Shown here piece after piece: positions 1 through 64,000 of a stretch of DNA of 64,000 bases (position 1 is the first letter of the stretch; every line of letters starts with the position of its first letter). Source of the stretch: Halomonadaceae bacterium T82-2 (GTDB taxonomy: Bacteria; Pseudomonadota; Gammaproteobacteria; Pseudomonadales; Halomonadaceae); assembly GCA_001577635.1 (NCBI GenBank), contig LSBP01000010.1:1-64000 (forward strand). Direction: 5' to 3'. The translations under genes were made by a program, and so were the position numbers. The notes beneath the pieces were generated by a model. It searched no databases, had not been told where the DNA came from, and worked only from the letters and a program-made list of their open reading frames with translations.

Positions 1-136
1 TCTGAAAACTGTCTGCGCTCGGCCATACTGCGTTAAAAATCAGCTCAAAATGCTCATTTACACCCCGTAAACTCCGCTTTTTCGCTGATTTTTGCCTTGC
101 CTGACCTTCGCTCGTCGACTTTTCAGACAGTGCCTA
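1..136 (+). repeat. Dispersed palindromic element, copy 1 (left end cut by window)
   Basis: First of four related copies of a near-palindromic intergenic element. It starts at base 1 with TCTGAAAACTG, which aligns to base 10 of the complete copies, so about nine bases (expected TAGGCTTTG) lie just outside the window. The arms AAAAATCAGC and GCTGATTTTT pair around a core containing CATTTAC and GTAAACTCC. The right end reads CTTTTCAGACAGTGCCTA, the inverted counterpart of the left end. By analogy with the other copies it should abut the stop codon of a plus-strand gene upstream of the window. It contains no convincing gene. Confidence 0.85.
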
Positions 137-162
137 TGAAAGAGAACAGGAGAGATGCCGAC

Positions 163-723
163 ATGGCCAGGATTCTGTTGATTGCAGGGGACTTCGTCGA
201 GGACTACGAGATCATGGTGCCGTTCCAGGCGCTGCAGGCGATGGAGCACACGGTGCATGCCATCTGCCCCGACAAGCGCGAGGGCGACAGTGTGAGGACC
301 GCCATCCATGACTTCGAGGGGGATCAGACCTACAGCGAGAAGCCCGGGCACGCCTTCACCCTCAACGCCACCTTTGCCGAGAGCGATCCCGCCGAGTATG
401 ACGCCCTGGTGATTCCCGGCGGCCGCGCGCCGGAATATCTGCGTCTCGACGAGCGGGTGCTCGAGGTGGTGCGTCACTTCATGGAAGCCGAGAAGCCGGT
501 GGCGGCGATCTGCCACGGCGCCCAGCTATTGGCCGCCGCCGTGTCGCTGGAGGGGCTGCGGGTTTCGGCCTACCCGGCCTGTGCGCCCGAGGTGCGCCTG
601 GCCGGCGGCGACTATGCCGACATCGCCGTGGATCAGGCGGTCACCGACGGCAAGCTGGTCACGGCGCCCGCCTGGCCGGCCCACCCGGAGTGGCTCAAGC
701 AGTTCAACGCCCTGCTGGACTGA
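163..723 (+). CDS. DJ-1/PfpI family protein
   Basis: A 186-residue single-domain protein of the DJ-1/PfpI superfamily (YhbO/PfpI branch), whose members act as stress-protective deglycases or hydrolases in the cytoplasm. The nucleophile elbow is [10 protein letters not shown], with Cys117 followed by His118, and [11 protein letters not shown] forms the usual strand before it. The ATG at 163 was chosen because AGGAGAG lies at 148-154 with good spacing. An upstream in-frame ATG at 136 overlaps the last base of the repeat and has no ribosome site. The gene stands alone between the repeat and a convergent ABC exporter. The exact substrate cannot be read from sequence. Confidence 0.85.
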
Positions 724-758
724 GCTCACCTCCCAGACGTTCCCAGACGTTGTTGCTT

Positions 759-782
759 CGGGCTATCCATTCCGATAGCCCG
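759..782. terminator. Hairpin between convergent genes
   Basis: Perfect 9-bp stem (CGGGCTATC with GATAGCCCG) and a 6-base loop, lying between two converging genes. There is no T-run, so it is a bidirectional terminator by position and shape only. Confidence 0.5.
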
Positions 783-801
783 GTTCCTCGTCCTGTCGGG
801 C

Positions 802-1563
802 TCAGGGACGAATCCGATAGCCGGTGCGGAAGATCCACGCCACGATGCCCAGGCATACCGTCAGGAACAGCAGGATCATCGCCAGACTGGCGGCCACGCT
901 GACATCGGCGCTGCCGAAGAAGCTCCAGCGGAAGCCACTGACGAGATAGACCACCGGGTTGGCCAGGGTCACCGTCTGCCAGAGCGGTGGCAGCATGTCG
1001 ATGGCGTAGAAGGTGCCACCGAGGAAGGTCAGCGGTGTGATCACCAGCAGCGGCACCAGTTGCAGCTTCTCGAAATTGTCCGCCCAGATACCGATGATGA
1101 AGCCGAGCAGGCTGAAGGTGACGGCCGTCAGGCCCAGAAACAGAGCCATCCATACGGGGTGGGCGATCGTCAGCGGCACGAACAGGCTCGCCGTGCCGAG
1201 GATCAGCAGCCCCAGGATGATCGACTTGGTGGCCGCCGCCCCGACATAGCCGAGCACGATCTCGAAATGCGATACCGGTGCCGAGAGCAGCTCGTAGATG
1301 GTGCCCGAGAACTTGGGAAAGAAGATCGCGAACGAGGCATTGGAAACGCTCTGGGTGAGCAGCATCAGCATGATCAGCCCCGGCACGATGAAGGCGCCGT
1401 AGCTGACGCCGTCGATCTGGGTGATGCGTGAGCCGATCGCGCCGCCGAAGACCACGAAGTACAGCGAGGTGGAGAGCACCGGCGAGACGATGCTCTGCAG
1501 CAGCGTGCGCCGGGCCCGGGCCATCTCGAAGCGGTAGATGGTGCGAATGGCGTACCAGTTCAT
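802..1563 (-). CDS. ABC-2 type exporter, permease subunit
   Basis: A 253-residue ABC-2 family membrane protein with about six hydrophobic segments, resembling the YadH/NodJ group in length and in its N-terminal pattern (short basic cytoplasmic start, then a first helix ending near GGAIGSRI). It forms the membrane channel for the ATPase encoded immediately upstream. Its ATG overlaps the ATPase stop codon by four bases (ATGA), so the two are translationally coupled. The cargo is not evident; relatives export drugs, lipids or polysaccharide. Confidence 0.85.
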
Positions 1564-2546
1564 GGGCGCTCCTTGACCAGACCGACGAAGATGTCCTCCA
1601 GCGAGCTCTGCCGGGTCTGCAGGTCGGTCACCTCGAGACCGGCGGCGTCCACGGCGCGCAGCAGCTCGGGAATGCCGGTGGCGTCCTGCTGGGCGTCGTA
1701 GGTATACACCAGCTGCCGGCCCTCGTCGTCGAGGGTCAATCCCCGCCCGGCGAGCGCGTCGGGCAGCGCGGCCAGCGGCGCGGCGAGCTGGAGGGTCAGC
1801 TCCTTGCGGCCGAGCTGGCGCATCAGCGCCTGTTTCTCGCGGACCAGGATGATCTCGCCGTTGCTGATCACGCCGATGCGGTCGGCCATCTCCTCGGCTT
1901 CCTCGATGTAGTGCGTGGTGAGGATGATGGTCACCCCCGACTCGCGCAGCCGGCGTACCACGTTCCACATGTCGCGCCGCAGCTCCACGTCGACGCCCGC
2001 GGTGGGCTCGTCGAGAAACAGGATGCGCGGCTCGTGGGCCAGTGCCTTGGCGATAAGCACGCGCCGTTTCATGCCGCCGGAGAGGGTGATCAGCTTGTTG
2101 TTGCGCTTGTCCCACAGCGCCAGGTCCTTGAGTACCCGTTCGATATGCGCGGGATCGGGCGACTTGCCGAACAGTCCGCGGCTGAAGCTGACCGTGTTCC
2201 AAACCGTCTCGAAGGCTTCCGAGGTCAGTTCCTGCGGGACCAGGCCGATGGTCGCGCGGGCCGCACGGTAGTCGCGGACGATGTCGTGGCCGTCGGCGAT
2301 CACCCGGCCGCCGGTGGGGTTGACCAGACCGCAGATGATGCTGATCAAGGTAGTCTTGCCGGCCCCGTTGGGGCCGAGCAGGGCGAAGATCTCGCCGCGC
2401 TGGATCTCCAGATCGATCGACTTCAGGGCCTGGTAGCCCGAGGCGTAGGTCTTGTCGAGCTTGTCGATCTGGATGATCGGTGCCTCGTGCGCAGCGGGAC
2501 TCGCCGCCGAGGGCGTCGGCTGGGTTGCGGTTGGCGTATCGGTCAT
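1560..2546 (-). CDS. ABC-2 type exporter, ATP-binding subunit
   Basis: A 328-residue ABC ATPase of the YadG/NodI class. Visible motifs are Walker [10 protein letters not shown], the signature LSGGMKRR, Walker [14 protein letters not shown] and an H-loop [11 protein letters not shown]. The first 30 residues are Ala/Pro/Thr-rich and probably disordered; the C-terminal 80 residues are the usual accessory domain of this class. The start is uncertain: ATG at 2546 is used, with alternatives at 2555 (ATG) and 2594 (GTG), and none has a clear ribosome site. It partners the permease that overlaps its 3' end. Confidence 0.85.
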
Positions 2547-2644
2547 GGCGTGCATCCGCAGGAGTGGCTCGCCGCCAGGGGCGTGTGACGGCACCTTAGC
2601 ATATCCGTCTGCCCGGTGAGTGGACGGCTCACGGGTGAGAGCCG

Positions 2645-2968
2645 TCAGCCGCCGGTGCCGAGCGTCAGCCGCAACGCCTGGAGCCCGTCGAATGCGAGAT
2701 GCATCTGGCGGGTGAACAACGGATGACCCGTCAGGTGCATGTCCAGCGTGGCTTCGGCACCGCCGTAGTGAACCTCGGCGGCGATACGGGCATCATCGCT
2801 GAGTGGCGCCAGCGGGGGGAAGTCGAGCCCGTCCACGGTGACTGCGGTCAAGCCGAGCCCGTCCAGGCGTGCCGCGACGGCTTGCGTCACGCTGGTGTCG
2901 TAATAGACATAGAGCCCGCCATAGGCAAGGCCGGCCAGCAGGACGAGCGAGAAAACGAAGCGGCCCAT
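2645..2968 (-). CDS. Small membrane-anchored protein of unknown function
   Basis: A 107-residue protein with one N-terminal hydrophobic helix ([20 protein letters not shown]), probably an uncleaved anchor or signal. A predicted periplasmic domain of about 80 residues follows, with an alternating beta-like pattern. A strong ribosome site (AAGGAGAAGG) precedes the ATG. I do not recognise the family. It is transcribed away from the DUF503 gene and may share a promoter region with it. Confidence 0.6.
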
Positions 2969-3102
2969 GGCCTTCTCCTTGTCGGTTGTCGCGGCCGGGA
3001 GTTATACCACAGGCGAGAACAGGCAGGGTGGCCGCGAAAGCCGACACGCGGCAGTGCGCGGCCGGCCCACCGTGCGGGCTTGCGCAGTCTCGAGGAGGAC
3101 CC

Positions 3103-3384
3103 ATGCATATTGTTGTGATGACCATCAGGATTTCGCTGCCGGGCTGTCGCTCGCTCAAGGAAAAGCGCCAGCGCATGGGCGGTCTGCATGAGCGTTTCGG
3201 GCACAACCCGGCGGTCGCGGTCTGCGAAAGCGGCGCACTCGACAGTCTGGAGACGAGCGAATGGACCTTTGTGGTGACCGGTATCGACGGTCGCCAGGTG
3301 GAGTCGCTGTGTCAGGAGATCGAGGACAAGCTCCAGCGCACGGTGGATGGCCGTGTGCTGGAGGTGACCCGGGAACGACTGTAG
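3103..3384 (+). CDS. DUF503 family protein (YlxP-like)
   Basis: A 93-residue protein matching the DUF503/YlxP family: the N-terminal strand MHIVVMTIRISLPGCRSLKE carries the family's typical C-x-SLKEKR pattern, and the length is normal. GAGGAGG at 3091-3097 fixes the ATG. Relatives in Firmicutes lie in the nusA-infB-rbfA operon and are linked to ribosome function, but here it stands alone. It ends with TAG and is convergent with the reductase that follows. Confidence 0.75.
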   Translation: MHIVVMTIRISLPGCRSLKEKRQRMGGLHERFGHNPAVAVCESGALDSLETSEWTFVVTGIDGRQVESLCQEIEDKLQRTVDGRVLEVTRERL

Positions 3385-3399
3385 GGCGCGGGCTTTTGC

Positions 3400-4329
3400 T
3401 TAGTAGCCCGCTCGGGGGTCGATGGCCTCGACGTCCTCGCCGTTGTCCAGTGCGCGGATCAGCTCGGCGACCTGATCGGCGGCGTCGCGTACCGGGGTCG
3501 GCGCGGCCATGTGTGGCGTGATGCGCACGCGGGGGTGGCTCCACAGCGGGTTGTCGCGGGGCAGCGGTTCCTCCGTGAAAGCGTCGAGCAGGGCGCCGCG
3601 CAGGCGGCCTTCCTTCTCGCCGGGACCGAGGGCGTCGAGCAGCGCGGCCGCGTCGATCAGGCTGCCGCGCCCGGGGTTGATCAGCGTCGCGCCCTCAGGC
3701 AACTGTGCCAGTGTCTTTGCGTCGACGATGCCGCGGGTGCTGTCGGTGTCGGGCAGCAGGGTGATCAGGGTGCGTACGCGACCGAGCAGCTCGGGCAGGC
3801 CGGCCTCGCCGTGGTGGCAGGTCACGCCGTCGAGCGACTTGGCGGAACGGCTCCAGCCGTGGACGGGAAAGCCGTCCTCGGCCAGCGTGCGGGCGACGTG
3901 AGCGCCGATCGCGCCGAGGCCCAGCACGCCCACCGGCCAGTCGGCCTTGTCGGTCAGCGGCTGCTCGTGCCAGGTGGTGTGGCCCTGCTGGGCGAAGTAG
4001 CGGTCGAAATCGCGCTGGAAATAGAGCACTCCGAAGCGTACATAGTCGGCCATCAGCGGTGCCATGCCGGCGTCGCGCAACTTGACGATGGGCACGTCGC
4101 GGGGCAGGCCGGGATTGGCGAGCAGGGCATCGACACCGGCGCCCAGGTTGATGATGCCCTTGAGACGCGTCTGACCCTCGAACAGCGAGGCGGGTGGCTT
4201 CCAGACCGCCAGATAGTCGGCGGGGGTGTCGCCGGGGTCGTCGCTGGTGACGATATCGGCGTCGGGCAGGCGGCGAGCCAGCGCCTCGCGCCAGGTGTCG
4301 GCCTCGTCGATGTGAACCAGTACGCGCAT
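3400..4329 (-). CDS. ghrA: Glyoxylate/hydroxypyruvate reductase A
   Basis: A 309-residue D-2-hydroxyacid dehydrogenase of the GhrA type, which reduces glyoxylate and hydroxypyruvate with NADPH. The N-terminal half has the substrate-domain pattern INLGAGVDALL. The cofactor domain has VGVLGLGAIGAHVA and the downstream LINPGRGSLID, and the final catalytic His lies in ITPHMAAPT. Length agrees with E. coli GhrA (about 312 residues). It is followed by a 44-base gap to the regulator gene on the same strand. Confidence 0.85.
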   Translation of the reverse strand: MRVLVHIDEADTWREALARRLPDADIVTSDDPGDTPADYLAVWKPPASLFEGQTRLKGIINLGAGVDALLANPGLPRDVPIVKLRDAGMAPLMADYVRFGVLYFQRDFDRYFAQQGHTTWHEQPLTDKADWPVGVLGLGAIGAHVARTLAEDGFPVHGWSRSAKSLDGVTCHHGEAGLPELLGRVRTLITLLPDTDSTRGIVDAKTLAQLPEGATLINPGRGSLIDAAALLDALGPGEKEGRLRGALLDAFTEEPLPRDNPLWSHPRVRITPHMAAPTPVRDAADQVAELIRALDNGEDVEAIDPRAGY

Positions 4330-4373
4330 TCTCTGTTCTCTCCTTGCCTTGTCCGGCGATGACCGGCGACCGT

Positions 4374-5780
4374 TCAGTAGACGATCTCCAGCATGGGGGG
4401 CGGGGATTCGTTGAGCAAGCGGGCGACCAGCTCCAGGCCGCGATCGAGACGCTCCAGATCGGGCTCGGCGCCGAGGCTCAGGCGCACGCGGCGCGGGGCG
4501 GGCGTCTGCTCGACCATGAAGGGCTGCGAGGCGGTGATCGCCACGCCTTCCTGTTCGGCCTGCTGGCGCAGCTCCTCCGCACGCCAGGAGTCGGGCAGGG
4601 ACAGCCAGACATGGAGACTGGATGCCCGGGAGGCGAAGACATGGCCGTTGAGTCGCTGCGCGGCGAGCTGTTGGCGTTCGGCGAGCAGCTCGCGCTGCTC
4701 GCCGGCCAGTGCCTCGACGGTGCCGTCGGCCAGCCAGGCATCGGCGATCTCGAGAATCAGCGGGGTGGCCATCCAGGTCGTGGCGCGCAGGCGGGGCAGG
4801 GCATGATGCAGCTGGCCCCGGGGCACCGTGAGATAGCCGGCGCGCAGCCCCGGCACGGTGGCCTTGGTGAGGCTAGTGACATGAAAGCTCTGGCGCGGCA
4901 GCCGTGCCGTGAGCGGGGTCAGGCCGGGTGGCTCGAGCAGGGCGTGAACGTCGTCCTCGATCAGCCACACGCCGTGGCGGATCAGCACCTCGGCGATGGC
5001 GTCACGCCGCGATTGGCTCATGGTTGCGCCGGTGGGGTTGAGCTGGGTCGGCGTCAGGCAGATGGCGCGGGGGCGGAAACGACGGCAGGCGGTGTCGAGC
5101 GCATCGGGCATCATGCCTTCGTCGTCGATGGCGACCCCGCGCAATTGAAAGCCCAGGGTTCGCGACAGGGCGATCAGACCATGATCAGTCAGTGCTTCCG
5201 TCAGGACCAGGTCGCCGTGCTGGACCACGGTGGCGACGGCCAGCATCAGCCCGTGGGAGGCGCCGTTGCAGAGAATGCGTTCCTCCACGTCGCCGGGCAC
5301 GCCGAGCCGGTCGCGCAGCCAGTATCCCGCGCGTTCGCGCTGGTAGGAGAGCCCGGCGATGGGGCGGCTCGCGGAGATTACGTCCGGCGAGGCCTGTTCG
5401 GCCAGCGTGACGAGCGTCTCGCGGAAACGCAGGTGATGGGTCGGCGGGCAGACCGGATGGGCGATCGACAGGTCGATCAGGGCGGATTCGGTACGTGGCT
5501 CGCCGGTCCGCAGGTACTCCGCCTCGCGGTTGTCATCGAGGGTGTTGATCCAGGTGCCGCTGCCCACGCGGGCCTGGACCAGCCCCATCTTCTCGGCCTG
5601 AGCATAGGCGCGTGACACGGTCTGGACACTGACGCCCAGCGCGTCGGCCAACTGCCGATGCGGAGGGAGCCGCGTGCCGGGCGTCAGCTCACCCTGGCGG
5701 ATGGCTTCGGACAGCGCACGGGCGATGGCCAGGTATTTCGGGCCCTGTGATGACAGGTAGGGCGTCAGATCAATTGTCAT
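4374..5780 (-). CDS. enuR: MocR/GntR-type regulator of ectoine catabolism (EnuR type)
   Basis: A 468-residue MocR regulator. An N-terminal GntR winged helix (residues about 12-80, with LPPHRQLADALGVSVQTVSR) is fused to a fold-type I aminotransferase-like domain. The expected PLP lysine is K306 in TSLTKATVPGLR. EnuR proteins in marine bacteria bind PLP through this lysine and sense ectoine-derived diaminobutyrate compounds, which relieves repression. The assignment here rests on family type and on the divergent position 207 bp from doeA; orthology was not tested. The start codon itself lies within one of the repeated TTGTCATGAT motifs, suggesting autoregulation. Confidence 0.75.
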   Translation of the reverse strand: MTIDLTPYLSSQGPKYLAIARALSEAIRQGELTPGTRLPPHRQLADALGVSVQTVSRAYAQAEKMGLVQARVGSGTWINTLDDNREAEYLRTGEPRTESALIDLSIAHPVCPPTHHLRFRETLVTLAEQASPDVISASRPIAGLSYQRERAGYWLRDRLGVPGDVEERILCNGASHGLMLAVATVVQHGDLVLTEALTDHGLIALSRTLGFQLRGVAIDDEGMMPDALDTACRRFRPRAICLTPTQLNPTGATMSQSRRDAIAEVLIRHGVWLIEDDVHALLEPPGLTPLTARLPRQSFHVTSLTKATVPGLRAGYLTVPRGQLHHALPRLRATTWMATPLILEIADAWLADGTVEALAGEQRELLAERQQLAAQRLNGHVFASRASSLHVWLSLPDSWRAEELRQQAEQEGVAITASQPFMVEQTPAPRRVRLSLGAEPDLERLDRGLELVARLLNESPPPMLEIVY

Positions 5781-5886
5781 GATTCAATAAAGGCTTTGAC
5801 GGCTGGCTCTACGTTGGTGCTAGTATCAGCGGCAGGACATTGGCAGGTAATTGTCATGATTTCAATAATCCAGTGTCATGACAATC
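5774..5886. promoter_or_regulatory. Divergent control region with repeated TTGTCATGAT operator-like motifs
   Basis: The gap between the MocR gene and doeA carries TTGTCATGATTCAATAA at 5774-5790, TTGTCATGATTTCAATAA at 5851-5868 in direct orientation 77 bp apart, and a perfect palindrome TGTCATGACA at 5874-5883. MocR regulators usually bind direct repeats, so these are the obvious operator candidates. A possible doeA promoter is TTGACG near 5797 and TAGTAT at 5821-5826, with a long spacer (19). The two direct repeats flank it. The rest of the gap up to 5987 shows nothing else. Confidence 0.55.
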
Positions 5887-5987
5887 AAAATTGCCAACGA
5901 GCTGTTTCAGCGTCCCCTTGACGGCCCGACCCCCGCACTCCCGCTGGAGGGTCGGTTCTGGCGATTTCGTGTTTTGGAACGAGGCAC

Positions 5988-7187
5988 ATGATCCAGGTTT
6001 CCCTGCCTTTCACTCGTGAGGAATATGCCCAGCGCCTCTGGAAGGTGCGTCAGGCGATGGCCAGTCGCGGCATTGACGTGATGGTCATCAGTGACCCTTC
6101 CAACATGGCCTGGTTGACCGGCTACGACGGCTGGTCTTTCTACGTGCATCAGTGCGTGCTGCTCGGACTCGAGGGCGAGCCGGTATGGTACGGGCGTCGG
6201 CAGGACAGCAACGGGGCGCTGCGCACCTGCTGGATGGACCCCGAGAACATCACCTACTATCCGGATTACTACGTCCAGAATCCGGACATGCACCCGATGG
6301 ACTACCTGGCGCAGTCGATCATGCCCGAGCGTGGTTGGCACGAGGGCGTCGTCGGCGTGGAGATGGACAACTATTACTTTTCCGCCAAGGCGCATACCAG
6401 CCTGGTCCAGGAACTGCCCCACGCGCGTTTTCAGGATGCCAACTCGCTGGTCAACTGGTGCCGGGCGATCAAGTCGCCGCAGGAAATCGAGTACATGCGC
6501 GTCGCGGCGCGCATCGTCGAGGGCATGCATTCGCGCATCCTCGAGATGATCGAGCCGGGACTGGCCAAGAGCAAGCTGGTCTCGGAGATCTATCGCGTGG
6601 GTATCGAGGGCTGGACCGATGCCGACGGCAAGGTGTACGGCGGCGACTATCCGGCCATCGTGCCGCTGCTGCCGACCGGCTCCGATGCCGCGGCGCCGCA
6701 CCTGACCTGGGATGACACGCCGTTCCGCGAGGGCGAGGGGACCTTCTTCGAGATCGCCGGCTGCTTCAAGCGCTATCATTGCCCGCTGTCGCGCACCGTC
6801 TTCCTCGGCAAGCCGCCCAAGGAATTCGTGCGTGGCGAGTCGGCCCTGCTCGAGGGTATCGAGAATGGCCTGGCCGTGGCCCGGCCCGGCAATCGCTGTG
6901 CCGACATCGCCATGGCGCTGGGCGCGGCCATGGACAAGTACGGCTTCGACCGCGGCGGCGCGCGCTGCGGCTATCCGATCGGTATCAGCTATCCGCCGGA
7001 CTGGGGCGAGCGAACCATGAGTCTGCGTCCCTCCGACGAGACGATCCTCGAGCCGGGAATGACCTTCCACTTCATGCCCGGCATGTGGATGGACGACTGG
7101 GGTCTCGAGATCACCGAAAGCATCCTGATCACCGAAAACGGCGCAGAACCGCTGGCCAACTTCCCGCGCCAGCTGTTCGTCAAGTAA
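5988..7187 (+). CDS. doeA: Ectoine hydrolase DoeA
   Basis: A 399-residue protein of the M24 (creatinase/aminopeptidase P) fold that opens the ectoine ring to N-acetyl-diaminobutyrate, the first committed step of ectoine degradation. The creatinase-like N-domain spans about residues 1-160, and the pita-bread catalytic domain follows with EIAGCFKRYHCPLSRTVFLG and a C-terminal ITESILIT strand. The length fits characterised DoeA. doeB follows after 31 bases. The sequence just downstream of the stop nearly repeats the last bases of the gene (CAGCTGTTCGTCAAG at about 7168-7182 and again at 7190-7204), a short tandem duplication. Confidence 0.93.
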   Translation: MIQVSLPFTREEYAQRLWKVRQAMASRGIDVMVISDPSNMAWLTGYDGWSFYVHQCVLLGLEGEPVWYGRRQDSNGALRTCWMDPENITYYPDYYVQNPDMHPMDYLAQSIMPERGWHEGVVGVEMDNYYFSAKAHTSLVQELPHARFQDANSLVNWCRAIKSPQEIEYMRVAARIVEGMHSRILEMIEPGLAKSKLVSEIYRVGIEGWTDADGKVYGGDYPAIVPLLPTGSDAAAPHLTWDDTPFREGEGTFFEIAGCFKRYHCPLSRTVFLGKPPKEFVRGESALLEGIENGLAVARPGNRCADIAMALGAAMDKYGFDRGGARCGYPIGISYPPDWGERTMSLRPSDETILEPGMTFHFMPGMWMDDWGLEITESILITENGAEPLANFPRQLFVK

Positions 7188-7218
7188 GTCAGCTGTTCGT
7201 CAAGCAAGGAGTGGCACC

Positions 7219-8250
7219 ATGACTCAGCGAGCCCGCGACCTGCGGCCGAGCCCGATCTCCGCGACCGTCGACTTCGACGCCGACGGCGTCCAGCACGGCT
7301 TTCTCAAGCTGCCGATCTCCAACGACGAGTCGGCCTGGGGCGCGGTAATGATTCCGATCACCGTGGTCGCCAACGGCGAGGGCCCCACGGCGCTGCTCAC
7401 CGGCGGCAATCACGGTGACGAGTACGAGGGCATCACCGCCCTGATGAAGCTGGCCAGCACCCTCAAGGCCGAGGACGTGCATGGTCGGGTAATCATCGTG
7501 CCGATGATGAACGTGCCGGCGGCACAGGCCGGCCGCCGGACCTCACCGATGGATGGCGGCAACCTCAATCGCAGCTTCCCCGGTGATCCCGACGGCGGCG
7601 TGACCGAGCAGGTCGCCGACTATTTCACCCGCTACCTGGTGCCGATGATCGACGTGGCGCTGGACCTGCACTCCGGTGGCCGGACCCTGGACATCGTGCC
7701 GTTCGCCGCCTCGCACCATCTGGAGAACAAGGACCAGCAACGTCAGGCACTGGCCGGCGCCAAGGCGTTCGGCGCGCCCACGGCGATGATGATGTTCGAG
7801 CTGGATGCCGCCAAGCTGTATGACACGGCGGTGGAAAGTCAGGGCAAGATCTTCGTTGCCACCGAGCTGGGCGGCGGCGGCACCACCACGCCGGAGCGCA
7901 TGGCGATCACCGAGCGTGGCGTACGCAACTTCCTGATCCACTACGGCCTGATCGATGGTGAGCTGGAGGTGCCCGCCGAGCCTCAGGTCTACGTCGACAT
8001 GCCGGATGCCTCCTGCTACGTGCAGAGCGAGCACACAGGGCTGCTCGAGCTGACCGTGAGCCTTGGCGACCGGGTGGAAAAGGGCCAGATCATCGCCCGC
8101 GTCTACGACATGACCCGCACCGGTGCCGAGCCCGTGGTCTATCACGCTCAGCGTGACGGCATGCTGGTGGCGAGGCGCTTTCCGGCGCAGGTCAACATGG
8201 GCGACACCATTGCGGTGATCGCCGAGGTGGTGGATTCTCTCGACGGCTGA
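7219..8250 (+). CDS. doeB: N-acetyl-diaminobutyrate deacetylase DoeB
   Basis: A 343-residue zinc deacetylase of the succinylglutamate desuccinylase/aspartoacylase (M14) family. It releases acetate from N-alpha-acetyl-L-2,4-diaminobutyrate. The zinc ligands are visible in TGGNHGDEYEG (His and Glu) and in LDLHSGGR (His). The NLNRSFPGDP motif binds the substrate carboxylate, and the catalytic Glu is in ATELGGGG. Length is typical for DoeB. AAGGAG lies just before the ATG. It forms an operon with doeA and probably doeX. Confidence 0.93.
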   Translation: MTQRARDLRPSPISATVDFDADGVQHGFLKLPISNDESAWGAVMIPITVVANGEGPTALLTGGNHGDEYEGITALMKLASTLKAEDVHGRVIIVPMMNVPAAQAGRRTSPMDGGNLNRSFPGDPDGGVTEQVADYFTRYLVPMIDVALDLHSGGRTLDIVPFAASHHLENKDQQRQALAGAKAFGAPTAMMMFELDAAKLYDTAVESQGKIFVATELGGGGTTTPERMAITERGVRNFLIHYGLIDGELEVPAEPQVYVDMPDASCYVQSEHTGLLELTVSLGDRVEKGQIIARVYDMTRTGAEPVVYHAQRDGMLVARRFPAQVNMGDTIAVIAEVVDSLDG

Positions 8251-8312
8251 ACGCAGCCTACCGCAAGCGTCCCGGCCGCCACGCCCGGCGGCCGGCCCGA
8301 TAGTGGACCGGC

Positions 8313-8786
8313 ATGAAGCTAGACCGATACGACCTCAAGATTCTCGATATCCTGGCCAGGGACGGCCGTATCACCAAGTCGCGCCTGGCCGAAGCGATCA
8401 ATCTCTCGGTCAGCCCCTGCTGGGAGCGGGTGCGCCGCCTCGAGAAGGCCGGCGTCATCGAAGGGTACACGGCGCGGATCAATTCCCGGGTGCTGATCAA
8501 GCGCACGCCGGTGTGGGTGCAGATCGAGCTCAAGGCCCACAACGCCGAGAGTTTTCAGCGCTTCGAGAAAGCCATTCGCGAGGAGGCGCTGGTCACCGAG
8601 TGCGTCGCTGTCGGTGGCGGCGTCGACTACCTGGTCAAGGTGGAGGCGGACTCGATCGATGCCTACCAGCGCCTGATCGACGACTGGCTGATGTCCGATC
8701 TGGGCATCGAGCGCTACTTCACCTACATCGTCACCAAGACCGTCAAGGACGAGGCCCCGCCCCTTACCGTCGACGATGCCGGCTGA
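8313..8786 (+). CDS. doeX: Lrp/AsnC-type regulator DoeX
   Basis: A 157-residue Lrp/AsnC regulator. The N-terminal helix-turn-helix (residues about 5-50, DLKILDILARDGRITKSRLA) is followed by the RAM effector domain (about 70-150). In Halomonas elongata DoeX binds upstream of doeA and is thought to respond to the pathway state. It lies 62 bp behind doeB and is probably cotranscribed. With the MocR gene it gives the locus two regulators of different families. Confidence 0.88.
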   Translation: MKLDRYDLKILDILARDGRITKSRLAEAINLSVSPCWERVRRLEKAGVIEGYTARINSRVLIKRTPVWVQIELKAHNAESFQRFEKAIREEALVTECVAVGGGVDYLVKVEADSIDAYQRLIDDWLMSDLGIERYFTYIVTKTVKDEAPPLTVDDAG

Positions 8787-8848
8787 CTCTGGCCGCGCCG
8801 GATCGGTAGCCACTTGGCGTCGCCCGTCGGGGTGATTACGCTATATCC

Positions 8849-9622
8849 ATGAATATGCTGCCTGCCCCTGCCGCGCCCGTCGATGATTACGTAGACCGGC
8901 GCGACCAGCCGTTGCGTGATCTCGACGGCCCCCGTGAAATGCCCATCACCCTGGCGCTCAACGATGAGGCGGTGGCCACGCTGCTGGCCACCCCCGAGTC
9001 GCTCGAGCCGCTGGCGATCGGCCACGCCTTCACCGCCGGCTGGATCACCCGCGGCGATCAGGTCGCGGACATCACGATTTCGCGGCTGCGCCACGGCCTG
9101 CGGGTGCGCCTGGCGGTCCCGGCGCGGCTGGCGCGACAGGCGGCGCGGCGCGCCCCGCGCGAGGCCTCGGTATCCAGCTGCGGTGCCTGCGGTGCCAGCG
9201 AGGAGGCCGAGGTAATGGCCGGGCTGACCCGCCTGCCGCCGCGCCCGGTCCTCTCCGGCGAGGCCCTGCGGCATGGCCTGGCGGCGCTCGAGGCGCGGCA
9301 TTGCCGGGGCCAGCACACCGCCCTGGGGCTGGATGCCCGCGGCGAGGTCGTGGCGCAGGGGCAGGATATCGGCCGCCACAACGCCCTCGATCGGGTGATC
9401 GGCGAGAGCCTGCTGAACGACACTCCGCCCGAGGCGGTGCTGGTGTCCAGCCGCTGCAGCCTCGAGCTGGTGCAGAAGACCGTGCGCGCGCGCATTCCCA
9501 CCCTGGCCACGCTGTCGCTGCCGTCCGCCCTGGCGGTCGAGGTGGCGCGGGCCTGCGAGCTCAATCTGGTGTGCTGCCACCGGGGGAAGCGGCTGGAGCT
9601 GTTCAGCGGCCACCTCGATTGA
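8849..9622 (+). CDS. fdhD: FdhD-like sulfurtransferase for formate dehydrogenase
   Basis: A 257-residue FdhD family protein. FdhD transfers sulfur from IscS to the molybdenum cofactor before its insertion into formate dehydrogenase. The functional Cys pair is present as C111-G-A-C114 in SSCGACGASEE, and the family motif GRHNALDRVIGE lies in the C-terminal half. Length is normal. No formate dehydrogenase gene is in the window. Its place between doeX and doeC, on the same strand, is unexpected because no known step of ectoine degradation needs it. Confidence 0.85.
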   Translation: MNMLPAPAAPVDDYVDRRDQPLRDLDGPREMPITLALNDEAVATLLATPESLEPLAIGHAFTAGWITRGDQVADITISRLRHGLRVRLAVPARLARQAARRAPREASVSSCGACGASEEAEVMAGLTRLPPRPVLSGEALRHGLAALEARHCRGQHTALGLDARGEVVAQGQDIGRHNALDRVIGESLLNDTPPEAVLVSSRCSLELVQKTVRARIPTLATLSLPSALAVEVARACELNLVCCHRGKRLELFSGHLD

Positions 9623-9733
9623 GCCGGCGAGAAAAAACCTCAACTCTTCCCCACATCTCCAAAAAAATACCGCCTTTCCCCCCTGGCTAACAGAAACACG
9701 TCGAGCGCCGCCTCCCTTACTCTGGGCAGCAAG

Positions 9734-9761
9734 CGGGTAGCAATACCCGGAACCCGTTTTT
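9734..9761 (+). terminator. Terminator-like or attenuator element before doeC
   Basis: CGGGTA (9734-9739) can pair with TACCCG (9744-9749) around a GCAA loop. Its CGGGT can instead pair with ACCCG at 9752-9756, which is followed directly by TTTTT (9757-9761) and would make a standard intrinsic terminator. It lies between fdhD and doeC, so it ends the first transcript or modulates read-through into doeCD. Confidence 0.5.
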
Positions 9762-9782
9762 CCGTTTCTGCGGAGGTGCAGG

Positions 9783-11252
9783 ATGAAACTCGACGATCCC
9801 CGCCTGTTTCGTCAGTACGCCTATATCGATGGCAAGTGGACCCATGGCGACGCGGGTCGCGAAGAGGCCGTGATCGACCCGGCGACCAACGAGACGCTGG
9901 GCCACATTCCGCTGCTCGAGCCGGAGCAGATCCGCGCCGCCGTGGACGCCGCGGATGCCGCCTTCGTGCAGTGGCGGGCGCTGCGCGCCGACGAGCGCTG
10001 CGAGCGGCTGCTGGCCTGGTACGACCTGCTGCAGGCCCATCGCGAGGATCTCGCTTACATCATGACCCGCGAGCAGGGCAAGCCGCTGCCCGATGCGCGC
10101 GGTGAGGTGGAGTACGGCGCGAGCTTCATCCGCTGGTTCGCCGAGGAAGGCAAGCGCACCTTCGGCCAGACGATTCCCAGCCACATCCCCAATGCCGCCC
10201 TGGGTACCCTCAAGGAGCCGGTGGGCGTGGCCGCACTGATCACGCCCTGGAACTTCCCGCTGGCGATGATCACTCGCAAGGCCGCCGCGGCGATGGCAGC
10301 GGGCTGCACGGTGGTCGTCAAGCCGGCCGGCGAGACGCCGTTCTCCGCCCTGGCACTGGCCGAGCTGGCCGAGCGGGCCGGTATCCCGGCCGGGGTGTTC
10401 AACGTGGTGCTGGGCGATGCGCCGATGGTCTCCGAGATTCTCTGCAAGGAGGAGCGCGTCAAGGCACTGTCGTTCACCGGTTCCACGCCGGTCGGCCGGT
10501 TGCTGCTCGAGCAGAGCGCCGGCACGGTCAAGCGCGTCTCGCTGGAGCTGGGCGGCAACGCGCCGTTCATTGTCGGCCCGGATGTCGATCCCAAGGAAGC
10601 GGCCTACGCCGCCGTGGCGGCCAAGTTCCAGACCGCCGGACAGGATTGCCTGGCCGCCAACCGCATCCTGGTCCACGAGTCCGTGCACGACGAATTCGTG
10701 GCGCACTTCGCCGAGCGCATGCAGGCCTTCACCGTCGGCAACGGCCTGGACGGCGAGGTCGATCTGGGGCCGCTGATTCACCGTCGGGCGGTGGACAAGG
10801 CCGCGGCGATCGTCGACGACGCGCTGTCCAAGGGCGCCACGCTGGTTCACGGCGACCAGTCGGCCGCGCCGGGCGACAACTTCTTCATGCCCGTCCTGCT
10901 GACCGAGGTCACGGCGGACATGAAGGTCTGGCGCGAGGAAAACTTTGCGCCGGTGGCGGGCATCACCCGCTACAGCACCGATGACGAAGTCATCGAGATG
11001 GCCAACGATACCGAGTATGGGCTGTCAGCCTACATCTTCACCCATGACATTCGGCGCATCTGGAAGATCATGCGCGCGCTGAAGAACGGCATGGTGGCGA
11101 TCAACACGGTGAAGATGACCGGGCCGCCCATCCCCTTCGGGGGGGTAAAGCAGTCGGGCCTGGGCCGCGAGGGCGGCACCGCGGGGATCGAGGAGTATCT
11201 CGAGACGAAGTACTACTGCCTCGGCGGGCTGGGTTCCGTTTCCGGCAGTTGA
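9783..11252 (+). CDS. doeC: Aspartate semialdehyde dehydrogenase DoeC
   Basis: A 489-residue aldehyde dehydrogenase that oxidises aspartate beta-semialdehyde to aspartate in ectoine degradation. It shows the ALDH signatures TPWNFPLAMITRK, FTGSTPVGR, LELGGNAPF (general base Glu) and a catalytic Cys in TAGQDCLAANR. By sequence alone it resembles succinate-semialdehyde dehydrogenase (compare gabD in this window), and the DoeC call rests on its neighbours doeABX and doeD. GGAGG near 9772 precedes the ATG. Confidence 0.88.
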   Translation: MKLDDPRLFRQYAYIDGKWTHGDAGREEAVIDPATNETLGHIPLLEPEQIRAAVDAADAAFVQWRALRADERCERLLAWYDLLQAHREDLAYIMTREQGKPLPDARGEVEYGASFIRWFAEEGKRTFGQTIPSHIPNAALGTLKEPVGVAALITPWNFPLAMITRKAAAAMAAGCTVVVKPAGETPFSALALAELAERAGIPAGVFNVVLGDAPMVSEILCKEERVKALSFTGSTPVGRLLLEQSAGTVKRVSLELGGNAPFIVGPDVDPKEAAYAAVAAKFQTAGQDCLAANRILVHESVHDEFVAHFAERMQAFTVGNGLDGEVDLGPLIHRRAVDKAAAIVDDALSKGATLVHGDQSAAPGDNFFMPVLLTEVTADMKVWREENFAPVAGITRYSTDDEVIEMANDTEYGLSAYIFTHDIRRIWKIMRALKNGMVAINTVKMTGPPIPFGGVKQSGLGREGGTAGIEEYLETKYYCLGGLGSVSGS

Positions 11253-11320
11253 TCGAACGCACGACGTTTGACGAACCGTTTATTGCTTTCAGCAAGATGA
11301 CTTTTTGACAGGAGAGTGCC

Positions 11321-12733
11321 ATGACCACCCATCAGGATCTGATCGATCGCGATCGCAAGGTTACCTTCCATGCGTCCACGCACCTGCGTGACTTCGCCCA
11401 CGGCAATGCGCCGGGTCGCGTGATCACCGGTGGCAAGGGCATCAACATCGTCGACAAGGACGGCCGCGAGTTCATCGACGGCTTCGCCGGCCTGTACTGC
11501 GTCAACATCGGCTACGGCCGCACCGAGGTGGCCGAGGCCATCTACAAGCAGGCGCTGGAGCTGGCCTACTACCACACCTACGTGGGCCACTCCAACGAGC
11601 CGCAGATCGCGCTGTCCGAGAAGATCCTCGAGCTGGCCGGCCCGGGCATGTCCAAGGTCTACTACGGCCTCGGCGGCAGCGATGCCAACGAGACCCAGCT
11701 GAAGATCGTGCGTTACTACAACAACGTGCTGGGTCGTCCGCAGAAGAAGAAGGTCATCTCGCGGATGCGCGGCTACCACGGCTCCGGCCTGGCCACTGGT
11801 TCGCTGACCGGCCTCAAGGCATTCCACGATCAGTTCGATCTGCCGATGACCGGCATCCTGCACACCGAGGCGCCGTACTACTACCATCGTGCCCCCGAAC
11901 TGGAAGGCATGAGCGAGCGTGAATTCTCCAAGCATTGCGCCGCCAAGCTCGAGGAGCTGATCCTGGCCGAGGGTCCGGATACCGTCGCCGCCTTCATCGG
12001 CGAGCCGGTGCTGGGCACCGGGGGCATCGTGCCGCCGCCGGAAGGCTACTGGGACGAGATCCAGACCGTGCTGTCCAAGTACGACGTGCTGCTGATCGCC
12101 GACGAGGTGGTCTGTGGCTTCGGCCGTATCGGCAGCGACTTCGGCAGCCATCAGTACGGCATCAAGCCGGACCTGATCACCATCGCCAAGGGGCTGACCA
12201 GTGCCTACCAGCCGCTCTCCGGCGTCATCGTCGGCGACAAGGTCTGGCAGGTGCTCGAGCACGGCACCGGCGAGTTCGGCCCGATCGGCCACGGCTGGAC
12301 CTACTCCGGTCATGCACTGGGCTGTGCGGCCGGCCTGGCCAACCTGGAGATCATCGAGCGCGAAGGGCTGACCCGGAATGCTGCCGAGACCGGCGCCTAC
12401 CTGCAGCAGAAGATGCAGGAAGCCTTCGGCGAGCACCCGATCGTCGGCAACGTGCGTGGCGTGGGCATGCTCGCGGCACTGGAGTTCTCGCCGGCGGCCG
12501 CCAAGCGTGCCCACTTCGATCCGGCCCTGAAGGTCGGGGCGCGCATCAGCTCCGCCGCGCTGGAGGAGAACCTGATCGCCCGTGCCATGCCGCAGGGCGA
12601 CATCCTCGGCTTCGCGCCGCCGCTGGTCGCCACCCGTGACGATGTCGACGAGATCGTCGCCCGCGCCAAGCGTGCCGTGGACAAGGTCGCCGACGAGCTG
12701 ACCAAGTCCGGCGATCTGGGCGACGGGGCATAG
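11321..12733 (+). CDS. doeD: Diaminobutyrate transaminase DoeD
   Basis: A 470-residue class III aminotransferase that converts L-2,4-diaminobutyrate to aspartate semialdehyde, the substrate of DoeC encoded 68 bp upstream. The PLP-binding lysine lies in LITIAKGLTSAYQPLSG, preceded by the Asp motif LLIADEVVCGFGR. AGGAGAG precedes the ATG. The TAG stop codon at 12731-12733 is also the first three bases of a copy of the dispersed palindromic element. Confidence 0.9.
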   Translation: MTTHQDLIDRDRKVTFHASTHLRDFAHGNAPGRVITGGKGINIVDKDGREFIDGFAGLYCVNIGYGRTEVAEAIYKQALELAYYHTYVGHSNEPQIALSEKILELAGPGMSKVYYGLGGSDANETQLKIVRYYNNVLGRPQKKKVISRMRGYHGSGLATGSLTGLKAFHDQFDLPMTGILHTEAPYYYHRAPELEGMSEREFSKHCAAKLEELILAEGPDTVAAFIGEPVLGTGGIVPPPEGYWDEIQTVLSKYDVLLIADEVVCGFGRIGSDFGSHQYGIKPDLITIAKGLTSAYQPLSGVIVGDKVWQVLEHGTGEFGPIGHGWTYSGHALGCAAGLANLEIIEREGLTRNAAETGAYLQQKMQEAFGEHPIVGNVRGVGMLAALEFSPAAAKRAHFDPALKVGARISSAALEENLIARAMPQGDILGFAPPLVATRDDVDEIVARAKRAVDKVADELTKSGDLGDGA

Positions 12734-12872
12734 GTTTGGCTGAAAACGGCCTGCACTCGGCCATACGGCGTTAAAAATCAGCTCAAAATGCTCATTTACA
12801 GCTCGTAAACTCCGCTTTTTCGCTGATTTTTGCCTTGTCTGGCCGTCGTTCGCCGAGTTTTCAGGCAACCTA
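12731..12872 (+). repeat. Dispersed palindromic element, copy 2
   Basis: Complete 142-bp copy. It begins with TAGGTTTGGCTGAAAAC and ends with GTTTTCAGGCAACCTA, imperfect terminal inverted repeats. Inner arms AAAAATCAGC (about 12772-12781) and GCTGATTTTT (about 12821-12830) enclose the conserved core with CATTTAC and GTAAACTCC. The first three bases are the doeD stop codon. Confidence 0.9.
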
Positions 12873-12930
12873 TGCTACATAGCCACGGTTGCTATGCTTC
12901 ACGAAAGACACCGGCCGGTCGGCCGGTAAC

Positions 12931-12955
12931 GACGCCGCAAGTTTCTTGCGGCGTC
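12931..12955 (+). terminator. Strong hairpin downstream of doeD
   Basis: Perfect 11-bp stem (GACGCCGCAAG with CTTGCGGCGTC) with a 3-base TTT loop, 39 bp before the eutB start. No T-run follows, so efficiency is unclear. It probably separates doeCD from eutBC. Confidence 0.6.
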
Positions 12956-12993
12956 GTCCTGTCTGGCCCATGCCGTTCAACAAGGAGTCAACG

Positions 12994-13995
12994 ATGACGC
13001 AGCCGACGCATGGCGTGACCCTGGCCTCGCTCTATCAGGCCCGGGCGCGCATTGCCGGTCAGGTGACGCGCACCCCGCTGATCCGCTCCCAGGCCCTGTC
13101 GCGGCGTTTCGACGCCGAAGTCTTTCTCAAGCTGGAAAACTGCCAGCCCAGTGGGGCCTTCAAGCTGCGGGGCGCGACCAACATGATCCGCGCCCTGCGC
13201 GAGCGGGGCGGCGCCGATGCGCTGTCGCGTGGCGTGACCACCGCTTCCACCGGCAACCACGGGCGCGCCGTGGCGCTGGCGGCCTCGCGCCTTGGGGTGC
13301 CGGCGATCATCTGCCTGTCGAACCTGGTGCCCGATAACAAGGTGCGGGCCATCGAGGCACTGGGCGCCGAGGTCAGGCGTGTCGGCCGGAGCCAGGATGA
13401 AGCCTTCGGCGAGGTCGCGCGGCTGGTCGACGAGGAGGGCATGACGCTGATCCCGCCCTTCGATGACCCGCTGATCGCCAGCGGTCAGGGTACCATCGGG
13501 CTGGAGCTGCTCGAGGATCAGCCCGATCTGGACCGGGTGATCGTCGGTCTGTCCGGGGGCGGGCTGCTGGGCGGCATCGGTGCCGCGATCAAGGGGATTC
13601 GCCCGGCCACCCGGGTCACCGGCATCAGCCTCAGTCAGGGGGCGGCGATGTGGGAGAGCCTCCAGGCCGGGCATCCGGTCGATGTCGAGGAGGTCGAGAG
13701 CCTCGGCGATTCGCTGGGCGGTGGCATCGGCCTGGACAATCGCTGCACCTTCGCGCTGGTTCGTGAGGTCATGGACGATCACTACCAGGTTGCCGAGGCC
13801 GCCATCGCGCGCGCCATGGTCGACATGCTGGCCGACGAGAAGATGCTGGTGGAAGGCGCCGCGGCGGTGGGGCTGGCGGCTCTCGACGAGCACGGCCTGG
13901 ACGTGCGCGGCCAGAAGGTGGCACTGATCGTCTCGGGCAATGGCGTGGCGCTGGAAACCTTTGATCGTGCCCGGGAGCTTGCCGGAACCCGTTGA
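12994..13995 (+). CDS. eutB: Hydroxyectoine utilisation dehydratase EutB
   Basis: A 333-residue fold-type II PLP enzyme of the threonine dehydratase family. The PLP lysine is in CQPSGAFKLRGA, and the phosphate-binding Gly-rich loop is LSGGGLLGGIG. Next to eutC and the doe genes, it fits EutB, proposed to act with EutC (and EutA where present) in channelling hydroxyectoine into the ectoine route. AAGGAG at 12982-12987 sets the ATG. A plain serine/threonine dehydratase is the alternative. No eutA is seen in the window. Confidence 0.8.
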   Translation: MTQPTHGVTLASLYQARARIAGQVTRTPLIRSQALSRRFDAEVFLKLENCQPSGAFKLRGATNMIRALRERGGADALSRGVTTASTGNHGRAVALAASRLGVPAIICLSNLVPDNKVRAIEALGAEVRRVGRSQDEAFGEVARLVDEEGMTLIPPFDDPLIASGQGTIGLELLEDQPDLDRVIVGLSGGGLLGGIGAAIKGIRPATRVTGISLSQGAAMWESLQAGHPVDVEEVESLGDSLGGGIGLDNRCTFALVREVMDDHYQVAEAAIARAMVDMLADEKMLVEGAAAVGLAALDEHGLDVRGQKVALIVSGNGVALETFDRARELAGTR

Positions 13996-14061
13996 GCGTG
14001 CTGCCCTTCCGGCAGGGCGGCGCGCCCGCGAGAGATACAGTCGAGAACTGAGGACGGATTC

Positions 14062-15021
14062 ATGGAACTCTATCAACGCGATGACATCGAGGCGGCGGTC
14101 AGGCTCGACCAGGAGGCCCTGACGGCCGTGGAAAACGGCTTTGCCGCGCTGGGGCGCGGCGAGGTGGTACAGCCGCCGATCCTGTCGATGGCGATCGAGG
14201 AGGCCAACGGCGAAGTGGACGTCAAGACGGCGCACATTCGCGGCGCCGAGCGTTTCGCCATCAAGGTCAGCCCCGGTTTCTTCGACAACCCCAAGATCGG
14301 CCTGCCGAGTCTCAACGGGCTGATGATGGTGTTTTCCGCCAAAACCGGGCTGGTGGACGCGGTGCTCTTCGACGAGGGCTACCTGACCGCCGTGCGCACC
14401 GCGCTGGCCGGCGCGATTGCCGCCAAGCACCTGTCGCGCGAGGCCAGCCGCCGGGTCGCCGTGCTGGGGGCCGGCGAGCAGGCCGAGTTGCAGGTCAGGG
14501 CGCTGCAGCTGGTCCGCGACATCGATACCGTCGATGTCTGGGCGCGGCACCGCGAGTCCGCCGAGGCCTATGCCGAGCGCATGCGCGCGCAGGGGCTGAG
14601 CGTCAACGTCCACGACTCGGTCAGGGAGGCCTGCGAACAGGCCGACATCATCGTCACCACCACGCCCGCCCGGGAGCCGATTCTCACCGCCCAGGACCTG
14701 CCCGAAGGGGTGCATGTCACGGCGATGGGCTCCGACAGCCCGGAAAAGCGTGAGCTCGACGAGGAGGTGATGATCCGTGCCGATGCCTTCGTCTGCGACA
14801 CCCGCGCGCAGAGCCGGACCAACGGTGAGCTCAAGGCCTTCGTCAAGCCCGGCGAAGACGAGGCCAGTGCGCCGTTCAAGGTCTACGAGCTGGGACAGGC
14901 GATCGCCGAGAACCAGCGCCTGCGGGTCTCGGACGCCAGCATCACCGTCTGTGACCTGACCGGCACCGGGGTGCAGGATACCGCGATCGCTGCCTTCGCC
15001 CTGCAGCGCCTCGCCGACTGA
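14062..15021 (+). CDS. eutC: Ornithine cyclodeaminase family protein EutC
   Basis: A 319-residue ornithine cyclodeaminase/mu-crystallin family protein. The N-terminal half binds substrate (VKVSPGF-type segment IKVSPGFFDNPKIGLPS), and the Rossmann half has VAVLGAGEQAELQ with TTTPAREPIL further on. The pairing with eutB is the diagnostic context for hydroxyectoine use. It is 66 bp behind eutB and likely cotranscribed. The exact reaction of EutC has been inferred from genetics rather than shown by sequence. Confidence 0.82.
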   Translation: MELYQRDDIEAAVRLDQEALTAVENGFAALGRGEVVQPPILSMAIEEANGEVDVKTAHIRGAERFAIKVSPGFFDNPKIGLPSLNGLMMVFSAKTGLVDAVLFDEGYLTAVRTALAGAIAAKHLSREASRRVAVLGAGEQAELQVRALQLVRDIDTVDVWARHRESAEAYAERMRAQGLSVNVHDSVREACEQADIIVTTTPAREPILTAQDLPEGVHVTAMGSDSPEKRELDEEVMIRADAFVCDTRAQSRTNGELKAFVKPGEDEASAPFKVYELGQAIAENQRLRVSDASITVCDLTGTGVQDTAIAAFALQRLAD

Positions 15022-15046
15022 CCCGGTGTTGCAGGTTGCTCGCGAT

Positions 15047-15074
15047 GCTGCCCACCCCGGCCGGGGTGGGCAGC
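15047..15074. terminator. Perfect palindrome between eutC and argC
   Basis: A fully self-complementary 28-base sequence (arms GCTGCCCACCCCGG and CCGGGGTGGGCAGC) lies between the converging eutC and argC genes. It is a good bidirectional terminator candidate, although the flanks are not T-rich. Confidence 0.6.
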
Positions 15075-15099
15075 GTCGTTTCGGGCGGCGGTCGCCGCG

Positions 15100-16050
15100 T
15101 CAACCGACGGTCAGGCCGGTGTCCTCGTCCAGGCCCAGGTGGATGTTCATGCACTGCACCGCGGCGCCCGCCGCGCCCTTGCCGAGGTTGTCCAGCCGGG
15201 CGACCAGCGCCAGACGCTCCTCGCCGCCGTAGACGAACAGGTCGACCCGGTTGGTGTCGTTGGCGCCCTGCACCTCGAAGAAGCCGTGGTCGAGGCTGGC
15301 CTCGTCGGCCAGGGGCATGACGTTGACGAAGGGCTCGTTCGCGTAGTGGCGGGCATAGGCGTCGTGGATCGCGGCACCGTCGGCGCCCGCGGCCAGGCGG
15401 TCGACGTGCAGTGGCACGGTGACCGACAGTCCCTTGAGGAAGGGTCCCACCACGGGCGTGAAGACCGGCGCCTGGGCGAGGCCGCCGTGCAGGCGCATCT
15501 CCGGCAGGTGCTTGTGGGCCAGGGTCATGGCATAGGGGCGCGGCGCCGCCAGGCGGCCGGGCTCCGCAGCCTCGTATTCGGCGATCAGCTTCTTGCCGCC
15601 GCCGCTGTAGCCGGTCAGCGAGAAGGCCGACAGCGGATAGTCGGCGGGCAGCAGTCCGGCCTCGATCAGCGGGCGCACGAGCAGGATGAAGGCGCTGGCA
15701 TGGCAGCCGGGGTTGGCGATGCGCTTGCTGCGCCGGATGGCCTCGCGCTGGCCGGGGACCAGCTCGGGCAGGCCGTAGGTCCAGCCCTCGGCGGTACGAA
15801 AGGCGGTGCTGGCGTCGATCAGGCAGGTGTCGGGATTGTCGAGCAGTTCGACCGCCTGGCGCGAGGCTTCGTCCGGCAGGCACAGGAAGGCCACGTCGGC
15901 GGCGTTGAGAAGTCGGGCACGTTCGGCGGTGTCCTTGCGCCGGTCGCTGTCGATGCGCAGCAGCTCGATATCGTCGCGCGCCTCGAGATAGTCGAGCAGG
16001 CGCAGGCCGGTGGTCCCTTCCTGCCCATCCACATACACGTTGAACGCCAT
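15100..16050 (-). CDS. argC: N-acetyl-gamma-glutamyl-phosphate reductase, short (type 2) form
   Basis: A 316-residue ArgC of the shorter class, which reduces N-acetylglutamyl phosphate to the semialdehyde in arginine synthesis. Catalytic Cys is in [11 protein letters not shown]; the cofactor loop is [12 protein letters not shown], and [12 protein letters not shown] is the family motif. No other arg genes are nearby, and type 2 ArgC is often a second copy. Its position beside ectoine degradation genes may be chance. A catabolic role on acetylated intermediates is possible but unsupported. Confidence 0.85.
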
Positions 16051-16281
16051 CGCGGGTCTCTCATTCCAGTCGTCGATCAGGAGGGGCTATTGTGCGGCGT
16101 TTACCCCTTGCTTGTCATATGCCAAGGGGCCCTTGTCAGGGCTGTCGCCGTTACGGTGATCGCCAGGGCTGAGCCGTCGACAGGTCTACGAGGGGGCGCT
16201 GTTATTGCCATGGGTCCCTTGTCGAGGGTCGCCAAAGCGACCAGTCTGAAGCGACACGCACGCAGTGACAGGAAGCACGGC

Positions 16282-16950
16282 ATGAAACGAGTTCTCGCAT
16301 TCGATGTATATGGCACCCTGATCGACACCCACGGCGTGGTGGAGTCCCTGCACCAGCACCTGGGCGACAGCGCCGAGGAGTTCTCGCGGCGCTGGCGCGA
16401 CAAGCAGCTCGAATATGCCTTCCGGCGGGGCCTGATGGGCGCCTTCGCCGACTTCTCGCAATGCACCCGGGATGCCCTGGAATTCGTCGATCGGGCGATG
16501 GGCACGCGCCTCGGCGAGACCGACAAGGAGCGGCTGATGGGCGTCTACGGGCGGCTGCCGGCCTTCGATGACGTGGCGCCGGCCCTGTCGCGCATGGCCG
16601 AGCTCAACCTCAAGCGGGTCGCGTTCTCCAACGGCAGCCGCCGGGCGGTCGAGGGGCTGCTCGACCAGGCCGGGGTACTCGGGCAGTTCGATGACATCGT
16701 CAGCGTCGAGGAGGTCAAGCGCTTCAAGCCCGATCCGGCGGTCTACGCCTTTCTGCACAACCGGCTCGAGGTGCCGGCCCACGAGACCTGGCTGGTGTCG
16801 TGCAACCCCTTCGACGTGATCGGCGCCAAGCACGCCGGCCTGCATGCGGCCTGGGTGCGGCGCAGCGCCGAGGCGCCGTTCGACACCTGGGGCGGCGAGC
16901 CGGATCTGACGGTGTCGTCCCTCGACGAGCTCGCCGAGCGCCTGGGCTGA
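16282..16950 (+). CDS. HAD-superfamily haloacid dehalogenase type II
   Basis: A 222-residue HAD hydrolase. The nucleophile Asp8 lies in AFDVYGTLID, motif II is FSNGSRRAVEG, the lysine motif is VKRFKPDPAVY, and SCNPFDVIGAKHAG carries the acidic end. This matches (S)-2-haloacid dehalogenase type II, which hydrolyses 2-haloalkanoates, though many relatives are phosphatases. AGGAAG lies 12 bp before the ATG. The 230-bp gap before it, back to argC, shows no other gene. Confidence 0.8.
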   Translation: MKRVLAFDVYGTLIDTHGVVESLHQHLGDSAEEFSRRWRDKQLEYAFRRGLMGAFADFSQCTRDALEFVDRAMGTRLGETDKERLMGVYGRLPAFDDVAPALSRMAELNLKRVAFSNGSRRAVEGLLDQAGVLGQFDDIVSVEEVKRFKPDPAVYAFLHNRLEVPAHETWLVSCNPFDVIGAKHAGLHAAWVRRSAEAPFDTWGGEPDLTVSSLDELAERLG

Positions 16951-17616
16951 TCAGCTGCCGCCCAGCGTGACGATACGTCCGCCAGCCGCCTCGGCGTCGG
17001 CGGGGTCGTGGGTCACCAGCAGGGCCGGCAGGCCGCGTCGGGCGATCTCGGCGACGACCCGCCGGCGCAGGTCGTCGCGCAACGCGACATCGAGACTCGA
17101 GAAGGGCTCGTCGAGCAGCATCGCCCGGGGCGCGGAGAGCAGTACCCGCAGCAGCGCGACCCGCGCCTTCTGGCCGCCCGACAGGGTGGCCGGGTCGCGC
17201 TCGGCGTAACCGGCCAGTCCGGCCCGGGCGAGCGCCTCGGCGACGCGGGCGCGGCGCTCGCGGCGTCGGCCGCCGGGAGCCATGCCGAAGGCCAGGTTGC
17301 CGCCCACCGAGAGATGCGGGAACAGCAGCGGGTCCTGAAACAGCAGGCCGACGTGGCGGGATTCCGGTGGCAGGCCATCGAGCGGCGTATCGCCGAGGCG
17401 GACGCATCCCGCTGCCGTGAAGGCCGGCGCCAGAAAGCCGGCGATGGCCGCCAGCAGGGTCGACTTGCCGCTGCCCGATGGCCCCATCACGGTGAGGATC
17501 TCGCCGGGGGCGATGTCGGTGTCGAGCCTCACCAGCGGCTGCCCCGCCAGGTTGATGACCAGCCGTTCGAGGTGCAGCGACGCGGGGGCGAGGCCGGTAT
17601 GGGAGAGGTCGGTCAT
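16951..17616 (-). CDS. ynjD: ABC importer ATP-binding subunit, YnjD type
   Basis: A 221-residue ABC ATPase with Walker A GPSGSGKST, signature LSGGQKARV, Walker B AMLLDEPFSSLD and an H-loop LVTHDPADAEA. It forms the third gene of a YnjBCD-type operon (binding protein, fused permease, ATPase). The substrate of YnjBCD is not settled; the set resembles thiamine and ferric iron importers. Its ATG overlaps the permease stop by four bases. Confidence 0.85.
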   Translation of the reverse strand: MTDLSHTGLAPASLHLERLVINLAGQPLVRLDTDIAPGEILTVMGPSGSGKSTLLAAIAGFLAPAFTAAGCVRLGDTPLDGLPPESRHVGLLFQDPLLFPHLSVGGNLAFGMAPGGRRRERRARVAEALARAGLAGYAERDPATLSGGQKARVALLRVLLSAPRAMLLDEPFSSLDVALRDDLRRRVVAEIARRGLPALLVTHDPADAEAAGGRIVTLGGS

Positions 17617-19316
17617 GAAGGGCTCACCAGGCCGATTCGATGGCGAAACAGCAGGCGCGGCAGGCCCAGCGCCAGGGCGAAGCCCGCGGCCGGCAGCAGC
17701 AGTTGCAGCAGGGCGTAGACGGCGGTCAGGCGCCGGTCGCCGCCGCTGGCCAGGCTTACCGCCTCGGTAGTGATGGTTGCCACTCGGCCCGCGCCCAGCA
17801 ACAGCGTGGGCAGGTACTGACCGATGCTTACCGCGAAGCCCACCGCCGCGGCGGTCAGCAGCGGCGCGGTCAGCAGCGGCAGGCGAACCCGCCAGAAGAC
17901 CCGCGAGGGCGAGGCACCCAGGCTACGGGCGAGCTGCGTCCAGCGCGGGTCGAGACGCCGGTGACTCTCGGCCAGCGAGAGAAACACGTAGGGCAGCACG
18001 AACACCACGTGGGCGCCGATCACCGCCGCGATCCCCGGCGCCAGACCGAGCTGGGTCTGGATCAGCACCAGCCCGAACAGGAAGGCCACCGGCGGCACCA
18101 GCAGCGGCAGGTAGAGCAGCCATTCGCTCCAGCGCCTGACGGGGCGGGTGCGCCGGCTCTCCGCTTCCAGCGCGCCGAGTACCAGCCCCAGCGAGACCAG
18201 CGTGGCGGCAAGTCCCACCTCGGCGGCGTGCTCGAGCGGCGCGGCGAGTCCGTCGAGCGCGCCTAACCAGTTGTCGGCGATCCAGGGCCAGGGCAGCGCC
18301 TCGGGGAAGGGCCAGTAGCCGGCCAGCGACCATAGCATGAGGCCGATCAGGCTGCCGATGATCAGGACCAGGGCGGCACCCAGTAGCCCCAACCCGGTCC
18401 AGCGCAATGCCGTATCGCCGAAAGCGCGGCGGCCGTCGCTCAGCCAGCCCCGGCAGGCGCGTGCCGTCAGGCCTTCCAGCGTCCACCAGACGAGCAGAGC
18501 CGCCAGTGTCACGCCGAGTTGCAGCAGCGCCCCGGCAGAAGCCATGAAGCGCATCGTCAGGTCGGGGTCGTTGAGCCAGCGCAGCACCGCGACCGAGAGC
18601 GGCGGCGGGGTGGTCGGGCCGAGGATCAGCGCCACGTCGACGGCGGAGGTGGCGAAGGCGATCACCGCGTAGACCGGCAGGCGCAGCAGCGGGTAGAGCC
18701 CCGGCAGGACCGCCTTGAGGAAGGCGGCCATGGGGCGATAGCCGAGTCCACGGGCGACGTCGAGGCGTTCGCCGGCGCGGCACTGGGGCAGGGCGGCGAG
18801 ACTCATCAGCAACAGGAAGGGGACTTCCTTGATCGTCAGCCCGATGATCAGCGCCAGCCCGTCGGGGTCGCCGGGGAACAGGTAGTCCGGCGGGTACTCC
18901 CAACCGCTTGGCCAGGGCGAGACCAGGCGCGCGGCAAGCCCCGAGGGCGTGAACAGGAACGCCAGGCCGATCGCTGCCGCGGCATGGGGCACGGCGAGCA
19001 GCGGCGACAGCAGACGTCGAACCACGCCGAACAGCCGGGTGTGCAGGAAGGCGCCGAGGAACAGCATCACGATGGCCAGCGACAGCCCCGCACTGGCCAG
19101 CCCGGTGACAGCGCTCAGGCGCACCATGTCGACGAGGCCGGGCGTTTCCCACAGGGCCTGCCAGTGGGCGAGCGTCGGCGAGGTGCCGCCCAGCGCCGGC
19201 AGCCAGCCGAAGGCCGGGGCGATCACCGCGCCCAGGCCGGCGGCGACCGGCAGACCGAGCACCGCCATGGCGAGCCACGGTGCGGGTCTGGTCCACAGCG
19301 CGTGCGGGTCGATCAT
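17613..19316 (-). CDS. ynjC: ABC importer permease, YnjC type (two fused domains)
   Basis: A 567-residue inner membrane protein with about twelve helices, made of two FbpB/ThiP-like permease domains in one chain. EAA-type loops are visible near DVARGLGYRPMAAFLKAVLPGLYP and, in the second half, LARSLGASPSRVFWRVRLP. It transports the ligand delivered by the binding protein, whose gene overlaps it by four bases upstream. Domain order and length match E. coli YnjC (about 511 residues), slightly longer. Confidence 0.85.
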   Translation of the reverse strand: MIDPHALWTRPAPWLAMAVLGLPVAAGLGAVIAPAFGWLPALGGTSPTLAHWQALWETPGLVDMVRLSAVTGLASAGLSLAIVMLFLGAFLHTRLFGVVRRLLSPLLAVPHAAAAIGLAFLFTPSGLAARLVSPWPSGWEYPPDYLFPGDPDGLALIIGLTIKEVPFLLLMSLAALPQCRAGERLDVARGLGYRPMAAFLKAVLPGLYPLLRLPVYAVIAFATSAVDVALILGPTTPPPLSVAVLRWLNDPDLTMRFMASAGALLQLGVTLAALLVWWTLEGLTARACRGWLSDGRRAFGDTALRWTGLGLLGAALVLIIGSLIGLMLWSLAGYWPFPEALPWPWIADNWLGALDGLAAPLEHAAEVGLAATLVSLGLVLGALEAESRRTRPVRRWSEWLLYLPLLVPPVAFLFGLVLIQTQLGLAPGIAAVIGAHVVFVLPYVFLSLAESHRRLDPRWTQLARSLGASPSRVFWRVRLPLLTAPLLTAAAVGFAVSIGQYLPTLLLGAGRVATITTEAVSLASGGDRRLTAVYALLQLLLPAAGFALALGLPRLLFRHRIGLVSPS

Positions 19317-20533
19317 CGGGCGCCGTAGCGGGCCTGCCAGGCCGACTCCAGGCGCGCCATCCAGCTCGGGTGCGGCTCGGCGAGGGTCTTGCCCAGGGCC
19401 CCGGCCGGCAGCCGGGTGGGGTTGTCGTCGGGTGTCTCGAAGGCCGCGCGCTGCGACGCGTCGAGACGCTCCATGGCCAGCACCGTGGCGTCGCCCCAGC
19501 CGTCTAGCGCCTGCTTGCGCGCCTGCGCCTCGGGAGCGAGCAGGAAGTTGGCGAGCACCAGCGCGCCGGCCTTGTGCGAGGCATTGAAGGGGATGGCGAC
19601 GAAGTGGACGTTACCCAGGGTGCCGCCGTCGAGCAGATAGCTACGGGTGGTCGGCGGCAACTGATGATCGGCGACCGCCGCGGCCGGCGCCGAGGGCGTG
19701 AAGGTCAAGGCCAGACTCAGTTCGCCGTCGCCCATCAGCTGGCGCAGGGCCGAGCCGCTGGCCGGGAAGGTGCGCCCCTCGCGCCACAGGTAGGGGTGTA
19801 GTCGATCCAGGTAATCCCACAGCGGCGCGGTGACGGCGTCGAAGTCGGCCTCGCCGACCGGGTGGTAGAGCGGCTCGCGGTCGTCGACCAGCCCCAGCAG
19901 CGCCTGCTTGAGAAAGCTCGAGCCGAGGAAGTCGGGCGGTAGCGGGTAGGTGAAGCGTCCCGGATGGGCCTGGGCCCAGTCGAGCAGTGCGTTCATGTCG
20001 CGCGGTGGCGTGTCGACGCGGGCGCTGTCGTAGTAGAAGGTGAGTTGCGCCTTGCCCCAGGGCGACTCGTAGCCCTCGGTGGGCAGGGTGAAGTCGTGGC
20101 TCACCTCGGGATGGGACTCGGGGGCGGTCAGCGCGTAGTGGGGCAGTCGGGTGGCGAAGGGACCGTAGAGCAGCCCGTTCTCCTTCATGGCCGCGAAGTT
20201 CTCGCCGTTGAGCCACACCAGATCGATGGCACCGTGATCGGCGTTGCCGGCGGCCTTTTCCGCCAGCACCCGGGAGACCGCCTCGGCGGTATCGCCGAGC
20301 TTGACGTGAACCACCCCGACGTCGTAGCGCTGCTGCATCTGAGCGCTCACCCAGTCGAGATAGCCGTTGACGTCGGCGTCGCCGCCCCAGGCGGCGAAAT
20401 AGACCGTCTGGCCGGCGGCCTCGTCGGTGACCGTGGACCAATCGTCGAGGGCATAGCCCTGGGCGGTACCGGCGACGAGCGCCAGCACGGCCAGCGACAG
20501 GGCGCGAGCCGCTCGGCGTGGTAAAAGGGGCAT
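19313..20533 (-). CDS. ynjB: ABC importer periplasmic binding protein, YnjB type
   Basis: A 406-residue periplasmic substrate-binding protein. A signal peptide covers residues 1 to about 27 (basic start, hydrophobic core SLAVLALVAGTAQG). The mature domain has AWGGDADVNGYLDWV near its start, which matches YnjB, and aromatic residues suited to ligand contact. First gene of the ynjBCD operon. It diverges from the AsmA-like gene across a 155-bp gap that must hold both promoters; I see no convincing operator there. Confidence 0.82.
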   Translation of the reverse strand: MPLLPRRAARALSLAVLALVAGTAQGYALDDWSTVTDEAAGQTVYFAAWGGDADVNGYLDWVSAQMQQRYDVGVVHVKLGDTAEAVSRVLAEKAAGNADHGAIDLVWLNGENFAAMKENGLLYGPFATRLPHYALTAPESHPEVSHDFTLPTEGYESPWGKAQLTFYYDSARVDTPPRDMNALLDWAQAHPGRFTYPLPPDFLGSSFLKQALLGLVDDREPLYHPVGEADFDAVTAPLWDYLDRLHPYLWREGRTFPASGSALRQLMGDGELSLALTFTPSAPAAAVADHQLPPTTRSYLLDGGTLGNVHFVAIPFNASHKAGALVLANFLLAPEAQARKQALDGWGDATVLAMERLDASQRAAFETPDDNPTRLPAGALGKTLAEPHPSWMARLESAWQARYGAR

Positions 20534-20688
20534 CGCAAGGCCTCCTGGCTACGGATGAGTCGGGACGTTTTTCCTTTACGTGCAGCGTGCCCTTAAAGAT
20601 GCACCTTGACCAGTGACGTCTGTGCAGGGGATTGGCCGGTATCGTCGCCAACTGCCACGCTGAAAGGATCTCATCGCAGGAGTCGTGC

Positions 20689-22572
20689 ATGGCAGAGGAC
20701 GATGCCGCACAGCCAGACACCCGAACAGGAAAGCCTCGCTCGCGAAAGCGCCCTTGGACGATCGCCCTGACGCTGATCGCGGTAGTGGTCATGTTGCTTG
20801 CCGCCGGCTGGTGGGCGCTGCCGCGCATCATCGAATCGCAGCTCGTCGAGGCGCTTTCCGCGACTACCGGTCGCGAGGTGACGATCGATGCCGTCGAGGT
20901 GACGCCCTGGCAGGCCCGGGTGCGGATCGAGGGGCTGCGCATCGCCGGGAAGGGCGAGCAACCGGTGCTGGTCAGCCCCGCGGTAACGGCCCGGATCGCC
21001 TGGGCATCGCTATGGCACAGCGGCTGGCACATCGAGCGGCTGCACTTCAGCGCTCCGCGGCTGCGCTTGATCTGGCTGTCCGGCGGCGACTGGAACCTGG
21101 CTCGCATGTTTGGCGACGACGGTGGAAACAGGAGTGACGATGGCGGTAAGCAGGGCTCCCGCCTGCGCATCGACCGGGTGAGTGCCGAGCGGGGGCATTT
21201 CGACTGGATCAACCGCCGTCTCGCCCAGCCGGTGACGCTGTCGCTCGATCAGGTGTCGCTGACCGCCACCGGTTTCGATCCGCGCAACAAGACGCCGATG
21301 GATCTCGACGCCCGGGCGAGCTGGGCGGGCCAGCCGTTGACCGCCAAGGGCAAGCTGGGCTTCGCGCCCTGGCAGGCCGACCTCGACCTGAGCGTCGAGT
21401 CGTTGCCGCTTTCGGTGCTGCGTGGCTATCTCGCCCACCTGACCCGTGCCGACATCCGCCAGGGGAGCCTGAGCAGCCAGGTCCAGTTGCAGGCCGGGGC
21501 GGCCAGTCGGCACGGCACCACGGTGGCGGCGCAGGGCTCGCTCGCCGATCTCGAGGCGGCGACGCCCGGCGGCCAGCCGCTGGGACGCTTCGCCCGGGTT
21601 CGGGTGAAGGGGCTTCACTTCACCAGCGACGACCAGCGGCTCGCCATCGAGTCGATCGCGCTCGACCGCCCCTGGCTCAAGGTGACCCTCGACGAGTCGC
21701 TGTCCACCAACCTGAGTACCTGGCTGCCGCCCGATTCCGGTGGCGACGGCGGGGGCGGGGGCCTGGGTTTTTCCATCGCCCGGCTGAGCATCGCAAAGGG
21801 CGAGGTGGCGCTCGACGACCGTCATCTCTCGCAAGCCGTGACCCTCGATCTCGAGGAGCTCGAGGGCGACTGGAAGGATCTTTCCAACGTCAAGGGCGGC
21901 GGTGGGCCCCTGGCGCTGCGGGGCCGGGTCGATGCGTCCTCTCCGCTGCGCATCGACGGCACCTTCGATCCGCTGGGCAAGCGGATGCAGGGCGACATGC
22001 ACCTGCACGTCGAGAAGCTGGCGCTGACCACCTTCGCTCCCTATATCCGTCACTTCGGCGGCTATCACATCGACCAGGGGCGACTGACCCTGGACGTCGC
22101 CTATCGGCTCGACAGCGGGCGGTTGCGCGCCGAGAACCATGTCGTGCTGCATCAACTGGAGCTCGGCAAGCCGGTGCCAGGCGAGAAGATCGATCTGCCG
22201 GTGAAGATGATCGTGGGCCTGCTGCAGGGGGGCGACGGGGTGATTCGCCTCGACGTGCCGCTGACCATGCCGCTCGACGATCCGTCGCTCGATGTCGGCA
22301 GCGTGGTCGGTCAGGCGATCCGCGAGGCGCTGGAAAATCTGATCTCCTCGCCGCTCGAGACGCTCTCCGAGATGACCGGCGGCAACGAGGAGCCGGACAA
22401 GAGCCAGGCAGGCAAGGAGAACCAGAATCCCGAGGAAGGCCAGCGACCTCAGGCCAATCCGGATAGCCAGTCGACGCCGGACAGCCAGCAGGGCGACTCG
22501 GCCGTGGGCGGTGATTCGTCGCATTCCCCGCCCGATTCGACACTCTACGAGCGGGCGCGCACCCGGCAGTGA
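20689..22572 (+). CDS. AsmA/DUF748 family envelope protein
   Basis: A 627-residue protein with one N-terminal membrane helix (about residues 28-48), a long periplasmic part built of AsmA/DUF748-type repeats, and an acidic, Gln/Asn/Ser-rich disordered C-terminus of about 75 residues. AsmA-like proteins form hydrophobic grooves that bridge inner and outer membrane for lipid transfer. AGGAG at 20678-20682 picks the ATG at 20689 over an upstream ATG at 20632. The fit to DUF748 is by layout and by the VRIEGLRI and LDLDVSVESLP-like segments. Confidence 0.7.
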   Translation: MAEDDAAQPDTRTGKPRSRKRPWTIALTLIAVVVMLLAAGWWALPRIIESQLVEALSATTGREVTIDAVEVTPWQARVRIEGLRIAGKGEQPVLVSPAVTARIAWASLWHSGWHIERLHFSAPRLRLIWLSGGDWNLARMFGDDGGNRSDDGGKQGSRLRIDRVSAERGHFDWINRRLAQPVTLSLDQVSLTATGFDPRNKTPMDLDARASWAGQPLTAKGKLGFAPWQADLDLSVESLPLSVLRGYLAHLTRADIRQGSLSSQVQLQAGAASRHGTTVAAQGSLADLEAATPGGQPLGRFARVRVKGLHFTSDDQRLAIESIALDRPWLKVTLDESLSTNLSTWLPPDSGGDGGGGGLGFSIARLSIAKGEVALDDRHLSQAVTLDLEELEGDWKDLSNVKGGGGPLALRGRVDASSPLRIDGTFDPLGKRMQGDMHLHVEKLALTTFAPYIRHFGGYHIDQGRLTLDVAYRLDSGRLRAENHVVLHQLELGKPVPGEKIDLPVKMIVGLLQGGDGVIRLDVPLTMPLDDPSLDVGSVVGQAIREALENLISSPLETLSEMTGGNEEPDKSQAGKENQNPEEGQRPQANPDSQSTPDSQQGDSAVGGDSSHSPPDSTLYERARTRQ

Positions 22573-22655
22573 CGCTTTGCCGCTGCAATTAGATAGCGGC
22601 TTCCTTGGGAGAGCACTAGCTTTACTACAGCGCCAATCGACAAGCGAGAGGTGCC

Positions 22656-24152
22656 ATGCTATCCAGGCGTTCGGGTTCCAGCCTCCATCGTCGTCTCTGC
22701 TGGCTGATGCTTCTGCTGGGCGGACTGCTGCTGTTTGCGGTGGCAAGCGCGCAACAGGCGTCTCAAGGCCAGCGCCAGGCCCTGGTGATGACCCTGCACG
22801 GCAGCGTGGGCCCGGCGACCAGCGACTATTTCCAGCGCGGCCTGGCCCGGGCGGAAGACCAGGACATGGCGCTCGTCGTGCTGCGCCTCGATACCCCGGG
22901 CGGGCTCGATGCCGCGATGCGCGACATGATCCAGGCGATGCTCACCAGTTCGGTGCCGGTCGCGGTCTACGTCGCGCCCGACGGCGCGCGCGCCGCGAGC
23001 GCCGGCACCTACCTGCTCTACGCCAGCCACGTCGCGGCGATGGCGCCGTCCACGCACCTTGGCTCGGCGACACCGGTGCAGATCGGCGGCGGTGGTCTGC
23101 TGCCGGGCGGCTCGCCCGAGTCGGAACCGGAAAAGGGCAGCGGCGAATCGGGCCAGAATGGAAAGAGTAGCGAAAAGACTCCGCCCACCGACGACAGCGG
23201 ATCAAAACGCCGCGGCGACACTGCCATGGAGCGCAAGGTGCTCGAGGATGCGGTGGCCACCATTCGCAGCCTGGCCGAGCGACACGGTCGCAACGCCGAC
23301 TGGGCGGAGCAGGCGGTGCGCGAGGCGGTCAACCTGACGGCCCGTGAGGCGCTCGACAACAATGTCATCGACGTCATCGCCCGCGACGTGCCCGACCTGC
23401 TCGACAAGATCGACGGTCGCCAGGTGGTGATGGCCGACGGCACGCGCTCGCTCGATACCGCCGGTCTGTCGATCGTGCGCTTCGATCCCGACTGGCGCAC
23501 CGAACTGCTGAGCGTGATCTCGGACCCCAACGTTGCCTATTTTCTGATGATTCTCGGCTTCTACGGGCTGGTCTTCGAACTGCTCAGCCCGGGGGCGCTG
23601 GTGCCCGGGGTGGTCGGCGGAATCTGCCTGCTGCTGGCGCTGTTCGCCTTCCAGGTGCTGCCGATCAACTACGCCGGGCTGGGGCTGGTGGTCCTGGGGC
23701 TGGCGCTGATCGTCGGCGAGGCGATGATGCCCAGCTTCGGGGTGCTGGGCATCGGCGGGATCGTCGCCTTCGTCGCCGGTTCGGTCATTCTCATGGACGA
23801 TCGCAACCTGGCCGTGTCGCTGCCGCTGATCGGTGGCGTGGCGCTGGTCGCCTCGGGGTTCATGCTGTGGGTGGCAATGCGCTTTCTGCGTCTGCGACGG
23901 CGCCGGCCCCAGACCGGCCAGGACGAGATGATCGGCGCCCGTGCCACCGCGTTGGACGATTTCCGGGGCGATGTCGAGGCCGAGGGGCATGTGTGGCTGC
24001 ACGGCGAACGCTGGCGGGCACGCAGCCAGGGGCCGGTAAAGGCCGGCGAGTCACTCACGGTGGTGGCGATCGACGGGCTGACCGTCGAGGTCGTGCCCGA
24101 CGATGCGGCATCGCCCGACCCGCCACCCTCCGTATCGGGAGAATCGACATGA
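22656..24152 (+). CDS. NfeD-family membrane serine protease (ClpP class)
   Basis: A 498-residue NfeD1b-type protein: signal or anchor helix (residues about 13-32), a ClpP-like protease domain (about 42-240) with the catalytic Ser in [13 protein letters not shown] and a Lys in the ERKVLEDAV region, then four to five membrane helices (about 290-420) and a C-terminal OB-fold (NfeD) domain. An insertion of about 45 charged residues (Gly/Ser/Glu/Lys-rich) sits inside the protease domain. Such proteases cleave stomatin-like partners, and the slipin gene follows with an ATGA overlap. Confidence 0.88.
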
Positions 24153-24973
24153 TGCTGTCCTACCTGGTTCCGCTGGTCCTGGTGCTGCTGTTGATCGGCG
24201 CCTCGATTCGTATCCTGCCCGAGTACAAGCGCGGGGTGGTGTTCTTCCTGGGTCGCTTCCAGGCGGTCAAGGGCCCGGGGCTGTTCATCATCATCCCGGT
24301 GATCCAGAAGATGCAGGTGGTCGACCTGCGCCTGGTGACCCTCGACGTGCCCGAGCAGGACGTGATTTCGCAGGACAACGTCACCGTGCGGGTCAACGCG
24401 GTGCTCTACTTCCGTGTGGTCGACCCGGAGAAGGCGATCATCCAGGTCGAGCACTTCGGCATGGCGACCAGCCAGCTGGCGCAGACCACCCTGCGCTCGG
24501 TGCTCGGCAAGCACGATCTCGACGAGATGCTCTCCGAGCGCGACCGACTCAACGACGATATCCAGGAGATCCTGGACACCCAGACCGAAGGCTGGGGCAT
24601 CAAGGTCGCCAACGTCGAGATCAAGCACGTCGATCTCGACGAGAGCATGATCCGCGCCATTGCCCGCCAGGCCGAGGCGGAGCGTGAGCGGCGCGCCAAG
24701 GTGATCCACGCCGAGGGTGAGCTGCAGGCCTCGCACAAGCTGCTCGAGGCCGCCGACGTGATGGCGGCCAACCCCATGGCCCTGCAGTTGCGCTACCTGC
24801 AGACGATGAGCGACATGAGTGGCAAGAATAACTCGACGGTCATCTTTCCCATGCCCATGGACCTGCTCAAGGGCTTCTCCGCCATGGCGGGCAAGGTTCC
24901 ACAGGCCGGTGCCGGCGCGCCGCCGCGTGATGACGGCGAGGCGCCGCCCGGAAACGACGACGCCACCCGCTGA
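24149..24973 (+). CDS. Slipin (stomatin/SPFH family protein)
   Basis: A 274-residue SPFH protein with one N-terminal membrane hairpin (about residues 2-20), an SPFH domain from [13 protein letters not shown] to about residue 190, a charged coiled-coil stretch ([18 protein letters not shown]) and a short Pro/Gly-rich tail. It scaffolds membrane microdomains and is the usual partner of NfeD proteases. The start at 24149 overlaps the nfeD stop codon, so the two are coupled. Confidence 0.9.
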
Positions 24974-24984
24974 GGGTGGCGTCG
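24958..24984. terminator. Hairpin spanning the slipin stop codon
   Basis: Perfect 11-bp stem (CGACGCCACCC with GGGTGGCGTCG) and a 5-base loop that contains the slipin TGA stop. It lies between the convergent slipin and gabT genes and can serve both. Confidence 0.6.
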
Positions 24985-25006
24985 AACGACGGCGGCGACG
25001 GCGCGG

Positions 25007-26284
25007 TCAGCCGGCCAGCTCGGCGATCGCCGACTCGACGATGTCCAGGCCTTCCTCGACCAGGCTGCCCTCGGCGGTCAGCGGCACCAGGATGCGGATG
25101 GTGTTGGCGTAGAAACCGCAGGAGAGCAGGATCAGTCCCTTCTCGCGGGCCTTGGCACACACCGCCTGGGTCAGTGCCGGGTCCGGCTCGCCGCTTGCCG
25201 GGTCGACGAACTCGAAGGCCGCCATGGCACCCAGGTGGCGGGCGTGGGCGACGGCGCCGAAGCGCGACTCCCAGGTCGCGAAGCGCTCGGCCAGGGCCCG
25301 GCCCAGGCGTTCACTCCTGGCGAGGATGTCTTCCTCCTCGATGGCCTCGATGACCGCCAGCGCCGCGGCACAGGCCAGCGGGTTGCCACTGTAGGTACCG
25401 CCCAGCGAGTTGGGACCGGAGGCGTCCATGACCGCGGCGTTGCCGACCACCGCTGACAGCGGCATGCCGTCGGCCAGGCTCTTGGCCATGGTGACGATAT
25501 CCGGCGCGACGCCGCTGTGCTCGATGGCAAACAGCTTGCCGGTCCGCGCGAAGCCGGATTGGACCTCGTCGACGATCAGCAGGATGCCGTGCTCGTCGCA
25601 CAGGGCGCGCAGCTGCTCGAGGAAGTAGGTCGAGGCGATGTAGAAGCCGCCCTCGCCCTGCACCGGCTCGATGACGATCGCCGCGGTGCGATGCGGGGCG
25701 ATGTCGGTCTTGAAGACCTTCTTCAGGCCGGCCAGGGCCTCGTCGTCGCTGATGCCGTGCAGCGGGTTGGGGTAGGGCGCGCGATAGACGTCGCCCGGCA
25801 TGGGGCCGAAGTCGTTCTTGTAGGGCATGACCTTGCCGGTCATGGCCAGCGTCATGAAGGTGCGCCCGTGGAAGCTGCCGTCGAAGCAGATCACGCCGCT
25901 GCGGCCGGTGGCGGCGCGGGCGATCTTGACGGCGTTCTCCAGCGCCTCGGCACCGGTGTTGACCAGCAGCGCCTTGCGTGTCGCGTCGCGGGTCGGGGTC
26001 AACTCGCACAGCCGCTGGGCCAGCTGCACGTAGGGGGCATAGGGCATCACCGTGGCGCAGGTGTGCATCACGCGGTCGAGCTGGGCCTTGACGGCCTCGA
26101 CCACCCGGGGATGGCGATGGCCCAGGTTGAGCACGCCGATGCCGCCGGCGAAGTCGATCCAGCGGCGGCCGTCGGCGTCCCAGATCTCGGCGTTCTCGGC
26201 ACGATCGGCGAAGACGGTGGTGGGCGAGGCGGCGCCGCTGGCGACGTACTGGTCCTTCAGGGCGTTGAGTTCGGCATTGGTCAT
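25007..26284 (-). CDS. gabT: 4-aminobutyrate aminotransferase
   Basis: A 425-residue class III aminotransferase that moves the amino group of GABA (and probably 5-aminovalerate) to 2-oxoglutarate, giving succinate semialdehyde or glutarate semialdehyde. Motifs are ILLIVDEVQSGFARTG and the PLP lysine in IVTMAKSLADGMPLS. The start at 26284 (MTNAELNALKDQ) is typical of GabT; longer in-frame extensions do not resemble the family. A hairpin (26304-26325) lies 20 bp before the start. A repeat copy and a terminator separate it from gabD, so it likely has its own promoter. Confidence 0.9.
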   Translation of the reverse strand: MTNAELNALKDQYVASGAASPTTVFADRAENAEIWDADGRRWIDFAGGIGVLNLGHRHPRVVEAVKAQLDRVMHTCATVMPYAPYVQLAQRLCELTPTRDATRKALLVNTGAEALENAVKIARAATGRSGVICFDGSFHGRTFMTLAMTGKVMPYKNDFGPMPGDVYRAPYPNPLHGISDDEALAGLKKVFKTDIAPHRTAAIVIEPVQGEGGFYIASTYFLEQLRALCDEHGILLIVDEVQSGFARTGKLFAIEHSGVAPDIVTMAKSLADGMPLSAVVGNAAVMDASGPNSLGGTYSGNPLACAAALAVIEAIEEEDILARSERLGRALAERFATWESRFGAVAHARHLGAMAAFEFVDPASGEPDPALTQAVCAKAREKGLILLSCGFYANTIRILVPLTAEGSLVEEGLDIVESAIAELAG

Positions 26285-26449
26285 GCAGGCAGACTCCAGT
26301 GGTTGGCCGCCGTGAACGGCGGCCAGGGGTGGTTGATGATCCTGAGCGAGAGCGAATGGGGTCGAGAGCGTCGCACCCTGTCGATTGCCGTGGCGCGCCG
26401 TCGGGAATGAATTCCCTCCCACGAGGCCTATCGCGAATCGTTGGTGGAA

Positions 26450-26472
26450 ACAAAAGCGCAGCCCGCTTTTGT
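26450..26472 (-). terminator. Intrinsic terminator-like hairpin downstream of gabD
   Basis: Stem ACAAAAGC/GCTTTTGT, 8 bp, with a 7-base loop and TT following on the minus strand. It lies after gabD and the repeat copy, before gabT. The rest of 26285-26449 holds only the hairpin at 26304-26325. Confidence 0.5.
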
Positions 26473-26476
26473 CCCG

Positions 26477-26619
26477 GGGTTTGTCTGAAAAGTCGGCGAG
26501 CGACGATCAGGCAAGGCAAAAATCAGCGAAAAAGCGGAGTTTACGGAGTGTAAATGAGCATTTTGAGCTGATTTTTAACGCAGCATGATCGAGCGCAGCC
26601 AGTTTTCAGACAAAGCCTA
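26477..26619 (-). repeat. Dispersed palindromic element, copy 3
   Basis: Complete 143-bp copy on the minus strand. Read on that strand it begins TAGGCTTTGTCTGAAAAC and ends CTTTTCAGACAAACCCC. The TAG is the gabD stop codon. Inner arms AAAAATCAGC and GCTGATTTTT are intact. It is the copy most similar to copy 1. Confidence 0.9.
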
Positions 26620-28065
26620 GAGGCCGCCGAGGCAGGCGTACTTCATCTCGGTAAACTCCTCGAGGCCGTGATGCGAGCCCTCGCGGCCCAGCCCCGATTC
26701 CTTGATGCCACCGAAGGGGGCCAGCTCGGTGGAGATGAGCCCTTCGTTGACGCCCACCATGCCGTACTCCAGGGCTTCCAGGGTGTGGAAGATGCGCCGG
26801 TAGTCGCGGCTGTAGAAGTAGGCGGCCAGGCCGAAGGGGGTGTCGTTGGCCAGGGCGATGGCTTCCGCGTCGTTGTCGAAGCGGAACACCGGGGCCAGCG
26901 GGCCGAAGGTCTCTTCCTCGGCCACGGCCATGTCGCGGGTGGCGTCGGCGATCACCGTGGGCGTGAAGAACTGCGCGCCCGCGGGGTGGGGCTCGCCTCC
27001 GCACAGCAGGCGGGCGCCCTTTTCCAGCGCGTCGCCGACGTGACGCCGGACCTTGTCCACCGCGGCGGCGTTGATGAGCGGGCCGATCTGCACGCCCGGC
27101 TCGCGGCCGTCGCCGACCTTGAGGGCGGTCACGCGGGCGGTCAGCTTGTCGAGGAAGGCATCGTAGACGCCCGACTGCACCAGCAAGCGATTGGTGCACA
27201 CGCAGGTCTGCCCGGCGTTGCGGAACTTGGCGGCGATCGCGCCGTCGACGGCGGCGTCCAGGTCGGCATCGTCGAAGACGATGAACGGCGCATTGCCGCC
27301 CAGCTCCATGGCGGTCTTCTTGACCGTGCCCGCGCACTGGGCCAGCAGGGTCTTGCCGACCGGGGTGGAACCGGTGAACGAGACCTTGCGCACCCGCGGG
27401 TCGGTGGTCAGGACCTCGCCGATCGCCGCGGGCTGCTCGCTGGTGACCACATTGAGCACCCCGGCCGGGATGCCGGCCTGCTCGGCCAGGCGGGCCAGCG
27501 CCAGTGCGGTCAGCGGGGTCGCCTCGGCGGGCTTGATCACCACCGTGCAGCCGGCGGCGATCGCGGGGGCGCACTTGCGGGTGATCATCGCCAGCGGAAA
27601 GTTCCACGGCGTGATGGCCGCGACCACGCCGACCGGCTCGCGGGTGACCAGCATGCGCTTGTCCGGGCTCTGCATGGGCAGCGTCTCGCCGCTCAGCGTC
27701 TTGGCCTGCTCGGCGAAGAATTCGACGAACGAGGCGCCGTAGGTCACCTCGCCCCGGGACTCGGCGAGCGGCTTGCCCTGCTCGCGCGTCATCAGCTCGG
27801 CGAGCGTCTCGCCGGCGTCGACGATGGCGTCGAACCAGGCCCGCAGCCGTCGGCTGCGCTCCTTCACCGGGGTGGCGCGCCAGGCCGGTAGCGCCCGGTG
27901 GGCGGCGGCCACGGCGTCGCGGGCGTCGGCGGCGTCGAGATCGGCGACCTGCGCCAGCGTCTCGCCGCTGGCGGGGTCGGTGACCGGGAAGCGGCGCCGT
28001 CCGGGGCGCCACTCGCCGCCGATGCAGGCATCGACGGGCTGACCTTGGGTGAACAGGTCGATCAT
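26617..28065 (-). CDS. gabD: Succinate-semialdehyde dehydrogenase (NADP+)
   Basis: A 482-residue aldehyde dehydrogenase that oxidises succinate semialdehyde (and glutarate semialdehyde) after GabT. Motifs are TPWNFPLAMITRK, FTGSTPVGKT, MELGGNAPF (Glu base) and catalytic Cys in NAGQTCVCTNR. Length equals E. coli GabD. It follows the permease gene by 13 bp on the same strand. Its TAG stop is part of the adjacent repeat, and its C-terminus has the normal family length, so the repeat has not truncated it. Confidence 0.9.
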   Translation of the reverse strand: MIDLFTQGQPVDACIGGEWRPGRRRFPVTDPASGETLAQVADLDAADARDAVAAAHRALPAWRATPVKERSRRLRAWFDAIVDAGETLAELMTREQGKPLAESRGEVTYGASFVEFFAEQAKTLSGETLPMQSPDKRMLVTREPVGVVAAITPWNFPLAMITRKCAPAIAAGCTVVIKPAEATPLTALALARLAEQAGIPAGVLNVVTSEQPAAIGEVLTTDPRVRKVSFTGSTPVGKTLLAQCAGTVKKTAMELGGNAPFIVFDDADLDAAVDGAIAAKFRNAGQTCVCTNRLLVQSGVYDAFLDKLTARVTALKVGDGREPGVQIGPLINAAAVDKVRRHVGDALEKGARLLCGGEPHPAGAQFFTPTVIADATRDMAVAEEETFGPLAPVFRFDNDAEAIALANDTPFGLAAYFYSRDYRRIFHTLEALEYGMVGVNEGLISTELAPFGGIKESGLGREGSHHGLEEFTEMKYACLGGL

Positions 28066-28078
28066 GGAGCGTGTTTCC

Positions 28079-29506
28079 TCAGCGTACGTAGACGTCTTGC
28101 ATGACTTGGTTGCTGTAGTCCCGCCCGTAGCGGTTCAGTGCGTAGCCGTACATCGCCAGTCCGGCCACCATCCAGATACCGAAGATCAGCCATTCGGTGC
28201 CGGTCAGGGCGGAGGGGCTGCCCGGCAGGTAGAGGCAGGCCATGATGAAGGAGAAGGCCACCGCCAGGCTGCCCACCAGCTTGGCGTTGCCGACCCGGAA
28301 GGGGCGCTCCATGTCCGGCTCGCGGACCCGCAGGACCATGAAGGACAGCGCCACGAACAGGTAGGCGATGACGATGCCCAGGCCGCCGGCATCGACCAGC
28401 CAGACCATCGCCGGACGGCCCAGCAGGGGCGCGAGCATCGACAGCAGGCCGATCATCAGGATGGCGTTGGTGGGCGTCTTGTGGGTGGGGTGCAGCTTGG
28501 CGAGGAAGGCCGGCAGCATGCCCGAGTGGGCCAGCGCGTAGATGGCGCGGGAGCCGCCGATGTAGAAGGCGTTCCAGCTGGTGATGATGCCCGCGATCCC
28601 GGCCAGTACCATGAGCTTGCTGCCCCACGGGCTGCCCATGACGACGGCCATGGCATCGGGCACGCTCAGCGTGCTCTCGACCAGGGTGTCGTGGCCGAGC
28701 ATCAGGCTGGTGCCGAGGATGATCAGCGCGTACCAGGCCACCGCCATCATCACCGAGACGATCAGCACCTTGCCGATGTCGCGGAACGGCAGGTTGATCT
28801 CCTCGGCGGCCTGGGGAATCACGTCGAAGCCGACGAACAGGAAGGGCACCATCACCATCACCGCCATGATGCCGCCGGCCAGGCCGCCGTCGGCGCCGTG
28901 GTTGAACAGCGGGGTCATGTTGATGCCGTCGCCGGTGAACAGCGCGCCGGTGATGAACAGCACGCCGACCACCAGGATCAGGCCGGTGACCAGCTTCTGG
29001 ATCAGCGCCGCCGTCGAGATGCCGAGGTAGTTGATGACCATCATGATCAGCGAGCCGATCACGCCGACCGCCACCCAGCTGGCCTTGACGTCCCAGCCGG
29101 CGACGGTCCACAGGTGGCCGACGGCATAGCCGGGCAGCAGCTGCTCGACCACCGTCGGCAGGGCCACCGCCTCGAAGGAGACGACGCCGACGTAGCCGAG
29201 CACGATGCTCCAGGTGCAGATGAAGGAGGCGAAATGGCCCAGCGCCCGATAGCTGTAGACGTGCTCGCCGCCGACCTTGGGCATGGCGGCGGCCAGCTCG
29301 GCGTAGGTCAGGCCGACCAGCAGCACGGCGATGCCGCCGACGATGAAGGCGAGAATGGCGCCGAGGCTGCCGGCGTCCAGGATGGCGGTGCCGGTGAGCA
29401 CGATCCAGCCCCAGCCGATCATGGCGCCGAAGGCCAGGGCGAGCACGTCGCCTCGGGCCAGCACGCGGACGAGCTTGTCCGTCTGATGGGAAGTGTCTTG
29501 CATCAT
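28079..29506 (-). CDS. APC-superfamily amino acid permease
   Basis: A 475-residue amino acid permease with about twelve membrane helices of the APC superfamily, starting LVRVLARGDVLALAFGAMIGWGWI. Placed directly upstream of gabD and divergent from a GabR-like regulator, it most likely imports GABA or a related lysine or putrescine breakdown product, though it is not an obvious GabP by sequence. Two adjacent ATGs (29503 and 29506) are possible starts. A further in-frame ATG at 29539 would add eleven residues. None has a strong ribosome site. Confidence 0.8.
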   Translation of the reverse strand: MMQDTSHQTDKLVRVLARGDVLALAFGAMIGWGWIVLTGTAILDAGSLGAILAFIVGGIAVLLVGLTYAELAAAMPKVGGEHVYSYRALGHFASFICTWSIVLGYVGVVSFEAVALPTVVEQLLPGYAVGHLWTVAGWDVKASWVAVGVIGSLIMMVINYLGISTAALIQKLVTGLILVVGVLFITGALFTGDGINMTPLFNHGADGGLAGGIMAVMVMVPFLFVGFDVIPQAAEEINLPFRDIGKVLIVSVMMAVAWYALIILGTSLMLGHDTLVESTLSVPDAMAVVMGSPWGSKLMVLAGIAGIITSWNAFYIGGSRAIYALAHSGMLPAFLAKLHPTHKTPTNAILMIGLLSMLAPLLGRPAMVWLVDAGGLGIVIAYLFVALSFMVLRVREPDMERPFRVGNAKLVGSLAVAFSFIMACLYLPGSPSALTGTEWLIFGIWMVAGLAMYGYALNRYGRDYSNQVMQDVYVR

Positions 29507-29610
29507 TGTTGTCCAATCCAGGTTTCTTGATGTTGTCATGGTGAGGACCGACTTACCTTGCAGGCCCGGTCCTGAAGGCACGCTAGCAGCGTGCCGGTCG
29601 GCATTGAATA

Positions 29611-29639
29611 GACCAATTCGGCGTTCGACTGGACCAATT
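29611..29639. promoter_or_regulatory. Direct repeat GACCAATT, candidate MocR operator
   Basis: GACCAATT occurs at 29611-29618 and 29632-29639 in direct orientation, 21 bp start to start (two helical turns), between the divergent permease and MocR-type genes. MocR proteins such as GabR bind direct repeats, so this is the natural operator candidate. Confidence 0.5.
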
Positions 29640-29687
29640 GCCGGTCCACGCCGAGAATGGGCGCCTTGTGGGGAGGAAAAAGACACG

Positions 29688-31184
29688 ATGGCAACGCAAG
29701 ATGCCCGACTGAGCGAGTTGTGGGCCGCCTATCGGCGACAGCCCGAGAGTCTCGGCAAGCAGGTGCGCGTCGAGCAGGCCCTGCGCGGCGTGATTCATTC
29801 GCACTGGCCCGGCGGGGTGCGCCTGCCCTCCCAGCGACGCATCTGCGCCCGGCTGGGGCTGGCGCGCGGCACCCTGGTCAAGGCCCTGCAGCGGCTCATC
29901 GACGAGGGCCTGCTGGTGACCGGGCAGGGCAGCGGGACCTGGGTGTGCCGGCCCTGTCAGGCGCCGGTGGCCCCGCTCGCCGAGGCCGCGCTGTCGCGTT
30001 CCGGCGAGGCGGCACTGTCGGCGCGGGCGAGGGCGGTGCTGGCCAGCCCCGGAGCCAGCTCGATCCAGAGCGGCGCCTTCATGCCCGGCATCCCCGACAT
30101 CGCGCACTTTCCGATGCGCAAGTGGCGCTCGCTCTATGCCAGCGTCACCGTGCCGCAGAACACCCTGCTGCTGTCCTATTCCACCGGCGGGTACGGCCCG
30201 CTCAAGCGCGCGATCCGCGATTTCCTGCAGCGCTGGCGCGGCATCCGCTGCGAGACCGACCAGATCATCATCACCGAAGGGGCGCATCACGGCATCGAGC
30301 TGTGCACGCTGGCGCTGGCCGATGTCGGCCAGCGGGTACTGCTCGATTCACCCTGCTACTGGGGGGCGCGCAACGTCTTCATGGCGGCGGGGCTCGAGGT
30401 CGAGACCCTGGCCTGGCATCCCGAGTCCGGGTATGTCCCGCGCACCTGCTCGCGGCCGGTGCATCTGGCCTACTTCACCGGCAGCCATCACTATCCGCTG
30501 GGCGTGCCGACGCGCGCCGCGGACAAGCGGGCGCTGTGTCGCGAGGTGGGGGCCTCGTTCGTCATCGAGGACGACTACGAGTTCGCCGACGACGGCGGCA
30601 GCGACCTGCTCTTCGATCCGCAGGGCAGCGCCGGCGTGTTGGTGGGCACGTTTTCCAAGCTGCTGTTTCCCGGGCTGCGGCTGGGCTACCTGGTGGTGCC
30701 GCGAGGGCTGGCGGACCCGCTCAACCGGCTGCGCAGCGAGGTCTTTCGCGAAGGGCGAATGATGGACCAGGCGGTGCTGGCACAGTTCATCGACGACGGG
30801 GATCTGGATGCCTGGAATCGGCGCATTCGCCGGGACTACCTCGCCCGCCAGCAGGTCCTTCACGACCGACTCTACGACCTGCCCGGCGTCAGGCGGCTAT
30901 CCGCGCCCAGCGGCTCGATCAGCCTGTGTCTCGAGCTCGACCCCGAGATCGACGATGTGGCCCTGACCCAGCGGCTGCTCGAGGCGCAGCTGGTGGTGCG
31001 CCCGTTGAGCCTGGCCTGCGGGCGGGACGATCCGCGCCGCGGGCTGGTGATGGGCATCGGCATGGTCTCCGGCGAGGGGCTGCGCCACGAGGCCGATCGG
31101 CTGCGCCGGGCCTTGAAACGCTACTTGAAAGTGTCGCGCCGTCGCGGTGCCCGGAAGGAGGCACCGCGTGACCGAAGGGGGTGA
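29688..31184 (+). CDS. MocR/GabR-type PLP-dependent regulator
   Basis: A 498-residue MocR regulator. The GntR winged helix covers residues about 25-90 (LPSQRRICARLGLARGTLVKALQRL), and the aminotransferase-like domain follows with the PLP lysine K324 in GTFSKLLFPGLR. GabR of Bacillus binds GABA and PLP to activate gabTD, and this protein sits divergent from the permease-gabD unit. GGGAGG at 29671-29676 gives the ATG at 29688. It is a second MocR regulator in the window, distinct from the EnuR-type one. Effector identity is inferred. Confidence 0.82.
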   Translation: MATQDARLSELWAAYRRQPESLGKQVRVEQALRGVIHSHWPGGVRLPSQRRICARLGLARGTLVKALQRLIDEGLLVTGQGSGTWVCRPCQAPVAPLAEAALSRSGEAALSARARAVLASPGASSIQSGAFMPGIPDIAHFPMRKWRSLYASVTVPQNTLLLSYSTGGYGPLKRAIRDFLQRWRGIRCETDQIIITEGAHHGIELCTLALADVGQRVLLDSPCYWGARNVFMAAGLEVETLAWHPESGYVPRTCSRPVHLAYFTGSHHYPLGVPTRAADKRALCREVGASFVIEDDYEFADDGGSDLLFDPQGSAGVLVGTFSKLLFPGLRLGYLVVPRGLADPLNRLRSEVFREGRMMDQAVLAQFIDDGDLDAWNRRIRRDYLARQQVLHDRLYDLPGVRRLSAPSGSISLCLELDPEIDDVALTQRLLEAQLVVRPLSLACGRDDPRRGLVMGIGMVSGEGLRHEADRLRRALKRYLKVSRRRGARKEAPRDRRG

Positions 31185-31187
31185 CGC

Positions 31188-32384
31188 TCAGGCGTCCACC
31201 TGGGCCTTGACCTTCTCGACGATGTGCGCGCCGATCGGGATGGCCGAGGTCGCGGCGGGCGAGGGGGCGTTGCAGACGTTGACGGTACGGGCCGTGTTGA
31301 CGAACAGGAAGTCGTCGATCAGCTGGCCGTCGCGGGAGACCGCCTGGGCCCGGACGCCGGCCGGGTAGGGCGTCAGGTCGTCGGCCGTCAGGCTCGGGCA
31401 GTACTTGCGCACCTCCTCCAGGTAGCCGCCCTTGAACAGCGAGTTCTTCATCTCGTGGAGACCGGCGCGCCAGTGGCTGCGCAGCACCCGGCGAATGCCG
31501 GGATTGGTGCCCATGGCCATCAGGTCGCGCAGCGAGATGTCGCGCTTGCGATAGCCCTCGCGCTTGAAGGCCAGCACGGCGTTGGGGCCGACGGTCACCG
31601 TGCCGTCGATCATGCGGGTCAGGTGCACGCCGAGAAACGGCATCCCGGGATCGGGGATGGGGTAGATGAGGTGATTGACGATGGTGTTGTGCTGCGGAGC
31701 CAGCCGATAGTACTCGCCGCGGAAGGGGCAGATCGTGAAGGAAGGGGTCAGCCCCAGCATGCGCACCGTGCGATCGGCCATCAGGCCGGAGCAGGACACC
31801 AGGTGGCGAGTGGTGAAGGCGCCCTGCGAGCTGGTCACCACCACTTCGTCGCGGCGTTCCTCCAGGGCGGTCACGTCCGCGTCGTAGCGGATCTCGCCGC
31901 CGGCGCGGCGAAAGACGTCGGCCATCCGGGCGGTGACTGCGGCGTAGTCCACGATGCCGCTCGAGGGGACGAAGATGCCGCCGACGCCGGTGATATCGGG
32001 CTCTCTTTCGCGCAGCGCCTCGGCGTTCAGCCATTCGCGCTCCAGCCCGTTGGCGCCGGTACGCTCCCAGATCGACTGCATGCGGGTCATTTCCACGTCG
32101 TTGGTGGCGACCAGCAGCTTGCCGCAGGTTTCGTAGGCGATGTCGTGGGTATCGCAGAAGGCCTTGGTGGCGCGGTTGCCGGCCAGGCAGAAACGGGCCT
32201 TGAGGCTGCCCGGCGCGTAGTAGACGCCGGCATGGATGACGCCGCTGTTGTGGCCGGTCTGGTGGTGCGCCGGCCCGCCTTCCTTCTCGAGGACCAGCAT
32301 GCGCCGGTCGGGGTAGGCTTCGATGAGCTGCATGGCGGTCGACATGCCCAGGATGCCGCCGCCGATGATGATGAAGTCGTACAC
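31188..32384 (-). CDS. lhgO: L-2-hydroxyglutarate dehydrogenase/oxidase
   Basis: A 398-residue FAD-dependent enzyme that converts L-2-hydroxyglutarate to 2-oxoglutarate, feeding electrons to the quinone pool. The FAD-binding motif is DFIIIGGGILGMSTA at the N-terminus, and HQTGHNSGVIHAGVYY is the family signature. It consumes the product of GlaH. The start codon is GTG. It lies 135 bp behind glaH on the same strand and meets the MocR gene tail to tail only 3 bp away. Confidence 0.9.
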   Translation of the reverse strand: MYDFIIIGGGILGMSTAMQLIEAYPDRRMLVLEKEGGPAHHQTGHNSGVIHAGVYYAPGSLKARFCLAGNRATKAFCDTHDIAYETCGKLLVATNDVEMTRMQSIWERTGANGLEREWLNAEALREREPDITGVGGIFVPSSGIVDYAAVTARMADVFRRAGGEIRYDADVTALEERRDEVVVTSSQGAFTTRHLVSCSGLMADRTVRMLGLTPSFTICPFRGEYYRLAPQHNTIVNHLIYPIPDPGMPFLGVHLTRMIDGTVTVGPNAVLAFKREGYRKRDISLRDLMAMGTNPGIRRVLRSHWRAGLHEMKNSLFKGGYLEEVRKYCPSLTADDLTPYPAGVRAQAVSRDGQLIDDFLFVNTARTVNVCNAPSPAATSAIPIGAHIVEKVKAQVDA

Positions 32385-32519
32385 CGGAATCTCGCAGGTT
32401 GAGGGAGTCAGGGGTATCGCCGTTAGCGTTGTTGCCAGGGGCTGGCCTGTCCCCGGCGCCCCTTGCCGGAGCCAACGGCGATGGCTCTGTTGCGGGAGTG
32501 GGGTGGACTGGCGGATGGC

Positions 32520-33482
32520 TCAGTCGATCCGTGAGGTGGCCAGTGTCTTCTTGTGGGTGAAGTAGCCCCGCTGGCGCATCAGTTCGCGGCGCAGCTCCGG
32601 GTGCGGGGTGAAGCGGTCGCGGCCGTGCAGCCAGAAGTGGTTGTTGATCAGCAGGAAGCTGCCGACCGGGACGGGCAGGGACAGGCGTGCGTCGCTGCCT
32701 TCCAGGGATTCCGAGAGGTCGGTGAGCCAGTTGCCTTCCTCGAAGTCACGGGGCTGTACGAACTGGTCGATGTAGGCCATCACCGGGCGTCCCTCGGCAT
32801 CGACGTCGAACACGCTGTGATAAACGTCCCGGGCGACCTTCTTGCTGGGCGGTGCCGACCAGCGCATCTCGCGGCGCGCCAGCGGATGGCGGTAGAAGCG
32901 CTCCAGATCCTCCCAATCGTCCAGGTGCAGCAGCAGGGAATTGCCGCCCTCCATGTTCCGCTCGTCGACCTTCATCATCAGCACGTAGTCGGTGTCCTGC
33001 TCGACGAAGGTGCCGTCGTTGTGCAGTTCCATCACGCGATGCGGCTGGCGCAGGTAGCTGTCCGACGCGTCGACGTTCTTGACCACGAAACGCGCATAGT
33101 ACTGGCCGCTCATGGCGTCGAAGTTGGAGCGCCCGAAGCAGTGCGCCACGGCGGTCGACAGCTTGATCATCGCGTCGACCTGTTCGACCTGGTTCACCCC
33201 CTCGGCATCGATCAGCAGCGCCCCGTGAGCACGATCGACCAGCGTGTCCACCAGCAGCGGCTGCAGCGTGTTGCGGCACAGGTCATCGAGCACCTTGGCG
33301 ACGCGAAAGCGCAGCATGGACTTGTACTCGAGTGCCTGGACGGGCAGGTCGTCGACCGCGTCGAGAAAGGCCGTCACCGTCTCCGCCTCGAAGGTCAGCT
33401 GCAACAGGCGGGGCGACTGGGGCAGGGGGGCGAGCCGGAATCCGTGCGTGTTGATCTCGGCGAGCGAGGGCAGGGCTGTCAT
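32520..33482 (-). CDS. glaH: Glutarate 2-hydroxylase (CsiD)
   Basis: A 320-residue Fe(II)/2-oxoglutarate dioxygenase that hydroxylates glutarate to L-2-hydroxyglutarate in lysine breakdown through cadaverine or aminovalerate. The iron ligands appear as His-x-Asp in MELHNDGTF and a distal His in [12 protein letters not shown], with the 2-oxoglutarate-binding Arg following. Length matches E. coli CsiD/GlaH (325 residues). Its upstream region (33483-33649) is markedly AT-rich and shared with the divergent csiR. Confidence 0.92.
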
Positions 33483-33649
33483 GGCGAACCTCTTGGTTGT
33501 GCTAGGGAATGCGTGGAGCCAACATGGAATAAAAAAATATCTACATTTTTTTATTATGTCAAAATTATTGGGTTTTAGAGAAATTGTGCCGTTTTCCCGA
33601 CCTCACCGGAGTTGGGTATGATGGGCTTCTCTACCGCAAGGAATGCTTC

Positions 33650-34339
33650 ATGACCCAGCCCGCCCCGCGTCCCAATCTGGCCATCAGCGCCTACCGTCAG
33701 CTCAAGCGCGACATCATCCGCGGCGTCTACGCTCCCGGTGAAAAGCTGCTGATGAGTCGGCTCAAGGCGCGCTACGACCTGGGCGTGGGGCCGGTACGCG
33801 AGGCGTTGTCGCAACTGGTCGGCGAGCATCTGGTGACGGCGGTCAGCCAGCGCGGCTACCGGGTCGCCGCCATGTCCGAGCAGGAGCTCAACGACATCTA
33901 CGATGCGCGGGCCCATCTCGAGGGGCTGATGCTCGAACTGGCGATCGCCAGGGGCGGGGACGAGTGGGAGGCCGACATCCTCGCCAAGCTGCATACCCTG
34001 GCGAAGGTGGTGGAAGTGCATAATGCCGACGAGATGCTGGATGTCTGGGATGCCCGCCACAAGGCGTTTCACCACGCCATCGTCGCCGGCTGCCAGTCGC
34101 CGCACCTGCTGCGCGTGCGCGAGTCGCTGTTCGACCAGGCGGAGCGCTATCGGCACCTGTGGCTGTGCGAGACGGTCTTTTCCGAGGCGGCGCTGGAAGC
34201 CAAGCGCCGCGAACACGCTGCCCTGGTCGACGCCATCCTGGCCCGTGACAGCGAGCGTGCCTGTGAACGAATGCGCGAGCACCTGATGACGCCGGTGCCC
34301 ATCATCCGCGAGGCCCTCGTCGCACGGGGCATCGTATAG
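33650..34339 (+). CDS. csiR: GntR/FCD regulator of glutarate catabolism
   Basis: A 229-residue regulator with an N-terminal GntR winged helix ([22 protein letters not shown]) and a C-terminal FCD ligand-binding domain whose metal-site His residues are visible ([11 protein letters not shown]). CsiR represses the csiD/glaH operon in E. coli and responds to glutarate. The divergent position to glaH supports orthology. It ends in TAG, followed by the SulP leader region. Confidence 0.88.
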
Positions 34340-34421
34340 GCGAATGTCCTCGGTCCGTGCCCGGGCGGAGTGCGCGGGTCGTTTCTGGGCTGGTGGACGG
34401 GATGATCTTGCCCTCCCGGCC

Positions 34422-34430
34422 TGCTAGAAT
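34422..34430 (+). promoter_or_regulatory. Extended -10 promoter of the SulP transcript
   Basis: TGCTAGAAT is an extended -10 element (TGN plus TAGAAT). No good -35 is seen at normal spacing. It would start a transcript near 34437 with a leader of about 270 bases before sulP. Confidence 0.45.
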
Positions 34431-34475
34431 GCGACGCTTTGCCATGTACCGCTTCGACGAAAGGATGAACTCGCC

Positions 34476-34511
34476 ATGAGGTCGCGCGCGATCATCGCCA
34501 GTCCGCCCTAG
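34476..34511 (+). CDS. Possible leader peptide ending Pro-Pro-stop
   Basis: An 11-codon mini-ORF ([11 protein letters not shown], then TAG). Its ATG overlaps the TGA of another 11-codon mini-ORF at 34444-34479 ([11 protein letters not shown]). AAAGGA at 34460-34465 may serve as ribosome site. A Pro-Pro-stop end is a known type of ribosome-slowing sequence. A terminator-like hairpin follows 75 bp later, so an attenuation role is possible. Nothing else in 34340-34704 looks coding. Confidence 0.35.
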
Positions 34512-34586
34512 TACCGCCCCCGCCTTGCGTGCCCGACACGCGCCCGGCGACGCCCGGCGTCTCGACCGCCGGTGAGCGTTGCGATT

Positions 34587-34613
34587 CCGTTCGCCCGAAC
34601 GGCTCCCGTTTTT
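34587..34613 (+). terminator. Terminator-like hairpin in the sulP leader
   Basis: CCGTTCGCCCGAACGG forms a 6-7 bp hairpin at 34587-34602, followed after six bases by TTTTT (34609-34613). GAGC upstream and GCTC downstream could lengthen the stem with a bulge. It lies inside the putative sulP 5' leader and would be an attenuator. Confidence 0.45.
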
Positions 34614-34629
34614 GAAGACCGAATACCGC

Positions 34630-34677
34630 ACGTACCCTTGTTGTGGGACGCTCCCGGAGAGCGCGGCGAGGGTACGT
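34630..34677 (+). promoter_or_regulatory. Second structured segment in the sulP leader
   Basis: ACGTACCCT (34630-34638) and AGGGTACGT (34669-34677) form a perfect 9-bp stem around a 30-base GC-rich segment, ending 28 bp before the sulP ATG. I could not match it to a known riboswitch class. Confidence 0.4.
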
Positions 34678-34704
34678 CGCCCCTGACGATACCTGGACAA
34701 CTGC

Positions 34705-36195
34705 ATGATCCGATCCCTGAAACAGACCTGGTTCTTCAACCCCAAGAACGACATCCTCGCCGGCCTGGTGGTCGCCATGGCGCTGATTCCCGAGGCCATC
34801 GCCTTCTCGATCATCGCCGGGGTCGATCCCAAGGTGGGGCTCTACGCCTCGTTTTCCATGGCCGTGGTGATCGCCTTCGCCGGCGGCCGGCCGGGCATGA
34901 TCTCGGCGGCCACCGGGGCCATGGCTCTGCTGATGGTCACTCTGGTCAAGGAGCACGGCCTGCAATACCTGCTGGTCGCGACCCTGCTCACCGGTGTGTT
35001 CCAGATCATCGCCGGTTACCTGAGGCTCGGCGAGCTGATGCGTTTCGTCTCGCGCTCGGTGGTCACCGGCTTCGTCAATGCGCTGGCGATTCTGATCTTC
35101 ATGGCCCAGCTGCCCGAGCTGACCAACGTCACCTGGCACGTCTATGCCATGACGGCGGCGGGTCTGGCGATCATCTATCTGTTTCCGCTGCTGCCGAAGA
35201 TCGGCAAGTCGCTGCCCTCGCCGCTGGTGTGCATCGTCACCCTGACGATCGTCTACATGCTCTCCGGCATGGATATCCGTACCGTGGGCGACATGGGCGA
35301 GCTGCCCGACAGCCTGCCGGTATTCCTGTGGCCGGATGTGCCGCTCAACCTGGAGACGCTGCTGATCGTCCTGCCCTATTCGCTGGGCCTGGCCGTGGTG
35401 GGTCTGCTCGAGTCGCTGATGACATCGACCATCGTCGACGAACTCACCGATACCGGCAGCGACAAGAACCGCGAGTGTCGCGGCCAGGGGCTGGCCAACA
35501 TCGCCACCGGCCTGCTCGGCGGCATGGCGGGTTGCGCGATGATCGGCCAGTCGGTGATCAACGTGAAATCCGGCGGGCGCGGGCGGCTGTCCACGCTGGT
35601 CGCCGGGGTGTTCCTGCTGATTCTGGTGGTGTTCCTCGGCCCCTGGGTGTCGCAGATTCCCATGGCCGCGCTGGTGGCGGTGATGATCATGGTCTCCATC
35701 GGCACCTTCAGCTGGGAGTCGCTGCGCGACCTGCGCAAGCATCCGATGAGCACCAATATCGTCATGCTGGCCACCGTGGTCGTGGTGGTGGCGACCCATA
35801 ACCTGGCGATCGGCGTGTTCGTCGGCGTGTTGCTGGCCTCGCTGTTCTTCGCCAACAAGGTCGGCCGGGTGCTCTACATCGACAGTCAGGCCAGCGACGA
35901 CGGTCAGGCCCGCGAGTATCGGGTCATCGGCCAGGTGTTCTTCACCTCGGCGGATCGCTTCACCAACGCCTTCGATTTCAAGGAGTCGCTGGAGCGGGTG
36001 CGCATCGACCTGTCGCGCGCGCACTTCTGGGACATCACGGCGGTGGACGCGCTCGACAAGGTGGTGATTCGTTTCCGGCGCGAGGGCACCGAGGTCGAGG
36101 TGGAGGGTCTCAATGAGGCGAGCGCCACGCTCGTCGACCGCTTCGCGGTGCATGACAAGCCCGATGCGGTCGAGAAGTTGATGAGCGGCCATTGA
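34705..36195 (+). CDS. SulP family anion transporter with STAS domain
   Basis: A 496-residue inner membrane transporter of the SulP family with 10-12 helices in the first 390 residues and a C-terminal STAS domain (about 405-496, including [12 protein letters not shown]). The N-terminal part carries [25 protein letters not shown], the SulP signature region. Substrates in the family include sulfate, bicarbonate and dicarboxylates; the residues do not settle which. A universal stress protein gene follows after 58 bp, a common pairing for SulP carriers. Confidence 0.88.
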
Positions 36196-36253
36196 GTCGA
36201 CGCCGCGATGCGCCGACGATGAAGCGAACGATGGACAACCTGGGGAGTGCCCG

Positions 36254-37108
36254 ATGAAAGAACACGTCATGGCCTGCATCGACGGCTCCGGCTATGCCAC
36301 GGCGGTGTGCGACTACGCTGCCTGGGCGAGCCAGCGCCTCGAGGCACCGCTCACCTTCCTGCACGTGATCGACAATCACGCGCCGCCCGAGGCCGGCAAC
36401 CTGTCGGGCAACATCGGCCTGGGCAGCCGCGAGCACCTGCTCGAGGAACTGGCCTCGCTGGATGAACGCCGCGCCAAGCTGTCCCGGGAGCAGGGCCGGG
36501 TGATGCTCGAGGCGGCCTGCCAGCGGGCCGTCGACGACGGCGTTGACGAACCCCACAGTCGCCAGCGCAACGGCGAGCTGGTCGAGACGCTGCATGACCT
36601 GGAAGGCGAGACACGGCTGCTGGTGATGGGCAAGCGCGGCGAGTCCGCCCACCGGGCGTCCGAGCACCTGGGTTCCAACCTGGAGCGGGTGGTGCGCGCC
36701 GTGCATCGGCCGATCCTGATGGTGCCCGAGACCTTCCGCGCGCCCCAGCGGGTCATGGTCGCCTTCGACGGCAGCCGTACCACCCGCAAGGGCATCGAGA
36801 TGATCGCCGCCAGTCCGCTGTTCGCCGGCCTGACCTGTCATGTGGTGACGGTCGGGGCGGATATCGCCGATATTCAGGCGCAGCTCGACTGGGCGATCGA
36901 CACCCTCAACGATGCCGGCATCAAGGCCCACAAGGCGATCCGTGCCGGCGACGTGGAAGCCACCCTGCGCGACTATCAGCGCGAACAGGCCATCGACCTG
37001 CTGATCATGGGCGCCTACGGCCATTCGCGCATTCGCCACCTGCTGGTCGGCAGCACCACCACGGCCATGCTGCGCAGCGCCGATGTGCCGCTGCTCCTGC
37101 TGCGCTGA
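36254..37108 (+). CDS. Tandem-domain universal stress protein
   Basis: A 284-residue cytoplasmic protein with two UspA domains (about 1-155 and 160-284). The second domain ends with the ATP-binding pattern GAYGHSRIRHLLVGSTTTAML, matching G-x2-G-x9-G-S/T, so nucleotide binding is likely. The first has MGKRGESAHRASEHLGS, a variant of the same motif. GGGGAG lies before the ATG. Paired with SulP it may tune transport in response to energy state, as TeaD does for an ectoine transporter; that role is inference. Confidence 0.85.
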   Translation: MKEHVMACIDGSGYATAVCDYAAWASQRLEAPLTFLHVIDNHAPPEAGNLSGNIGLGSREHLLEELASLDERRAKLSREQGRVMLEAACQRAVDDGVDEPHSRQRNGELVETLHDLEGETRLLVMGKRGESAHRASEHLGSNLERVVRAVHRPILMVPETFRAPQRVMVAFDGSRTTRKGIEMIAASPLFAGLTCHVVTVGADIADIQAQLDWAIDTLNDAGIKAHKAIRAGDVEATLRDYQREQAIDLLIMGAYGHSRIRHLLVGSTTTAMLRSADVPLLLLR

Positions 37109-37135
37109 CCCCCTGAAACCACGAGGAAAGACCGG

Positions 37136-37516
37136 ATGATCCAGCGTCACGATACCAAGGCCCGCATGAGCCGGGCGGTGATTCACAACGGTGTGGCCTA
37201 CCTGTGCGGCCAGGTGGCCGGCCCCGAGGCACGCCACGGCGACATCACCGAACAGACCGAAAGCATGCTGGCGCGCGTCGATGCGCTGCTGGCCGAGATC
37301 GGCTCGGACCGCGAGCACCTGCTCGCGGCGACGATCTATCTGAAGGACGGTGCCGATTTCGCGGCGATGAACGCCGTCTGGGATGCCTGGGTCCCCGAAG
37401 GGCATGCCCCGGCGCGGACCTGCATTACCGCCCCGATGCCGGCCGACGAGCTGCGTGTCGAAATCACGGTGACGGCGGCGGTCAGGCAGGGGGATACCGG
37501 CAGCCGCCTCTACTGA
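37136..37516 (+). CDS. RidA family protein (YjgF/YER057c/UK114)
   Basis: A 126-residue Rid protein. The conserved substrate-binding Arg is in PARTCITA, and the ending [12 protein letters not shown] is the family's final strand. RidA proteins hydrolyse reactive enamine and imine intermediates made by PLP enzymes such as dehydratases. It lies 27 bp behind the Usp gene and may be cotranscribed. It belongs to a Rid subgroup rather than clearly to canonical RidA. Confidence 0.82.
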
Positions 37517-37522
37517 AGGCCG

Positions 37523-38131
37523 TCAGGACTCGACGCGTTCGGCGTCGGGGCGGGCCTGCGGCTGGAAGCGCAGGAAAGGCTCCAGCCGCGCCGGGTTGGC
37601 CTCGCCCACGTGGCAAAGCTGATCGGCGATTTCCGCATACTGGCGCAGCACGGGCTCCATCAGGCGTTGCCGGACCGGGTCCTGACCGGCCGCCTCGGCC
37701 TCCTGCGCCAGCCACTCGAACAGCCGCGCCAGGCGATGGTAGTTGGGATCGCCGCGGCCGGTATTGCCGCGCAGTGCATCGATGGACAGGCAGCGCAGTA
37801 CGCTGCGCTTGTTGGGGTCGAGGCTTTCTCGCTCCAGCAGCAGTTCCGCCTGATGCACGAAGCGCTCCATGAGCTGCGTGGTTTCCAGGCCGCGCTGCTG
37901 GGCCTGCTGGAGTTCCAGGCTCCGGGTCAGGGCGCGCTGTTGCAGGCGCTGCTGGTGGGCCAGCATCACCAGCAGGATGAGCACGCCCATGGCCGCAACC
38001 AGGGACAGGGCATAGCCGCCGTAGGCGGCCAGCGTATCGGCCGGCAGGGGCCAGCTCGGGGCGCTGGCCATGACGCCCAGGCCGCCCAGCGCCAGCGTGG
38101 CCAGCACGATAATGACAACGACTGCAATCAC
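37523..38131 (-). CDS. Membrane-anchored coiled-coil protein of unknown function
   Basis: A 202-residue protein from a GTG start with GGGAG upstream. It has two N-terminal membrane helices (about residues 2-20 and 38-62), then a Gln/Leu/Arg-rich coiled coil (about 65-115, QQRLQQRALTRSLELQQAQQ) and a helical C-terminal domain. Family not recognised. It lies tail to tail with ridA (6 bp) and 113 bp beyond the end of the pigment operon on the same strand, so cotranscription with the operon is possible but unproven. Confidence 0.6.
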   Translation of the reverse strand: MIAVVVIIVLATLALGGLGVMASAPSWPLPADTLAAYGGYALSLVAAMGVLILLVMLAHQQRLQQRALTRSLELQQAQQRGLETTQLMERFVHQAELLLERESLDPNKRSVLRCLSIDALRGNTGRGDPNYHRLARLFEWLAQEAEAAGQDPVRQRLMEPVLRQYAEIADQLCHVGEANPARLEPFLRFQPQARPDAERVES

Positions 38132-38244
38132 ACCACGTCTCCCTCGATCCGTGAGCCGGAGCAGAAATCCGGTATTCCCCGATGTTATCGGCCGACGGGC
38201 GCAAAAACTTAGCAAGCCTGTGGCAATGGCCTGTCGAGGCCTGC

Positions 38245-38982
38245 CTAGCACAGCCCGCCGTTGACCGAGAGCACCTGCCGGGTGATGTAGCCGGCATCCG
38301 GGCCGCACAGGAAGCTCACTGCGCCGGCGACCTCGTCGGCGGTGCCCGGGCGCTGCATGGGAATGGCGCGCCGGGCCGCCTCGGTGGCCTCGGCGTCGAC
38401 CATGTCGGTTTCGATCAACCCCGGCGCCACGGCGTTGACGGTAATGCGCCGCTTGGCCAGCTCCACCGCCAGCGCCTTGACCGCGCCGATCAGCCCGGCC
38501 TTGGCGGCGCTGTAGTTGACCTGGCCGCGGTTGCCGATCAGCCCGGACACCGAGGACATCACCACGATGCGGCCCGGCCGCCGCCGGCGGATCATCGGCA
38601 TGACCAGCGGGTGCACCACGTTGTAGAAGCCGTCGAGGCTGGTCGACAGCACGCTGTCCCAGGCCGTGTCGGTCAGCGCCGGGAAGGCGCCGTCGGCGGT
38701 GATGCCGGCGTTGCAGACCACGCCGTAGTAGGCGCCGTGGGCCGCGATGTCGGCCTCCAGGGTGGCGCGGGCCGCCGCACGGTCGGTCACGTCGAAGCAC
38801 AGCACCCGCGCCGCGCGCCCCATGGCGCGAATCTCCTCCGCGACCGCCTCGGCCTGCGCCTGCTGGCGACGGCAGTGCAGCACCACATCGAAGCCGTCGC
38901 GGGCCAGGCGCAGGGCCACGGCGCGGCCGATCCCCCGGCTCGAGCCGGTGACGAGGACGGTGTCGGGGCGGGAGTCAGGCAT
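38245..38982 (-). CDS. apeQ: 3-ketoacyl-ACP reductase of aryl polyene pathway
   Basis: A 245-residue short-chain dehydrogenase of the FabG type. The NADPH loop is VTGSSRGIG; catalytic Ser-Tyr-Lys is visible as MSSVSGLIG followed by YSAAK. It reduces the beta-keto group after each elongation of the polyene. Last gene of the operon, overlapping the dehydratase gene by eight bases. The symbol is assigned from position and function relative to the E. coli aryl polyene cluster (apeQ). Confidence 0.8.
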   Translation of the reverse strand: MPDSRPDTVLVTGSSRGIGRAVALRLARDGFDVVLHCRRQQAQAEAVAEEIRAMGRAARVLCFDVTDRAAARATLEADIAAHGAYYGVVCNAGITADGAFPALTDTAWDSVLSTSLDGFYNVVHPLVMPMIRRRRPGRIVVMSSVSGLIGNRGQVNYSAAKAGLIGAVKALAVELAKRRITVNAVAPGLIETDMVDAEATEAARRAIPMQRPGTADEVAGAVSFLCGPDAGYITRQVLSVNGGLC

Positions 38983-39427
38983 GCGTGGCCTCCTCGTCGG
39001 CGGGCTGGAAGATGGTCAGCCGGCCCTCGGCCAGCAGGGTGTCGTCGTCGGCCGCGAGCACGCGGCCCGCGAAGTGGGCCAGGCCGTTGTCGGCGACGAA
39101 ATCGCGCGTGACCTGCACGCGCAGCGCCCGGTCCACCGGGAAGGCGGGGCGGTGGCTGGTGAAGCGTCGCGTGCCGACGAGAAACCCCACCGCCGGGGTC
39201 GCACCGTGCCGGGCGGCGTGCCAGCCGGCCCAGGCGGCGACGCCCTGCGCCAGCCACTCGAGGGCGACCCAGCCCGGCACCGCGCCGTCGCTATGGAACA
39301 GGCGATTGGTGGCGGGGTCGACGCTGGCACTCAGCGAGGTCTCGTCCACCGCCAGCAGGCGATCGAGCAGACACATGGCCCCCTGCTGGGGGACGTAGGG
39401 CGCGATCGCGCAGGGCAGGGGCGTCAT
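38975..39427 (-). CDS. apeP: Hotdog-fold dehydratase of aryl polyene pathway
   Basis: A 150-residue hotdog protein related to FabZ/FabA-type 3-hydroxyacyl-ACP dehydratases (ApeP type). The N-terminal IAPYVPQQGAMCLLDRL and central GAVPGWVALEWLAQGVAAWAG match the family's active-site loop and helix. It introduces the double bond after ketoreduction. It sits between the ketosynthase and ketoreductase genes and overlaps both. Confidence 0.78.
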   Translation of the reverse strand: MTPLPCAIAPYVPQQGAMCLLDRLLAVDETSLSASVDPATNRLFHSDGAVPGWVALEWLAQGVAAWAGWHAARHGATPAVGFLVGTRRFTSHRPAFPVDRALRVQVTRDFVADNGLAHFAGRVLAADDDTLLAEGRLTIFQPADEEATHA

Positions 39428-40620
39428 GGACCGTCCTCCGGCGCGTCGCGGGCCAGCAGCAGGCTGACGTTGTTGCCGCCGAAGGCGAAGGAATTGGACA
39501 GCGCGACGCGGGGCGCCCCTTCGGGAGTGTTGACCAGCGGCAGTCGCGGCAGCTCGGGGTCGTCGACGCCGTCATGCACATGGCGCGGCAGGAAGCCGTG
39601 GTGCAGGGCCAGCCAGCAGAACGCGGCCTCCAGCGCGCCGGCCGCACCCAGCGTATGCCCGGTCAATGCCTTGGTGGAGCTGCAGGCCGGGGGTGTGGCG
39701 AACAGCTCGCTGACCGCCCGGGCCTCCATGGCATCGTTGTGGCCGGTGCCGGTGCCGTGCAGGTTGAGGTAGTCCACCGCCTCGGGCGCGCAACCGGCCT
39801 GGTCCAGGGCGGCGGCCATCGCCGCGCGGGCGCCGCTGCCGTCGGGGCGCGGGGCACTGACATGGTAGGCATCGCTGCTCTCGCCGGCGCCGAGCAGCTG
39901 AATGCCGCCGGGCTCGCGGGTCACCAAGAACAGCGCGGCGGCCTCGCCGAGGTTGATGCCGGCGCGGTTGGCGGAAAACGGCAGGCTGGGCGCGTCGCTG
40001 ACCGCCTCGAGACTGGCGAAGCCGTTGACCGTCAGCCGGCAGAGGCTGTCGGCGCCGCCGGCGATCACCGCGTCGCACTCCCCGGCCAGCAGCAGGCGTC
40101 GCGCGCTGGCCAGGGCCCGGGCGCTGGAGCTGCACGCCGTGGACAGCACATGTACCGGCCCGGTCAGTCCCAGCCGCTCGGCGACGCAGCGGGCCGGGGC
40201 ACCCAGCTCCTGGCGCGCATACTGGAAGTCCTCGGGCAGCGGGCCGTCACGCCCGGCGACGGCCAGGGCCTGCTCGGTCTCGCCGATTCCCGAGGTGCTG
40301 CTGCCCAGCACCACGCCGATGCGCTCGCGGGGGTGGCGTGCCAGCACGGCCTCGAGGCTTGGCCCCAGGCGCTCGAGGGCCCGGGCCAGCAGCCGGTTGT
40401 TGCGGCTGCGGTGCGCCGCCGGCCAGTCCGCGTCGGCGGGCAGGGGCACCGTCACCCGGCCCAGCGGCAGGCGCCGGCCGGGGGTGAAGGCATCGCTCGC
40501 CGTCAGCCCGCGGCGGCCTTCGCGCAGGGCGGCCATCACCGGGAGCAGGTCGTCGCCCAGGCTGCAGACCACGCCGGGGGCGGAGAGACGGCACGGCGAT
40601 CGAACAGTGGCATCACTCAT
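39424..40620 (-). CDS. apeO: Beta-ketoacyl-ACP synthase of aryl polyene pathway
   Basis: A 398-residue ketosynthase of the FabF fold. Cys is in VLSTACSSSARAL, and the two His in LNLHGTGTGHNDAME and TKALTGHTLGAAGALEA complete the catalytic triad. It elongates the aryl-primed chain, pairing with the short chain-length factor at the other end of the operon (ApeO/ApeC type). The ATG at 40620 lies inside the 3' end of the lipoprotein gene. Confidence 0.85.
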   Translation of the reverse strand: MSDATVRSPCRLSAPGVVCSLGDDLLPVMAALREGRRGLTASDAFTPGRRLPLGRVTVPLPADADWPAAHRSRNNRLLARALERLGPSLEAVLARHPRERIGVVLGSSTSGIGETEQALAVAGRDGPLPEDFQYARQELGAPARCVAERLGLTGPVHVLSTACSSSARALASARRLLLAGECDAVIAGGADSLCRLTVNGFASLEAVSDAPSLPFSANRAGINLGEAAALFLVTREPGGIQLLGAGESSDAYHVSAPRPDGSGARAAMAAALDQAGCAPEAVDYLNLHGTGTGHNDAMEARAVSELFATPPACSSTKALTGHTLGAAGALEAAFCWLALHHGFLPRHVHDGVDDPELPRLPLVNTPEGAPRVALSNSFAFGGNNVSLLLARDAPEDGP

Positions 40621-41191
40621 GGGAGGTCTCCGGCAGCGGGGAAATGCGCAGGCGGTAGCCGCCCCGGCGATCGTCGAGCCGCACCGTCTCGGCGCGGGCG
40701 AACTCGGCGTCGGCCGGGGTAATACGAGCCACCGTGCGCCCATGATGGCGAATGATACGGGCTCCGTCGGCGACGTCCACCGTCCAGGGCGTGCCGTCGA
40801 AGGCGGCCTGCAGCGCGGCGACCGGCCACAGGCACCAGTCGAGCCGGGCGGCGAGCCAGTCGGCCGGCGGCAGCGTGTCGCCGAGCGTCGCCAGCGGCAC
40901 GTCGCCCTCGCGATAGCGGCTGTCGCCGTCCTCGTGGATCAGGGTCACCAGCCGCTGACCGTAGGGCGTGAGGAAGGCCGCCCGCCAGCCGGCGCCCCGG
41001 ACGCGCAGCACCGCCAGCAGGGTCCGGGGTGCGCGCCGCGTGTCGTCCGGGATCAGGCTGATGCGCCGCTGGACGGTGGTCGCCGTCGCGGCCAGAGACT
41101 GGCGCGGCGCGGGCGGCAGCGGCGGGGCCAGCGAGCAACCGCCGAGCAGCAATGCCAGGCAGGCGGCCGGCCAGACCGGACGGCGTTTCAT
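40613..41191 (-). CDS. DUF3261 lipoprotein of aryl polyene cluster
   Basis: A 192-residue predicted lipoprotein. The N-terminus KRRPVWPAACLALLLGGCSL has a lipobox (LGGC) with Cys at about residue 19. The rest fits the DUF3261 family found in aryl polyene clusters, which is presumed to act at the outer membrane during pigment delivery. It overlaps genes on both sides. Confidence 0.75.
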   Translation of the reverse strand: MKRRPVWPAACLALLLGGCSLAPPLPPAPRQSLAATATTVQRRISLIPDDTRRAPRTLLAVLRVRGAGWRAAFLTPYGQRLVTLIHEDGDSRYREGDVPLATLGDTLPPADWLAARLDWCLWPVAALQAAFDGTPWTVDVADGARIIRHHGRTVARITPADAEFARAETVRLDDRRGGYRLRISPLPETSHE

Positions 41192-42435
41192 GGGCGGGCC
41201 TCCGGAAGAGGCCCGCACAGCTCGGCCAGCAGGTCGAGCCGCCGCCGGCTGGCGGTGACCAGGGGGTTGCCGCGGTCCCAGGCGTAGCCGGCGAGTACCG
41301 CGCTGATCCGGCGGCGCAGCTCGGCGGGCGGGTCGGGGTGAAAGATGATGCGCTGCAGGCGGCCGTCGTACCAGGCGTCGACGAAGGCGCGGAAGGTGGC
41401 AATCCCGGCGCGCAGCGGGCGTTCGAACTCGGCTGCCCAGTCGGGCGACTCGTCGGCCAGCGTACGCTCGACCAGCGGCACGGCCATGTCCGCCGAGCGC
41501 AGCGCGATGGTCACCCCGGAGGAGAACACCGGGTCGAGGAATTCGCCGGCGTTGCCGAGCAGCGCAAAGCCCGGGCCGTGCAGGCGCTCGACGTCGGCGG
41601 AATAGCCGGCCAGTGACTCCACCGGACGCACCGGCTGGGCCCCGGCGAGCAGCTCGCCGAACCGCGGTTCGGCGTCGACCAGCGCCCGCCAGCGGCTTTC
41701 GGCATCGCTTCCGGCGGCCTCGAGGGTCGCGGTGTCGCCGACCACGCCCACCGAGGCGCGGCCGTCGCGAAACGGAATCAGCCAGTACCACAGCCGCGCG
41801 TCATCGGGATGCACGCCGATCAGGATCTTGTCGCGGTCGAAGCGCGCATCGAGTTCGGTCGCCACATGGGTGAACAGGGCCGTGCGGGACTCGAGCCGCG
41901 GGTCGCGGGCCAGCCCCAGCCGGCGGGCCAGCACGCGGCCGTAGCCGCTGGCATCGAGGATGAAGCGCGTCTCGAGCCGTCGAGTGTGGCCGGTGTCATC
42001 GCGCACCGTGAGCCGGGGGTGCCGGGCGTCGGGCTCGACGGCATCCACCGTGGTGGCGAAGTCGACCCGGGCGCCGCGTGCCCGGGCGGCCTCGATCAGG
42101 CGCTGGTCGAAGTCGGCCCGTTCCACCTGAAAGGTGGTGGACCAGCCCGGCGTGGTCTTGTCGTGGAAGTCGATGACGGTCGATACGCCGCGATGGGTGA
42201 AGGCGGCGCCGTTCTTGAGCTGGTAGTCGCCGGCCAGGACGGTATCGAGCAGCCCGGCGCGCTCGAGGTGTTCCATGCACTGGGGCAGCAGGCTCTCGCC
42301 GATCGAGAAGCGGGGGAATTGCGTGCGTTCGACGACCTGCACTCGATAGCCGGCATCGGCGAGTCGGGCGGCGGCCAGGGCGCCGGCTGGGCCGGCGCCG
42401 ATCACGACCACGTCGCTGGTGTCAGTGTTCGCCAT
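41188..42435 (-). CDS. FAD-dependent oxidoreductase with flavin halogenase motif
   Basis: A 415-residue flavoprotein. The dinucleotide fold is VVVIGAGPAGALAAARL, and a second FAD motif is GFALLGNAGEFLDPVFSSG. W216-Y-W-L-I-P221 matches WxWxIP, the signature of flavin-dependent halogenases, and K74 in YQLKNGAAF lies where halogenases keep the catalytic lysine. It belongs to the halogenase-like branch often annotated in aryl polyene and flexirubin clusters. Halogenation of the aryl head group is possible; hydroxylation or reduction is the alternative. It overlaps the MMPL gene by 14 bp. Confidence 0.78.
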   Translation of the reverse strand: MANTDTSDVVVIGAGPAGALAAARLADAGYRVQVVERTQFPRFSIGESLLPQCMEHLERAGLLDTVLAGDYQLKNGAAFTHRGVSTVIDFHDKTTPGWSTTFQVERADFDQRLIEAARARGARVDFATTVDAVEPDARHPRLTVRDDTGHTRRLETRFILDASGYGRVLARRLGLARDPRLESRTALFTHVATELDARFDRDKILIGVHPDDARLWYWLIPFRDGRASVGVVGDTATLEAAGSDAESRWRALVDAEPRFGELLAGAQPVRPVESLAGYSADVERLHGPGFALLGNAGEFLDPVFSSGVTIALRSADMAVPLVERTLADESPDWAAEFERPLRAGIATFRAFVDAWYDGRLQRIIFHPDPPAELRRRISAVLAGYAWDRGNPLVTASRRRLDLLAELCGPLPEARP

Positions 42436-44758
42436 GCGGTCTCTCCTTGATGCGAGGCGGGGCGGGACGCACCCAGGGCACCAGCAGCCCGACCAGCGTC
42501 AGGCCGATGAGGCAGGTCAGCCCCAGGTAGTGCAGCGCCGGCGTGGCGCTGAACGCGAGCAGGCCGAAGGCCAGCACGCTGGTCAGCGTGGACAGGCTGA
42601 CCGCCAGCCAGGTCGCCGGGCGCCGCGCATGCTCGGCGCTGAAGATGCCGGCGTCCAGGCCGATCCCCAGCACCAGCAGCATGCCCAGCTGGCTGAACAC
42701 GTTCAACGGCACCCCCGCGACGGCGTACACCGCCAGGGTGCCGAGCAGGGCGCCCAGCGCGGGCGTGACCACGCGCCAGGCCTGCCGACGGTAGCGCAGC
42801 ACGAGCCCGGCGGTCAGCAGGGCCAGGGCCAGGCCGACCCACAGGCTGACGTGCCGGCGCAGCTCGCCGAGCAGTCGCGACAGGCGCGCCACGCGATCGA
42901 CGTAGCAGACATCGGGCCGGGCGTCGGCGAGGGCCGCCAGGCGCCGGCCTTCCGCCGCGCTGTCGACGCCGTTGAGCACCAGGGTGGCGGCCAGGCGCGT
43001 GGTGCCGTCGTCGGCCGTGACCGGCCCCAGCCACAGCCGGCGGTCGGCCGTGCCGGCGGGGGCGTCGAGCCAGGTGGCGACATCCAGCCGCGGTACGCTG
43101 TCGAGGGTGGCGCGGGCCTTGTCGATCACCGAGCCCGGCAGGCCGGCGCGTTCGACCAGCGTCGCCAGCGGCTCGCCGTAGAGGCGGCGCACCGCGGCGA
43201 GATTGGCGTCCTGCATGCGGGGCGGCGGCACGCGGTCGGCCAGATTGCGGTAGCCGATCGTCAGGCCGTCGGCGCTGGCCGTGTCCAGTCGCTGACCGAG
43301 GGTGGCCAGCCGCTCGAGCAGGGCGGGCTCGTCGTCGGCGGTCACCAGAAAGTAGCGGCTGCCGGTGTCACGGCCCAGCAGGCTCTGGACCTGGCGCTCC
43401 TCGGCCAGCTGCGCGGACGACGAGGGGTTGAGCAGGCGCAGGCTGTCGTCGGCGGTCAGCCGCCAGGCGATCACGCCCAGCAGGATCAGTGCCACCACGG
43501 CCAACCAGCCGGGCGCCAGCGTACGACGCGGCGTGGTGAGCGACCACCAGCGTGCGGCGATCCGGGCGGTGGCGGGGTGCACCGGCAGCGCCAGGCGGGG
43601 CAGCCACAGCACGCCGGTCAGCCAGGCACCGGCGAGCCCGGCGGCGGCGAACAGGGCCATCTGGCGCAGCCCCGGCATCGGTGCGAGGGCCAGGGCCAGA
43701 TAGGCGGCGAGGCTGGAAACCAGCCCCAGGGCCAGGCCGGGTAGCAGCGGCCGCAGGTGAAAGCGCCGGCCCTGGACGGCGCGTTCGCACTGCAGGTGCA
43801 GGGCATAGTCGATGGCCACGCCGATCAGGCTGGCACCGAAGGCCAGGGTGAGCAGGTGCAGCCGGCCGAACAGCGCCAGCGTCAGCGGCGTGGCGACCAG
43901 CAGGCCGCCGGCCAGCGGCAGCAGCAGGGCGAGCAGGGTGCGTGGCGAGCGAAACACCGCCAGCAGGATGACGATCAGCGCCAGAAAGGCCCCCAGCCCG
44001 ATGGTGGTGATCTCGTGGCGGGCCTGACGCGCGCCGCCGGCGGCGTGGAAGATCAGCCCCGAATGCAGCAGCCGGGCATCGGGATGCGCGGCTTCGAAGG
44101 CACGCAGCGCCCGAGTGAGTGCCTGCTGGGCCGACGGGGCATAGGGGGTGTCGGCCAGCCGGCCGATCAGCAGCGAGCGGCGCGTGCCATCCCGGTCACG
44201 CACCGTGAGCAGGCCCTGCCAGCTCGAGACGGGGCTGTCGTCCTGCTGGGCCAGCCAGCGGTCGAGCAGCCCGAAGGGGTCGGCCACCGGCTCGGGGTCG
44301 CCACCCGGCGAGAACAGCCGCGCCAGGGCCGGCTGAACCAGCGAGGTGCCGCCGTCCTGCTCGATCGCCTGCCGCAGCGACGGAGTGAGCAGCCGGTAGC
44401 GGTAAGGGCCTAAAACGGCGGCGGGATCGCTGTCGGCGAAGTCCACGTCCCGCCAGTCGAGGCGGGTCAGCAGCCGGCCGCCGTCGGCGGCGGAGAGCCG
44501 CTCGGCGAGATCGGCGGTGGCCCGGGGCAGGGCCGGCGCGTCAAGCAGCAGCACGAAGCGATCCTCGAAGGCGCGGCCGAGCCGGGCGTCGGCGCGTTCG
44601 AGCAGCGGATTCTGGCGGTCCTGGGGCAGCAGCGCGGTCAGTCGCGTGTCGCTGGGCAGCCCGTCGCGCAGCTGCCAGGCCAGGCTCACCACGCCGGCCA
44701 ACAGCACCAGCCCCCATAGCCGGGCGAGGTGCTTGCCGAGGGCCGCCGGGCGCGTCAC
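42422..44758 (-). CDS. MMPL/RND family exporter of aryl polyene cluster
   Basis: A 778-residue inner membrane protein of the MMPL (RND) family. It has a first helix near residues 13-30, a periplasmic loop of about 230 residues, a block of five helices (to about 415), a second periplasmic loop and a final block of five or six helices. It is thought to lift the lipid-like pigment out of the inner membrane, with the LolA-like protein as periplasmic shuttle. Its start overlaps no gene but is coupled to the LolA gene by an ATGA overlap. Confidence 0.85.
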   Translation of the reverse strand: MTRPAALGKHLARLWGLVLLAGVVSLAWQLRDGLPSDTRLTALLPQDRQNPLLERADARLGRAFEDRFVLLLDAPALPRATADLAERLSAADGGRLLTRLDWRDVDFADSDPAAVLGPYRYRLLTPSLRQAIEQDGGTSLVQPALARLFSPGGDPEPVADPFGLLDRWLAQQDDSPVSSWQGLLTVRDRDGTRRSLLIGRLADTPYAPSAQQALTRALRAFEAAHPDARLLHSGLIFHAAGGARQARHEITTIGLGAFLALIVILLAVFRSPRTLLALLLPLAGGLLVATPLTLALFGRLHLLTLAFGASLIGVAIDYALHLQCERAVQGRRFHLRPLLPGLALGLVSSLAAYLALALAPMPGLRQMALFAAAGLAGAWLTGVLWLPRLALPVHPATARIAARWWSLTTPRRTLAPGWLAVVALILLGVIAWRLTADDSLRLLNPSSSAQLAEERQVQSLLGRDTGSRYFLVTADDEPALLERLATLGQRLDTASADGLTIGYRNLADRVPPPRMQDANLAAVRRLYGEPLATLVERAGLPGSVIDKARATLDSVPRLDVATWLDAPAGTADRRLWLGPVTADDGTTRLAATLVLNGVDSAAEGRRLAALADARPDVCYVDRVARLSRLLGELRRHVSLWVGLALALLTAGLVLRYRRQAWRVVTPALGALLGTLAVYAVAGVPLNVFSQLGMLLVLGIGLDAGIFSAEHARRPATWLAVSLSTLTSVLAFGLLAFSATPALHYLGLTCLIGLTLVGLLVPWVRPAPPRIKERPHGEH

Positions 44759-45318
44759 GGGTCGCTTCCGGCCAGGGGCTGCAGGTCGCTGAAGCGTACC
44801 GTGAGGGTGTCGCCGTCGGCGGTCTCGAGCCGCAGGCGCTCGACGTAGCGGCCGCCGGCGAGCGTCACCTCGGCGAGACGCTCGCGCAGGGCGGCCTGGC
44901 GGGGCGCGAGCGCCACCTGCCAGGCCGTGGCGTCGCCGCTCAGGGTCAGCGAGAAGCGCCGTTCGAGCGCCTGCCAGTCGCCGTCGAGCAGGTTCAGCAG
45001 CAGTGCGGCGATCTGGCGACGGCGTCGGTCATCGCCGGTATCGCCCGGCGCGTCGTCCGCCGCGCGGGCGTCGGCGGGCGTGAAGACCTGGCGGTCCTCG
45101 ACCGGTTGCTCCAGCGCCCAGACGACCCGCTTACCGCGCTGATAGGTGAAGTGCCCGCGGCTCTCCAGATCGGTATCCAGGTCGGCGAGGTGGCGGGTCT
45201 GCACGAAGCGACCGCTCAACCCCTGGGTGTCGCCGAGCCGGTGCTGGAGGTCGGCGAGGTCGAAGGCCAGGGCCGGACTCGACAGCAGTCCCAGCATGAG
45301 CAGTACGAACAGGCGCAT
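44755..45318 (-). CDS. LolA-like outer membrane carrier protein
   Basis: A 187-residue secreted protein with a signal peptide (MRLFVLLMLGLLSSPALA) and a LolA-like fold, including LSGRFVQTRHL and GHFTYQRGKRVVWAL. LolA homologues in aryl polyene clusters presumably shuttle the hydrophobic pigment across the periplasm. It overlaps the MMPL gene by four bases and follows the ammonia-lyase by 20 bp. Confidence 0.8.
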   Translation of the reverse strand: MRLFVLLMLGLLSSPALAFDLADLQHRLGDTQGLSGRFVQTRHLADLDTDLESRGHFTYQRGKRVVWALEQPVEDRQVFTPADARAADDAPGDTGDDRRRRQIAALLLNLLDGDWQALERRFSLTLSGDATAWQVALAPRQAALRERLAEVTLAGGRYVERLRLETADGDTLTVRFSDLQPLAGSDP

Positions 45319-45338
45319 GACAATCTCCGGTCGATGGG

Positions 45339-46913
45339 TCAGTCGGCGGTGTGGGCCGGGGTGTCGGGGTACAGCGTGGCGGCGAGTTCGGGCAGGACCC
45401 GACACAGCCGTCGCAGCTCGTCCTCGAGGGGGCGGTCCTCGGCCAGCGGCGCGATGTGCGTGCGGCAGGCGGCGAGCCAGGCGGCCAGCACCGCCGGCGG
45501 CTCGTCGCTCAGGCTCCGGCGCAGCTCGAGTGCCTGGCAGGCGGCGTGGAGCACGCCGGCGACGACCTGCTCGACGAGCGTGAGCACGCGCAGGGCATCG
45601 CGGGCGGCGATGGTGCCCAGGCTCACCTTGTCCTGATTGTGGCACTCGGTGGAGCGCGAGAAGACGCTGGCCGGCAGGCTGTGCTGGAGCGCCTCGGCCG
45701 TCCACGCCGAGACACCGATCTGCACCGCCTTGTAGCCGTGGTTGAGCGCCGCGCGCTCGGGCTCGGCGCCGCTCAGGTTGGCCGGCAGGCCGTGGTTGTA
45801 GCGGGGGTCGACCAGCAGGGCCAGCTGGCGGTCGAGCAGGTCGGCGAGGTTGGCGGCCAGGGGCTTCAGCGCGTCCATGGCGAAGGCGATGTGACCGCCA
45901 TAGAAATGGCCGCCGTGCAGCACCGTCTCGCCGTCGGGGTCGATCAGCGGGTTGTCGTTGGCACTGTTGAGCTCGTCCTCGATGAAGCGGCGCAGCCAGC
46001 CGAGGCTGTCCTCGAGCACGCCGATCACGTGCGGCGCGCAGCGGGTCGAGTAGCGGTCCTGCAGGCGCGGCGAGTTGCGTGGGGTGCGGGCCTCGGCGTC
46101 GACGGCAAGATCGGCGCGCAGGCGGGCGGCGATGCGCTGCTGGCCGGGATGCGGCTTGGCGGCGAACAGGGTGGCGTCGAAGTGGTAGGGGTTGCCGTCC
46201 AGCGCCCAGACGTTCATCGCCGTGGCCCGAGTGGCGAGCCGCGAGAGATGTTCGGCGCGCTCCCAGGCCAGGCAGGCCAGGGCGGTCATCACCGCGGTAC
46301 CGTTCATCAGCGCCAGGCCTTCCTTGGGGCGCAGCCGGTAGGGGGCGAGGCCGCGCTCGGCGAAGGCCTCGGCGGTGGCGCGGCGGTGGCCGCGGTCGTA
46401 GACCTCGCGTTCGCCGCAGAGCACCGCGGCCAGGTACGACAGCGGGGTGAGGTCGCCGCTGGCGCCCACCGAGCCTTCGGTGGGGATGACCGGTATCACG
46501 TCCTCCTCGAGCAGCCAGACGAGGCGTTCGAGCAGGGTCCACGACGCCCCGGACAGGCCGCGGCACAGCGAGATCAGCCGCACGACGACCACGGCGCGGG
46601 CGGTCTCGACGTCCAGCACCTCGCCCAGGCCGCAGCCATGGAAGGTATACAGCTGTCGGGGCAGGGCCTCGAGCTGGTCGGCGGGTACCGCGCGGGTACA
46701 GGCGTCGCCGAAGCCGGTGGTCACGCCGTAGATGACGCCGTCCTCGTCGAGCAGGCGCTCGAGAAAGGCCGGGCCGGCCTCGATGCGGCGGCGGAAGGCA
46801 GGGGCGTCGGTGAGGCGCACGCGGCAGTCGCGCCGCGCGACCCGCGCGACGCTCTCGAGCGGGACGGGGGTGCCGTCCAGCGTCAGCCAGGGGCGAGTGT
46901 TGTCAGCGGTCAT
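45339..46913 (-). CDS. Aromatic amino acid ammonia-lyase (HAL/PAL/TAL family)
   Basis: A 524-residue MIO-dependent lyase. The MIO-forming Ala-Ser-Gly lies in GASGDLTPLSYLA. At the substrate-selectivity position, where histidases have Ser-His, it shows Phe-His (YTFHGCGLG), arguing against plain histidine specificity. In this operon it most likely deaminates tyrosine or phenylalanine to a cinnamate-type acid that primes the polyene. Histidase is the alternative, but no hut genes are present. Confidence 0.82.
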   Translation of the reverse strand: MTADNTRPWLTLDGTPVPLESVARVARRDCRVRLTDAPAFRRRIEAGPAFLERLLDEDGVIYGVTTGFGDACTRAVPADQLEALPRQLYTFHGCGLGEVLDVETARAVVVVRLISLCRGLSGASWTLLERLVWLLEEDVIPVIPTEGSVGASGDLTPLSYLAAVLCGEREVYDRGHRRATAEAFAERGLAPYRLRPKEGLALMNGTAVMTALACLAWERAEHLSRLATRATAMNVWALDGNPYHFDATLFAAKPHPGQQRIAARLRADLAVDAEARTPRNSPRLQDRYSTRCAPHVIGVLEDSLGWLRRFIEDELNSANDNPLIDPDGETVLHGGHFYGGHIAFAMDALKPLAANLADLLDRQLALLVDPRYNHGLPANLSGAEPERAALNHGYKAVQIGVSAWTAEALQHSLPASVFSRSTECHNQDKVSLGTIAARDALRVLTLVEQVVAGVLHAACQALELRRSLSDEPPAVLAAWLAACRTHIAPLAEDRPLEDELRRLCRVLPELAATLYPDTPAHTAD

Positions 46914-47847
46914 CGGCGTGCCAGAAGGGAAAGAAGTTGAACCATTGCAGCGGGTGACGCCGGCACTGCTCGGTCAGCCAGGCGACGTAGCGGGGCATGG
47001 CGGCATCGCACCAGGCGTCGCGATCACGGCGCCTCAGGGTGGATGTGTCATCGAACGGCTCGAAGGTGATGCGGTGATGATCGCCGTCGCGCACGCAGCC
47101 CAGCGTGTAGATCGGACAGCGCAGCAGCGCGGCCAGCCGGAACGGGCCTTCGGGAAAGGGCGCGGCGTCGCCGAGGAAGTCCAGGTCCCGGGTGCGCCCG
47201 GACTCGCCCACCGGCACGCGATCGGCGGCGATCACCACGAAGCCGCCGGCATCGATGCGCCGGGCCAGGCGCATCGCGGTGGCGGGCGTGATCTCGCTGA
47301 CCTCGACGATCTCGGGGGGGCGACGGTGGGTCGCCTGGGCCAGCAGGGTGTTGAACTTCTCGGCGTTGCGGGTGTGCATCAGCTGGGTGACGTGGAAGTC
47401 GTCCCGGGTGTGGCTCATGGCGCTGCAGATCTCGAGGTTGCCGTGATGCGAGACCAGCATCAGCCCGCCCCGGCCGCTGCGGATGGCGGCGTCCAGCCGG
47501 GCGCGGTCGGCATCGGGGATGCGTACATCCAGCGCCAGGCCGCTCCAGACGTCGACCTTGTCCATCAGTGAGCGCCCGAAGGCCCAGAAGTGGCGCATCA
47601 CCAGCAACGCCATGCCGCCGGGCGCGCCGCCGGCATGGTACGGCCAGATGCGCTTGAGATAGCGCCGCGAGGCACGCCGGGCCAGCGGGCGGCGCAGATA
47701 GTAGTAGAGAATCACCCATGCCAGCATGAAGCGAAACGGCAGGGGGCCCAGCCGGCGGCGGATCCAGACCATGATCCGCATGCCGGCGACGCTGCCCGAT
47801 TCCTGGATGCGCGCCCAGTGGCGCGGCGCCTTTTCCGTGGCGTTCAC
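46903..47847 (-). CDS. LpxL-like acyltransferase of aryl polyene cluster
   Basis: A 314-residue membrane-associated acyltransferase of the LpxL/HtrB family. The catalytic Hx4E is visible in SHHGNLEI, and one N-terminal hydrophobic stretch (LPFRFMLAWVILYYYL) anchors it. GTG at 47847 is chosen as start because GGGAGG precedes it and the GTGA overlap couples it to the glycosyltransferase gene. It probably attaches the polyene acyl chain to a lipid carrier. Confidence 0.82.
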   Translation of the reverse strand: MNATEKAPRHWARIQESGSVAGMRIMVWIRRRLGPLPFRFMLAWVILYYYLRRPLARRASRRYLKRIWPYHAGGAPGGMALLVMRHFWAFGRSLMDKVDVWSGLALDVRIPDADRARLDAAIRSGRGGLMLVSHHGNLEICSAMSHTRDDFHVTQLMHTRNAEKFNTLLAQATHRRPPEIVEVSEITPATAMRLARRIDAGGFVVIAADRVPVGESGRTRDLDFLGDAAPFPEGPFRLAALLRCPIYTLGCVRDGDHHRITFEPFDDTSTLRRRDRDAWCDAAMPRYVAWLTEQCRRHPLQWFNFFPFWHADDR

Positions 47848-48608
47848 GCGTCGTTCCTCCCGGTGGCTCGTTGGACGAGGCGCCACACCAGGCGCGGCAG
47901 GCGATAGAGCATGCCGGCGAACAGCCGCAGGTGCATCGCCACCAGCAGCGCGTTGTCGCGGCCGAGGGCGAAGTGCGACACCCCGTCGAGCGGATAGTGT
48001 ACCCGAACCGGCAGGTTGAGCACCTCACCGCCCGCCCAGACCCAGCGCACCGGGAGTTCGGTATCGAGCTGCATGCGCTCGCCACAGCCGTGACGGGCGA
48101 GAAGCCGGCGCGTGGCGGCCACGGGAAACAGCTTGACGCCGCACATGGTGTCGCGCAGCGCGAACGACAGGGTATCGAGCCAGACCATGCCATGGGTCAG
48201 GTAGCGGGCGTAGAAACGATGGCGCGGGACGCTGGCATCGAAGCGCGGATAGCCGATGCGCAGTCGCGCGTCGTCGGCGGACAGGTCGGCGACGAAGGCG
48301 GGCAGGTCGGCAGGGTCGTGCTGCCCGTCGGCATCGACCTGCAGGGCGTGGGTATAGCCCAGGCGTGCCGCCTCGGCGAGACCGGCCTTGACCGCCGCGC
48401 CCTTGCCGCGATTGCGCGGCAGGCGAATCAGCTGGATATCTTCGGCCGCCGCCAGGGCATCGAGAGTCGCGGCGCACGCCGGGTCGCTGCCGTCATCGAC
48501 CAGCAGCAGTGGCAAGCCGAGACGCTCCCGGATCGCCGCGTAGGTGCGGCCGATGGCGTGTTCGTGGTTGTAGACCGGGATCAGTACGCAGGGGCGAGCC
48601 GTTGTCAT
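47844..48608 (-). CDS. Family 2 glycosyltransferase of aryl polyene cluster
   Basis: A 254-residue GT2 enzyme. The N-terminal VLIPVYNHEHAIG and LLVDDGSDP bind the nucleotide sugar, and QVDADGQHDPADLP holds the metal-binding DxD-type motif. It likely glycosylates the lipid anchor of the pigment. It overlaps neighbours on both sides by four bases. Confidence 0.83.
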   Translation of the reverse strand: MTTARPCVLIPVYNHEHAIGRTYAAIRERLGLPLLLVDDGSDPACAATLDALAAAEDIQLIRLPRNRGKGAAVKAGLAEAARLGYTHALQVDADGQHDPADLPAFVADLSADDARLRIGYPRFDASVPRHRFYARYLTHGMVWLDTLSFALRDTMCGVKLFPVAATRRLLARHGCGERMQLDTELPVRWVWAGGEVLNLPVRVHYPLDGVSHFALGRDNALLVAMHLRLFAGMLYRLPRLVWRLVQRATGRNDA

Positions 48609-50317
48609 GGCGGGTCTCCTGCACGGAAGTACATCCGGCCGCTGGCATGGCAGCCGTGACGGCCGGTGAGGCGGAAGTCCAGTCGCTGCGTGTCGCCGTG
48701 CCACTCTAGGGCCAGGGTGACGCGCTCGCCGGGGAGCAGCAGCTGGGGGAACTTGACCCGTTCCAGGTGCGAAAAGGCCCCCGTCACGCCGAGGTGCTCG
48801 CGGGCCAGATCGGACGCCCATTGGACCATCACCACACCCGGCACCACCGGCCGGCCGGGGAAATGCCCGGCTAGGTGAGCCAGGCGTTCCGGCACCTCGA
48901 GGGTAACGCGGCAGTGGGCGTCGCCGGGCGTGTCGACGCCCAGCCAGCGCGGCTGCGTGGGGTCCCGGCGGTCGCGGAACAATCGTTCGACGCGCTCAGC
49001 GGTGAGCTTGCCCTGGGCATTGACCGGCCAGGTCTCGACGAAGCGCCAGGCGCGGGGGATCACCGTGGGCTCGAAGGCGCGTATCAGTGGCTCGCGCAAG
49101 GCCGCGATGCGGCGCCGACGGGCGCCGTGCTCGACAGGGATGTCGGCCGGGTCGAGCTGAACGATCGCGCCGAGCCGGCCGCTGTGGTCGGGCAGTACCA
49201 CGGTACGGGCCCGGTGCACGCCGGGGGCGGCCTCCAGGGCGCAGTCCATGGCGGTCAACGACAACCGCTTGCCACCGACCTTGGCGATACGGTCGGCACG
49301 GCCGAGCAAGTGAAAGCGGCCGTCGGCGGCTTCCCGGATGCGATCGGCCTGGCGTTGCCAGTCGCGGGTGTCGAGATAGGGCGAATGCAGCCACAGGTGG
49401 TCATCGTCGCGGTCGGCGCGCACTGCGACGCCGGGCAGCGGCGTCCAGGCGTCGTCCTGCCGATGGGTGTCGCGCCAGGCGATGCCGCCGGTCTCCGAAC
49501 TGCCGTAGAGCTCGCGAACCGGGGCATCCAGCAGCCGGTGGGCGCGCTGCCCGTCCGCGGCCGGCAGCGGGGCGCCGGAGCTGTAGACGGCGGCCAGGCG
49601 CTGTCGCACCCGGGGCCAGTCGAGCGTATCGGGCAGCCGCTCCAGCGGCGGCGGGGCGCTGATCAGTTCGGCCTGACCGGTATCGTCCAGCGCGGCGAGC
49701 CAGGCGTGCAGGGTTTCCGGGTAGCGGCACAGGACGCCGGCCATCGGCGCCGCCTCGCCCAGCGGGCGCAGGATGGCGAACAGCAGGCCGTAGATGTGCT
49801 GGTGGCTGACCTGGCTGATCGTCAGCCGCCCTTCGAGCGGCCAGAGGTCGCGGTGCGTGGCCAGTTCGGCATCGAGCTGGGCGAAGGACTTGGGGATGCG
49901 CTTCGCCGCGCCGGTGGAGCCGGAGGTGTACAGCCAGAGCGCCGTGCGCCCGGCATTCAGTGTTCCCCAGCGCGGGGCGGCGCCGGTGCCCGGGCGATGG
50001 CCGCCGGGCACATCGCCCAGTCGGGCCTGGGTCAGGGCATCCACGCCGGCCAGGGTCTCGGGGCGGTCGTCGGCGGGCAGCAGGACACTGTCGCCGCGCT
50101 CCCACAGGGCCAGCAGGGCGCTGGCGAAGGCCAGCGGGTCGCGGTCATGCAGGGCATAGCAGCGGCCGGGGGCGGCGAGCGTGTCGAGGCAGGCCTGCCA
50201 GGCACCGATGCGCCGCTGGAAGTCGGCCAGCGTGACGCGGCCGGCGGGCAGCCAGCCGACGCACCGCGACGGGTCCGGGTCGCGCCAGCGAGCCTGGCGC
50301 AGGGGGGAGTCGTTCAT
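48605..50317 (-). CDS. apeH: AMP-dependent acyl ligase fused to a hotdog dehydratase
   Basis: A 570-residue two-domain protein. Residues 1 to about 450 are an adenylate-forming ligase with TSGSTGAAKRIPKSF and GRADRIAKVGGKRLS. Residues about 455-570 are a FabA/FabZ-like hotdog domain with AHLAGHFPGRPVVPGVVMVQW. The ligase half would load the aromatic starter onto the ACP; the hotdog half would dehydrate, so one chain covers the roles of E. coli ApeH and ApeI. No in-frame stop or frameshift separates the halves. Confidence 0.83.
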   Translation of the reverse strand: MNDSPLRQARWRDPDPSRCVGWLPAGRVTLADFQRRIGAWQACLDTLAAPGRCYALHDRDPLAFASALLALWERGDSVLLPADDRPETLAGVDALTQARLGDVPGGHRPGTGAAPRWGTLNAGRTALWLYTSGSTGAAKRIPKSFAQLDAELATHRDLWPLEGRLTISQVSHQHIYGLLFAILRPLGEAAPMAGVLCRYPETLHAWLAALDDTGQAELISAPPPLERLPDTLDWPRVRQRLAAVYSSGAPLPAADGQRAHRLLDAPVRELYGSSETGGIAWRDTHRQDDAWTPLPGVAVRADRDDDHLWLHSPYLDTRDWQRQADRIREAADGRFHLLGRADRIAKVGGKRLSLTAMDCALEAAPGVHRARTVVLPDHSGRLGAIVQLDPADIPVEHGARRRRIAALREPLIRAFEPTVIPRAWRFVETWPVNAQGKLTAERVERLFRDRRDPTQPRWLGVDTPGDAHCRVTLEVPERLAHLAGHFPGRPVVPGVVMVQWASDLAREHLGVTGAFSHLERVKFPQLLLPGERVTLALEWHGDTQRLDFRLTGRHGCHASGRMYFRAGDPP

Positions 50318-50868
50318 CACGAAGCCCTCTTCTTGACGCGCTGGCGCACGAGCCATTCACCGGCGAACAACAGGGCCATCGCCAGATAGGCCAGCCCGCC
50401 GTTGTACAGCGACCATAACGCGGGGTCGCCATGGATCACCGTGGCCAGCGCCAGCGTGCCATTGACGGCGAAGAAACCGCACCACAGTTGGGTGACCCGG
50501 TAGGTATAGCGCACGCCGCTGGGCGGCAGGTCCGGCGTCTGACGCCGCGCGAGCCGTTCGATGACACTCGGCGGGTGACGCAGCGAGCGGGCGAACAGGC
50601 CCAGCAGGGCGGCGTTGGCCAGCACCGGCCAGAGCCGCATGACCAGAGTCGCCTGTCCGCCGGCCGCCAGCAGCACGGCGGGGATGCCCAGCCCGAGGGC
50701 CCAGCGCTTGTGTCCGACCGGCAGGCGCCAGGCGACGAGTGCGGTCAGCAGCACCAGCCAGGGCCAACCGCCGGCCGGTTGCCAGCGGGTGACGAGCCAC
50801 GGCCAGGCCAGGGTCGCGGCGCCGATCAGCAGGCCGGCGGGCGAGCGTGAGACGGAGGGCCGGTCCAT
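50317..50868 (-). CDS. COG4648-type membrane protein of aryl polyene cluster
   Basis: A 183-residue inner membrane protein with four to five helices, corresponding by position and size to the COG4648 protein of aryl polyene clusters. Its stop overlaps the ligase ATG by one base (TGATG). Function is unknown; an accessory role at the membrane is presumed. Confidence 0.75.
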   Translation of the reverse strand: MDRPSVSRSPAGLLIGAATLAWPWLVTRWQPAGGWPWLVLLTALVAWRLPVGHKRWALGLGIPAVLLAAGGQATLVMRLWPVLANAALLGLFARSLRHPPSVIERLARRQTPDLPPSGVRYTYRVTQLWCGFFAVNGTLALATVIHGDPALWSLYNGGLAYLAMALLFAGEWLVRQRVKKRAS

Positions 50869-50892
50869 GAGGGGCGTGCGTCAGTGGCCGGG

Positions 50893-51156
50893 TTACTGGG
50901 TACGGCGCGCCTCGACCAGCGCCGCCAGGGTGCGCAGGTTGGCGAAATGGCGCCGGGTTTCCTCGCTGTCGGCCTCCAGCTGGATGCCGTAGCGTTTCTG
51001 CAGGGCCAGGCCCAGTTCGAGCGCGTCGATGGAATCGAGTCCCAGGCCTTCGACGAACAGCGGTTCGTCGGGGTCGATATCCTCGGGGGTGACGTCCTCG
51101 AGTTCCAGGGTGTCGATGATCAGCTGCTTGAGCTCGAGTTCCAGTTCTGTCGTCAT
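50893..51156 (-). CDS. Acyl carrier protein of aryl polyene pathway
   Basis: An 87-residue acyl carrier protein. The phosphopantetheine Ser42 lies in GLGLDSIDALEL. GAGGGAG directly precedes the ATG at 51156; an alternative ATG at 51168 overlaps the acyltransferase stop. It carries the growing aryl polyene. The E. coli cluster has two ACP genes (apeE and apeF), and only this one is seen here. Confidence 0.87.
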   Translation of the reverse strand: MTTELELELKQLIIDTLELEDVTPEDIDPDEPLFVEGLGLDSIDALELGLALQKRYGIQLEADSEETRRHFANLRTLAALVEARRTQ

Positions 51157-51164
51157 GGGCTCCC

Positions 51165-51953
51165 TCATCCCTTGTGGGGGCGGTTGAAATAGGTTTCCAG
51201 GCGCTGCGTCAGGTCGCCGACCGCCTCTTGTGTCGTCGGCGACGGCACGGTGGACGGGAGCGGTCGGCCGACCTCGATACGGAAGTCGGGGCGGCGCGGC
51301 GGCACACGATACCACGGCTCGCCCTTGGTCAGGGTACTGGGACGGCAGCGAATGCGGACCGGCGTGACGGCGGTGCGACTGGTCACGGCGATGGCGGCGC
51401 CGCCGCGGCGCAGGCGTACCGGCTGGCCGGGCGTCGAACGCGTGCCTTCGGGAAACACGATCAGCGACTGGCCGCCGCGCAGTGCCCGGCAGGCGGCCTT
51501 GAACGTGGCGCATGGCCGGCGGTTGGTGATGAAGCCGGCGGCGCGAATCACGCCACTCGTCACCGGGTGACGGGCGAGCGGGCCCTTGACGATGCAGTTG
51601 GCATTCGGCGTGTAGGCGAGCAGGAACAGGGCGTCGAGCAGGGTGGGGTGGTTGGCCAGCAGCAGGCGGCCACCGCCGGCCAGCCGATCGATGCCGGACA
51701 CCCGGTAGTCGATCAGCCGGGCATGACGCAGCGAGGCCAGGTAGGCGCGACAGGTCAGGCGCACCAGATGTCGGGTGCGACGCTGGGCGGTAGCCCGGTC
51801 GGGGCTGATCAGCCGCGTCATCGGTGCGAACAGGGCACCGATCGTGAGGGCGGCGACGGCGAAGCCGACGAAGGCCAGCGGGGTGATCAGCCGGCGCCAT
51901 AGCGGGTCGAGGTGACGAATCATGCGAGGCGCCGGATTCGAGGCAAGCGCCAT
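51165..51953 (-). CDS. PlsC-type lysophospholipid acyltransferase
   Basis: A 262-residue 1-acylglycerol-3-phosphate acyltransferase family protein. Hx4D is in ANHPTLLDALF, and IVFPEGTRSTPG is the second signature. One N-terminal membrane segment (residues about 20-45). It would acylate the pigment's lipid anchor. Its start overlaps the chain-length factor stop by one base. Confidence 0.83.
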   Translation of the reverse strand: MALASNPAPRMIRHLDPLWRRLITPLAFVGFAVAALTIGALFAPMTRLISPDRATAQRRTRHLVRLTCRAYLASLRHARLIDYRVSGIDRLAGGGRLLLANHPTLLDALFLLAYTPNANCIVKGPLARHPVTSGVIRAAGFITNRRPCATFKAACRALRGGQSLIVFPEGTRSTPGQPVRLRRGGAAIAVTSRTAVTPVRIRCRPSTLTKGEPWYRVPPRRPDFRIEVGRPLPSTVPSPTTQEAVGDLTQRLETYFNRPHKG

Positions 51954-52630
51954 CAGGGGGCCAGCGTCCAGGCGCGGCCTCGCAGGGGGCTGCCCAGCTC
52001 GCCGCCGTCCCGCAGCCAGGCGATGACGTCGACGGGCTGCGGCGGGTCGCCGCCGCCCTGCCAGGGGGATTCGTGGATCGCCCGGCCGTTGTCGAGCGAC
52101 AGACGCATGGCGAGTGCCGCCGCCCCGCGGGAGGCGGGAGCATGATCGGCAAAGCGCGGCGGTACCGGTACATCGCTGAACACGGCGATGACCTGCGGTG
52201 CGCCCTCGGCCAGGTAGCCGCGGGCCTCGCTGAACAGGGCGGCCAGCTCGTCGCCGCCGGCGGCGATCGCCTGCAGCGAGCGGCGGTTGCCGCTGGCGAT
52301 GGAGTAGACACCCAGCACGGCGTTGTGCACGGATAGGCCGAAGCGGGCCGGTGACAGGGGAGCATCCTCGGCCAGCGCGTAGAGCAGTTCGAGTGTGCGC
52401 TCGCCATCCCCATGACGCGACGCGTGCAGCAGGATGCTGTCCGCGTCGGGGTCGAGCTCGGCGAGCAGGTCGGCGACCGCCCGCCCGGCGAGGTTGACGC
52501 GGCGGCGCAGCATCGCCGGCAGCGAGCGGCCGCCGGGTCGGGTGTCGGTGGCGATGCGGGTGTCGCCTCCGGCATCGCCGTCGGGGAGCCAGGCGCGCCA
52601 GTCCTGGAGATGGAGAGAAGGAGAGTTCAT
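51953..52630 (-). CDS. apeC: Chain-length factor (short ketosynthase-like protein)
   Basis: A 225-residue ketosynthase-like protein without the catalytic Cys-His-His set, matching the short beta-ketoacyl synthase chain-length factors of aryl polyene clusters (ApeC type), which dimerise with the full ketosynthase and set product length. LSVHNAVLGVYSIASGN corresponds to the thiolase-fold core. ATG at 52630 is used; a GTG at 52648 would add six residues, and neither has a clear ribosome site. First gene of the operon. The 116-bp gap to mntP must hold its promoter, which I could not pin down. Confidence 0.78.
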   Translation of the reverse strand: MNSPSLHLQDWRAWLPDGDAGGDTRIATDTRPGGRSLPAMLRRRVNLAGRAVADLLAELDPDADSILLHASRHGDGERTLELLYALAEDAPLSPARFGLSVHNAVLGVYSIASGNRRSLQAIAAGGDELAALFSEARGYLAEGAPQVIAVFSDVPVPPRFADHAPASRGAAALAMRLSLDNGRAIHESPWQGGGDPPQPVDVIAWLRDGGELGSPLRGRAWTLAP

Positions 52631-52746
52631 GGTGCCGGGTCCTGTCACTGCCGAGGGCCTGCGCGTCCTGCCGGGATGGCCGTCGACGCAGGCTATACCC
52701 TACGCGAGTCGCCGCCTGCGGGCCACTGTGGCGCCCATGGCCCGGC

Positions 52747-53319
52747 TCAGGCCAGCATGCCGAGGTGCTCCATCAGTAGCAGCGTGCCGATGCCGATCAG
52801 GATCACGCCGCCGACGATCTCGGCACGCTGACCGACCACATGGCCGAGCACGCGGCCGAGCATGACGCCCAGCGTCACCATGGTCAGGGTCGCCAGACCG
52901 ATGAACGCGGCGGTGGAGACGATATTGACGTCGACGAAGGCGAGCCCGACGCCCACCGCCATCGCGTCGATGCTGGTGGCGAAGCCGGTCAGCGCCAGGC
53001 GCAAAAAGGAGTGCTGCGTGGGGCGCTCATCGGCCTCGTCGTCGTTCTGGGAGAAGCCTTCCTTGATCATGTGGCCACCGAGCAGCAGCAGCAGGGTGAA
53101 GGCGATCCAGTGGTCCCACTCGGCGACGTAGCGCGAGGCGGCCATGCCCATGGCCCAGCCGATGACGGGGGTAGTGGCTTCGATGGTGCCGAATATGAGG
53201 CCGGTACGCAGGGCTTCACGGAAGTGGGGGCGCTGGAGGGCCGCTCCCTTGCCGATGGCGGCGGCGAAGGCGTCCGTGGACATGGCAAAGGCCAGCAGGA
53301 GGGTGGAAGCCAGGGTCAT
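52747..53319 (-). CDS. mntP: Manganese efflux pump MntP
   Basis: A 190-residue inner membrane Mn2+ exporter with six helices in two repeats. The conserved Asp residues sit in [14 protein letters not shown] and [19 protein letters not shown] lies just before the ATG at 53319. A yybP-ykoY riboswitch in the leader indicates control by manganese. The reading frame is open upstream through the riboswitch into the GGDEF-EAL gene, but MntP homology starts exactly at this ATG. Confidence 0.9.
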
Positions 53320-56300
53320 GGTTATCTCCGGGTCGGGCGATTGGCCAGGGGCATGCCGCGCGCGCCCGACCTCGAGCACACGGCATACCCTTGGTCTCGC
53401 CAACCGGAGTCGGTCGCCTGCACCACGACACGGTGGTGTCGAGTTTGTTGATGCAGGCCTCCTCGATGTCAGGGTCGAGGATCGGCTACTCCCCAAAGGA
53501 GCGCTGATCCTAAAACATCGTTTGGCAAAATGATAGGCGGGGTGTCGCCGGGAGCGTGCCGGGTGTCGGTGCCGCGCTCCCGGGCCGAGATGCCCGGGAG
53601 AAGCCGGAGATGGCTCAGGTGAGGCCGGTCGCGATACCGATGGGCTCGTACCGACGGACTCGGCCCGTTGTGCCAGCCAGGGCATCAGCATTTCCAGCGG
53701 CATGGGCTTGGCGAACAGATAGCCCTGGAAGGTATGGCAGCCGAGCGACAGCAGGTAGCCATGCTGCTCCTCGGTTTCGACCCCTTCCGCCACGATCTTC
53801 AGGTTCAGATCCCGAGCCAGGGTGATGACGCTGCGGCAGATGGCGGCATCCTTGTCGCTGGTCGCCACGTCGGTGACGAAGCTGCGATCGATCTTGATCT
53901 TGTCGATGGGCAGGTCGCGCAGATAGCTGAGGCTGGAGAAGCCGGTGCCGAAGTCGTCGATGGCGGTGCTGACGCCCATGCCGCGCAGCGCGTTGAGGGT
54001 GTCGATGGCGCCGCCGGTATCGTGCATCAGGATGCCTTCGGTCAACTCCAGCTCCAGGTGGCGAGCGCTCAATCCCGTAGCGGCCAGGGTGTCGCGAAGG
54101 GCGGTGAGGAAGTTGGCGCGGTGGAACTGCAGCGGAGAAAGGTTGACGGCCATCCGGCCGTGGAGAAGCCCCTCGTCGACCAGCCGACAGGCGTCTTGAC
54201 AGGCCTGGCGCATCACCCAGCGGCTCAGGGCGATGATTTGCCCGGTTTCCTCGGCCAAGGGGATGAAGACACCCGGCGAGATCACCCCCTCGGTGGGGTG
54301 GTGCCAGCGAACCAGGGCCTCCAGGCTTTCGACGCGGCCATGGCGGTCGAGAAGCGGCTGGTAGTGCAGGCTGAGTTGGTGTTGCTCGATGGCCTCCTGG
54401 AGCTGGGTGCGCAGGGTGACGCGCCCGCTCTGCCGGCTGTCGAGGTCCACGGTATAGCGCTCCCAGGCGTTGCGTCCCTGCTGCTTGGCCTTGTACATGG
54501 CCATGTCGGCATGTTGCAGCAGTTCTTCCGGTTCATGCAGCGGCCCGGTGTGGGTCGCGATGCCGATGCTCGCCGAGATGTGCAGTTCGTGCGGGCCGAC
54601 TCGATGCGGCTTGTTGAGTTCGTCGAGCAGGCGCCCTGCAACATCCTCGGCTTCCTCGGGCGTGTTGAGGTCGGGCAGCAGCAGCACGAACTCATCGCCG
54701 CCCAGGCGGGCGAGGGTGTCGCTGGTGCGCAGGCTATGCGTCAGGATACGAGCCACGCTGACCAGCAGCTCGTCGCCCACCTTGTGGCCGAGGGTGTCGT
54801 TGATCGGCTTGAAGCCGTCGAGGTCGATGAACAGCACGGCGACGGTGCGCCCCTTGCGCGCGGCGAAGTCCACGTCCTGGCTCAGCCGTTCGCTGAACAG
54901 GGCGCGATTGGCGAGCCCGGTGAGCGCGTCGTGGGTGGCCTGGTAGGCCAGCTTGCGTTCCTGTTCACGATGTTCGGTGACGTCGGTCATGATACCGACG
55001 AAATGGGTGATCCCCTGGTCGGCATCGCGTACCGGCGACATGAGCAGTTGGTTCCAGTAGGGGCTGCCATCGGCCTTGTGGGCACGGAAGGTTGTGGTCA
55101 GCGTCTCGCCTTGCTCGATGGTCTGGCGAATCGCGGTGGCGATGTCGCTGGTTGCCGCGTGGCCGGTCAGGGCATGGGGTGGGCGGCCGAGAACATCCTG
55201 TTTCTGGTGGCCGGTGATGGCGGTGAAGGCCGGGTTGATATAGGCCACGGGATACCCGGCGGTCCGGGCGTCGAGGATGACGATCGCGTTGCTGCTGGCT
55301 TCCACGCTGCGCTCCAGCACCCGCATGCGTTCTTCCGAGCTGACGCGCGCGCTGATGTCCTTGGCGATGCCGAAGACGCCGTCCACCGTGCCGTTGACGA
55401 TAATGGGCACCATGACGACTTCGAGATCCTGCACCGTCCTGGCATCACGCCAGAAACGCAGGGTGTAGGTGTCGGTACGGCCGCTGGCGGCGTGTCGGAA
55501 GGCGGCTTCGGTACGCCGGATATCCGCCTTCGAGCAGGCCGGCTCGCAAATCAGGGTGCGGAAGTGGCGCCCCAGCAGCTTGTGTTCCGGCACGCCCACG
55601 ATCGCCTCGGTGATGGGGTTGATGGCGGTGTAGGCGCCGTCGAGATTGTAGGCGAAGGCGGCATCGGGGTGGCGGGTGAACAGGGAGCGAAACCGCTGCT
55701 CGCTGTAGTCGAGCGCCTGGGCCTGCGCCGCACGCACGGCGAGCAGGGCGCGGCTCAGGATCAACTGATGACTGAACAGCAGCCCCAGCAGACCGAAGAT
55801 GAACGGCAGGGTGCCCTCCAGGCTGCTCAGGGGCATCGGCCCATCGAGCACCGTGAGCGTGAAGACCGGGCCGCCGGGGAGCGGGATTTGCCGGGCGGCG
55901 AACGTCTGGGGAGTGATGCTGTTGCTCCAGTCCCGGTCGGAAAGAGTGGCCCACGGCTGGCTGTCGAGCATGAAATGGAGGGTAAAGCCGCCGGTATCGA
56001 CATGGGCCTGCAGTTGCACGATATCGCGCATGTCCAGGGTGGCCAGCATGGTGCCGACCCCACCGTTCAGGGTGATGGCGAGCAGGCCCAGATACGGTCG
56101 CTCCGGGTCCGGAAAACGCCAGAAGGTCGTGCTGCTGAGTTCGTTCTGTCGATGTAACCAGCTTTGTGTGGCCGGTTGCGCCAGCTGCGCCATCAGCCAC
56201 TGCAGGTCCTCGGTAGAACGGCCGATGCGCCAGTTCTGGGCGCCGTTGGCGGCCAGATAGGCCATGGCCTTCAGGCTGGGTTCATCGCTCAGGTAGGTGC

Positions 56301-57204
56301 GCGCCTCGACATTGCGCAGTCGCGAGTCAGGCAGGCCGTCCTGTGCCTCCCAGCGTTCCGTGAGGCGTTCGAGCATGTGCACTCTGTCGCTGAGCCGCTG
56401 GACGAAGCCTTTCGCGACATTGGCGGCCAGCTTGTCGGCTGCATCCAGGCGTTCATGGTGCTGTACCCAGCCGCTGGTCAGCCAGACGGCCAGACTCAGG
56501 GTCACGCCGACCGTGCCGGCCACAAGGGCGGTGCGCGGCAGCGTCAGCGCCGGGTCAGGGGCGTGTCTGGCGACGATCAAAAAACCGGAGCCCAGCAGCG
56601 CCGCGAACAGGCTGCCAACGGGGGAGAAGCCGGCCGTCGAGCTGGTGTCTGTTCCGATGGCGGCAAACAACGTCATGCCGAGTGTCAGAGCGCCGGTCAT
56701 GATCGCGACGCCACCGATCAGACGCCAGGCAGGGCGGGCAAGCCGCCACTGGGCAGGCAGCAGATAGCCGACGGCGGCCAGCACCAGCAGGCCCGCCGGC
56801 AGCGGATGCAGGCCTCGGTATGCTGTTACCGGTGCAAGTCTGTCGTGTGGCGCCGCCAGCATATACTGGCCCAGCCCGTAGAGAGCCACCGCCAGCATCA
56901 GCAGTGCCAGTACAGAGCGCATCATGCGATGCTGACGCGCCAGGGCCAGCAGCCCCGCGCTGGCCAGCAAGACGGCGATGCCGCCTTCCGAGCTCAGCCA
57001 CCAGTGTTGCAGCAGGGCAGCGTGCGGAAGGCGGTCAAGAAAAAGGCTGATGCTACCGACCAGAATACCCAGGACGATCAGGATCAGCAGCCACGCCTGC
57101 AGAGCGAGCCCGTTCTGGGGCGACAGTGTGGAGGGGGGGGTGGTCCGGGCGTGGAGGCTGGGGCATAGAGAGGCGCTGCAATAAAGAGGGCGTCGGCAGG
57201 GCAC
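53320..57204 (-). CDS. Membrane GGDEF-EAL protein with PAS domains (c-di-GMP turnover)
   Basis: About 1290 residues before mntP begins. Several N-terminal membrane helices (to about residue 250), a periplasmic sensor region (about 265-460), another helix, two PAS domains, a GGDEF domain ([12 protein letters not shown]) and an EAL domain ([19 protein letters not shown]). Both catalytic motifs look intact. EAL homology ends near 53670, yet the frame has no stop there and stays open to the mntP stop at 52747. The start is uncertain: GTG at 57204 leaves a very short leader, and an ATG near 57166 lies in another frame, separated by a C8 tract. Confidence 0.75.
53378..53500 (-). promoter_or_regulatory. 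yybP-ykoY manganese riboswitch upstream of mntP
   Basis: On the minus strand the leader contains GGGGAGTAGCCGAT (53494-53481), TCAACAAACTCG (about 53453-53442) and GGCGAGACCAAGGGTATGCC (53401-53382). These are the conserved segments of the yybP-ykoY Mn2+ riboswitch in the right order and spacing. This class switches on mntP when manganese is high. Confidence 0.88.
53577..53600 (-). terminator. Hairpin after the EAL domain
   Basis: Perfect 9-bp stem (CTCCCGGGC with GCCCGGGAG) and a 6-base loop, lying just past the EAL homology and before the mntP riboswitch. No T-run. It suggests the GGDEF-EAL transcript was meant to end here. Confidence 0.45.
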
Positions 57205-57226
57205 GGCGTGCGATGCAATTGCCTTC

Positions 57227-57254
57227 GTTATACAGTGCGAAAAGCAAAGTGCAA
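57227..57254 (-). promoter_or_regulatory. Promoter of the GGDEF-EAL gene
   Basis: On the minus strand, TTGCAC (57254-57249), a 16-bp spacer and TATAAC (57232-57227) form a good sigma-70 promoter. Transcription would start near 57220, 16 bases before the GTG at 57204. The rest of the gap to fnr (57255-57493) shows no gene. Confidence 0.6.
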
Positions 57255-57493
57255 TAGAAAAGACAACGACGTGATGTCGGCTTTTCTCAAAGACTTCTGC
57301 GAGCCATATCGGCAGATCTGCGGGCCATTCGGCAGAAAAGGGGCGCGGATAATCTTTCCTGTTGCTCTATGTCGGCGGCGGGGCAATGGCAGGAAGCACC
57401 CAGCCATGAATGCTTCCGTGCCGGAGTGAGGTTGCCGGGACGTGAGTCGACAGCGGCCCTCATTGGCCCTGGCTGTTGAATGGTGAGCCGGAG

Positions 57494-58324
57494 TCAATGA
57501 TTAGCCAAGGACAGTGTCGCTATCTGTGCATCGGGCGATGTCCTGGCGGGTGGTGCGAGCCTGGATGGCGTGGGTATGAGCACCGTCAGCCTGTCCCCTC
57601 GGGCCAGGGATTCCAGTGCAGGCAGGTCGAGAATCCATACTTCACGGCCTCTGATGGTTATCAGGCCTTGCTGCTGAAACTGGCCGAGAACGCGACTGAC
57701 CGTTTCCATGGCGATGCCCAGATAGCTGCCGATTTCGGCGCGGGACTTGGAAAAGCGAAAGCGGTGGGCCGAGTAGCCACGGCGGTGAAAGCGTTCCGAG
57801 AGCTCGCAGAGCAGGGTCGCCAGGCGCTGGTCGGCCGACTGGTGCGTGAAGTGCCCCATCAGCAGCCGGTCCTCGCGCAGCGTCCGGCTCATGCTGCGGA
57901 ACAGCTGGGTGCGCAGCGCAGGGAGTTGCTCGGCCAGCGTGTCGAGGCTGGTATAGGGAATGTCGCAGATGGTGGCGGCTTCCAGCGCCCGCACCGACCC
58001 CGGGTGGCGCAGCGTGTCCAGGCCATCCAGGCCGACCAGCTCGCCGGGCAGGAAGAAGCGGGTCAACTGTTCCCGGCCGCCGGTATGGCTGACCTGCTTG
58101 AGGCTGCCCGAGCGCACGACGAACAGGCTGTGCAGGGGCGCGCCTTCCCGTGCCAGCAGGCTGCCCTTCTTGAAGTGGCCCGGCCGTCGCACGATAGCGT
58201 TGAAACGCTCCAGATCCCGGTCGTCGAGCGCCTGCGGCAGGCACAGCGATCTCAGGCTGCAATGCCGGCAATGGACGTCGTCGGCGTCGCCGCGACGTTG
58301 GAGCAGATCGTTGTGGTCCGCCAT
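57494..58324 (-). CDS. fnr: Fnr/Anr-type oxygen-sensing regulator
   Basis: A 276-residue Crp/Fnr regulator. Cys19, Cys22 and Cys28 (HCRHCSLRSLC) with Cys120 (ATICDIPY) form the [4Fe-4S] site as in E. coli FNR. The recognition helix has ETVSRVLGQF, whose E-xx-SR contacts TTGAT. The C-terminal 35 residues beyond the usual FNR end are Ala/Pro/Leu-rich and unusual. A perfect FNR box lies upstream. It controls the shift to low oxygen or anaerobic respiration. Confidence 0.9.
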   Translation of the reverse strand: MADHNDLLQRRGDADDVHCRHCSLRSLCLPQALDDRDLERFNAIVRRPGHFKKGSLLAREGAPLHSLFVVRSGSLKQVSHTGGREQLTRFFLPGELVGLDGLDTLRHPGSVRALEAATICDIPYTSLDTLAEQLPALRTQLFRSMSRTLREDRLLMGHFTHQSADQRLATLLCELSERFHRRGYSAHRFRFSKSRAEIGSYLGIAMETVSRVLGQFQQQGLITIRGREVWILDLPALESLARGDRLTVLIPTPSRLAPPARTSPDAQIATLSLANH

Positions 58325-58396
58325 CGAGTCCTTCCTGAACTGGTATTACCAGTTCGAAAGTATAGTGAGACGTCTCACTTTTCCAGCTTAGCAACC

Positions 58397-58410
58397 TTGA
58401 TGGCGATCAA
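58397..58410. promoter_or_regulatory. FNR/ANR box
   Basis: TTGATGGCGATCAA is a perfect match to the FNR consensus TTGAT-N4-ATCAA. It lies 73 bp upstream of the fnr start, implying autoregulation. The rest of 58325-58473 shows nothing further. Confidence 0.8.
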
Positions 58411-58473
58411 TATTCGGCGTGGCTCATAAATGTGTCTAAGGATAGAACAGGGGGGGCGGCGGGTCTCGATCCT

Positions 58474-58651
58474 ATAAGCTTTGTACGAAAAGTCGGCGAG
58501 CGAAGGAAAGACAAGGCAAAAATCGGCGAAAAAGCGGACTGGGCTCGCACGCGAGTTTACGGGGTGTAAATGAGCATTTTGATCGGACTCGCGCCCGAGC
58601 CGGTTTTTAACGCCGTATTGCCGAGCGCAGGCAGTTTTCGGACAAAGCCTA
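58474..58651 (-). repeat. Dispersed palindromic element, copy 4 (extended)
   Basis: 178-bp copy on the minus strand. It begins TAGGCTTTGTCCGAAAAC, its TAG being the permease stop codon at 58651-58649, and ends CTTTTCGTACAAAGCTTA. Compared with the other copies it has an added GC-rich segment of about 17-18 bases on each arm (one with GGCTCGGGCGCGAG, the other with CTCGCGTGCGAGCC). The two additions are largely complementary, lengthening the stem. Confidence 0.9.
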
Positions 58652-60151
58652 GCGGCTGCACGGATCGTCCATCACCACCTCGCGAGGCCGGTAACGCCGC
58701 GCCAGGGCGTCGACGGCGATGTTCAGCCCGGCGGTGACCAGCAGCAGGAAGAACGCCTGATCGAACATCAGATACTGAAAGCTCGAATCGATGTGAAAGC
58801 CCAGGGTGGCCACACCCAGCATGCCGAGCAGGGCGGTCTCGCGGATGATCACCTCGGCGCGGTAGAAGACCAGGGCGAGCAGGCCGGGGTAGATACGCGG
58901 CAGCAGCTCGTAGGCGTAGCGGCCGCCTGCGGGAAGCCCCGGCATACCGGGTTCGATGTTGTCGGCGTGGCGGGCGGCGAGAAAGGCGATCAGCGCGCCG
59001 TTGTGCAGCGCCAAGGCCAGCCAGGCGGGCAGCATCGAGGGGCCGAGCAGCAGCAGGAAGATGAACGCCAGCATCAGCTCCGGCGTCGAGCGCAGCCCGA
59101 CCAGCAGGGCACGCCCGCCCAGCCGCGTGGCCGGATTGCCGAAGTGGCGGCTGGCCAGTGGCCACAGCAGCAGCGCGATGATCAGCGCGCCCACGGTGCC
59201 CATCAGTCCCAGCAGCAGGGTGTTGCCGATCGCCGGACCGAGATCGGGGATATTGCCCAGCCAGGCCATGAGACCCGCCCAATCGCCATCGAGCAGCGGT
59301 GCCGGCCATAGATCGTGACTGACGAAGCGCCACAGCAGGCCGCTATCGACATGCGGCCAGGGGCCGAGCAGGAACAGGCTGCCGAGTGTCAGCAGCGGCA
59401 GCAGGCGGCGGTGCCCCCAGAAACCGATCGTGCCGATCAGCAGGTAGAACAGCCAGAGCAGCGCCCCGGCCTGATGATAATGGCCTTCGCGGAAGGCGCT
59501 TTCCAGATGGAAGCCCAGGGTCGGCAGGCCGACGAATCCTAGTAGCACGCTGGCGCGTAGCGAGCACTCGAAGCGGTAGCGGGTGTAGGCGGCCAGCCGT
59601 TCCCAGGCCAGCGGCAGTTCCGCATAGATGAAGCGCGACAGGCGGCCGACGCCGGGCGGCAGGCTGTCGGCGGCGTCACGCGGGGTCTGCTCGAGAATCT
59701 CGGCATAGACCTTGGCGAAGATGCCGGCGTAGGGCACGGCCAGCGCCGCCAGGGCGGTGACGGCCGAGAAGCCGAAGACCTGCAGGAACAGCAGCGCCCA
59801 GAACAGCTCGTGGATGGCGCGCACGAAGGCGCAGGCGGTGCGCACCAGCCGCGAGCGGAAGAATACCAGCGCCAGCGGAAAGCCCAGCAGCACGCCGAGC
59901 AGGGTCCCCCACAGGGCCACGCTGACCGTCAGGCCGATGGCCTGGAGCGGCGAGCTCAGCTCGCGCCAATGGGGCAGAGCCAGTCCTGTCGCCATGCGGC
60001 TCAGCTCCGCCCAGGGGTCGTGAGCGACCACCGACAGGTCGGCGAAGGGCAGCAGCACGATGCACAGGGCGACCAGCACCAGCGAGCGTCGGGCCAGCCG
60101 CAGCCCGGGCGAGTCGCCGTGCAGCATGCCCGGAGCGGTGGGTTCAGCCAT
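58649..60151 (-). CDS. Phosphonate-type ABC permease, two PhnE domains fused
   Basis: A 500-residue inner membrane protein made of two PhnE-like permease domains (about 1-255 and 256-500). Each carries a coupling loop with the family's ending (SVLLGFVGLPTLGFHLESAF and ALLGMLGVATLGFHIDSSF). It completes a PhnD-PhnC-PhnE type importer. It overlaps the ATPase gene by eight bases. Its TAG stop belongs to the repeat element. No phosphonate breakdown genes are seen, so the substrate may be phosphonate, phosphite or phosphate. Confidence 0.83.
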   Translation of the reverse strand: MAEPTAPGMLHGDSPGLRLARRSLVLVALCIVLLPFADLSVVAHDPWAELSRMATGLALPHWRELSSPLQAIGLTVSVALWGTLLGVLLGFPLALVFFRSRLVRTACAFVRAIHELFWALLFLQVFGFSAVTALAALAVPYAGIFAKVYAEILEQTPRDAADSLPPGVGRLSRFIYAELPLAWERLAAYTRYRFECSLRASVLLGFVGLPTLGFHLESAFREGHYHQAGALLWLFYLLIGTIGFWGHRRLLPLLTLGSLFLLGPWPHVDSGLLWRFVSHDLWPAPLLDGDWAGLMAWLGNIPDLGPAIGNTLLLGLMGTVGALIIALLLWPLASRHFGNPATRLGGRALLVGLRSTPELMLAFIFLLLLGPSMLPAWLALALHNGALIAFLAARHADNIEPGMPGLPAGGRYAYELLPRIYPGLLALVFYRAEVIIRETALLGMLGVATLGFHIDSSFQYLMFDQAFFLLLVTAGLNIAVDALARRYRPREVVMDDPCSR

Positions 60152-60854
60152 GCGCTGTCTCGTCGGCCGAGGCGCTGGAGGCGGCGTCGGCGTCGGGGTA
60201 GAGACGGTCGAGGTCGTCGAGCGTCAGCGTATCGGTCGTGGCGTCGAGCACCAGCCGGCCGTCGCGCAGCCCCCAGACACGATCGAAGTGGGACAGCGCC
60301 AGCTCCCGCTGGTGCAGGGCGACGACACTGGTGTCATGGCGGGCATCGATCAGCGCCAGCAGGCGCAGCGCCTGATGAGGGTCGACGCTGGCCACCGGCT
60401 CGTCGCCGAGGAAGAGGCGGCGCTGCTGATAGAGCGCGCGGGCGATCGCCACGCGCTGACGCTGGCCACCCGACAGCCGGGCGACCGGGCGCCTGAGCAG
60501 GCCGGCCAGGCCCAGTTCCCCGCACAGGGTTTCGATCTCGGTCCAGGCCCGGCGATCGGGACGGATCAGGTTCCACAGGTTGGCCAGCGCCGAGTGGCGC
60601 TCGAGGCGGCCCATGTAGACGTTGTGGTAGACCGCCAGTTGCGGCACCAGGCCGTGGCTCTGCGGGCACCAGGCGGCATCGGTGTCGAGGCGCCGGCGCA
60701 GGGTGGCCAGCAGGGTCGACTTGCCGGCGCCGCTCTGGCCGAGCAGGGCAATGCGTTCGCCGGTGCGCAGGGTCAGCGACAACCGGGGAAGCACGACCTG
60801 GCTGCCGTGGCCGACATCCTCGCCGGCCAGCGACAGCAGTTCGGCGTCACTCAT
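60144..60854 (-). CDS. phnC: Phosphonate-type ABC importer ATPase
   Basis: A 236-residue ABC ATPase with Walker A GQSGAGKST, signature LSGGQRQRVAIARAL, Walker B RLFLGDEPVASVD and H-loop VALHQREL. The VALHQ form of the H-loop is typical of PhnC. ATG at 60854 lies two bases after the stop of the binding protein gene. It energises the fused permease encoded downstream. Confidence 0.83.
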   Translation of the reverse strand: MSDAELLSLAGEDVGHGSQVVLPRLSLTLRTGERIALLGQSGAGKSTLLATLRRRLDTDAAWCPQSHGLVPQLAVYHNVYMGRLERHSALANLWNLIRPDRRAWTEIETLCGELGLAGLLRRPVARLSGGQRQRVAIARALYQQRRLFLGDEPVASVDPHQALRLLALIDARHDTSVVALHQRELALSHFDRVWGLRDGRLVLDATTDTLTLDDLDRLYPDADAASSASADETAHG

Positions 60855-60856
60855 GC

Positions 60857-61723
60857 TCAGCGCAGCAGGCCGAGGTCTTCGCCGACGGTCTCGATCGGTG
60901 CGTAGGCATCGTTGGAGACCGGGATGAAGCCCTGGCGCGGGAAGCTCTCGAGCAGGTCCGGGTCGGTCATGCCCAGCAGCGCCTGGCGGACACGGTCGGT
61001 GAAGCCGTCGCCGAAGTGCTCGTCGACATCGCCGCGAATCGTCCACTGGTAGTCCGGGTAGGCAGGGGTCTCCCAGACCACATGGACCTTGTCGGTATCG
61101 ACCCGTCCGGCCTCGACGGCGGCATTCCACACCGAGTAGTTGACGGCGCCGACATCATAGGTGCCGGACTCGACCAGGGCGATGGTGCGGGTATGGTCGC
61201 CGGAGAAGCCGACCCGCGAGAACAGTGACTCGGGGGCCTCGCCGAAGCGCTCGCGCAGGTAGTACTCGGGCATCAGCCGGCCGGAGGTCGAGGTCTTGGC
61301 GCCGAAGGTGAAGGAGTGGCCCTCGAGCGACTCGGGCAGCTGGTCCTGGTCGGCGGCGATGCCGGTATCGGCATTGGCGATGAAGTAGCTGTGGAAGGCG
61401 GCGTCCTCGACCCCCTGAGCCAGCGCCTGCGAGCCCGGCACCAGGCGGCGTGCCTGCACGCCGGACAGGCCACCGAACCAGGCCAGCTGCACCTGATCGT
61501 TGCGGAAGGCGCTCACCGCGGCGCTGTAGGACTTCACCGGCACGTATTCGACGTCGACATCCAGGGTGTCGGCCAGGTAGTCGGCGACCTTCTGGAAACG
61601 CTCGACCAGGCGTGTCTGGTCCTCGTCGGGAATGGCGGTAAAGCGGAAGGTGTCCTGGGCCTGGGTCTGAGCCACCGGGGCCAGGCCCAGCAGCATCAGG
61701 GTGGTCGCGATCAGCCGTCGCAT
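60857..61723 (-). CDS. phnD: Phosphonate-type periplasmic binding protein
   Basis: A 288-residue secreted binding protein of the PhnD/PtxB family. The signal peptide covers about residues 1-22 (cleavage near TQAQDTF). EYVPVKSYSAAVSAFRNDQVQLAWFGGLS is the family's ligand-site region, with contacts at GAKTSTSGRLMPEYYL. First gene of the importer operon. Ligand chemistry cannot be settled by eye. Confidence 0.83.
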   Translation of the reverse strand: MRRLIATTLMLLGLAPVAQTQAQDTFRFTAIPDEDQTRLVERFQKVADYLADTLDVDVEYVPVKSYSAAVSAFRNDQVQLAWFGGLSGVQARRLVPGSQALAQGVEDAAFHSYFIANADTGIAADQDQLPESLEGHSFTFGAKTSTSGRLMPEYYLRERFGEAPESLFSRVGFSGDHTRTIALVESGTYDVGAVNYSVWNAAVEAGRVDTDKVHVVWETPAYPDYQWTIRGDVDEHFGDGFTDRVRQALLGMTDPDLLESFPRQGFIPVSNDAYAPIETVGEDLGLLR

Positions 61724-61801
61724 CGCGGGGCTCCTGTCGTGAATGGGGGCGCTATTGTTGAGCCTGGCGGCGGAGGGGGCAAGCCCGGCGAGCCCGCCCG
61801 G

Positions 61802-62668
61802 CTAGGATTCGACGTCCGGGGCGGGAAAGCGGGTGGCCTGCAGGCTGTCCTTGATCTTCTTGAGATGGGTCTGGAAGTCTTCGCCGCGGCGCAGTGTCAC
61901 GCCGGTGGCGAGGACATCGATCAGCGCCAGGTGGATCATGCGTGAGGTCATCGGCATGTAGACGTCGGTGTCCTCGGGGGTGACCACCTCGAGCGTCTCG
62001 GTGCATTCCCGGGCCAGCGGTGAGTCGGGCGCGGTGATGCCCAGCACCACGGCGCCGTTGCTGCGGGCGAGCCGGGCGATCTCCACCAGTTCGCGGGTGC
62101 GGCCGGTATAGGAGATGATGACGATGGCGTCGCCGGTGTGGCTGGCGGCAGCGACCATGCGCTGCATGAGCACGTCCTCGTAGACCATCACCGGCAGGTT
62201 GAAGCGGAAGAACTTGTGCTGGGCATCCTGGGCGACCGGTCCCGAGGCGCCCAGGCCGAAGAAGCTGATCTGCTTGGCCTGGATCAGGTAGTCGACGGCG
62301 CGCTCCACGCGCTTGGCGTCGAGCGCGCGGCGGGCGTCGTCGAGGGCGGCGATGGTGGCGCCGAAGATCTTGTCGCCGTAGCGCGCGGCATCGTCCTCGC
62401 GTTCGACGCTGCGGCTGACATACGGCGTGCCGCCGGCCAGACTTTGTGCCAGCTTGATCTTGAAGTCCGGGTAGCCCTTGGCGTCGAAGTTGCGACAGAA
62501 GCGGTTGACGGTGGGTTCGCTGACCGAGGCCGCCTGCGCCAGGGTGGCGATGCTCAGCCCGGTGGCAGTCGCCGGATCCTGGAGGATGACGTCGGCCACC
62601 TTGCGTTCCGAGCGATTGAGCTCGTCGAGGCGGGCGCGAATGCGCTCGAGAAGGTCATGGCTGGCCAT
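61802..62668 (-). CDS. hexR: HexR, RpiR-family regulator of sugar metabolism
   Basis: A 288-residue RpiR-type regulator: N-terminal helix-turn-helix (residues about 1-75, [33 protein letters not shown]) and C-terminal SIS sugar-phosphate domain (about 120-260, with [17 protein letters not shown] and ISYTGRTRE). HexR senses KDPG and controls Entner-Doudoroff genes such as zwf, which lies divergent here. ATG at 62668 matches the family start; a longer form from 62722 would read through an operator-like palindrome. Confidence 0.92.
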
Positions 62669-62693
62669 GCGTGTAACGGCTCCTGATGCAATA

Positions 62694-62711
62694 TGTAGTG
62701 ATTTAACTACA
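62694..62711. promoter_or_regulatory. Palindrome in the hexR-zwf gap
   Basis: TGTAGTGATTTAACTACA is an 18-bp inverted repeat (TGTAGT and ACTACA). It shares half-site character with HexR boxes but has a wider spacer, so it is an operator candidate only, 26 bp before the hexR ATG. Confidence 0.45.
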
Positions 62712-62780
62712 TTGGTAGCCACATCCTAGCGTGACGCTCGGGATGACGCCAAGTGCGGGCCACGTCAGGATTGCATCTTT

Positions 62781-62795
62781 GGTAGTAAAATTACC
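62781..62795. promoter_or_regulatory. HexR box upstream of zwf
   Basis: GGTAGTAAAATTACC matches the gammaproteobacterial HexR consensus TGTARTWWWATTACA at 13 of 15 positions, the two mismatches being the symmetric end bases. A zwf promoter may follow (TTGCCG at 62804-62809, CATATT at 62826-62831). Confidence 0.65.
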
Positions 62796-62868
62796 GATAA
62801 ATCTTGCCGTGAAACGCATCAATGGCATATTTTATACGTAAGATTACCAGATTGAAGGGGTTCGAGGC

Positions 62869-64000
62869 ATGACCCAAGACACCACGCCCGACATCGATCT
62901 GGCGCTGTTCGGCGCCCTCGGTGACCTGGCCCTGCGCAAGCTCTACACGGCGCTTTACCATCTCGATCGCGACGGCCTGCTGGGCGCGTCGACGCGCATC
63001 CTCGGCCTGGCGCGCCAGGACATCGACGCCGAGGCCTTCCGCCAGCGCGTCCAGCAGGCGCTGAAGAAGCACGTCAAGACGGCGCTGCTGGAAAAGACCT
63101 GTCTGGAGCGCTTCATCGCGCGCCTCGACTACCTCCAGCTCGATTTCGCCACCGTCGAGGGTTACGACGCCATCGCCCGGTGGCGCCAGGACGTCGAGCG
63201 GCCGATGACCGTCTATCTGGCCGTGCCGGCGAGCATCTACGGCGATATCTGCCGCAACCTGAGCGCCAGCGGCAGCCTGGACGAGCAGACGCGCGTGGTG
63301 GTGGAAAAGCCCATCGGCTACGACCTGGAATCCTCGCGGCAGATCAACGACGCGATCGGCGAGGCCTTCCCCGAGTCGCGCATCTATCGCATCGATCATT
63401 ACCTGGGCAAGGAAACCGTCCAGAACCTGATCGCCCTGCGCTTCGCCAACCCGCTGTTCGGCAACCAGTGGAATCAGAACCAGATCTCGCACGTCGAGAT
63501 CACCGTGGCCGAGCAGGTGGGCATCGAGGGGCGCTGGGGCTACTTCGACAAGGCCGGTCAGCTGCGCGACATGGTGCAGAACCACCTGCTCCAGCTGCTC
63601 TGCCTGATCGCCATGGACCCGCCGTCGAATCTGGATGCCGATGCCATCCGTGACGAGAAGGTCAAGGTGCTCAAGGCCCTCAAGCCCTTCACCCAGGAGA
63701 CCATCGGTCGCGACGTGGTACGCGGGCAGTACATCGCCGGGTCGATCAACGGCGAGAGCGTGCCGGGCTATCTGGAAGAAGAAGGCGCCAACACCGAGAG
63801 CCGCACCGAGACCTTCGTCGCCATGAAGACCGAGGTCTCCAACTGGCGCTGGGCCGGGGTGCCATTCTATCTGCGCACCGGCAAGCGGATGCCCGAGAAG
63901 CTCTCGCAGATCGTCATCCACTTCCGCCAGCAGCCGCACTACATCTTCGATCCCGACCAGCGCGACCTGGCCGCCAACAAGCTGATCATCCGCCTGCAGC
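62869..64000 (+). CDS. zwf: Glucose-6-phosphate 1-dehydrogenase, 5' part
   Basis: First 377 codons of zwf, continuing beyond the window. It oxidises glucose-6-phosphate with NADP, feeding the Entner-Doudoroff and pentose phosphate routes. N-terminal nucleotide motif [13 protein letters not shown] and the active-site signature [13 protein letters not shown] are present, as is [15 protein letters not shown] precedes the ATG. It diverges from hexR with HexR-like sites between. Confidence 0.93.

Follow-up and report, generated by a model that had tools for sequence, protein, structure and literature searches.

Hairpin copies at the 3' ends of window genes

The window (the whole 64,000-nt stretch of Halomonadaceae bacterium T82-2 DNA analyzed here) carries four copies of a near-palindromic element of about 143 bp with inverted ends, which the initial annotation had reported and which we confirmed at positions 1–136, 12731–12872, 26477–26619 and 58474–58651. 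All four belong to one subfamily, here called A-type. Copy 1 (plus strand, core at 12–119) ends in ...CAGACAGTGCCTA on its 3' side and lacks its 5' end because the contig begins within the element (G000:C53:1-129; G000 is the window's own genome, G011 its nearest relative, and other G and L numbers denote compared genomes and loci). It matches copy 2 over 128 nt at 90% identity and is 94% complementary to copy 3 over 129 nt. Copy 2 is complete and lies on the plus strand, with a conserved, covarying core at 12750–12857 (121.8 bits with R1, a core model built from 29 copies). Copy 3, likewise complete, and copy 4 lie on the minus strand, with R1 cores at 26492–26599 (124.9 bits) and 58492–58631 (63.6 bits), respectively. 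The inverted ends TAGG... and ...CCTA are as first described, except that the 3' end of copy 3 is without its terminal CCTA. The arms had also been called conserved; those of copy 4 read AAAAACCGGC/GCCGATTTTT and both hold matched insertions of ~16 nt, so the arms are not a single fixed sequence. The hairpin of copy 4 is lengthened symmetrically by these insertions, suggesting palindrome-templated change.

Folded as RNA, copy 3 reached −53.3 kcal/mol (shuffled mean −26.2, z = −8.7), with 0/200 shuffles equally low. Searches with 4227 Rfam models at gathering scores gave no match at any of the four copies, and none appeared over 12600–13000 up to E 1. Elsewhere in the window, a yybP-ykoY manganese riboswitch was found at 53332–53499 on the minus strand (56.2 bits), and a REP-like sequence, read by eye, adjoins copy 3 at 26400–26450.

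In-frame TAG stops at 12731–12733 (plus strand), 26617–26619 and 58649–58651 (both minus) close ORFs of 470, 482 and 500 codons. In all three complete copies the leading TAG of the element is this stop, with the 5' end of the element at the gene, just as had been noted for doeD, gabD and a phosphonate-type permease. The product of 11321–12733 passes an aminotransferase-type subfamily model described merely as 'hypothetical protein', and we retain the earlier name doeD because the neighboring next gene is EutB-like. The 26617–28065 product scores above the cut-off of a succinate-semialdehyde dehydrogenase (SSADH) model (gabD), and that of 58649–60151 reaches 209.8 bits, slightly below the PhnE cut-off of 216.7 (PhnE-like permease). 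The doeD stop, TAG from bases 1–3 of copy 2, is TGA in G011, G001 and G003, and the protein has the same last residue (GDGA) in G011 and G001. The gabD stop at the 5' end of copy 3 is likewise TAG in G011, and the permease stop at the 5' end of copy 4 is TGA in G011 and G001. Different hairpins occupy the stop of one gene in different genomes: gabD in G011 bears a different-armed hairpin with the same kind of core, doeD in G004 and G013 has yet another hairpin behind TGA, and the gene at L003, which we take to be dut from reading its protein end by eye, has an A-type copy in antisense in G000 and an A-like one in sense in G011.

A GC-rich hairpin, read by eye, lies 3' of copy 2 at 12931–12955 (plus strand) and is common to element-free G011, so copy 2 entered between the doeD stop and this hairpin. 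The element had been suggested to end transcripts, and its strong hairpin and the TTTTT in its 3' arm resemble an intrinsic terminator. However, the T-run lies within the stem and none follows the hairpin, a scan of copy 2 (the sole copy scanned) returned no forward-strand terminator, the native hairpin 3' of doeD was kept, and the same gene stands without the element in close relatives. A transcript-ending role is thus unsupported, and we consider a terminator highly improbable.

Structure, distribution and mobility of the family

A-type copies, about 143 bp long, run from TA followed by GGCTTTGTCTGAAAA through to TTTTCRGACAAACCC followed by TA, with variants, their ends reading TAGGC.. and ..GCCTA or CCCTA. 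Other subfamilies in the same genomes have the middle 108 nt in common and differ in their outer arms (e.g. B, GAGGGTGTTTACAAA, L025-L029; C, GGAAACACTG, L467-L469). The core is strongly covarying. Among 30 diverse cores, 94.1% of cells were paired and 30/34 pairs had both bases altered in one or more copies, counts that are biased towards the R1 structure because the core alignment (A3) was fitted to it; RNAalifold on an unfitted alignment (A2) returned compensated changes in 22/34 pairs. The covariation score was 0.607, compared with 0.185 for shuffles and at most 0.116 for slid controls, and 0/500 shuffles scored as high. At two loci (L167, G000:C20:39094-39145; L168, G011:C1:823727-823778), 52-bp derivatives consist of the outer arms joined at direct CGCTCG repeats.

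BLAST with copy 3 returned 34 matches in its own genome, 15 spanning at least 138 of the 143 positions and the others partial or the self-match. Across the genus, matches were found in 14/14 genomes (own included), with 6 to 41 in each. The R1 core matched 46 times in G000, 40 times in G011 and 33 times in G013, and it was detected in 61 of 143 genomes drawn evenly from the class (own included; class taken as Gammaproteobacteria from the host). Sixteen plasmid records matched (13 Pseudomonas, 1 Halomonas, 1 'Candidatus' Fukatsuia and 1 Haliscomenobacter). A phage origin was rejected, with 0 matches among 50,697 phage records. Four G000 contigs (C53, C36, C51 and C4) start or stop inside near-identical copies, so the assembly was probably interrupted by the repeat. 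We interpret the window copies as belonging to the A-type subfamily within a large superfamily of MITE-like, non-coding mobile hairpins. This reading is part of an overall explanation that we judge fairly probable.

Like MITEs, the copies are short, multicopy, bounded by inverted ends and without an internal gene. The two flanks of each of 26 own-genome copies were joined and sought in G011, and the same was done for 8 copies from G011 and 13 from G009, with G000 and G010 as targets. An element-free site was found in 25 of 29 pairings of close relatives (one, L019, with a small remnant in G011); the pairings not counted as empty were L003 (two, other element in G011), L104 (element end remaining in G010) and L014 (unplaced). 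The cleanest empty site is that of L099, an A-type copy nested in another repeat, whose intact G010 counterpart reads ...GACTAACG... with CTAA at the site. This presence and absence between close relatives bears out the earlier suggestion of a mobile miniature element. The repeat entered by the A-type copy is itself short, has GGGYCTGTTGACGTTTCAT-like ends and occurs at ~20 places in G010 (L099/L100 flanks); a further short repeat, flanking L002, has ~20 matches in G011.

No autonomous IS with matching ends was recognized in G000, G011, G007 and G001 (139 TIR matches). Only three inverted TIR pairs lay 300–6000 bp apart. In two of these, one end also has a closer partner at the spacing of an element; the third (G007:C11) comprises diverged ends 4.5 kb apart. 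The 20 TIR stretches that were read proved to be element-length pairs, 52-bp derivatives and solo ends. On a Pseudomonas amygdali plasmid (NZ_CP123227.1, L513), an IS630-family IS occupies the TA that borders an A-like copy on the right. It was rejected as a parent: with its own different ends and its insertion in TA at the copy edge, it is a neighbor.

Position at stop codons and probable exchange of the stop

Exact position was scored for 113 A-type copies (136 loci minus 5 orthologous duplicates, 4 copies cut by contig ends and 14 scoring <160). A gene stop falls exactly at an element end in 48/113 (33 at the 5' end and 15 at the 3' end) and at neither end in 65/113. A stop coincides with the 5' end in 32 of the 79 copies in which that end reads TAG or TAA, compared with 0 of the 17 in which it reads TAC (p = 5e-4); 6 of these 17 are seated on a stop by their 3' end. 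Among the copies with a stop-reading 5' end, those on a sense stop outnumber those on an antisense stop by 32 to 6. The G000 copies lying exactly on an antisense stop are found at TAG/TAA-type sites (L002, L003) or, for L005, at a TCG/TAG site.

Across all subfamilies in three genomes, a sense stop lies at most 30 nt 5' of the core in 70/117 copies, whereas an antisense stop lies at most 30 nt 3' of it in 10/117. These 117 copies represent 46/46 listed R1 matches in G000, 39/40 in G011 and 32/33 in G013, the weakest being omitted from the latter two, and G000 copies at contig ends (2 without 5' flank, 2 without 3' flank) were scored as misses. By genome, sense-stop copies amount to 28/46 (G000), 29/39 (G011) and 13/32 (G013), with sense:antisense counts of 28:4, 29:1 and 13:5, the last not significant (p = 0.1). 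When shared copies are counted once, dropping 22 copies, 52 sense and 9 antisense remain out of 95 (p = 2e-8). The sense excess is weaker outside these genomes, among 46 copies taken from 19 others of the class, where the count is blurred by spurious ORFs: 25 vs 14 at ORFs of at least 60 codons (p = 0.11), 21:10 at ≥100 codons (p = 0.07) and 20:7 at ≥150 (p = 0.02).

The 70 vs 10 split supports the initial annotation's proposal that the element targets, or is retained at, 3' gene ends in the orientation of its gene. Its wording that copies always lie at the stop in that orientation was too strong, A-type copies being mostly off exact stops (65/113); even so, their orientation departs from random. 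Of the two outcomes it had named as counting against the proposal, copies lying away from stops are thus seen for the A-type and random orientation is not.

Of the non-coding YTRR sites, 25% are stops in the window and 10% in 280 kb of G011; of the non-coding TA or YTAR sites in sampled sequence, only 2–19% are. These shares may be underestimates because the gene caller, a codon-usage script trained on the window, misses atypical genes. The share of copies on stops exceeds that of the YTRR motif; therefore retention or another preference must contribute. One alternative is an ordinary MITE mobilized by an IS630- or IS5-like transposase with a 2-bp TA duplication. GC-rich coding DNA contains few TA sites, and on this account survivors would therefore cluster at TAA/TAG stops and intergenic TAs, and the coincidence with stops would be a by-product. 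The 2–19% share of stops among TA/YTAR sites speaks against it when 48/113 copies are on exact stops, and it predicts neither the sense bias (32 vs 6) nor the seat of other subfamilies behind TGA.

Element-free sisters reveal which stop preceded the element. At nine A-type stop sites with such a sister in the G000/G011 pair, the sister reads TGA at six (L004, L012, L013, L021, L044, L058), TAG at two (L002, L057) and a sense codon followed by TGA at L005. Flanks of L021 lie ~2 kb apart in G011, making this an element-free sister and not a simple empty site. Left out of the nine were L001 and L003 (sister with another element), L007, L010 and L011 (element in both) and L018 (TGA in both). The stop differs at 7/9 element sites vs 1/58 other G000/G011 ortholog pairs (Fisher p = 3e-7), the 58 being 61 pairs without the element motif in either genome minus doeD, L005 and L002, which are element sites and were removed by hand. 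At L044, TGA is found in the G000 sister and in the G001, G003 and G006 orthologs, and the old TGA is still legible right of the element. Since element-free sisters carry TGA and background stops are conserved, the element appears usually to have entered TGA, its own TAG taking over. Judged from these comparisons, the native stop is probably replaced by the TAG of the element upon A-type insertion. A TAG-containing target, as had been suggested, is not needed (sister TGA at 6/9, TAG at 2/9), the element bringing its own TAG. For an ordinary MITE, the TGA sisters would reflect stop codon turnover, which is hard to reconcile with element-free stops differing in 1/58 pairs but element sites in 7/9. 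The TGA-to-TAG swap is an A-type matter: 12 ortholog pairs marked as lying next to an element have TGA in both, and other subfamilies keep TGA.

Sister proteins at 14 stop-type sites in the G000/G011 pair share the last residue, except for offsets of 1 (L005, L011). Distant orthologs show offsets of 1 (L005, L011, L044) or 2 (L001) and divergent tails at L004, L057 and L058. Gene truncation by insertion was rejected: compared with the sister, the protein is at most one residue off its native end.

A functional 3'-UTR RNA element, acting as an mRNA stabilizer or RNase target and kept behind stops by selection however it arrived, would fit the sense bias with its tight spacing to the stop and the strong structure covariation, and also the recurrence at the same gene in G000/G011/G013 with altered arms (L460, L476, L311; L462, L457, L320; flanks only). 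Covariation, however, is equally expected if the DNA hairpin is a transposition substrate, and many copies are missing from the sister genome. We regard this RNA role as an unlikely explanation.

Insertion model and related elements

We hypothesize that the element is a trans-mobilized hairpin that inserts into YTRR stop-like sites with a swap of the stop, which we consider the best explanation and a reasonably probable one. An enzyme acting in trans, presumably a transposase, would move the element into stop-like Y-T-R-R targets (TAA, TAG or TGA after a pyrimidine), with a predicted exact cut at YT^RR. The A-type start is A-G-G (T-A-G-G counting the TA), and the T of the old stop together with the element's AG would form a new TAG. 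The last residue of the protein would be unchanged and the old stop shifted ~145 nt downstream. Because TGA is non-palindromic, insertion there would be one-way, whereas YTAR could be entered both ways, and a sense bias is thus predicted. If the element is transcribed, its hairpin is expected in the 3' untranslated RNA of the gene. We propose that copies persist at 3' gene ends because the gene stays intact; they may be retained because they are harmless, or because they are useful for RNA stability.

The junctions bear on both this trans-mobilized hairpin and the ordinary MITE. Left junctions read CTA or TTA in 93/113 A-type copies and right junctions TAA or TAG in 74/113, as an ordinary MITE would have them; the right junctions fit plain TA duplication as in ERIC. 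Non-stop empty sites are mostly single TA (L099, L107, L031, L036, L059, L100; not L006, L062, L061), and a table in PMC2229807 marks ERIC, Correia and RUP with target duplication and terminal TA. A YT^RR cut with an AGG start explains L044 and L010 without duplication. At L013, L006 and L058 the right side is TA where the sister has TG, which the cut does not predict without duplication, and at least one further change is needed there. TGA flanks L018 and some B- and C-type copies on either side, amounting to a 3-bp duplication. With the stop comparisons above, we think an ordinary MITE possible and rather doubtful.

If the trans-mobilized hairpin with its stop swap is correct, this is a mobile element with built-in host safety: a jumping sequence that gives a gene an RNA hairpin and does no damage to it, since the codon at which it inserts leaves the protein intact and a replacement stop is supplied. 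Stop codon evolution would also be affected, these insertions converting TGA to TAG, and the many natural present/absent pairs would allow the effects of 3'-UTR hairpins on mRNA to be tested. Integron attC sites are likewise imperfect hairpins directly behind stop codons; in contrast, the window hairpin moves without the gene, and by eye we saw none of the usual attC motifs.

The initial annotation knew of no described family with this property, which was too strong a statement. Termini of GTAG-REPs, which are likewise palindromic and extragenic, often supply the TAG stop of flanking ORFs (PMC3733652), so the property has a precedent. REPs are described as 20–40 bp long; they carry a GTAG or CGTC tag and use RAYT transposases, whereas the window family measures about 110–180 bp, with two inverted ends and no GTAG tag. 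In the portions of the ERIC and GTAG-REP literature examined, we found no TGA-to-TAG swap shown by element-free sisters. Correia/NEMIS, RUP and YPAL elements, likened here by description, are of similar size and form hairpins, several with TA ends (PMC2229807, table), and the excerpts examined describe no stop-codon seat for them.

ERIC (also IRU or RU-1; 127 bp), likewise a palindromic MITE of similar size with TA ends, appears from sequence likeness to be the nearest known family, with weak scores. In both, an apical stem is followed by CTCC (TTTAC..GTAAACTCC in the window family, CTTAC..GTAAGCTCC in ERIC), whereas the outer arms do not look related. A TA duplication is described for ERIC in PMC2759123 and PMC2229807, and PMC10969869 reports the element for Enterobacteriaceae and Vibrionaceae, a narrower host range than that of the window family. 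PMC2759123 gives the transfer mode of ERIC as not elucidated as of 2007. Our hypothesis, if true, would tie ERIC to a much wider family. In its broadest and more tentative form, ERIC could be one branch of a gammaproteobacteria-wide superfamily of mobile hairpins that recognize stop codons in the sense orientation (YT^RR) and whose ends rebuild the stop, making insertion harmless by design and delivering a structured mRNA 3' end. ERIC among Gammaproteobacteria genomes is reportedly the subject of a paper by Zo (2011), cited in PMC10969869.

Model R2, into which no known ERIC was put, matched ERIC exactly at 5/5 E. coli loci with weak scores of 15.2–19.5 bits (E 5e-4 to 0.0099 in 11.5 kb; the E-values are rough). 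Seven loci had been retrieved, two of them duplicating the ybhI locus. On 280 kb of G011 the R2 maximum was 13.3 bits, obtained with default filters compared with no filters on the ERIC loci, and R1 gave 11.5 bits (E 0.041) on one ERIC locus. At E. coli ybhI (L507, L508), the ERIC copy starts 1 base past the TAA stop of the gene.
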